From assembly GCA_013824325.1 (NCBI GenBank), contig PNNP01000003.1:1-35257 (forward strand): a stretch of DNA of 35,257 nucleotides, read 5' to 3'. Every line of letters begins with the position of its first letter. Position 1 is the stretch's first letter. The position numbers and the translations under genes were made by a program. This document shows positions 1-35,257 of the stretch, in pieces. A model generated the notes under the pieces. That model was given only the letters and a program-made list of their open reading frames with translations, had not been told where the DNA came from and made no database searches. This stretch comes from Thermodesulfovibrio sp. GTDB taxonomy: Bacteria; Nitrospirota; Thermodesulfovibrionia; Thermodesulfovibrionales; Dissulfurispiraceae.

Positions 1-1140
1 GATTTTACCATCATGAATAAGTTCAATCACAGTCACTTCTGGCGGGGAGAGAAAGCGAATAGGAGGACCCCATGTTCCTGCACCCCTGTTTACATAAAGG
101 AGACTATTATTGGATTTCAGCATCCCCGCATGCTTTGGATAGTAAAATTTTGTAATTAGACTAAAAGGGAAAAGCTGGCCCTTATGAACATGCCCTGAAA
201 GCTGCAAATCAAAAAGCCCGACAGCGTCACTGTCAATTAAAGGCCTGTGTTTAAGCAACAGGGTAAATCTTTCACGCGGTAATTTTGACAGAAGCTCCTT
301 TTCAGAGATGTTTTTATAATCACCAATGGATTTTCCCCTCGGGTCATCAACGCCTGCGATATTGATTAAATCAGGAATGCTCAATCCCTCCGCCCTTAAA
401 ACAGTAAAGCCGGCACGCTTCATAAAATCAATTGACTGGTCTATTCCGGCAATAAACTCATGATTTCCTGTTATGGCGAATTTGCCATATCTGGGTTTGA
501 TTTCATGGAAGAGTTCTGTGAGCCCGTCAAGTTGATTAATCTGTCCGTCAATAAGATCTCCTGTTGATACGAAAATATCAGGGTCTGCTTTTTTAACCTG
601 TTCGAGGATGTTTTTTAAATGCTCCTCTCTTATAATGAGTCCGAGATGGACATCGGAAATCTGTACAATCCTTAATCTGCCGGTTTCTTTCGGGAGTTTT
701 GGAGTCTTGATAGTAATATGTTCTATTTGCACATTCTTCGCCTCAAAATAACCATAGAAGGCTATACATAGTGACAGCGCAAGAGGTATCCAGAAAGAGA
801 TTTTTGATGAAATATTCAAATGGGCAAAATCTTTTCTGAATATGAAGCCTGCTAATTTCAGAATCAGACGATAAAGGTCAGTTAAAATTGAAGCAGAAAA
901 GAACAGAAGAATAATCCCCATCCATGTATATCCGATAAATGACAGCAGCCGGGCAAGAAGTTCAAATTCGTTTTTCTCTAATACACGGATAATGACCGGA
1001 GCTAAAACCATCGGTATCATAAAGAAGATTATGCATATACCGGTTATTTTCCCGAACTTAAAGGCAGCCCTTGCTTTCAGGAATGCGTAAAGATGCATTC
1101 CGCCATAAGTCAGGAAGAACGTTATAAAGAAGAGTCTCAT
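1..1140 (-). CDS. Membrane-anchored metallophosphoesterase, C-terminus cut off by window edge
   Basis: Minus-strand frame open from ATG at 1140 to the window start; translation has hydrophobic N-terminal segments then ...RIVQISDVHLGLI..., ...VSTGDLIDG..., ...ITGNHEF..., ...LSGHVHKGQLFP..., the calcineurin-like phosphoesterase motifs (D-x-H, GD, GNHE, GHxH). Confidence 0.9.
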   Translation of the reverse strand, partial: MRLFFITFFLTYGGMHLYAFLKARAAFKFGKITGICIIFFMIPMVLAPVIIRVLEKNEFELLARLLSFIGYTWMGIILLFFSASILTDLYRLILKLAGFIFRKDFAHLNISSKISFWIPLALSLCIAFYGYFEAKNVQIEHITIKTPKLPKETGRLRIVQISDVHLGLIIREEHLKNILEQVKKADPDIFVSTGDLIDGQINQLDGLTELFHEIKPRYGKFAITGNHEFIAGIDQSIDFMKRAGFTVLRAEGLSIPDLINIAGVDDPRGKSIGDYKNISEKELLSKLPRERFTLLLKHRPLIDSDAVGLFDLQLSGHVHKGQLFPFSLITKFYYPKHAGMLKSNNSLLYVNRGAGTWGPPIRFLSPPEVTVIELIHDGKI

Positions 1141-1221
1141 TTAATTATATTCCTTTGATGGACCATGCACCGAAAAACACGATGAAATGGCTATTAAGAA
1201 AAGGCCTGCTTGCACTTGTGT

Positions 1222-2172
1222 TTAATCTATGGGTATTTCATCTCTGAGGTTTTCGTAAAATTGTCTGAGGTTGGGAAGCTTCTTTGCGGCCATGGCCTTC
1301 ATCCCACTTCTGGGATGTTCGTTCAGGATACCCGTAATCATATATGGAATATGGTAACCCCACTCTATCTTTGCCTTCGTGAGGATGAATATCTCCTGAA
1401 TGATCTCGATAATAGGCCTTATATCGAACTTGGGGTTCTTGAGGAATGAGAGCAAAAGTTCAAGAGGGCAGTTGCCTGCGCCTCTGCCCATTCCATAAAT
1501 CGTTGCATCGAGACGGTTTATCCCTGCGATAATCCCCTCTATCGTATTTGCAAAGGCGAGCTGCTGATTATTGTGGGTATGTATGCCGAGTTCCTTTCCA
1601 GGGAGCGCATCAAAGTATTTCTTTGCGAGAAAGTGAATCTGCTCTGAATACATCGCACCAAAGCTGTCGACAAGATAGATAATCGGCACATCGCTTTTTG
1701 AAATGTCATCGAGCGCCTCATCGAGATCCTTTTCAAGAACCTTTGAGACCGCCATAATGTTTATAGTCGTCTCATAGCCCTTCTCCATGCAGTAATGGGC
1801 AAGGCTGATCGCTTTATCAATCTCTTTCACATAGCACGCTATTCTGATCATATCGAGGATGCTGGCGCTCTTTTGGGGTATGTCTTCGTGGTCGATTCTG
1901 CCTATATCCGCCATGGCAGACAATTTCAGTTTCTTTTCGAAGCCGCCGACAATTCTTTTTAAGTCATCTTCGGAACAGAACTTCCAAGCGCCGTTTTCGC
2001 TCCGGGAAAAGTATTTTTCCGAAGACTTATAACCTATCTCCATATAGTCAACGCCCGACTGTGAGAGAGCGATAAAGACCTTTCTTACGAAATCATCACT
2101 GAACTGCCATTGGTTGATTAAGCCGCCATCCCTAACTGTACAATCAAGGATCTTTATCTGAGGACGAAACAT
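1222..2172 (-). CDS. HMGL-like / 4-hydroxy-2-oxovalerate aldolase-like protein
   Basis: ILDCTVRDGGLINQWQF N-terminus, ...ELGIHTHNNQQLAFANT..., ...GMGRGAGNCPLE...: DRE-TIM/HMGL aldolase metal-site motifs. Confidence 0.8.
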   Translation of the reverse strand: MFRPQIKILDCTVRDGGLINQWQFSDDFVRKVFIALSQSGVDYMEIGYKSSEKYFSRSENGAWKFCSEDDLKRIVGGFEKKLKLSAMADIGRIDHEDIPQKSASILDMIRIACYVKEIDKAISLAHYCMEKGYETTINIMAVSKVLEKDLDEALDDISKSDVPIIYLVDSFGAMYSEQIHFLAKKYFDALPGKELGIHTHNNQQLAFANTIEGIIAGINRLDATIYGMGRGAGNCPLELLLSFLKNPKFDIRPIIEIIQEIFILTKAKIEWGYHIPYMITGILNEHPRSGMKAMAAKKLPNLRQFYENLRDEIPID

Positions 2173-2242
2173 TTTGTGATACCTCCCCCCAAATTATTAC
2201 CTGCACGCTTCTTGCATAAAGGAATCCAAAATTATACACGAT

Positions 2243-2911
2243 TTACTGTTTTAATGTGAAGTTGGCATTTGTCCGGGCAAAATCTTCAACCTTCCTGACA
2301 AAACTTCTCGATAGCGCGGCAATAGAATTCCAGTCTCCTGCTGCCACAAGATCGCGCCTAATTATGGCTGTCCCGATGAGTAGCCCTGCAGCATCGGCAG
2401 AGAGGTATTTTAAGATATTATCGAGAGTCACCCCGCCGCAGAGCATATATCTCACAAATGGCAGCGGGCCTCTGATTGCTTTTAGAAAATCAATGCCGCC
2501 GATTTCGACGAAGGGAAAAAGTTTTATGATATCTCCACCCGCTTTATACGCCCTGTAAATTTCTGTCGGCGTGCACGCGCCGGGAATCGAAAGGGCACCT
2601 TCCTTTTTCGTGAACTTCACTACTTCTTCGTCAAAATTTGGACTCACAATATAGGATGCTCCAGCCTTAAGGGCATTTTTCACATCATCAACGCTCAGAA
2701 CCGTGCCAGCACCGACAGTGACCTTTCCGTCTCTGCTTAATCGTTTTATAACCTCGTCAGCCCCTGGCACCGAGAAGGTAATCTCTATGAACCCGATTCC
2801 CCCTTCTATGCAGGCTGTCGCGGCATTATAGGCACTTTCAGGGGTTTCGGTGCGGACCGCAACCATCAATTGATGTCTCTTTAGGTTTTCTATAAGACTC
2901 TCTATGTGTGT
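2243..2911 (-). CDS. eda: KDPG/KHG aldolase (2-dehydro-3-deoxyphosphogluconate aldolase family); track ORF extends to 2956
   Basis: MVAVRTETPESAYNAATACIEGGIGFIEITFSVPGA..., TVGAGTVLSVDDV, ASYIVSPNFD, IPGACTPTEIYRA, IKLFPF: class I KDPG aldolase signature. Start at MTHIESL (2911) looks more likely than the upstream start. Confidence 0.9.
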   Translation of the reverse strand, partial: THIESLIENLKRHQLMVAVRTETPESAYNAATACIEGGIGFIEITFSVPGADEVIKRLSRDGKVTVGAGTVLSVDDVKNALKAGASYIVSPNFDEEVVKFTKKEGALSIPGACTPTEIYRAYKAGGDIIKLFPFVEIGGIDFLKAIRGPLPFVRYMLCGGVTLDNILKYLSADAAGLLIGTAIIRRDLVAAGDWNSIAALSRSFVRKVEDFARTNANFTLKQ

Positions 2912-3108
2912 CATAGATCCTCCATAAAAATCACTTTGCAACCTCACGCCATCCATTTGTCCTTTCTTTTATCTTTAAAATTATCTCTATTCGCATGAAC
3001 AATTTATACCAGAGGATTTAAGTATTGTCAAGAATTTTAAAATAAAAAAAGTTTTAGTGTGATCATATCTGCTGCGAGTTATATTCTTTGAGTGTGGTAT
3101 CATTTAAT

Positions 3109-3561
3109 ATGACCTTTGAAGTGCTGGATATATCAGGCGACATTGGAATTAAGGCATCGGGAAAAACCTGTGAGGAAGCCTTTGTGAATGCAGGCATGGG
3201 AATGTATAGCCTGATAACGGATATTGGAAAGATTAAAGATGAAAAGCGTATGGAAATAGAAGTTAAGGCAGATTCGCCTGAAAGCCTGCTTGTTCGCTAT
3301 CTTAATGAACTGATATTTCAGTTTGATGCTTATGGTTTTATCGGAAGGGGGATTAAGATCTTAGATTTAAGATTGATGATTTCTAATTTAAAAACTGAAA
3401 TCTCCAATCAGCAATCCTCAATTAAACTAAAAGTATTTGGTGAGGAATTTGATTCAGACAGGCATGAGCAAGGATTACTCGTAAAAGCTGCCACATATCA
3501 CAACATCAAAATTGAAAAGAGAAATGATGAATGTATAATCGAGGTCATATTTGATATATAA
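3109..3561 (+). CDS. Archease (RtcB cofactor protein)
   Basis: DISGDIGIKASGKTCEEAFVNAGMGMYSLITD...ESLLVRYLNELIFQFD...KAATYHNIKIEK...: archease family pattern; directly upstream of rtcB. Track ORF starts at TTG 3088; ATG 3109 preferred. Confidence 0.88.
   Translation: MTFEVLDISGDIGIKASGKTCEEAFVNAGMGMYSLITDIGKIKDEKRMEIEVKADSPESLLVRYLNELIFQFDAYGFIGRGIKILDLRLMISNLKTEISNQQSSIKLKVFGEEFDSDRHEQGLLVKAATYHNIKIEKRNDECIIEVIFDI
3361..3422. repeat. Inverted pair of AATC-type heptanucleotide arrays inside archease
   Basis: Right arm CTGAAAT CTCCAAT CAGCAAT CCTCAAT (3395-3422). Left arm on the opposite strand reads AAATTAG AAATCAT CAATCTT AAATCTA. Confidence 0.75.
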
Positions 3562-3572
3562 GGAGGTGAAGT

Positions 3573-5018
3573 ATGTCGCTTGAAAAGCTTAAAAGAATAG
3601 ATGAAAACAGACTTGAAGTCCCGAAAGACTATAAAGAAGGCATGAGGACGAACGGCATTATATATGTTGACAGTATTCTGGAAAAAGAACTTGAATCAGG
3701 CTCTATTGAGCAGGTTGCAAATGTTGCCACACTTCCGGGCATTGTCGGCGCTTCAATGGCAATGCCTGATGTGCATACTGGTTACGGTTTTCCGATTGGC
3801 GGCGTTGCCGCATTTGATTTAAAAGAAGGAATCATATCCCCTGGCGGAGTCGGCTATGACATAAACTGCGGAGTAAGACTTTTAAGAAGCAATCTCAAAA
3901 AATCTTTTGTGCTTCTTAGAATAAAAGAGCTTATTGATGTTTTGTATAACAATATACCATCAGGTGTCGGTTCAAAAGGGAAAATCAGGCTCGGTCCGGA
4001 TGATGAAGAAAAAGTGCTTTTAAAAGGGGCGCGGTGGGCTGTTGATAAGGGATTTGGTGATGCATCAGACCTTGAGAGGATTGAATCAGGCGGATGTATG
4101 GATGGAGCAGACCCGTCTATAATAAGCAGTAAGGCTTATGAAAGGGGAAGGGCGCAGCAGGGCACGCTCGGCTCAGGCAACCATTTTCTCGAGGTTCAGT
4201 ATGTTGATGAGATTTACGATGAAAAGACTGCAAATGCACTCGGTCTTTTTAAAGACCATATAACAGTGATGATACACACAGGCTCAAGGGGATTTGGACA
4301 TCAGGTATGCACGGATTTTCTTGAGGTCATGAGCAGGGCTGTCCGGAAATATGGTATTGTTCTGCCTGACAGGGAGCTTGCCTGCGCTCCGTTTAACAGC
4401 TCTGAGGCAAAAGATTATTTTGCTTCAATGAAAGCTGCTGCCAACTATGCATGGGCTAACAGACAGTGTCTCATGCACTGGACGCGTGAGGTTTTTATGT
4501 CGGTGTTTAAAATACCGCCTTCTGAATTAGGACTGACGCTTATTTATGATGTTGCGCATAACATAGCAAAGATAGAAGAGCATATCGTCAACGGACAGAA
4601 GAAAAAATTGGTAGTTCACAGAAAAGGCAGCACAAGGGCTTTTCCGCCGGGACATCCTGAGCTTCCTGCAGTATACAAGAATCTCGGACAGCCGGTGCTC
4701 ATACCCGGAGATATGGGCAGGGCTTCTTTTGTGCTTATCGGAACAGAAAAGGCTATGAAGGAAACATTCGGCTCCACATGTCATGGAGCAGGCAGGGTAA
4801 TGTCAAGACATCAGGCAATCAGACAGGCAAAGGGCCGTGCTATCTGGCGTGAAATGGAAGATATGGGAATCATTGTCAGGGCTGCAGGGAGGGAAACACT
4901 CGCTGAAGAGATGTCAGAGGCGTATAAGGATATATCAAATGTAGTTGATGTTGTGCACAATGCAGGGATTTCAAAAAAGGTTGCAAAGCTCAAGCCCATA
5001 GGTGTTATAAAAGGATAA
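3573..5018 (+). CDS. rtcB: RNA-splicing ligase RtcB
   Basis: MPDVHTGYGFPIGGVAAFD, GGVGYDINCGVR, GTLGSGNHFLEVQ, IHTGSRGFGHQVC, DVAHNIAKIEEH, HRKGSTRAFPPGH, GSTCHGAGRVMSR. Confidence 0.97.
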   Translation: MSLEKLKRIDENRLEVPKDYKEGMRTNGIIYVDSILEKELESGSIEQVANVATLPGIVGASMAMPDVHTGYGFPIGGVAAFDLKEGIISPGGVGYDINCGVRLLRSNLKKSFVLLRIKELIDVLYNNIPSGVGSKGKIRLGPDDEEKVLLKGARWAVDKGFGDASDLERIESGGCMDGADPSIISSKAYERGRAQQGTLGSGNHFLEVQYVDEIYDEKTANALGLFKDHITVMIHTGSRGFGHQVCTDFLEVMSRAVRKYGIVLPDRELACAPFNSSEAKDYFASMKAAANYAWANRQCLMHWTREVFMSVFKIPPSELGLTLIYDVAHNIAKIEEHIVNGQKKKLVVHRKGSTRAFPPGHPELPAVYKNLGQPVLIPGDMGRASFVLIGTEKAMKETFGSTCHGAGRVMSRHQAIRQAKGRAIWREMEDMGIIVRAAGRETLAEEMSEAYKDISNVVDVVHNAGISKKVAKLKPIGVIKG

Positions 5019-5828
5019 ATGAAAAAAAATAAACTCAGAATCGGCAGAATACCTTATGCAAATCTATTCCCGATTTTTTATACACTCGAAACAGAGTTTG
5101 ACTGCTCATCTTATGAATTTGCAGAAGGCGTTCCATCAAAACTAAACAGAATGCTTAATAATGGTGAGGTTGACCTCAGTCCTTCGTCATCCATTGAGTA
5201 TCTGAGAAATCCCTCTCTTTACAGGTACATTGACGGCATCTCTATAAGTTCAAGGGGGCCTGTCGGAAGCATCTTTCTTTTCAGCACCAAACCCATTGCA
5301 GATTTAAATGATTGCACTGTATATGTTTCGTCGCAATCAGCGACATCTATAGGTCTTCTTCATGTTATTCTGAATAAATTTTATGGACTCAACTGCAGTC
5401 TGCAATCTCTAAATAAACCTGAGGATTCCGGCAAGGAGACGTTTCTTTTGATAGGCGACGATGCCATCAGACTTGGCAGTCAGAAACCACAGCAAAAGGG
5501 AAAGTTAATTTATGATTTGGGTGAAATCTGGTATAAACACACAGGCTTGCCGTTTGTATTTGCACTCTGGATTGTACGCAGGGAACTTTACGGAGAAAAG
5601 GATTACAGGCATGGATTATTTAATAAATTTACAAAAGACCTGAGCAGGGCTAAAGACATTGCCCTCAGGAATTTACCGGAGATTGCAAAACACTCACCTA
5701 TGAAGAGATTCATGTCCGAGGGCGATATAATTTCCTACTGGAATAAACTTGATTATGAGCTGTCTGATGAACATAAGAAGGGTCTCGAACTTTTTAATAA
5801 ATATCTGAAAGAACTCTCCTATTTTTAA
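5019..5828 (+). CDS. mqnA: Menaquinone biosynthesis protein MqnA (chorismate dehydratase)
   Basis: RIGRIPYANLFPIFYTLE, GVPSKLNRMLNNGEVDLSPSSSIEYL, ...LIGDDAIRL...YDLGEIWYKHTGLPFVFALW. Confidence 0.92.
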   Translation: MKKNKLRIGRIPYANLFPIFYTLETEFDCSSYEFAEGVPSKLNRMLNNGEVDLSPSSSIEYLRNPSLYRYIDGISISSRGPVGSIFLFSTKPIADLNDCTVYVSSQSATSIGLLHVILNKFYGLNCSLQSLNKPEDSGKETFLLIGDDAIRLGSQKPQQKGKLIYDLGEIWYKHTGLPFVFALWIVRRELYGEKDYRHGLFNKFTKDLSRAKDIALRNLPEIAKHSPMKRFMSEGDIISYWNKLDYELSDEHKKGLELFNKYLKELSYF

Positions 5829-5896
5829 AATCCTATTTCATCTTTCATCTTGAGATTTTTAATTCAAGACTGTTAATATATATGTCAAATTTTAAA

Positions 5897-5982
5897 AGTA
5901 AATGAGTAAATGGGTAAATGAGCTTGAGAGCAAATGAACAGGCGGTGTACGAACAAAATTGCTTTTGTTTAACTCATTAACT
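5897..5982. repeat. Octanucleotide array with inverted partner, mqnA-yajC intergenic region
   Basis: AGTAAATG AGTAAATG GGTAAATG AGCTTGAG AGCAAATG (5897-5936); GTTTAACT CATTAACT (5967-5982) is the inverted counterpart. Confidence 0.7.
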
Positions 5983-6018
5983 CTTATGCGCATCAATTTA
6001 ATTTATGGGAGGTGTTGA

Positions 6019-6375
6019 ATGTTGTTATTTCTATTAAATTTAGTTCCGGATGTGTATGCCATGGGTCCTTCTCCACAGGGCGGCGGAAATGCAGGCGGTG
6101 CTTCAGGCTTTATTGGAAGCCTTCTTCCTTTGATACTGATTTTTGTCATCTTTTATTTTCTTCTCATAAGACCCCAGCAGAAAAAGTCTAAAGAGCACAG
6201 GCAGATGCTTGAGAACATTAAAAAGGGTGATAAGGTCGTAACAGCAGGCGGAATCTACGGCGTTGTTGAAAGTGTGGGCAACAATACTGTCGTTCTCAAG
6301 ATATCTGAAAACGTAAAAGTTAAATTTTCCAAAGGGCATATTGCTGCTATTAGACCTGCATCAGACGAGGATTAA
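6019..6375 (+). CDS. yajC: Preprotein translocase subunit YajC
   Basis: Single TM then FYFLLIRPQQKKSKEHRQMLENIKKGDKVVTAGGIYGVV; upstream of secD. Confidence 0.97.
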   Translation: MLLFLLNLVPDVYAMGPSPQGGGNAGGASGFIGSLLPLILIFVIFYFLLIRPQQKKSKEHRQMLENIKKGDKVVTAGGIYGVVESVGNNTVVLKISENVKVKFSKGHIAAIRPASDED

Positions 6376-6393
6376 CGGAGAGACAATCAGCAG

Positions 6394-8016
6394 ATGAAAA
6401 AAGACATATTGTGGAGGGTAATACTTATAGCTGCGACTGTAATCGCTGCTGCAATGTTTTTCCTGCCTAATACTCCAATATTTCAAAGCATGCCTGAATG
6501 GTGGAAGAAGAATATGCCCAATAAGGGCATAGTCCTCGGACTTGACCTTCAGGGAGGACTGCACATTGTCTTTGAGGTTGAAGGAGACAAGGCTGTTGAA
6601 ATCGCTACCGAAAGGATAGCATCTTCTTTGACAGGCGTGTTTGAACGGAAAAAGATTCAGGCAGTTGTCAAAAGGGATGGATTGTTTGTGACTATTACAC
6701 CTGCGAATATGGATGTGAAAAAAGCAGTAGAGGATGCATATCCCATATTGACGCTTGCTGACAGCAAGGATGCCTTAAAATATAAAATCTCTTCAAAGGA
6801 AATGCAGAGGATTAAGGATACAGCATCAGACCAGGTTCTTGAGGTTATTAGAAACAGGATAGACCAGTTCGGCGTTGCAGAGCCGACAATCCACAGGCAG
6901 GCTGAAAACGAGATTGTTGTGCAACTGCCAGGCATAAAAGACCCCAAAAGGGCTGTGGAGATAATAGGCAAGACTGCATTGCTGGAATTTAAGCTCGTTG
7001 ATGACGAAGCATCTCTTGCAGCAGAGTTGCCTGCTTCAATAATTCAGGGAGAAGAATCGCAGGCAATCGAGAGATTCAGGAACAAAATTCCTGAAGGAGA
7101 TGAGATATTATTTCAAAGGATTGTAAACAAAGAAACAGGTGTGGTTACGAAAAGGCCTATGCTTCTTAAAAAAGAGACATTGCTTACCGGCGACCTTTTA
7201 GCAGAAGCAAGGGTGAATATTGACCAGAGGTTTAATGAACCTTATGTCTCGGTAACGTTTAATAGCGCCGGCGCAAAGATATTTGAAGACATAACAGGAA
7301 AGAATGTAAAGAAAAGGCTTGCCATAATCCTTGACGGGAATATCTATTCTGCGCCTGCAATACAGGAGAAAATAGGCGGAGGGAATGCCCAGATAACGGG
7401 CGGTTTTACAATGGATGAGTCAAAAGACCTCGCTATAATATTGAGGGCTGGTGCACTTCCTGCGCCCATCAAGACGCTTCAGAATGTGACAGTCGGCCCC
7501 TCGCTTGGAAGGGATTCCATTGAAGCAGGAAAGCTGGCAGGAATTATCGGCACAATCCTTGTGGTTGCATTCATGATTTTTTACTACAGACTTTCGGGCA
7601 TCATAGCTGATTTTGCATTGGCATTGAACATAATACTTCTTCTCGGCGCAATGGCGTCCCTTAACGCAACGCTCACACTGCCGGGTATCGCGGGAATAAT
7701 ACTTGCGATAGGCATGGCTGTTGACTCCAATGTCCTTATGTTCGAAAGGATGAGGGAGGAATTAAGGACCGGCAAGACCCCGAGGGCTGCTGTTGACGGA
7801 GGATATAAAAAGGCATTCTGGACAATATTTGATTCCCATGTAACAACGCTTATAACTGCTGCAGTGCTGTTCCAGTTCGGCACCGGACCGATAAAAGGTT
7901 TTGCAGTTACATTGAGCCTTGGCGTTGCAATAAATCTTTTCACAGCATTGATAGGTACAAAGACCGTCTTTGACGTTATGCAGTCAGGAAGGGAAGTAAA
8001 GAGGTTGAGCATATGA
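6394..8016 (+). CDS. secD: Protein translocase subunit SecD
   Basis: [19 protein letters not shown]..., [51 protein letters not shown]. Confidence 0.98.
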
Positions 8017-8924
8017 TAGAGCTTATAAAGAACACAAAAATAGACTTCATGGGTAAAAAGATTTATGCCTTTATCATTTCCGGCATATTATCACTGATCG
8101 GCATCTTTGCCATGGTTCAGATAGGTCTCGGTCATGCAAATTTAGGTGTTGATTTTGCAGGAGGCACGGCAGTTCAGATTAAATTTACCCAGTCCGTTAA
8201 TCTTCATGAAGTGAGGGTTGCATTGGAAGGAGGCGGACTGAAAGATTTTGACCTTCAGGACCTTCCAACAGAAAACAAGGTTTTGATAAGGGTAAAGAAG
8301 CAGGAAGAGAAGCTCGGCGGTTTTTCAGATAAGATAACACAGATTCTTTCTCAGAAGTTTTCTGACAAAAAGCCTGTGATTGATTCCACAACAGAGATAG
8401 GGCCCAAGGTCGGTGCAAGATTAAAGCAGGATGCACTCTGGGCGATTCTTCTTGCGGTAGCCGGAATATTGATATATATTGCATGGAGATTCCAGATAAG
8501 ATTCGGAATCGGAGCCACCATTGCTACATTCCATGATGTGCTTGCAGTACTGGGAATTTTTTATATTTTGAACAAAGAGATAAATCTGATACTTGTGAGT
8601 GCGTTGCTTACCATTGCCGGATACTCACTTACAGATACTGTAGTGGTTTTTGACAGGGTGAGAGAAAACTTAAAAAAGTTCCTCAAGGAGCCGATAAACA
8701 GCGTTGTTAACAGAAGCATCAATGAAGTTCTTTCCAGAACCATCGTAACATCATTGACTGTTTTCCTTACTGCACTTGCCCTTTTCTTATTTGGCGGAGA
8801 GGTAATACATGACTTTGCACTTGCCATGTTAATCGGAGTTGTTGTCGGCACATATTCGTCTGTTTTTGTAGCGAGTCCTATTGTTATACTTCTTGGCAAA
8901 AAATCAGTAATAAGTAAAAAGTGA
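8013..8924 (+). CDS. secF: Protein translocase subunit SecF
   Basis: [54 protein letters not shown]; overlaps secD stop. Confidence 0.98.
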
Positions 8925-8933
8925 GAAACTGAG
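8906..8933 (+). repeat. Heptanucleotide array across the secF stop codon
   Basis: AGTAATA AGTAAAA AGTGAGA AACTGAG; the secF TGA lies in unit 3. Confidence 0.6.
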
Positions 8934-8935
8934 CG

Positions 8936-10708
8936 GTGTTTGATGCCACAGCATACAGATGGCTTGTAAACAAGACCAATCCCGAGTATGTCAATTACAT
9001 TTCAAAAATCGCCTCTGTATCTTTGCCGTTTGCACAGGTATTGATTAACAGAGGCATAAAAACATCTGACCATCTCGATACCTTTCTCAATCCGCATATT
9101 GACAGGCTTTCAGACCCCTTTGAACTGCCCGGCATTATAACTGCGATAGACAGGATAAAAGAGGCAAAAAGGCAGGGCGAAAGGGTTCTTGTACACGGAG
9201 ATTATGATGCAGACGGCGTTACTGCAACAGCAATTATAGTTGAAGCATTGAGAGAAATAGGTATTGACGTGCACTATTTTGTACCCGACAGGATTTCACA
9301 TGGTTACGGTTTTGGTGAAGCAGGCATTGAAAAGGCAAAGGAAATAGGGGCAAAACTAATTATAACAGTGGATTGCGGAATCACATCCTTTGATGCTGTC
9401 TCCACTGCCAGTTCACTTGGAATAGACACGATAATCACCGACCATCATGAACCACGTAGAGTTCAGAGTTTGGAGTTTGGAGTTCAGAGTGAAGGGAAAT
9501 CTGAATTTCTGCTGCCGGAAGCGATTGCGGTTATTAATCCAAAACTGTTGGGCAACTCATTACCCATCACTCATAACTTATCACAGCTTTCCGGTGCAGG
9601 TGTTGCATTTAAGGTTGCACTCGGATTATTTGAAAACCGCATTGATTATGTGTATAAACTGTTAGACCTTGCTGCAATAGGCACAGGCGCTGATGTTGTC
9701 CCCGTGATTGGCGACAACAGGATTATCATCAGGGAAGGGATTAAATTAATCCAGTCAGGCGAGAGGGCAGGCATCAGGGCATTGAAGGAAGTATCAGGCA
9801 TAAGGCAGGATTTTTTTAAGACGTCTTTTCTATATTACATGCTGATTCCGAGGATAAACGCGGCAGGAAGGATGGCAAACGCTACCGATGTAGTGAAGCT
9901 TTTAACAACAAAATCCGATATAGAGGCAGAAGAACTCGCAAAATGGCTCAATGATTTGAACTCAAAGAGGCAGGAGACAGAGGAATCGGTCTGCAATGAG
10001 GCTCTTGAGATGCTGAATTCAATGAATAACGACAGAGGGGCTATTGTCATTGCATCAGAAGGGTGGCATCCCGGCGTAGTCGGCATAGTGGCTTCAAGGA
10101 TTGCCGAAAAATACTATAAACCTGCATTTGTTTTTACTGTAAAAGACGGCGTGGCTAAAGGCTCTGCAAGGAGCATCCCCGCGTTTGATATTTATTACGG
10201 ACTTACACAGTGCAGGGATATTCTTAAAAGATTCGGCGGACATAAACAGGCTGCAGGCCTTAGTCTTTTGTCAAGCGATATGGATAAATTCAGTGAAATG
10301 ATTTCAGGTATTGTTCTGAATACGCTTTCAGATGATGACTTTGTGCCTGTTTTGAATATTGATGCTGCTGTCAGCATTTCGGATGTCAGCATTGAACTTA
10401 TTAATGAAATTGCAAAACTTGAACCTTTTGGATACGGCAATGAAGAGCCGCTGTTCGGCGCCAGAGGGCTTGAGGCAATAAATCCGAGAATCGTTGGCAA
10501 TAACAATAATCACCTCAAGATGCATCTCAGGCAGAACGGCAGGAGCATTGACACCATAGGGTTTGATTTCGGCAGTTTGCTGCAGATTATTAAAGAAGGC
10601 AATTTGTTTGATGCCGCGTTTCTTCCAATAATAAATGAATGGGACGGCGGAAGATATGTGCAGTTGAATTTAAGAGCGATAAGACCGGCAACAGTCAACA
10701 ATCAATAG
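8936..10708 (+). CDS. recJ: Single-stranded-DNA-specific exonuclease RecJ
   Basis: VHGDYDADGVTATAI, ITVDCGITSFD, TDHHEP, PRINAAGRM, GWHPGVVGIVASRI, RFGGHKQAAGLSL: DHH/DHHA1 motifs. GTG start. Confidence 0.96.
   Translation: MFDATAYRWLVNKTNPEYVNYISKIASVSLPFAQVLINRGIKTSDHLDTFLNPHIDRLSDPFELPGIITAIDRIKEAKRQGERVLVHGDYDADGVTATAIIVEALREIGIDVHYFVPDRISHGYGFGEAGIEKAKEIGAKLIITVDCGITSFDAVSTASSLGIDTIITDHHEPRRVQSLEFGVQSEGKSEFLLPEAIAVINPKLLGNSLPITHNLSQLSGAGVAFKVALGLFENRIDYVYKLLDLAAIGTGADVVPVIGDNRIIIREGIKLIQSGERAGIRALKEVSGIRQDFFKTSFLYYMLIPRINAAGRMANATDVVKLLTTKSDIEAEELAKWLNDLNSKRQETEESVCNEALEMLNSMNNDRGAIVIASEGWHPGVVGIVASRIAEKYYKPAFVFTVKDGVAKGSARSIPAFDIYYGLTQCRDILKRFGGHKQAAGLSLLSSDMDKFSEMISGIVLNTLSDDDFVPVLNIDAAVSISDVSIELINEIAKLEPFGYGNEEPLFGARGLEAINPRIVGNNNNHLKMHLRQNGRSIDTIGFDFGSLLQIIKEGNLFDAAFLPIINEWDGGRYVQLNLRAIRPATVNNQ
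9458..9492 (+). repeat. Heptanucleotide array (AGAGTTC type) inside recJ
   Basis: AGAGTTC AGAGTTT GGAGTTT GGAGTTC AGAGTGA. Confidence 0.88.
9555..9582 (+). repeat. Heptanucleotide array (CATCACT type) inside recJ
   Basis: ACTCATT ACCCATC ACTCATA ACTTATC. Confidence 0.8.
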
Positions 10709-10712
10709 TCAA
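10692..10712 (+). repeat. Heptanucleotide array (AGTCAAC type) across the recJ stop codon
   Basis: CAGTCAA CAATCAA TAGTCAA; the recJ TAG is the start of unit 3. Confidence 0.7.
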
Positions 10713-10727
10713 TATGGAGGGCTATCT

Positions 10728-11522
10728 ATGAAGACAACTATTCAGGATTTTTTGAAGAAGAAAAAAGAGAAACAGAAGATTGTTATGCTTACTGCTTATG
10801 ATTTCCCGTTTGCTCAGATTGTTGATGAAGCCGGGATAGACGCCATTCTTGTCGGTGATTCACTTTCAATGGTTGTTCAGGGGCTTGAAAATACACTACC
10901 TGTAACAATGGATGAGATGATATATCATACAAAAATGGTTTCAAGGGCAACTAAGAATGCTATGGTTCTCGGCGACATGCCATATATGTCCTATCAGGCC
11001 GGCATAGAAGATGCAATCAGAAACGGAGGCAGGTTTTTGAAAGAAGCTGGTGCTCAGGGGATAAAACTTGAGGGCGGCAGGGAAGTCGCTGAAAAGGTCA
11101 GGGCATTAACAATCTCCGAAATTCCTGTAATGGCGCACATAGGGCTTACCCCGCAGGCATTGCACAGGATGGGCGGGTACAAGGTTCAGGGCAAAACAGA
11201 AGAGGCAGCAAAAAGACTCATGGAAGATGCAAAGATTCTTGAAGAAGCAGGTGCATTCTCGCTTATCCTTGAGGCAATCCCTGCTGAGCTTGCAAGGCAG
11301 ATAACAGAAGATCTTACAATCCCGACAATCGGTATAGGGGCAGGACCGCATTGCGACGGGCAGGTTCTTGTTATTCATGATGTCATCGGATTGTTTGAGA
11401 GGTTTACGCCGAAGTTTGTGAAGAAATATGCAAATCTGAAAGAGGAAGCAGTAAAGGCGATTAAGCAATATAAAGAAGAAGTGGAAAAGGGTGTTTTCCC
11501 GGGCAAAGAACACTCTTTTTAA
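10728..11522 (+). CDS. panB: 3-methyl-2-oxobutanoate hydroxymethyltransferase
   Basis: MLTAYDFPFAQIVDEAGIDAILVGDSLSMVVQG, PVMAHIGLTPQALHRMGGYKVQGK, TIGIGAGPHCDGQVLVIHD. Confidence 0.97.
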   Translation: MKTTIQDFLKKKKEKQKIVMLTAYDFPFAQIVDEAGIDAILVGDSLSMVVQGLENTLPVTMDEMIYHTKMVSRATKNAMVLGDMPYMSYQAGIEDAIRNGGRFLKEAGAQGIKLEGGREVAEKVRALTISEIPVMAHIGLTPQALHRMGGYKVQGKTEEAAKRLMEDAKILEEAGAFSLILEAIPAELARQITEDLTIPTIGIGAGPHCDGQVLVIHDVIGLFERFTPKFVKKYANLKEEAVKAIKQYKEEVEKGVFPGKEHSF

Positions 11523-11538
11523 TATAAATGGTTATTAA

Positions 11539-11710
11539 AAGATGCAAGAGGCATCCGGCTTTCAGCAAGATAAATTAGCCTTTGTGCAGCATTTCGAATG
11601 CCACTGCACCTAAGCACATTTTTGTTTTTTAAGAATATCAGACAGTCCGCATGAGCGGACTGGCAAATAACCCAGGTTATCTTGCTTCAATCCAAATGCC
11701 TCTTGCATTA
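11539..11710. repeat. Structured inverted-repeat element (ncRNA or MITE-like) between panB and rtcA
   Basis: Left arm 11542-11573 ATGCAAGAGGCATCCGGCTTTCAGCAAGATAA; reverse complement of right arm 11677-11708 is ATGCAAGAGGCATTTGGATTGAAGCAAGATAA (13 + 10 bp exact around a 9-nt partly matched centre). Inside: GTGCAG-CATT-TCG-AATG-CCA-CTGCAC (11584-11609) and CAGTCCGC-ATGA-GCGGACTG (11643-11662). Confidence 0.75.
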
Positions 11711-11742
11711 ATTAAAAATTTTTTTAAAATAATGATTAAAAG

Positions 11743-12783
11743 ATGATAGAAATAGACGGAAGCTATGGAGAAGGAGGGGGGCAGATACTACGGACAGCCC
11801 TGAGTCTTTCATGCCTGCTTAAAAAACCATTCAGGATATTCAACATCAGACGGTCAAGAAAAAAACCCGGACTCATGCCCCAGCATCTCACTGCTGTAAG
11901 GGCAGCACAAATCATATCCAATGCGGAAGCAATCGGCGGTTACACAGGTTCAACAGAGCTCATATTTTCACCGCGAGATGTTAAGAGCGGAGATTTTTTC
12001 TTTGACATCGGCACAGCCGGCTCAACGTCACTGGTTCTTCAGACACTAATCCCATCACTTATTTTTTTAGGAGATAAATCTTCAATAATCCTGAAAGGAG
12101 GTACGCATGTCCCGTTCAGCCCGTCATTTGACTATATCAAATGGGTTTTTGCACCTGCTTTAGAAAAAATGGGAGTAGAAATAAGGCTTTCAATAGAGTC
12201 GTACGGTTTTTATCCGAAGGGAGGTGGAAAGATAATAGCTGAAATTTTTCCGATAAAGGAAATTAAACCCCTGAGGATTACAGAGAGAGGCAGGATTCTT
12301 AAATTAAAGGGTTATTCCGGAACTGGCAATCTCCCGCTCTCAATTGCAGAAAGACAGCGAGATTCAATGAAAGAAAAGCTGCATCCTGTTTTGGAAAGCA
12401 TTAAATGTCCTGTGGATATAGAGATTCTCAGTGCTTCAACTCCGGGGCAGGGGACATTTATATTTCTTCAGTCAGAATCGGAGAACTCCATTGCAGGTTT
12501 TGCATCCCCCGGCGAAAGAGGCAAAAGGGCAGAGGTTGTAGGAGAACAAGCAGCAGCAGAATTCCTGCAATACTATTCTTCAAATGCTGCATTTGACTCT
12601 CATCTGTCTGACCAGATAGTTTTATATCTCTCGATGTGTAAAGACGAATCCATATTTACTACATCATGCATAACAGGACACCTGATGACGAATCTCTGGG
12701 TTATAAGTCAATTTCATAAATTTGATTATACTGTTGAAGAAGAGATTGGAAAGCCGGGAAGAGTAAAACAAAAAAAGTCTTGA
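11743..12783 (+). CDS. rtcA: RNA 3'-terminal phosphate cyclase RtcA
   Basis: MIEIDGSYGEGGGQILRTALSLSCLLKKPFRIFNIRRSRKKPGLMPQHLTAVRAA, DIGTAGSTSLVLQTL, GGTHVPFSPSFDY, YGFYPKGGGKI, DSHLSDQIVLYL. Confidence 0.97.
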   Translation: MIEIDGSYGEGGGQILRTALSLSCLLKKPFRIFNIRRSRKKPGLMPQHLTAVRAAQIISNAEAIGGYTGSTELIFSPRDVKSGDFFFDIGTAGSTSLVLQTLIPSLIFLGDKSSIILKGGTHVPFSPSFDYIKWVFAPALEKMGVEIRLSIESYGFYPKGGGKIIAEIFPIKEIKPLRITERGRILKLKGYSGTGNLPLSIAERQRDSMKEKLHPVLESIKCPVDIEILSASTPGQGTFIFLQSESENSIAGFASPGERGKRAEVVGEQAAAEFLQYYSSNAAFDSHLSDQIVLYLSMCKDESIFTTSCITGHLMTNLWVISQFHKFDYTVEEEIGKPGRVKQKKS

Positions 12784-12844
12784 CGTTTTGGAAATTCTAT
12801 GCAATACTATTTTCCGAAGTTCCGGAAGTTTTTGTTGTAACCAG

Positions 12845-12875
12845 CCGCAAAGACTTTTGATTTTGCGGTTTTTTT
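12845..12875 (+). terminator. Intrinsic terminator-like hairpin between rtcA and csp
   Basis: CCGCAAA (12845-12851) / TTTGCGG (12862-12868) followed by a run of T (12869-12875). Confidence 0.75.
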
Positions 12876-12924
12876 ATAGCATCATTCCGTGAACTTCTAT
12901 TTTTCAGCAAGGAGGTGTACCAGA

Positions 12925-13128
12925 GTGGTAAACGGAAAGGTCAAGTGGTTCAATGAAGCAAAGGGTTTTGGCTTCGTTACCAGTGAAGACGGCGCGGATG
13001 TTTTTGTTCACTATACTGCTATTCAGGACAACGGATTTAAATCCCTGTCAGAAGGCCAGGCAGTGAGCTTTGATATTGTTGATGGTCCCAAAGGTCCAAA
13101 GGCAGAAAACGTCGTAAAATTGTCGTAA
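12925..13128 (+). CDS. Cold-shock protein (CspA family)
   Basis: GTG start after [71 protein letters not shown]: complete CSD with RNP1/RNP2. Track ORF starts upstream at 12889. Confidence 0.96.
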
Positions 13129-13142
13129 AAATCCAACCGGAT

Positions 13143-13179
13143 AAAAAGCAGGTTCTGATGAAATCAGAACCTGCTTTTT
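13143..13179 (+). terminator. Strong intrinsic terminator downstream of csp
   Basis: Perfect 17-bp inverted repeat AAAAAGCAGGTTCTGAT-GAA-ATCAGAACCTGCTTTTT. Confidence 0.92.
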
Positions 13180-13334
13180 AAAATACTGACATATCAGATT
13201 TTCAAAACTAATAGCCAATCCTTTTTTTCTTTTTTTTAAAATGAATAAGCTTCAGGGCGCTTTTGGCAGCAACACTTGCCCGTCTTATGACTGCTGCAAT
13301 TGCAGGGACATTTTTTACCGGAAACTATTTTCTG

Positions 13335-13727
13335 TTAGGCAAGTAATAGCGACAGGTCTTTTTTATGAATTACGTGCAAGTGGACTTTTTCGTCTCTGTT
13401 TTCTATGGCTTCAAATACTGAATTTGCAATTTCTTTTATCTTATCTATTTTATTAGTGGCTATCACAAGGCGCAGTCTGTTAAATCTTAAGCTGTCCCTT
13501 TCTTTTTTACCGGTATGAACAAGTAAAGGCAGATTGATTGTTATAAAATCCGGATTGTCGGCTTCCACGACATATATCAGCAATCTGTTGCCGATATTTA
13601 TTTTGCTGTTCAGCGAAATGTCATCATTTAATTTAATGTTCTGTTTGCAATCTATGTATTTAAACACTTCCTCAGGGCAGGCACAACCGAGTGTGTGTTT
13701 TACAAAGGTCTTAATTTTTTCATGCAC
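13335..13727 (-). CDS. Uncharacterised protein with N-terminal GCACPEEVF motif
   Basis: Open frame of 130 codons with plausible composition and an AGGAGGC-type upstream sequence; MHEKIKTFVKHTLGCACPEEVFKYIDC...; no family recognised. Confidence 0.7.
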   Translation of the reverse strand: MHEKIKTFVKHTLGCACPEEVFKYIDCKQNIKLNDDISLNSKINIGNRLLIYVVEADNPDFITINLPLLVHTGKKERDSLRFNRLRLVIATNKIDKIKEIANSVFEAIENRDEKVHLHVIHKKDLSLLLA

Positions 13728-13748
13728 CTGTGCCTCCTGCTAAATTGT

Positions 13749-14657
13749 TTATGGAGGGCATTTGCTGCAAACAGATGTAAAGAGTGCAGTTGAGAGATAC
13801 CTGTCTCCCCTGTCAGGCAGTATCACAACAATGACTCCTTCATCGAGTTCACTTGATTTCTTAAGGGCTACGTACATTGCAGCGCCACTTGACATGCCTG
13901 CAAATATACCCTCTTTTACTGCAAGCCTTCTTGTTGTATCAAATGCCTCTTCGTCATTAACGATATGGCGTTCATCAAGCTTTGAGGGGTCAAATATTTT
14001 CGGGACAATGGCCTCGGACATATTCTTCAGACCCTGAATCCTGTGACCGAGAATCGGCTCCACGCCGATTACACAGATGTCTTTATTGAATTCCTTCAAT
14101 CTCTTTCCAGCACCCATGATTGTGCCTGTTGTTCCCATTCCCGCAATAAAATGTGTTACTTTTCCACCTGTCTGTTCAATTACCTCTTTGCCCGTTGTCT
14201 CATAATGGGCAAGGATATTTGCAGGATTGCCAAACTGGTTCGGCATGAAATAGAGGTCAGGGTCCTCCTCCATTATTTTATGGGCGAGCATTATGGCGCC
14301 ATCGGTGCCCTCTTTAGACGGGCTTAATATAAGCTCTGCGCCGAATGCCTCAAGAACCCTTCTTCTCTCAATGCTCACACATGCAGGCATTGTCAGTTTT
14401 ACCCTGTAGTTTTTTGCTGATGCAACCATTGCAAGACCTATTCCTGTATTGCCGGATGTGGCTTCAAGTATTATTTTATCCCTTGTCAGCTTTCCCTCTT
14501 TTTCAGCGGTATTCACCATATAAAGCGCAATGCGGTCTTTAACAGAGCCGCCGGGATTGTTGCCCTCAAGCTTTGCAAAGAGCTTGACCTTCGGATTGGG
14601 GTTTATATTTTCTATCCGTACAAGAGGGGTATTACCTATGCAGTCTAAAATTCCCAT
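13749..14657 (-). CDS. PLP-dependent cysteine synthase family protein
   Basis: MGILDCIGNTPLVRIENI, KLEGNNPGGSVKDRIA, EATSGNTGIGLAMVA, GMGTTGTIMGAGKRLKE, GMSSGAAMYVAL; start after AGGAGAG. C-terminal CSKCPP. Confidence 0.93.
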   Translation of the reverse strand: MGILDCIGNTPLVRIENINPNPKVKLFAKLEGNNPGGSVKDRIALYMVNTAEKEGKLTRDKIILEATSGNTGIGLAMVASAKNYRVKLTMPACVSIERRRVLEAFGAELILSPSKEGTDGAIMLAHKIMEEDPDLYFMPNQFGNPANILAHYETTGKEVIEQTGGKVTHFIAGMGTTGTIMGAGKRLKEFNKDICVIGVEPILGHRIQGLKNMSEAIVPKIFDPSKLDERHIVNDEEAFDTTRRLAVKEGIFAGMSSGAAMYVALKKSSELDEGVIVVILPDRGDRYLSTALFTSVCSKCPP

Positions 14658-14661
14658 TTTT

Positions 14662-15753
14662 TCATCTCTCCTTATATTGTTTAAAATCAATAGCTAATTT
14701 CTTGTGAACTATCTCACCCATATAGGTATTGACAGAACTTTTTATCGCGGTATCTTCCATTATTGCCTTTTCAATGCCTTTATTTGCCAGCATTTTGATA
14801 TATGGAAGCGTTGCATCCGAAAGTGCAAGTGTGGATGTCCTCGGATAAGCTCCCGGCATATTGGAAACAGCGTAATGAATAATGCCTTCAACTTCATAGA
14901 CAGGATTGTCATGAGTGGTCGGCCTTGATGTCTCGACACATCCGCCCTGGTCTATCGATACATCTACTATTACAGCACCTTTTTTCATGGTCTTTAGCAT
15001 CTCTCTGGTTATTAAAACAGGCGTCCTTCCTCCCGGAACAAGGATAGCTCCTATTATTATATCAGCATCTTTAATCTCTTGTTTAATATTATGCGTTGTG
15101 AGTGATAATGTTTTTACCCTTCCAGGAAACATCTCATCCAGTTTTTCGAGCCTTTCCACACTTCTGTTTATCACAACCGTGTCAATGCCAAGTCCGACGG
15201 ACACACGGGCTGCATTGGTTCCAACAGATCCTGCGCCGAGTATTAGCGCCTTTGCAGGTTTAACGCCCACGGTTCCTGTGGGAAGGATACCTGCACCACC
15301 ATGTATTTTCTGGAGATAGTATGCGCCCATTATTGGCGCCATTCTGCCTGCAATTTCACTCATGGGCGCAAGCAGAGGCAATGTGCCGTCTTTTTGCAAT
15401 GTTTCATATCCGAAGCCGGTTACTTTTTTATCAAGAAGAAGTTGTGTAAGTTTACGATTCGGGGCGAGGTGAAGATATGTAAAGATTGCCTGTTTTTCTC
15501 TCAGCAAATCATATTCTGAAGGAAGCGGCTCCTTTACTTTAACTATAAGTTCTGCCTTCTTGAATAAGGTCTGCTTATCAACAATATCGGCACCTGCCTG
15601 AAGATACTCGTCATCAGAAAATCTGCTGCCTTTTCCGGCACCGCTTTCAATAAGGATTGTATGACCGCCCCTTTTTAAATCTTCAACACCGAAGGGAGTC
15701 ATGCCAACCCTGTATTCTTCTTTTTTTATCTCTTTTGGAACGCCGATTATCAT
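14662..15753 (-). CDS. ald: Alanine dehydrogenase
   Basis: MIIGVPKEIKKEEYRVGMTPFGVEDLKRGGH, VKVKEPLPSEYDLL, FTYLHLAPN, LGAGSVGTNAARV, VDVSIDQGGCVETSRPTTHDNPVYEVEGIIHYAVSNMPGAYPRTST. Confidence 0.97.
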   Translation of the reverse strand: MIIGVPKEIKKEEYRVGMTPFGVEDLKRGGHTILIESGAGKGSRFSDDEYLQAGADIVDKQTLFKKAELIVKVKEPLPSEYDLLREKQAIFTYLHLAPNRKLTQLLLDKKVTGFGYETLQKDGTLPLLAPMSEIAGRMAPIMGAYYLQKIHGGAGILPTGTVGVKPAKALILGAGSVGTNAARVSVGLGIDTVVINRSVERLEKLDEMFPGRVKTLSLTTHNIKQEIKDADIIIGAILVPGGRTPVLITREMLKTMKKGAVIVDVSIDQGGCVETSRPTTHDNPVYEVEGIIHYAVSNMPGAYPRTSTLALSDATLPYIKMLANKGIEKAIMEDTAIKSSVNTYMGEIVHKKLAIDFKQYKER

Positions 15754-15976
15754 AATATTGCTTTATAAATACCCTACTCGCATCTTAACATAAGAGTATG
15801 ATGCGATTCTACATATGTTGGCAACGGCGTTCTGTTTTTTGCGTTGAGGGAGTACAGTTTTAGTGTTATATATTTAAAATATAGATGTTGTGCATTTCCT
15901 TGAAGGTAAGATTGACGAGAGAAAGTTCGGAGAATTGTATTAAGAAGATAGCTTGCAAAATTGACTGAAGTTGTAC

Positions 15977-16034
15977 TTGACATTGCATCATTGTGCTGTA
16001 ATAATAGAATCATACTGACTCATATAATGAGTCA
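15977..16034 (+). promoter_or_regulatory. Putative promoter and operator of the toxin-antitoxin operon
   Basis: TTGACA at 15977-15982, TAATAAT-like -10 at about 15999-16005, then perfect inverted repeat TGACTCAT-ATA-ATGAGTCA (16016-16034) immediately before AAGGAGG. Confidence 0.65.
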
Positions 16035-16048
16035 AGGAGGTATCCGAT

Positions 16049-16318
16049 TTGAAACAAATTACAATTAGGAGTATTCCGAATGAAATCGAAAAGATAGTAA
16101 AAAAAGAGGCCAGTGAGAAAGGATTAAGTCTTAACAAGGCATTTATTTCGTTGCTTGAAAGGGGAAGTGTCGTCAAGGCTATTAAGAAAAGAAAGACTCT
16201 GTATCATGATTTAGATCATCTTTCCGGAATATGGTCAGATGAAGAGGCAGCAAGATTTAATAGTATCCTTGAAATGCAGCGAAAAATAGACGAGGATTTA
16301 TGGAAGAAAAAAGGATAA
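16049..16318 (+). CDS. Ribbon-helix-helix-type antitoxin (VapB/FitA-like)
   Basis: MKQITIRSIPNEIEKIVKKEASEKGLSLNKAFISLLERG: RHH N-terminus; overlaps the downstream PIN gene. Confidence 0.8.
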   Translation: MKQITIRSIPNEIEKIVKKEASEKGLSLNKAFISLLERGSVVKAIKKRKTLYHDLDHLSGIWSDEEAARFNSILEMQRKIDEDLWKKKG

Positions 16319-16707
16319 TGCTTGACACATCTGCATATTCTGCTTTTCTCAGAGGAAATGCTGAAATTAAATCATCATTGCAACAAGCAAGTGAGATATT
16401 TCTTAATCCAGTCATACTCGGTGAGTTGTTAGCCGGGTTTTTAATGGGGAAGAGAGAAAAGAAAAACAGAACTGTACTTCAGGAATTCCTTTCTTCTTCA
16501 AGAGTTAAGGTTGTTGAGATTGATGAGGAGACATCAGAAAGGTATGCGGTTATTATAAACTATCTGCGCAAAGAAGGAATACCAATCCCTACCAATGATT
16601 TATGGATATCAGCCTCTGCCATGCAATATGGTTTAAAGGTTTTAACTACCGACAGCCACTACCTGAAGGTGCCCCAGATAATAACCGAATATTATCTGGC
16701 GGACTAA
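16300..16707 (+). CDS. PIN-domain toxin (VapC family)
   Basis: MLDTSAYSAFLRGN, NPVILGELLAGF, IPIPTNDLWISASAMQYGLKVLTTDSHYLKVP: PIN acidic residues. Start probably ATG 16318 (IMLDTS...). Confidence 0.9.
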   Translation: MEEKRIMLDTSAYSAFLRGNAEIKSSLQQASEIFLNPVILGELLAGFLMGKREKKNRTVLQEFLSSSRVKVVEIDEETSERYAVIINYLRKEGIPIPTNDLWISASAMQYGLKVLTTDSHYLKVPQIITEYYLAD

Positions 16708-16850
16708 TATGAGATTATTTAAGAGTTATTGTTGTATTTGGGGGAAGGAAAAAGTGCAGAAAAAATTATTTGAGGAGGGAGGTGGGGAATGAAAAAGATA
16801 TTAGATAAATCTGGGAAGTGTCCCTCTATTTCCCTCTATTGGTGATTCAG

Positions 16851-18407
16851 ATGAAGGTTGTAACTTCAGATGAGATGCGGGAGATTGACAGGGTTACTAT
16901 TGAGAAGTATGGCATCCCAGGCCCTGTTCTGATGGAAAGATCTGGACTTGCTGTTGCCTTGAGGGTAAAAGAACTTTACTCATCAAAAAAAGTTGTTGTT
17001 CTATGCGGCAGCGGCAACAATGGAGGAGACGGGCTTGTTGCTGCAAGAAATCTTCATAACATGGGTTTCAGGGTAAATATTTTAATCTTTGCTCCAAAAG
17101 ATGCCTTGAGTCCTGATTGCAAAGCTCAGTATGAAATAGCAAAAAAAATTGGTGTCCCTGTTGAATTCAGGAAGGGTATTAATAGAAGGGATATACATGG
17201 TTCGGTTGTGATTGATGCTGTTTTCGGTACAGGACTCAGCAGAATAGTTACAGGGGAGATTGCAAAGATATTTACATTGCTTAACAATTCGGATACGCAT
17301 GTCATTTCTGTGGACATTCCATCCGGCATATCATCAGATACAGGAAAAATCTTGGGACAAGCTATAAAAGCTGACTTTACTATAACATTCGGATTGCCAA
17401 AAAGAGGACATTATCTCTATCCGGGTGCAGAATATACAGGTAAACTTTTTGTTGAAGACATTGGATTTCCTGACGGACTTTTAAGTTCAAATAAAATAAA
17501 AGTAGATTTGATTGAAAAGGAGTTCATAACAGGCTTAATTCCTCAGAGACCTAAATATTCCCACAAAGGCGATTATGGTCATGTCCTCGTAGTAGCAGGC
17601 TCAAAGGGCAAAACCGGCGCTGCCCTGATGACTGCAAAGGCATGCATGAGAAGCGGTGCCGGACTTGTAACCATTGGTGTTCCGGAATCATTGATGAATG
17701 TTTTTCAGCGCAGGGTTACTGAGGAAATGACCCTGCCGTTACCTGATGACGGCAGAGGTATGTTATCAGCAAATTCAATAAACACAATACTGGACTTTGC
17801 ATCAAAGAAAGCTGATGTTGTTGCTGTAGGACCCGGCATCGGTGTTTCATCAGATACAGAAAAAATTGTCGTTGAGCTTGTAAAGAAATCACCTTTGCCA
17901 ATAGTCATAGATGCAGACGGAATAAATTGTTTAAAAGGAAGAAGGAGTGTTTTGAAGAATGCAAAGTCACCTGTAATTTTGACTCCTCATCCCGGGGAAA
18001 TGGCAAGGCTCTTAAGCCAGAAGTCAGGAGATAGAAGTCAGAAGTCAGAAGTCGAACTGCGTAAAGAAATAGAGCAGGACAGGATTAATATGGCTGTTTC
18101 GTTTGCAAAAGGGACAGGAACTTATGTAGTTTTAAAGGGAGTGCCTACAATTGTTTCTGTTCCTGAAGGCAATGCATACATTAACACTACCGGCAATCCG
18201 GGAATGGCTACTGCCGGCTCAGGGGATGTCTTAACAGGCATAATCGCTTCTTTAATGGGACAGGGATTAAATCCTGTGGATGCATCCATTCTCGGTGTTT
18301 ATCTTCATGGACTTGCAGGTGACATTGCAGCAAAGAAAAAGGGGGAACATTCTTTGATTGCATCGGATATTATTAATTCCCTGCCTGCTGCCTTTTCCGA
18401 CATATAG
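16851..18407 (+). CDS. nnr: Bifunctional NAD(P)H-hydrate epimerase / ADP-dependent NAD(P)H-hydrate dehydratase
   Basis: MKVVTSDEMREIDRVTIEKYGIPGPVLMERSG, CGSGNNGGDGLVAARNL, DIPSGISSDTG; C-terminal VVAGSKGKTGAALMTAKACMRSGAGLVT, LTPHPGEMARLL, NTTGNPGMATAGSGDVLTGIIASLMGQG. Confidence 0.96.
   Translation: MKVVTSDEMREIDRVTIEKYGIPGPVLMERSGLAVALRVKELYSSKKVVVLCGSGNNGGDGLVAARNLHNMGFRVNILIFAPKDALSPDCKAQYEIAKKIGVPVEFRKGINRRDIHGSVVIDAVFGTGLSRIVTGEIAKIFTLLNNSDTHVISVDIPSGISSDTGKILGQAIKADFTITFGLPKRGHYLYPGAEYTGKLFVEDIGFPDGLLSSNKIKVDLIEKEFITGLIPQRPKYSHKGDYGHVLVVAGSKGKTGAALMTAKACMRSGAGLVTIGVPESLMNVFQRRVTEEMTLPLPDDGRGMLSANSINTILDFASKKADVVAVGPGIGVSSDTEKIVVELVKKSPLPIVIDADGINCLKGRRSVLKNAKSPVILTPHPGEMARLLSQKSGDRSQKSEVELRKEIEQDRINMAVSFAKGTGTYVVLKGVPTIVSVPEGNAYINTTGNPGMATAGSGDVLTGIIASLMGQGLNPVDASILGVYLHGLAGDIAAKKKGEHSLIASDIINSLPAAFSDI
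18019..18053 (+). repeat. Heptanucleotide array (AGAAGTC type) inside nnr
   Basis: AGAAGTC AGGAGAT AGAAGTC AGAAGTC AGAAGTC. Confidence 0.9.
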
Positions 18408-18479
18408 ATAAATTGGAAAGTTAGAGTTAACCCGGATGTCCCTTGCATATTATTGTGATTTTTATAATAATGTGGGTTA

Positions 18480-19166
18480 ATGATTCATGAAATAATAAAT
18501 CCAGATATCTTCAGCGGATGCAACATAAAGGCGTTTTTTACCACAAAAGCATTGAGTGGTGATTTAAAGACTGTTTCAAAGATTTCCGGTGTGTCTTTGA
18601 AAAATATCTATCTGCCCATTCAGAAGCATACAAACAGGGTTATGGTTTTTGATAATGATTTTGAGCCAAGAATAGCTGATGCTGTTGTGACCGGACAGAA
18701 AGGCATTCTGGTCGGTGTTCAGGTTGCAGACTGCGTGCCTATACTCATGTATGATAAAGAGAAAAAAGTTATAGCTGCTGTTCATGCAGGATGGAGAGGA
18801 ACCGCAGCAGAGATTTTGAAGAAAACAATAAAGATTTTCTTTGATAAATTCTATTCATCACCTTCTGATATATTGATAGCCATTGGACCTTCAATAAAAT
18901 GGTGCTGCTACGGCGTTGGATATGAAGCGATAGAGGCAGTTCAGAAGGCAACAGGCAAGGGTGATTATTTTATGACAAAAGGCGGGAAATACTGTCTTGA
19001 CCTTCCTGCTGCAAATAAATATCAGGCAATCACTCTCGGAATTAACCCTGAAAATATATGGATGTCTGATGAATGCACTTTCTGCCTTCCTGAAAAATAT
19101 TATTCATACAGATATGCAAAAGGCACAGCAGAAAGGCAATATGGCTTTATCGGGATTCCAAATTAA
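18480..19166 (+). CDS. pgeF: Purine nucleoside phosphorylase / peptidoglycan editing factor family (YfiH, laccase domain)
   Basis: QKHTNRVMVFD, VADCVPILMYD, AVHAGWRGTAAEILKKTI, AIGPSIKWCCYGVG, SDECTFCLPEKYYSYR. Confidence 0.93.
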   Translation: MIHEIINPDIFSGCNIKAFFTTKALSGDLKTVSKISGVSLKNIYLPIQKHTNRVMVFDNDFEPRIADAVVTGQKGILVGVQVADCVPILMYDKEKKVIAAVHAGWRGTAAEILKKTIKIFFDKFYSSPSDILIAIGPSIKWCCYGVGYEAIEAVQKATGKGDYFMTKGGKYCLDLPAANKYQAITLGINPENIWMSDECTFCLPEKYYSYRYAKGTAERQYGFIGIPN

Positions 19167-20925
19167 TTTTATCCAAAATGTCATTTTTTATATATTCAAT
19201 TGCCTTGCGCACATACTGTTCATCGAGCATGCCCGTTGATGCAGGTGTTTCGAAAATCCTTTTGGGAATCCTGAGGGTATCAAATGAAAAGCCTTCCCTT
19301 AGTTTGAAAATGTATTTTTCGGCATGAATCTTTTCGCCAATTTTTTTCAGTTCATCTTCTGATGTGTCAAGCCCTGCTATTCTAAGGGCATCAACAACAA
19401 CGTCAGGCTTGTATACCTCTCTTGCAAAGAAACATATAACGAGGCTTGAGAGAACCTGACGCCATCTTTCTTCACCGAGCAATTCTGAGGCAAGGTCAGC
19501 CGGAGAAAGATTTTTGTCAACCATTAGTTTTTTGTCCAAGGCATAACCTGCCATATCCAGATGGCTGTGGCGGGAGCCTATTAGATGCCCTATCTGGCAT
19601 GCAGGCCCTGTATGGTAGCCGGGCATTTCATTTTTTCCGAATGCAAGGGCAAAATCCTGCCCGCCGTATATTGATGAAACATGTTCAACACCCTTTGAAA
19701 GAGCCTCGTAAAAATCGTTATGCTGTTCGACCATCAATCTGACTGCATCTAAATAAGCAGGATAATATCCCCATTGCAGTTTTAAGCCATTGGTTTCTTT
19801 TTCTGAAATAAGTCCTTTTTCCTGTGCTTCGGTTGCCCACGCCAGTATAACGCCTGTGCTGATGCAGTCCAGACCATATGCCTCTATGCTGTCAATGAGT
19901 TTCAGCATGCCCTCGGTATCCGAACCGCCGAGCATTGAGCCGACTGCATAAATCAGTTCATAGTCATAGCATATCATCGTGGTTTTATAAAAATAAGGCT
20001 CATCCTTATAAGGTTCTCTGAGGGCAGCGATATGAATGCATCCCACAGGACAGTGAGCACATGCCAGACGCTTTCCGAGATGTCCCTCGGCAAGTCTCTC
20101 ACCCGAAATCTTTTCAGCATCCTCAAAGATGTTTGCCCTGAGATTTCTTGTTGGAAGCCCGCCTGACATGTTCAGTGGAAGTATATTCACGGGTGTTCCG
20201 ATATCATGATATTTTTTCATTACGGGTGATGATGTTGCTGCATTGAATATTTCATCATAAAGCTTCATATAGTCTGGCATGTCACTTACAGGAAGTGAGC
20301 GTTTACCTGAAACAACCACAGCTTTTAATTTTTTGCTGCCGAAAACAGCGCCTAATCCAAGCCTTCCAAAATGGCGGTAAGTCTCGGTAGTCACACAGGC
20401 AAACGGGATAAGTTTCTCACCTGCACGGCCTATTCTCATTATTGTCCGGAGTCCTGATGAAGGCTCATTTGCCCTGATAATACGGCCTGCGGTTATGCTT
20501 TTGCCCATTCCCCATAATGATGAAGCATCTCTAAAAAAAACTTTGTTACCATGAATAGCAAGATAACACGGTCTTTCACTCGCACCTTTTATTACAATAG
20601 CGCCGTATCCTGCCATGCGGATGGATATTGCGCTTCTTCCCCCTGCATGGCTTTCACCAAGGTTTCCTGTATGAGGGGATTTGAACATCGCCACGGTCTT
20701 TGAGGCAACAGGGAAAAGTCCTGTAAGCGGACCCACAGCGAATATTATGGGATTTTCAGGGCTGAAAGGGTCAATGCCTTCAGGGCATTCTTCCCTGAGA
20801 AGCTGTATTGCAACGCCTGCACCGCCTATATGTTTGCCGAAAAGGTCGTCCCTGTACTCTGTATGGAAACGTTTTTTTGAAAGGTCAATGTATAGCACTT
20901 TATTGAGCGGGTTGTCCTTAAACAT
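19147..20925 (-). CDS. Aldehyde:ferredoxin oxidoreductase (tungsten/molybdopterin AOR family)
   Basis: LYIDLSKKRFHTEY...GGAGVAIQLLREE, GPLTGLFPVASKTVAMFKSPHTGNLGESHAGGRSAISIRMAGYGAIVIKG, GRLGLGAVFGSKKLKAVVV, ACAHCPVGCIHIA, ...CFFAREVY. Start at 20925 preferred to track start 20994. Confidence 0.95.
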   Translation of the reverse strand: MFKDNPLNKVLYIDLSKKRFHTEYRDDLFGKHIGGAGVAIQLLREECPEGIDPFSPENPIIFAVGPLTGLFPVASKTVAMFKSPHTGNLGESHAGGRSAISIRMAGYGAIVIKGASERPCYLAIHGNKVFFRDASSLWGMGKSITAGRIIRANEPSSGLRTIMRIGRAGEKLIPFACVTTETYRHFGRLGLGAVFGSKKLKAVVVSGKRSLPVSDMPDYMKLYDEIFNAATSSPVMKKYHDIGTPVNILPLNMSGGLPTRNLRANIFEDAEKISGERLAEGHLGKRLACAHCPVGCIHIAALREPYKDEPYFYKTTMICYDYELIYAVGSMLGGSDTEGMLKLIDSIEAYGLDCISTGVILAWATEAQEKGLISEKETNGLKLQWGYYPAYLDAVRLMVEQHNDFYEALSKGVEHVSSIYGGQDFALAFGKNEMPGYHTGPACQIGHLIGSRHSHLDMAGYALDKKLMVDKNLSPADLASELLGEERWRQVLSSLVICFFAREVYKPDVVVDALRIAGLDTSEDELKKIGEKIHAEKYIFKLREGFSFDTLRIPKRIFETPASTGMLDEQYVRKAIEYIKNDILDKINLESR

Positions 20926-21343
20926 TTTCGACCTCCTGTTCAGCATCATCGCCTTTTTGAAATTCAATGACAGTGTAAGGACAGTATTTTGCACAGTAGC
21001 CGCAGTGACGGCATATCAAAGGCTTGTTGCTCTCATCATCCCAGAATACAGCACTAAGAATGCATGCATTAACACATAATCCGCAGCCATTGCATTTTTC
21101 TGCTTTTAAAAGAACACCGCCGCTTTTCCTGATAATAAGGGCATCTTCAGGACATGCCCTTGCACAGGGCGGGTCCTCGCACGCCCTGCAGACTACTGTC
21201 ATAAAGCCTCTCTGTATACCGCCGGCAGATTTTACGGCAATGCATGTCTTTGACAGTCCTGCCTCTTTGTGTATTCTTGTGCAGGCAAACATGCAGCTCT
21301 GGCAACCTACACATTTCTCCGTATCAATGACTTCCAATCTCAT
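20918..21343 (-). CDS. Four-cluster 4Fe-4S ferredoxin, likely AOR electron-transfer partner
   Basis: CVGCQSCMFAC, CRACEDPPCARAC, CNGCGLCVNAC, CRHCGYCAKYC: four Cys quartets; overlaps AOR start by 8 nt. Confidence 0.93.
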   Translation of the reverse strand: MRLEVIDTEKCVGCQSCMFACTRIHKEAGLSKTCIAVKSAGGIQRGFMTVVCRACEDPPCARACPEDALIIRKSGGVLLKAEKCNGCGLCVNACILSAVFWDDESNKPLICRHCGYCAKYCPYTVIEFQKGDDAEQEVENV

Positions 21344-21487
21344 AACATATTCATTATATAATAGATAATAACCATTCTGCTCTGCAGCAGCATTTTTGAA
21401 TTTGATTTTGCCTTAATTGTGCCGTATTATATCTTCATGCTATCTGAATAAGCAGGATAACCCGAAATCCAGTTCAAAGGAGAACAG

Positions 21488-21937
21488 ATGTTAAAGGCAA
21501 AAGACATAATGACAAGGGATGTTATAACAGTCAAACCCGCTACAACAATTGAAGAGCTGGCACGGATACTCATGCAGAACAAGGTCAGCGGTGCGCCCGT
21601 TGTCAATGATGAGGGGGATTTGATAGGCATAGTTACGGAAAATGACCTTATCAGTCAGAACAAGCGGTTTCATATACCCACGATTGTAAGGCTTTTTGAT
21701 GCCTTTATTGTTTTTGCAAGCACAAGCAGGATAGAAAAAGAGATAAAAAAGATGGCTGCGGTTACCGTGGATGGCATTTGCACAAAAGAAGTTATAAGCG
21801 TAACTGAAGATACACCTGTGGAGGATATAGCTACTATAATGTCAGAAAAAAAGGTGCATCTAATCCCTGTTGTTGAAGGGAAAAAGATAAAAGGTATAAT
21901 CGGCAAGATTGATTTGATTAAGGGCTTGAGCAGGTAA
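21488..21937 (+). CDS. CBS-domain pair protein
   Basis: LKAKDIMTRDVITVKPATTIEELARILMQNKVSGAPVVNDEGDLIGIVTENDLI and CTKEVISVTEDTPVEDIATIMSEKKVHLIPVVEGKKIKGIIGKIDLIKGL. Confidence 0.95.
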   Translation: MLKAKDIMTRDVITVKPATTIEELARILMQNKVSGAPVVNDEGDLIGIVTENDLISQNKRFHIPTIVRLFDAFIVFASTSRIEKEIKKMAAVTVDGICTKEVISVTEDTPVEDIATIMSEKKVHLIPVVEGKKIKGIIGKIDLIKGLSR

Positions 21938-21942
21938 ACTTA

Positions 21943-22419
21943 TTGCTGCATTCAGAGAGAATCATGGATTGTTTAATGTTAATCACAGGCAGCAGCGAAG
22001 AGACAGAGGATATTGGTTTTAAGCTCGGAACTTATTTAAAAACTCATGGAGGTGCAAAAACAGTCTGCCTTTTCGGTGAACTCGGTGCAGGCAAAACCAC
22101 TTTCATTAAAGGCATTGCATCGGCTTTCAATATCCCCAAGAGGGATATTAGCAGTGCCAGTTTCGTTATAGTGGCGGAATATGAAACTTCACCGCCTTTT
22201 TATCACATTGACCTATACAGGCTGGAAAAAGACACTGATGTTGAAGATGCGGGAATATGGGAATATATAGAATCGGATGGAATTGCTGTTATTGAGTGGG
22301 CTGAAAGGCTTGATGAAATACCTGAAAATGCTGTTAAAGTCAGAATAAACCTGTTGAGTGAAGAATCAAGGGAAATAATTATTGAGGGGATAAATGAAAA
22401 AGATTGGAATAATATGTAA
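21943..22419 (+). CDS. tsaE: tRNA t6A biosynthesis ATPase TsaE
   Basis: GELGAGKTTFIKGIASAFNI, SSASFVIVAEYE, FYHIDLYRLEKD, VIEWAERLDE. True start may be ATG 21964. Confidence 0.94.
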   Translation: MLHSERIMDCLMLITGSSEETEDIGFKLGTYLKTHGGAKTVCLFGELGAGKTTFIKGIASAFNIPKRDISSASFVIVAEYETSPPFYHIDLYRLEKDTDVEDAGIWEYIESDGIAVIEWAERLDEIPENAVKVRINLLSEESREIIIEGINEKDWNNM

Positions 22420-23245
22420 ATCAGGTAGGCCGGAACCTCTTCAGATATTAAAAGAGCTGCTTCCGCGGCTTAGAAGTAATAACTGTGAAGTCTTTCTTGA
22501 TATGGAGACTGCCGCAGAGCTTAATCTCAATGGCTATCCAAGACCGCAGATACCGTCACTAACAGATATTATAATAGTGCTTGGCGGTGACGGAACAATG
22601 CTTGGGGTTGCAAGACTTGTCGGCAGCAAGGATGTCCCCATACTCGGGGTTAATCTGGGAGGACTCGGCTTTATAACAGAGGTTAACAAGGATAAGATAT
22701 TTGAAGCATTGGGCAAGGTCCTGTCAGGGAATTACACCATAGAAGAGCGGATAATGCTTTCTGCTGCTGTTTATCGCAACAACGAGAATATTGAGAATTT
22801 TTTAGTCTTAAACGATGTGGTTATAAACAAGGGTGTGCTTGCAAGGATTATAGACCTCGAAACATATATAAATGGCTCATATGTTACAACCTTCAGGGCA
22901 GACGGTCTTATTATCTCTACACCGACCGGTTCCACGGCATATTCTCTGGCGGCTGGCGGTCCGATTCTTTATCCGACGATGAACAGCATTGTTCTGACGC
23001 CGATCTGTCCGCATACCCTGACAAACAGACCCATTGTGCTGCCCGATGATTTTAGTCTTGAGGTAATGCTCGGTTCCGAGAGCGAGCAGGTCTTTCTGAC
23101 ACTTGACGGTCAGGTGGGATTCTCATTGAGAAAAGGCGACACTGTTAAGATAAAAAAGTCGGAATGTAAGACAAAGCTTCTTATACCTTTTGAGCGGGAT
23201 TATTTTCAGATTCTCAGAACAAAGCTGAAATGGGGTGAAAGATAA
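22394..23245 (+). CDS. nadK: NAD kinase
   Basis: IIVLGGDGTMLGVARLV, PILGVNLGGLGFITEV, FRADGLIISTPTGSTAYSLAAGGPILYP, LTPICPHTLTNRPIVLP. Confidence 0.97.
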   Translation: MKKIGIICKSGRPEPLQILKELLPRLRSNNCEVFLDMETAAELNLNGYPRPQIPSLTDIIIVLGGDGTMLGVARLVGSKDVPILGVNLGGLGFITEVNKDKIFEALGKVLSGNYTIEERIMLSAAVYRNNENIENFLVLNDVVINKGVLARIIDLETYINGSYVTTFRADGLIISTPTGSTAYSLAAGGPILYPTMNSIVLTPICPHTLTNRPIVLPDDFSLEVMLGSESEQVFLTLDGQVGFSLRKGDTVKIKKSECKTKLLIPFERDYFQILRTKLKWGER

Positions 23246-23257
23246 ATAAAAAAGCAG

Positions 23258-24037
23258 ATGACAGTAGAATTAAAAGATAGCATAAAAACATTGCTCGAAT
23301 TTTATGGAGCATTCGGTTTTGAAAGTCTGCCTTTAAAATACAGTGATGGGTTATCAGTAATGAGTAATGAGTTCAAGGAATTTAGAAAATCTGAAAACAC
23401 ATCACTCGTCACGCATCACTCATTACATGAGAAACAGGCGGCTCTGAATGAACTGCGTGAAGAAATAGACAAGTGTCAGAGGTGCAGACTTTCAAAGGAC
23501 AGAAAAAACATTGTTTTTGGCGAAGGCAATATCAATGCAAGGATAATGTTTATAGGAGAGGCACCCGGCAGGGAAGAGGACGAGCAGGGCAGACCTTTTG
23601 TCGGAGATGCCGGACAGATTTTGACAAGCCTTATCAATAAAATGGGCGAAGGCAGAGGTTTTATGAGAAAGGATGTTTATATCGCAAATATCGCAAAATG
23701 CAGGCCGCCGATGAACCGTGACCCGCAGGATAACGAGATAAAAACCTGCCTCCCTTTCCTCAATAAACAGATTGAAATCATATCTCCAATGGTTATAATA
23801 GCTCTGGGCAGGGTCTCAGCACATACACTTTTAGGAATATCAGTGCCCCTTGCTAAATTCTCAATTACCAGAGTCAGGGGAAGATTTTACGAATATGAAG
23901 CAGGCGGGAGGATTATCCCTGTTATGCCGACATTCCATCCTGCATATTTTCTCAGGAATCCGAAGGACAAGTATTTAACATGGGACGATGCTCAGGCTGT
24001 TCTGAAAAAAATAGATTCGATGGAGGGTACGCCATGA
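23258..24037 (+). CDS. Type 4 uracil-DNA glycosylase
   Basis: [78 protein letters not shown]: family 4 UDG with FeS cysteines. Confidence 0.95.
23342..23427. repeat. Inverted pair of AGTAATG/CATCACT heptanucleotide arrays inside udg4
   Basis: Left AGTGATG GGTTATC AGTAATG AGTAATG AGTTCAA (23342-23376); right CATCACT CGTCACG CATCACT CATTACA (23400-23427). Confidence 0.85.
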
Positions 24038-24513
24038 AAACAATATGGGCGCCATGGAGGATGGAATATATCCTCTCTGAAAAGGATAAGGATTGTCTGT
24101 TTTGTGTGAAACCTAATGAGAAGAGTGACAGGGATAACCTGATTCTTTACAGGGATAAAAATGTCTATGTCATAATGAACAAATACCCTTACAACAACGG
24201 ACATCTTATGGTTGTGCCATATTTCCACACATCCTCTTTTGACGGTCTTTCTGATAATGTCCTCTTTGATATTATCAGGATAACGAAATACTCGGTTGAT
24301 TGTCTCGGGAACGCATTTCATCCTGAAGGATTCAATGTCGGGATTAACATCGGCGCCCCTGCAGGAGCCGGCATAGAAGAACATATCCACGTTCATATAG
24401 TTCCGAGATGGGCAGGCGACACAAATTTCATGACAGCAGTCGGGGAGGTAAAAGTTATTCCGGAACATCTCCTTGAGACCTATAACAAGCTTTATCCGAT
24501 TTTCAACCCTTGA
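24034..24513 (+). CDS. HIT family protein
   Basis: [72 protein letters not shown]: histidine triad. ATGA overlap with udg stop. Confidence 0.95.
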   Translation: MKTIWAPWRMEYILSEKDKDCLFCVKPNEKSDRDNLILYRDKNVYVIMNKYPYNNGHLMVVPYFHTSSFDGLSDNVLFDIIRITKYSVDCLGNAFHPEGFNVGINIGAPAGAGIEEHIHVHIVPRWAGDTNFMTAVGEVKVIPEHLLETYNKLYPIFNP

Positions 24514-24545
24514 CTGCTTTAATTCATCCTCTGTAAACTAAACTG

Positions 24546-25130
24546 ATGGAAAAAAAGATACTCAAGGCATTTGAAGACAGCATTCTTGTTAAAGAGAAAT
24601 TTATCAAAGGAAATCTTGCTCTAATTGCTGAAGTGTCCAGATTGATAGCCGATACCTTTAATGACGGCAAAAAAATGCTTATTTTCGGCAACGGCGGAAG
24701 CGCATGCGATGCTTCCCATATCGCAGCAGAGTTTGTGAACCGCTTTAAAAAAGAGAGGCCGGGTCTGCCTGTCATTGCATTAAATACCGACATGGCTGTG
24801 CTGACATCCATTGCTAATGACTATGATTATTCCGAGATATTTGCAAGGCAGGTAAAAACCCTGTCAGAGGCCGGTGATATTGCGGTTGCAATAAGCACAA
24901 GCGGGAATTCGAAAAATATACTTAAAGCCGTGGATGTTGCAAAGAAAAAGGGATTAAAGACAATTGCGTTTACAGGATTGAAAGGCGAGAAATTTGCTTC
25001 TAAATGTGATTATGCCTTTATTGTTCCTTCAGAGGATACCCCGCGCATACAGGAGACACATATAACCCTCGGACATGTTATCTGCCAGATAGTGGAAGAG
25101 ATACTCTTTGAGGTTCCGAGAAAAGGATAG
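24546..25130 (+). CDS. gmhA: Sedoheptulose-7-phosphate isomerase GmhA (SIS domain)
   Basis: MLIFGNGGSACDASHIAAEFVNRFKKERPGLPVIALNTDMAVLTSIANDYDYSEIFARQVKTL, AISTSGNSKNILKAV, ETHITLGHVICQIVEE. Confidence 0.95.
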   Translation: MEKKILKAFEDSILVKEKFIKGNLALIAEVSRLIADTFNDGKKMLIFGNGGSACDASHIAAEFVNRFKKERPGLPVIALNTDMAVLTSIANDYDYSEIFARQVKTLSEAGDIAVAISTSGNSKNILKAVDVAKKKGLKTIAFTGLKGEKFASKCDYAFIVPSEDTPRIQETHITLGHVICQIVEEILFEVPRKG

Positions 25131-25165
25131 GATGGGGCTCCCCGGAAATTTTGCGGGAATTGGAA

Positions 25166-25687
25166 ATGAAAGTCCTTGGGATTGACCCCGGAAGCATATA
25201 CTGCGGATATGGGCTTATCCGGATTTTAGATTCCAATCTAAAATCTGAAATCAAAAATCAGCAATACAAATATCTTTCATCGGGCAGGATTGTCATGCCT
25301 GCTGCAAAACCGCTTTGCATAAGACTCAGGGAGCTTTTCACTTCTCTTATGGATGTGATTGGGGAGTATGAGCCTGATGAAGTTGCAACAGAGAAGATTT
25401 TTTTTGCAAAGGGCATAAAAGCTGCTTTAACCATGGGACATACGAGGGGGGTAGTTCTTCTCGCAGCAACCATGAGGGATATCCCGATTTATGAATACAG
25501 TGCCCTTGAGGTCAAGAAGGCTGTAGTAGGCTATGGCAGGGCTGATAAGAATCAGGTTCAGAAAATGGTCGGAGAGATATTAAAGATTAATCACACACTG
25601 TCTTCTGACAGTGCGGATGCTCTGGCTCTTGCACTTTGCCATGCAAATATAAAAAAGATGAAGCTAAAAGCGGAAAAAGGGAGTTGA
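25166..25687 (+). CDS. ruvC: Crossover junction endodeoxyribonuclease RuvC
   Basis: MKVLGIDPGSIYCGYGLI, ATEKIFFAKGIKAALTMGHTRGVVLLAA, YSALEVKKAVVGYGRADKNQVQKMV, DSADALALALCH. Confidence 0.96.
   Translation: MKVLGIDPGSIYCGYGLIRILDSNLKSEIKNQQYKYLSSGRIVMPAAKPLCIRLRELFTSLMDVIGEYEPDEVATEKIFFAKGIKAALTMGHTRGVVLLAATMRDIPIYEYSALEVKKAVVGYGRADKNQVQKMVGEILKINHTLSSDSADALALALCHANIKKMKLKAEKGS
25233..25267 (+). repeat. Heptanucleotide array (AAATCNN type) inside ruvC
   Basis: CCAATCT AAAATCT GAAATCA AAAATCA GCAATAC; preceded by TTTAGATT, inverted to AATCTAAA (arms separated by CC). Confidence 0.8.
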
Positions 25688-25690
25688 AAT

Positions 25691-26263
25691 ATGATTGCAT
25701 CCTTAAGAGGAAGGCTCATATCAAAAAAACCCGACAGCCTTATAATTGATGTTGGCGGAGTTGGCTACAATGTTCATGTGCCATTAACGCTTCTTGCGTC
25801 CCTTCCTGATGAAAACAGGGAGTTTTTTTTATATATCCATACTCATGTAAGGGAAGATGCCCTTCAGCTTTACGGCTTTCAGACAGAAGACGAGAAACGC
25901 ATATTCACCAGTCTTATCGGAATATCAGGCATAGGACCCAAGATTGCATTGAATATACTTTCCACCATTCCTGCTGACAAGTTTTACGGCGCTATAGAAT
26001 CCGAGGATACAGACTTTCTTTGCAGGGTTCCCGGACTCGGCAAGAAAACAGCCCACCGGTTAATCCTCGAACTGAGAGGGAAACTTCCTTCCATTAAGGA
26101 AAAAGCGGATACGGTTTATGATGATACACTGTCAGCCCTTGTGAATCTTGGCTATAAAAAAATAATTGCCCAGCAAGCCCTTGAAAAGGCTTACAGCAGT
26201 GTACACAGGGACATTGAAAGTTTACTCAGGGAATCTTTAAAATATCTTACGGTGGAAACATGA
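25691..26263 (+). CDS. ruvA: Holliday junction DNA helicase RuvA
   Basis: [83 protein letters not shown]. Confidence 0.97.
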
Positions 26264-27282
26264 GGATTGAAGACAAGGAGTTAAGTCCGCTGTCTCCTGA
26301 AGCAAATCAGGAGGATATTGCTTACGAGGTTAATCTCAGACCCCGTTCTTTCAATGAATTTGTAGGCCAGAAGCGGATTAAGGAGAATCTCAAGGTTTTT
26401 ATCACAGCAGCACTGCTAAGGAAGGAGCCTTTAGACCATGTTCTTTTCTCAGGGCCTCCCGGGCTCGGTAAGACTACCCTTGCTACAATAATAGCCAACG
26501 AATTGAAGGTAAACATAAAAACAACATCAGGTCCTGTGCTGGAAAGGCCCGGCGATCTGGCTGCGATTCTTACCAATCTCTCAGACAGCGATATTCTCTT
26601 TATTGATGAGATACACAGATTGCCGAGGATTGTGGAAGAGATTCTTTATCCTGCCATGGAGGACTACAAGCTCGATATAATTATCGGTCAGGGTCCTAAT
26701 GCGAGGACATTGAAACTTAACCTGCCGCGGTTTACCATGATTGGTGCCACTACAAGAACGGGGCTTCTCACATCACCGTTAAGGGATAGATTCGGCGTCA
26801 CATTCAGACTCGAATTTTACAGTCCTGATGAGTTAAAGGCTATTGTGAACCGTTCTGCCCATTTGCTCGGTATAGAAATAAAGGGAGATGCCGCCATTGA
26901 GATTGCAGGGAGGGCCAGGGCAACACCAAGAATTGCGAACAGGCTCTTGAAGAGAATCAGGGATTTTGCCCAGGTGAGGGGAGACGGAACAATAGATATG
27001 AGCATAACAAAAGAGGCATTGACGGCTCTTGATATTGACAAACTTGGGCTTGATGATATAGACAGAAAACTACTGCTGACTCTCATAGAAAAATTCAACG
27101 GCGGGCCTGCAGGGATTGATGCTATTGCAGCATCTTTAAGAGAGGACAAGGATACTATTGAGGATGTGTATGAGCCGTACCTTTTGCAGGAGGGTTTGCT
27201 TGAAAGGACTGCAAGGGGAAGGCTTGCCACAAGGCTGGCATACGAGCATCTCGGCAAAAATATTCCACAGGGGCTGTTTTGA
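26260..27282 (+). CDS. ruvB: Holliday junction DNA helicase RuvB
   Basis: [71 protein letters not shown]. Confidence 0.98.
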
Positions 27283-27381
27283 GTAAAAAAACAAGATGTA
27301 AGAGGCAGAGATGCACTCAACCCTTTAAATTGCAACATTGTTAATTAAGAAGTAATTTGATATTCAGAGAAATTTTTTAAT

Positions 27382-27927
27382 ATGAAGATTTTAATGCATA
27401 TATGCTGTTCAAACTGTGCCATATATCCGATTACTGTTCTAACACAGAGAGGATTCAGCATAAGAGGATTCTGGTTCAATCCCAATATCCATCCGTATCA
27501 GGAGTATAAGAGCAGGCTAAATTCCCTCAAAAAACTTCAGAGCCTCTGGAACCTTGATATAGAATACAATGACTTCTACGGACTAAAAGAGTACCTGAGA
27601 AATGTGGTAAATAATGAAGACAGAAGGTGTGAATATTGCTATTCTGCAAGACTGGAGCAGACAGCCCTGAAGGCAAAAAATATGAATGTTGATGCCTTCA
27701 CCACATCCCTTCTTGTAAGTCCCTATCAAAAATTTGATATGATTATAGATATAGGCAGGATGATGCAGGAGAAATATTCCGTAGAATTCTATATTGAGGA
27801 CTTTAGAAGGGGATTTGGCGAAGGCAGGAGGATTGCAGGAGAGCTTGAGCTTTACAGACAGAAATATTGCGGCTGCATTTATTCAGAGATGGAAAGGTAT
27901 TTGAAACCAGTAATGTGTAATCCGTGA
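27382..27927 (+). CDS. queH: Epoxyqueuosine reductase QueH (DUF208)
   Basis: MKILMHICCSNCAIYPI, FWFNPNIHPYQEYKSRL, RCEYCYSARLEQTA, FTTSLLVSPYQKFD, YRQKYCGCIYSE: CC-x-x-C and CGC motifs. Confidence 0.93.
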   Translation: MKILMHICCSNCAIYPITVLTQRGFSIRGFWFNPNIHPYQEYKSRLNSLKKLQSLWNLDIEYNDFYGLKEYLRNVVNNEDRRCEYCYSARLEQTALKAKNMNVDAFTTSLLVSPYQKFDMIIDIGRMMQEKYSVEFYIEDFRRGFGEGRRIAGELELYRQKYCGCIYSEMERYLKPVMCNP

Positions 27928-27993
27928 CAAGTGATGCGTAAAAAGCTTCTTTAAATTGTTATTCTGATTACGCATCATGCATTACGTGTTACG
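27909..27993. repeat. Inverted pair of AGTAATG/CATTACG heptanucleotide arrays across the queH stop
   Basis: Left AGTAATG TGTAATC CGTGACA AGTGATG CGTAAAA (27909-27943); right GATTACG CATCATG CATTACG TGTTACG (27966-27993). Confidence 0.85.
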
Positions 27994-27998
27994 TTTTT

Positions 27999-28223
27999 AT
28001 GAATAATATGGAACAGATAGGTAGATTCTTTTTAATTGCTGGTATTGCTATGATTGCAATAGGAGGCATATTGATGCTTTCAGGTAAGATTTCATGGCTC
28101 GGCAGACTGCCGGGAGATATTGTAATACAGAAAAATAATTTCACTTTTTATTTCCCCATTGCAACGAGCATACTTCTCAGCATTCTGTTAACCTTTATTT
28201 TCTGGCTTTTAGGGAGGAAGTGA
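27999..28223 (+). CDS. DUF2905 small membrane protein
   Basis: IGRFFLIAGIAMIAIGGILMLSGKISWLGRLPGDIVIQKNNFTFYFPIATSILLSILLTFIFWL. Confidence 0.88.
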   Translation: MNNMEQIGRFFLIAGIAMIAIGGILMLSGKISWLGRLPGDIVIQKNNFTFYFPIATSILLSILLTFIFWLLGRK

Positions 28224-29341
28224 TGTTGATGAGGATACAGGATACAGGATGCAGTCCGCCTCAGGCGGAACAGAAGTCAGAAGTAAGAAATCGGATACAG
28301 GGCTTTAAAAGGCGGATATTTTTTTTATTTTTGTTGCTTTTGTTTATACTTTTGTTATTTTGGTTTCTGACTTCAGCACTTCATCTTTTCTGCACCGAAT
28401 GCTATGCTGAGACAACTATAAGAGTTCTGCTTCTTGATAAATCAAATTCAAAGGTTCCCAAGAAGGACGAGCTAATTGAGAATATCGGGAATTCTAACGG
28501 CGATGTGCTTCTCAGCGGTATAAAGTATTCAGGTGTTATCGAGGTATGGAAGGGTAAAAATGGTTTATACATAATTAATGACATCCCTCTTGAAGACTAT
28601 GTTAAAGGTGTTGTTTCATCTGAAGTAGGCAAGTCATGGGATATGGAAGCTCTAAAGGCACAGGCTGTTGTGGCGAGAACTTATGTATTGTATCAAAAGA
28701 TGAATAACGATTTTCACAAAGTGCCGTTTGACCTTACATCGTCTGTTCTTCATCAGGTTTATAAAGGAGGCAGCATCCCTGAAAACATAGTAAAGGCAGT
28801 AAATGATACGCAGGGTGAAATATTGAAATATGAAGGAAAACCAATTGTGGCATATTATCATTCCACAAGCGGCGGCATGACAGAAGACCCTGTTGAGATT
28901 TTCGGGAAAAGCTATCCTTATCTGAAATCCGTAGAGGGTTCGAGTGAGCTTTCTCCTTATAATATGTGGGAGAGGAGGATCCCCTCATCAGAAATAGAAA
29001 GGGCTTTGAATATAACCGGAATAAAGGAAATCAGCATAGATTCATATACTGTTTCCCGCCGTGTTAAGGGCTTTAAAATTCTTACTGAAAAAGGTGAGCG
29101 TATCAAGGTCTTTGCCAAAGAATTGAGAAAAAACCTTGGCTGGGATAGGCTGCCGAGCACGCTGATAACAAACATCGTCAAATACGGAGATATTTATATA
29201 TTTGAGGGCAGGGGATATGGCCATGGTGTCGGCATGTGTCAGTGGACTGCACTGCAGATGGCTAAAGATGGAAAAAATTATAGAGGAATATTATCTACAT
29301 TTTATCCCGGTGCTTATATAGAATTATATGAAAACCGCTGA
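28220..29341 (+). CDS. SpoIID/LytB domain protein
   Basis: YIINDIPLEDYVKGVVSSEVGKSWDMEALKAQAVVARTYVLYQK, YYHSTSGGMTEDPVEIFG, GRGYGHGVGMCQWTALQMAKDGKNYRGILSTFYPGA. Confidence 0.93.
   Translation: MMLMRIQDTGCSPPQAEQKSEVRNRIQGFKRRIFFLFLLLLFILLLFWFLTSALHLFCTECYAETTIRVLLLDKSNSKVPKKDELIENIGNSNGDVLLSGIKYSGVIEVWKGKNGLYIINDIPLEDYVKGVVSSEVGKSWDMEALKAQAVVARTYVLYQKMNNDFHKVPFDLTSSVLHQVYKGGSIPENIVKAVNDTQGEILKYEGKPIVAYYHSTSGGMTEDPVEIFGKSYPYLKSVEGSSELSPYNMWERRIPSSEIERALNITGIKEISIDSYTVSRRVKGFKILTEKGERIKVFAKELRKNLGWDRLPSTLITNIVKYGDIYIFEGRGYGHGVGMCQWTALQMAKDGKNYRGILSTFYPGAYIELYENR
28232..28292. repeat. Composite heptanucleotide element at the N-terminus of the SpoIID-like CDS
   Basis: AGGATAC AGGATAC AGGATGC, then TCCGCC-TCA-GGCGGA hairpin, then AGAAGTC AGAAGTA AGAAATC (28272-28292); a reverse-complement partner (TTTCTGACTTCA) follows near 28368. 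Confidence 0.8.
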
Positions 29342-30428
29342 CTTCAATTTTGATTTTCCAAAAGAATTGATAGCATTAAGACCTGCCGGAAATAGAGACC
29401 ACTCAAGACTTCTTGTACTTCACAGAAGCGGTGATATCGAGCACAAGAAATTCTTCGATATCCATGAATATCTGAAAAAAGGAGATATGCTTTTACTTAA
29501 TGATACAAAGGTATTCCCTGCAAGGATTATCAGCACAAAGCCTTCCGGCGGAAAGATTGACATCCTGCTTGTCAGAAAAACAGATGACAACGGCACATGG
29601 GAGATAATGTGCAGGAGCAGATTTCAGGGGAAGGTAAATATCGGAGACGACATCACAGCAGAGATATGGACAGAGAAAAGTTCCGAGTTTCAAGTTCCGG
29701 GTTCCGGGTCAAAGTACCGAAGAGGTATTGAACAATCCTGCAGGGCCAGAAAGTTTATGCGTTTTTTGAATGTAAAACATTCGAGTATTGATGATGTTCT
29801 CTGGCATCGCGGGTATATGCCTTTGCCGCCATATATAAATAGACTGCCTGATGGTGAAGACAGGGAAAGATACCAGACGGTCTTTGCTGAAAAACATGGC
29901 TCTATAGCTGCTCCTACCGCAGGGCTTCATTTTACAGAAGAGCTTTTAAGTAAAATAGCCGATAATGGAGTGATGGTTCGGAAACTGACACTGCATATAG
30001 GCACCGGTACATTTAAGCCTATTAAAACAGAATTTCTTGAAAAACACAGTATGGATTCAGAATACTTTGAGATGAAGACCTCCCTGATAGAAGAGATACA
30101 GCGTACAAAAGAGTCAGGGCACAGACTAATAACCGTTGGCACAACTGCTACAAGGGCAATCGAGGGCTTTATGGGCGGAAGATACACCGAATCACCTGTC
30201 ATTACTAAAAACGGCGCCATTAAAGGATTTACGGATATCTTTATTTATCCGGGATATGAATTCAAAGCAGTTGACAGTCTGATAACAAATTTTCATCTTC
30301 CGCATTCAACGCCTTTGATGCTCGTTTCTGCATTCAGCAGTTTTGAAATGATACTAAAAGCTTATGAGGAAGCTGTTGCCATGGGTTATAGATTTTTCTC
30401 CTATGGTGATGCTATGCTGATTTTGTGA
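29328..30428 (+). CDS. queA: S-adenosylmethionine:tRNA ribosyltransferase-isomerase QueA
   Basis: FDFPKELIALRPAGNRDHSRLLVLHR, LLLNDTKVFPARI, YMPLPPYINR...DRERYQTVFAEKHGSIAAPTAGLHFTEELL, NFHLPHSTPLMLVSAF. Confidence 0.97.
   Translation: MKTADFNFDFPKELIALRPAGNRDHSRLLVLHRSGDIEHKKFFDIHEYLKKGDMLLLNDTKVFPARIISTKPSGGKIDILLVRKTDDNGTWEIMCRSRFQGKVNIGDDITAEIWTEKSSEFQVPGSGSKYRRGIEQSCRARKFMRFLNVKHSSIDDVLWHRGYMPLPPYINRLPDGEDRERYQTVFAEKHGSIAAPTAGLHFTEELLSKIADNGVMVRKLTLHIGTGTFKPIKTEFLEKHSMDSEYFEMKTSLIEEIQRTKESGHRLITVGTTATRAIEGFMGGRYTESPVITKNGAIKGFTDIFIYPGYEFKAVDSLITNFHLPHSTPLMLVSAFSSFEMILKAYEEAVAMGYRFFSYGDAMLIL
29679..29713 (+). repeat. Heptanucleotide array (AGTTCCG type) inside queA
   Basis: AGTTCCG AGTTTCA AGTTCCG GGTTCCG GGTCAAA. 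Confidence 0.85.
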
Positions 30429-31390
30429 GTATTGAAGAGCTTGAACTTGATGAGGAGCGGGAATACCCCTTTCTTCACGGCGGGCTGGATAAGACCCTGA
30501 AAATTATAGAGAATTCTCTTGATGTTGCTATCAGCGTCAGGGGCAACAGACTCTTGATTCAGGGAGAAGACGGGCAGGTTGAAAAGGCGGAAAAGCTCAT
30601 TCAGGAGATAAGGGCAGTAAACAAGAGTGGGTATATTTTAAAGCCCGATGACATCAGCTATGCTGTCAGGTCTTTATCTGAAGGGAAGGAAATTTCTTTA
30701 AAAGAGCTTTTTACAGGAAGCATCCCTGTTTCCTCAAAAAAGAGGTTCATAATCCCGAAGACAGAAAATCAGAGACAGTACATAGATGCCATAAGCAGGT
30801 ATGACATAACCTTAGGCATCGGGCCTGCGGGAACAGGGAAGACATATCTTGCGATGGCAATGGCAATCCATGCCTTCTTTACAAAACAGGTTTCGAGAAT
30901 TGTCCTTGTGCGGCCTGCTGTTGAGGCAGGAGAGAAACTCGGCTTCCTGCCCGGTGATATAGCTGAAAAGATCAGCCCTTATTTAAGACCATTATATGAT
31001 GCCCTTTTTGATATGATGGAGATTGATAAGGCTTCCAAGCTGATAGAGCGGGGTACGATTGAGATAGCGCCGCTTGCATTCATGAGAGGAAGGACGCTTA
31101 ATGATTCCTTTATAATACTTGACGAAGCTCAAAATACGACCCCTGAGCAGATGAAGATGTATCTTACAAGACTTGGCTTTGGCTCAAAAACAGTTATTAC
31201 AGGAGATATCACACAGATAGACCTGCCGGCAGGCAAGACATCCGGGCTTGTTGAGGTTATAAGGATAATTAAAGATATTGAAGATATAAAAATGATTTAC
31301 TTTACTGAGAGGGACGTTGTCAGACATAAACTCGTTCAGGAAATAGTAAGGGCATATGAAAGATATGAAAAACGGAATACAGAAGAATAG
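30425..31390 (+). CDS. PhoH-like ATPase
   Basis: IIPKTENQRQYIDAISRYDITLGIGPAGTGKTYLAMAMA, RIVLVRPAVEAGEKLGFLPGD, FIILDEAQNTTPEQMKMYLTRLGFGSKTVITGDITQIDLP. GTG start. Confidence 0.96.
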   Translation: MSIEELELDEEREYPFLHGGLDKTLKIIENSLDVAISVRGNRLLIQGEDGQVEKAEKLIQEIRAVNKSGYILKPDDISYAVRSLSEGKEISLKELFTGSIPVSSKKRFIIPKTENQRQYIDAISRYDITLGIGPAGTGKTYLAMAMAIHAFFTKQVSRIVLVRPAVEAGEKLGFLPGDIAEKISPYLRPLYDALFDMMEIDKASKLIERGTIEIAPLAFMRGRTLNDSFIILDEAQNTTPEQMKMYLTRLGFGSKTVITGDITQIDLPAGKTSGLVEVIRIIKDIEDIKMIYFTERDVVRHKLVQEIVRAYERYEKRNTEE

Positions 31391-32990
31391 CAGCATTAAA
31401 AAAACAAAAAGTTTTCTTGACCCCATCGGGGATTTCAGGGAGAAACACGAAGATGACATAGCGAGGATATTTCCCCTCGTATTTTTCAGCCTGATATCCT
31501 CCTTGATAATTCTGGAAGGCAGGGGCATAGAGTATTTTATCGGAAGTTTTTTAATAACAACATTCATTCTGTTTTTATTCTATAAAGACATAAAGCGGTA
31601 CAAGCCTGCCTATATCAGAGATTACAAAATGCTCCTTCTTTTATGTGTGCTCGTACCGAGTACGCTTTTCATGGGCAAGATATTTGCTTATTTGAATTCA
31701 GGGCTTAATAGAGGACTCGGTTTTCCCGAAGGGCTTTCATTTATTTTCGGTCTTCCTATTCCGGTCGGCGCCATGCTCGTAACCCTTATATTCGATTTCC
31801 ATACTGCATTAATCTTCTCTCTATTAATAAGCCTTTTGACAGGAATATGGCTTGATAACCCGTTTTATCCTTTATATGCATTCATTGGCAGTCTTACTGC
31901 TGCCTTCAGTGTTATACGGTGTAAAAAACGTTCGGCTCTCATAAAAGGCGGAATATATATAAGCGCTGTAAGCATAGTAACTGCCGGAGTTATAATGCTT
32001 TTAAGCGGAGGGCTTTTTTCCCATCAGTCAGCCTCTGCCTTTTTATTTGCAGCCATTTCAGGACTCTTTGTTGCAGGCATTGTCTCCATTGTGTTGCCTG
32101 CTATTGAGTATCTATTCGGGATAAGAACCGATATAAGTCTCATCGAGCTTCTTGACCTTGACCAGCCGCTGATGCACAGTCTTATGATAAATGCACCGGG
32201 AACCTATCATCACAGCGTAATTGTCGGCAATCTTGCCGAATCATCAGCAGAAGCTGTTGGTGCCAATCCGCTTCTTGCAAGGGTTACAGCTTATTATCAT
32301 GATATCGGAAAAATAAAAATACCCGAGTATTTTGTCGAAAATCAGACAGGCACAGTGAGCAAGCATGATAAATTGACGCCGCATATGAGCAGCATAATAC
32401 TAATTTCACATGTAAAAGAGGGTATTGATCTGGCAAGGCAGTATAAACTGCCTGAATCAGTCATTGATATAATCCAGCAGCATCACGGCACAAGTCTCAT
32501 GACATATTTTTATCAGAAGGCAATGGAACAAAAGACGATAGAAATACCATTTCATGAAGATTATCGCTATCCGGGTCCGAAGCCACAGACAAGGGTTGCA
32601 GCGATTGTCATGATGGCTGATGCTGTTGAAGCAGCATCCCGCACACTCACCGACCCCACGCCTGCAAGGATTGAAGCCCTTGTGGAAAAAATAATAAATA
32701 ATGTTTTTCTTGACGGTCAGATTGATGAATGCGAGATTACACTAAAAGATTTGTCCGAGATAAAGAAGCGGTTTACATACATTTTAAATAGCATATTCCA
32801 CAGGAGGATAGAATACCCTGAACTGACTGTAAAGAGTGTATCTTATAAGACAGATAAAACCCTGTCAGAAAAAGGTATGAAGACAAATGGAGATAATAAT
32901 AAGGAACAGACAAAGACTGATAAAGATAAACTGTCTGAGAATAGCAAGGATATTAAAGAAAGCACTCATACAACTAACCCGCAGGGATAG
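31356..32990 (+). CDS. 7TM-HD domain phosphohydrolase (PgpH/YqfF-like)
   Basis: Multiple TM segments, then HSLMINAPGTYHHSVIVGNLAESSAEAVGANPLLARVTAYYHDIGKIK...HDKLTPHMSSIILISHVKEGIDLARQY...IIQQHHGTSLMTYFYQKA: HD-GYP/7TMR-HDED type. Confidence 0.93.
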   Translation: MKDMKNGIQKNSSIKKTKSFLDPIGDFREKHEDDIARIFPLVFFSLISSLIILEGRGIEYFIGSFLITTFILFLFYKDIKRYKPAYIRDYKMLLLLCVLVPSTLFMGKIFAYLNSGLNRGLGFPEGLSFIFGLPIPVGAMLVTLIFDFHTALIFSLLISLLTGIWLDNPFYPLYAFIGSLTAAFSVIRCKKRSALIKGGIYISAVSIVTAGVIMLLSGGLFSHQSASAFLFAAISGLFVAGIVSIVLPAIEYLFGIRTDISLIELLDLDQPLMHSLMINAPGTYHHSVIVGNLAESSAEAVGANPLLARVTAYYHDIGKIKIPEYFVENQTGTVSKHDKLTPHMSSIILISHVKEGIDLARQYKLPESVIDIIQQHHGTSLMTYFYQKAMEQKTIEIPFHEDYRYPGPKPQTRVAAIVMMADAVEAASRTLTDPTPARIEALVEKIINNVFLDGQIDECEITLKDLSEIKKRFTYILNSIFHRRIEYPELTVKSVSYKTDKTLSEKGMKTNGDNNKEQTKTDKDKLSENSKDIKESTHTTNPQG

Positions 32991-33408
32991 TAATGCCTTA
33001 TGCGTTTTGCGCTATTATAAGTCAAAAAAACGCAGCCGCTACCAGCTTATTCCTTTAAAATTCTTAGAAATAAGCGTTCTGTTGGTAAATGACAGCGGAA
33101 TAAGAAAATTAAATCGCTGCTATCGCGGTATTGATAAAACAACAGATGTCCTGTCCTTTTCACAGGTGGAAAGCATAATGTTAGAGGCAGAACTTCAAAG
33201 TCCCGACTATATACTTGGTGATATAGTTATTAATCTTCATCAGGCAAAAAGACAGGCAAAAGAGTATGGACAAACTTTTTATGAAGAGGTCACGCGGCTT
33301 TTGATTCACGGTCTTTTTCACCTGCTTGGTTATGACCATGAGAAAAATAAACATGAGGCAGCAAAGATGAAAAGGAAGGAACTTGAAATACTCGGAGGAA
33401 TTGGATGA
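32887..33408 (+). CDS. ybeY: Endoribonuclease YbeY (rRNA maturation factor)
   Basis: MEIIIRNRQRLIKIN N-terminus, EISVLLVNDSGIRKLNRCYRGIDKTTDVLSFSQ, LGDIVINLHQAKRQAKEYG, THLLIHG-type TRLLIHGLFHLLGYDH. Overlaps pgpH by 104 nt in another frame. Confidence 0.9.
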   Translation: MEIIIRNRQRLIKINCLRIARILKKALIQLTRRDSNALCVLRYYKSKKRSRYQLIPLKFLEISVLLVNDSGIRKLNRCYRGIDKTTDVLSFSQVESIMLEAELQSPDYILGDIVINLHQAKRQAKEYGQTFYEEVTRLLIHGLFHLLGYDHEKNKHEAAKMKRKELEILGGIG

Positions 33409-34901
33409 GGAATTATATGCTGGAAATAATCGTATTCATCTGTGGTGCGGTTGTGATGATACTCGAGCTCGTTGGTTCGAGGATACTGGCTCCCTACCTC
33501 GGCACATCAATAATTGTATGGACAAGTTTGATAGGCATTATTCTTGGAAGCCTGAGTCTGGGTTACTGGTGGGGCGGGAAAATAGCTGACAGAAACCCGA
33601 GCTATAAAATATTTTCGCTGATAATCTTTATCTCTGCTGTAATTATTGCCCTTATTACATCCTTAAAATCCTTCGTACTCGGTTTTGTTCAGAATAATGT
33701 TAACCATTTTTATATCGGCACCATTGTTGCTACATTAATACTTTTTGCCCCGCCGAGTGTAGTGCTCGGGATGACCACCCCGTATGCTGTCAGACTGAAG
33801 ATAAAAGACCTGACCAGCTCGGGGACAACTGTCGGCAGACTATATGCAATTTCTACCATCGGCAGTATTGCAGGGACGTTTTTAGCAGGTTTTTTCCTCA
33901 TCGCTTATTTTGGCAGCACAAAGATTCTCATTATACTTTCCATTGTGCTCGTTTTTACCTCTATTCTCGCCTATGTAAGAAGCATTCTTGTTGTAAAAGG
34001 CACGGTTATTTCACTGTTGCTGCTATTTTTGTTAGCAATGGATTCTTATGACACGTTTTTGAGTAAACAGGGAATGATAGACATTGATACACAATATAAC
34101 AGGGTTTTGATATACAGAAGTGTCGATGAAACAACTGACAGGCCGACCCGCGTTATGGTTACCAATCCCAAAGAGGTCCAGTCAGCAATGTTTCTGGATG
34201 ATGACAATGACCTGGTAATCGGATATACGAAATTTTACCGTCTGGCAGGACATTTCAAGCCAGACCTGAAGGATTCCCTGATGATCGGAGGCGCAGGCTA
34301 CTCGTATCCAAAGGATTATTTGAAAAAGTTCAGCAATGCCAAACTTGATGTGGTGGAGATTGACCCTGCGTTAACCGCACTTGCAAGACAATATTTTAAT
34401 CTGAAGGCAAATGCGCGGCTGACAATATACCATGAAGACGGAAGGACATTTTTGAATAAAGCAAAGAAAAAATATGATGTTATTTTCGGAGATGCCTTTA
34501 CTTCCTATTATTCCCTGCCTTATCAATTAACAACAAGAGAAGCTGTACAGAGGATGCATGATTTGCTCAATGATGACGGAGCAGTCCTTGTGAATATCAT
34601 CTCTTCAATAGACGGAGAAAAGGGAGAATTTTTAAGGGCAGAGTATGCAACTTTCAAGAACGTATTCCCTCAGGTTTATCTGTTCCCTGTAACGGACCGT
34701 CATAATGGCTCCGATGTTCAGAATGTAATGCTTGTGGCGCTCAAGTCTGTAAAGAAACCTGTCTTCAGGAATCAAGACAATGAATTAAACGGTTATCTGC
34801 AGCACCTCTGGAATAAAGATGTACAGACGGATATTCCTCTTTTGACAGATGACCATGCACCTGTTGATAATTACATTTTAAAGGTGATTAAAGATTTGTA
34901 G
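33405..34901 (+). CDS. Membrane protein fused to spermidine synthase-like methyltransferase domain
   Basis: N-terminal TM region (GAVVMILELVGSRILAPYLGTSIIVWTSLIGIILGSLSLGYWWGGKIAD), C-terminal LMIGGAGYSYPKDYLKKFSNAKLDVVEIDPALTALARQYFNL...YHEDGRTFL...YDVIFGDAF. Confidence 0.9.
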   Translation: MRNYMLEIIVFICGAVVMILELVGSRILAPYLGTSIIVWTSLIGIILGSLSLGYWWGGKIADRNPSYKIFSLIIFISAVIIALITSLKSFVLGFVQNNVNHFYIGTIVATLILFAPPSVVLGMTTPYAVRLKIKDLTSSGTTVGRLYAISTIGSIAGTFLAGFFLIAYFGSTKILIILSIVLVFTSILAYVRSILVVKGTVISLLLLFLLAMDSYDTFLSKQGMIDIDTQYNRVLIYRSVDETTDRPTRVMVTNPKEVQSAMFLDDDNDLVIGYTKFYRLAGHFKPDLKDSLMIGGAGYSYPKDYLKKFSNAKLDVVEIDPALTALARQYFNLKANARLTIYHEDGRTFLNKAKKKYDVIFGDAFTSYYSLPYQLTTREAVQRMHDLLNDDGAVLVNIISSIDGEKGEFLRAEYATFKNVFPQVYLFPVTDRHNGSDVQNVMLVALKSVKKPVFRNQDNELNGYLQHLWNKDVQTDIPLLTDDHAPVDNYILKVIKDL

Positions 34902-34928
34902 AATTTTTATTTTATGCAGTTTACCGGA

Positions 34929-34952
34929 ATGCAAGAGGTATCCGGCTTTCAG
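34929..34952. repeat. Partial copy of the left end of the panB-rtcA element
   Basis: ATGCAAGAGGTATCCGGCTTTCAG matches 11542-11565 at 23 of 24 positions. Confidence 0.8.
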
Positions 34953-35026
34953 TATATGTCTCGGTGCGCTTATATTGTTTTTAATATTCAGGTGAGGGTT
35001 AAAGATACTTTATAAATGCGCATCAA

Positions 35027-35257
35027 TTAGCTCTTTCCCTCTAAATTATAAATTTTCAATGAGGAATGTTTCGCAATAGCCCCGAAATCACCATCTTTAT
35101 GTAGAATTGAGCAGTTATAGGACAGGGCAACTACAGCAAGCAGGCTGTCAATAGCAGTGACAGTAACTCCCCTTCTCCTGAGGGCAAAGGCAAGCTCTGC
35201 AGTTTTATGCCAGTGTTCATCGCTTATGTGCAGCCAGTGAAGACCAGTGATCCGATG
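35027..35257 (-). CDS. PIN-domain protein (VapC-like), N-terminus beyond window
   Basis: Minus-strand frame open to the window edge: ...HWHKTAELAFALRRRGVTVTAIDSLLAVVALSYNCSILHKDGDFGAIAKHSSLKIYNLEGKS*, the C-terminal part of a VapC-type PIN domain. Confidence 0.8.
   Translation of the reverse strand, partial: HRITGLHWLHISDEHWHKTAELAFALRRRGVTVTAIDSLLAVVALSYNCSILHKDGDFGAIAKHSSLKIYNLEGKS

Follow-up and report, generated by a model that had tools for sequence, protein, structure and literature searches.

The window, the whole stretch of DNA analysed here (35,257 nucleotides), is contig C3 of a 1.245-Mb assembly, a 66.6% complete MAG whose nearest named relatives are Thermodesulfovibrionales of the Nitrospirota. 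On its forward strand lie an archease gene (3088-3561; Pfam PF01951, E 1.2e-37), which adjoins rtcB, and ruvC (25151-25687; PF02075). Both genes are intact, and both host short repeats built of seven-base units. The archease and rtcB genes together span 3088-5018, and an rtcA-like RNA 3'-phosphate cyclase ORF is found 7 kb off (11743-12783). These genes appear to be a compact RNA-repair neighbourhood, with names assigned by reading the sequence and, in the case of archease, by a Pfam check. Two small genes at 16049-16707 resemble a VapBC-type toxin-antitoxin pair, the second protein being PIN-like, as judged from the ORFs.

The archease peptide ISNLKTEISNQQSS (encoded at 3379-3420) and the RuvC peptide DSNLKSEIKNQQYK (25229-25270) are underlain by a direct repeat of 35 nt with 83% identity (3381-3415 and 25231-25265), and the DNA beneath the shared peptide consists of heptads of the form AATCNNN. 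This bears out the first-pass annotation, which had traced a peptide common to the two proteins to AATC heptads; the archease span that it gave (3361-3422) takes in both repeat arms, and its RuvC span (25233-25267) is in the right place but a few bases short. The two sites are one type of element, composed of a GATT arm, a loop and an AATC arm. In archease the inverted heptad element occupies 3364-3416 of the forward strand, with the GATT arm at 3364-3381 and the AATC arm at 3385-3416, and is read through in frame as DLRLMISNLKTEISNQQS. In ruvC it occupies 25222-25265 of the same strand, where the arms GATTTTAGATT-CC-AATCTAAAATC pair perfectly over 11 bp around a 2-nt loop (25222-25245), followed by more AATC units, and the read-through is ILDSNLKSEIKNQQ. 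An inverted arm preceding the AATC arm had been recognized in archease, but RuvC has one too, better preserved than that of archease. Besides this RuvC arm, the first-pass annotation did not include the other unit families of the window, the genome-wide scale of the repeats or the swapping of repeats between species at one site.

The peptide had been expected to recur elsewhere in the genome on the same DNA repeat, and it does. A six-frame search of this genome for NLK.EI.N-like peptides identified three further genes in which each match lies on AATC heptads, encoding LeuRS (SINLKSEIKNPQSE, also given as DSINLKSEIKNPQSEI), a CbiX-CbiC fusion (NSKSEISNLKSQI, also given as NNSKSEISNLKSQI) and CobB/CbiA (NNLKSQITNHKS). 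The pattern AATCNNAAATCNNAAATC has 18 matches in the 1.245-Mb assembly, compared with 0 for the reversed control. The peptide is not conserved in archease and RuvC of relatives and is missing from solved structures of both proteins. Alignments indicate that most relatives lack the archease insert, the loop being for the most part a short turn in them. There is good support for reading the peptide as a tolerated insertion of repeat DNA, and its sharing by archease and RuvC is probably a by-product of the DNA.

It had also been proposed that the array is read in the same frame in the two genes. The shared register is real, but since 7 is coprime to 3, a perfect heptad array encodes one and the same heptapeptide whichever of a strand's three frames is read, and these frames are either all stop-free or all closed. 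In the five genes with NLKSEI-like peptides, the NNN in codon phase is AAA, TCC, TCA or ACA and never a stop, and the other two phases contain TAA or TGA in 6 of 10 units. The peptide and the register therefore recur in these genes because stop codons are excluded from a common array. Orientation is filtered likewise. Among coding arrays that are stop-free on one strand only, the stop-free strand is the sense strand in 22 of 25 cases here (22:3) and in 31 of 38 in relatives (31:7), or 53 sense against 10 antisense combined. Gain or loss of a single heptad unit shifts the frame.

Both peptides had been predicted to sit at a beta-hairpin connection. For RuvC, this placement is confirmed by an AlphaFold2 model (pLDDT 91.8) in which residues 12-20 and 34-43 form strands and the insert falls in residues 21-33, the beta-hairpin loop. 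The acids D7, E76, D148 and D151 (numbered from the ATG at 25166), which we take to be catalytic given their roles known from E. coli RuvC, are intact. For archease the placement rests on alignments, according to which the insert seems to sit in a loop or turn; a single-sequence AlphaFold model of this protein had a pLDDT of 44 and was discarded. The archease of an order-level relative (G035, locus L044) has another long insert, GRPAGRHTGEPESGQADKPAGLQ, at this turn, not clearly heptad-built, and the turn therefore seems generally permissive. The suggestion that the fold tolerates insertion at such a place is supported.

The coding elements of the window are heptad-built, about 30-90 bp long and drawn from many unit families. 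In recJ, on the forward strand, there are two, a GAGTTTGG/GAGTTCA-type array at 9454-9497 (peptide RRVQSLEFGVQSEG), where the loop of relatives has AGGCAAT-type heptads, and a CTCATTAC/CCATCAC-type array at 9554-9585 (peptide NSLPITHNLSQ), where the loop of the relative G012 is of AATC type and reads ISNLKSQISNL. Three more genes carry elements on this strand. An AGAAGTC array is found in an NnrD/NnrE fusion gene (18014-18063; peptide SQKSGDRSQKSEVELR), and an inverted pair, AGTAATG ... CATCACT, in a uracil-DNA glycosylase (UDG) superfamily gene (23342-23427), the corresponding loop of relatives being variable and holding other heptads. In queA, a GTTCCGG/GTTCCGA array (29678-29711) encodes SEFQVPGSGSKYRRG, and relatives are short at this position or have another heptad (TSQESRVRSQRSKK). 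Compared with shuffles, the folding z-scores are -2.7 for the RuvC element, -3.2 for the UDG hairpin, -1.9 for archease and 0.0 for the RecJ region. RNA structure as a common feature was rejected, because the RecJ region folds no better than shuffles.

The RuvC loop has 11-13 residues in several relatives and is a short empty turn in others, and its heptads differ among at least seven lineages. These are AATCTAA in this genome, CAGTCAG in G012, five copies of CAGAAGT in G017 and G045, an inverted AGATT/AATCT pair (AGATTNN) in G010, an inverted AGTTAAA/AACTCTT pair in G036, AGCGGTT in L162 and AGTCAAN in L163. Alignments of the UDG, QueA and RecJ loops reveal similar swapping. Among four congeneric species with about 78-89% nucleotide identity there are sites where the repeat is kept, sites where its copy number has changed and sites occupied by another unit family. 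For example, between congeners of about 80% nucleotide identity, one RecJ site has CCTATTG units in one genome and ACTCTGG units in the other. Copy-number differences lie near multiples of 7, as in a 14-nt gap in QueA. Repeat families are thus exchanged in place.

Repeats of this period occur throughout the genome. In a sample of 400 kb (20 stretches of 20 kb from 20 other contigs, with ORF-based gene calls) and with an array threshold of at least 16/21 self-matches, the density of arrays per 100 kb is 11.8 at lag 7, 5.0 at lag 14 and at most 1.5 at the other lags from 4 to 17, and a Markov shuffle yielded no lag-7 array. A period of 7, with its multiple 14, is the sole strongly over-represented repeat period. 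At a looser threshold, 73 arrays were identified in 435 kb, the window included, and 45 of the 73 are wholly within called genes, compared with 65 expected from random placement. Most arrays are coding, yet fewer lie in genes than chance would place there, a depletion consistent with purifying selection. An inverted partner (13/16, within 120 nt) accompanies 13 of the 73 arrays and 2 controls, so a hairpin partner for every array is unsupported. Where AATC-family arms are paired in this genome, the GATT arm precedes the AATC arm in 12 cases and follows it in none, with a loop of 2-24 nt. Within one 1425-codon ORF (L090:15668-17905) there are six distinct heptad arrays, which represent several unit families.

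The unit skeleton in this genome is ANTCNNA (reverse complement TNNGANT), with an information content of 4.72 bits against a maximum of 3.55. A.TC is present in 53 of 103 arrays, which are overlapping runs and not independent elements, compared with 26.6 in shuffles; GAGT-type units are also present. One consensus heptad for all genomes was rejected, as the pooled motif is weak (4.36 versus about 3.5 bits). Tandem arrays at different sites share identical units in 31 pairs within genomes or groups (1.5 in shuffles) and in 42 pairs between genomes or groups (5.2 in shuffles).

The distribution across genomes is patchy. Three tandem copies of AGAAGTC occur in 47 of 396 Nitrospirota genomes, compared with 3 for the reversed control. 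Stretches of 40-100 kb from four close relatives (G007, G013, G028 and G037) contain no heptad arrays, whereas their siblings have 10-30 per 100 kb, so gain or loss of the trait is rapid. Three genomes of Methylomirabilota (NC10) have 42-59 matches to the AATC pattern and none to its reverse. At NC10 loci picked for AATC matches, the GATT-before-AATC order holds 12:3, and GC content falls to 39% in the arms, within DNA of 67% GC. That such an AT-rich unit retains its skeleton against a GC-rich background argues against an origin by slippage of local sequence. Two NC10 genomes (67% GC) share a near-identical inverted heptad hairpin of 73 nt (GATTTTCGATTGGTGATTGCCGATTTGAAAATCGAAAATCC...; L296:2544-2616 and L298:8337-8409), with arms of about 38% GC.

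The reading that we consider likely is dispersed copying of heptad hairpins combined with exchange in place, archease and RuvC each holding one AATC copy. The genome has many short, degenerate seven-base arrays, often as inverted pairs that form hairpins, and we hypothesize that copies enter or replace DNA at many sites. Preformed arms would be copied to new sites, probably by hairpin-driven template switching or strand annealing at forks or breaks, and we infer that this proceeds without a dedicated mobility enzyme. Afterwards, 7-nt slippage could alter copy number, and repeats could replace one another in place. Within genes, the survivors would be copies in tolerant loops or beta-hairpin turns, with a net length that is in frame and a sense strand that lacks stops; purifying selection would keep such in-frame, stop-free copies in permissive loops.

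Slippage might instead act alone, with 7-nt polymerase steps expanding chance duplications in situ and no dispersal of preformed units. Contact of the polymerase with about 7 nt has been proposed as the reason why heptamers are favoured (Mrazek 2007, cited by PMC4679880 and PMC4692102), and the copy numbers of congeners do differ near multiples of 7, the QueA gap being an example. Some arrays would be accounted for by such expansion of chance seeds. As the only process, slippage is unlikely, given that the same units turn up in other genera and at sites not linked to one another, that AT-rich AATC arms persist inside 67% GC genomes and that inverted arms have a fixed order; moreover, a change of one unit shifts the frame and is poorly tolerated in genes. 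We give an equally low probability to a non-autonomous MITE- or RPE-like element moved by a transposase encoded elsewhere. The repeats are dispersed, inverted, in frame in unrelated genes and patchy between genomes, as are Rickettsia palindromic elements, but they have neither conserved termini nor a fixed length, and their unit families are many. A REP-type transposase (Y1_Tnp, PF01797) was rejected as the mover since the assembly has no match to it, a weak argument at 66.6% completeness.

Selection on the RNA, through mRNA folding, termination or regulation and with the peptide as a cost, is improbable to a greater degree. The RuvC (z -2.7) and UDG (z -3.2) elements fold better than shuffles, and heptad repeats elsewhere have been proposed to be regulatory, yet archease (z -1.9) and RecJ (z 0.0) do not follow them, the positions are in mid-gene, and unit families are swapped between congeners. 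Hardly credible is a functional protein motif, for instance a shared binding loop, selected in both archease and RuvC. It would account for the identical residues in two proteins, but most homologues lack the peptide, relatives have repeat peptides of unrelated sequence in that loop, cobalamin enzymes and LeuRS also carry it, and arrays lie between genes as well.

The heptad hairpins explain at the level of DNA why certain peptides (NLKSEIKNQ, RSQKSEV, LVTHHSL and others like them) recur in proteins of uncultured bacteria, where one might take them for motifs or signs of homology. They further illustrate how non-coding DNA can enter core enzymes without destroying them, and comparison of filled and empty sites makes the question of why seven bases are used testable. 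More speculatively, a very small replicating DNA form that has no enzyme of its own (or an unknown one) and obeys the grammar (GANTNNN)n - loop - (NNNANTC)n could be common to Nitrospirota, Methylomirabilota and cyanobacteria, where it would refill, again and again, the same permissive loops in housekeeping proteins and structured RNAs; we regard this as possible but doubtful. If true, this grammar-defined form would be a general source of variation in loop length and loop sequence.

In a partial coverage of the literature, we found no publication that describes heptad hairpins inserted repeatedly and in frame into loops encoded by core genes of Nitrospirota or NC10. Heptamer repeats in general are a recognized, little-studied and poorly explained class, which includes the STRR of Calothrix. 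In the P6b stem of the trnL intron of Nostoc and Calothrix, Class I (TDNGATT) and Class II (NNTGAGT) heptads have been swapped in place in independent lineages (PMC4476775). As here, inverted degenerate heptad arrays form the Nostoc stem, the Class I skeleton is TNNGATT / AATCNNA, and length varies; unlike here, P6b is a loop of a group I intron RNA in cyanobacteria and not part of proteins. The elements that we examined are located within protein-coding genes or between genes, not in a tRNA-Leu group I intron. The heptameric SSRs GGGNATC of Xanthomonas and GGGGA(T/C)T of Nostoc (PMC4692102) are likewise dispersed, include some inverted pairs and vary between relatives in length and sequence, but they are G-rich and strongly non-coding, have one dominant unit per genome and have no reported coding-loop pattern.

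Elements of four or five heptanucleotides in Geobacter metallireducens (Gmet_H4, GGACCGG; class 3 sites, MTYCTGA; PMC2700814) resemble ours in being multi-copy heptads within and between genes. In contrast to ours, they have few unit types and were read as regulatory or as regulator binding sites, coding effects not being analysed there. The TAACTGA direct repeats of Beggiatoaceae (PMC4679880) are also dispersed heptad arrays, patchy across phyla and occasionally inside ORFs, but consist of one unit without an ANTC core and mostly precede start codons. When rotations and both strands are considered, ANTC/GANT is contained in Xanthomonas GGGAATC, Nostoc GGGGATT/GGGGACT, TDNGATT, NNTGAGT, Helicobacter GTGATTA and Geobacter MTYCTGA, and is lacking in TAACTGA and GGGACCG. 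Its presence in several published heptamers is suggestive only.

Rickettsia palindromic elements (RPEs; Ogata 2000, 2002, cited by PMC10969869) and PARCELs (PMC2996958) are also palindromic DNA read in frame that gives shared peptides in unrelated proteins, as we find for archease, RuvC, LeuRS, CbiX-CbiC and CobB. They are not built of heptads; the RPEs are conserved families of about 150 bp, and PARCELs encode tandem domains of 25 residues in ORFs of unassigned function. We judge the heptad hairpins described here to be a coding variant of the known, poorly explained heptamer repeat class, one that connects three subjects hitherto discussed separately, namely coding palindromes, cyanobacterial heptamer repeats and the Nostoc intron stem.
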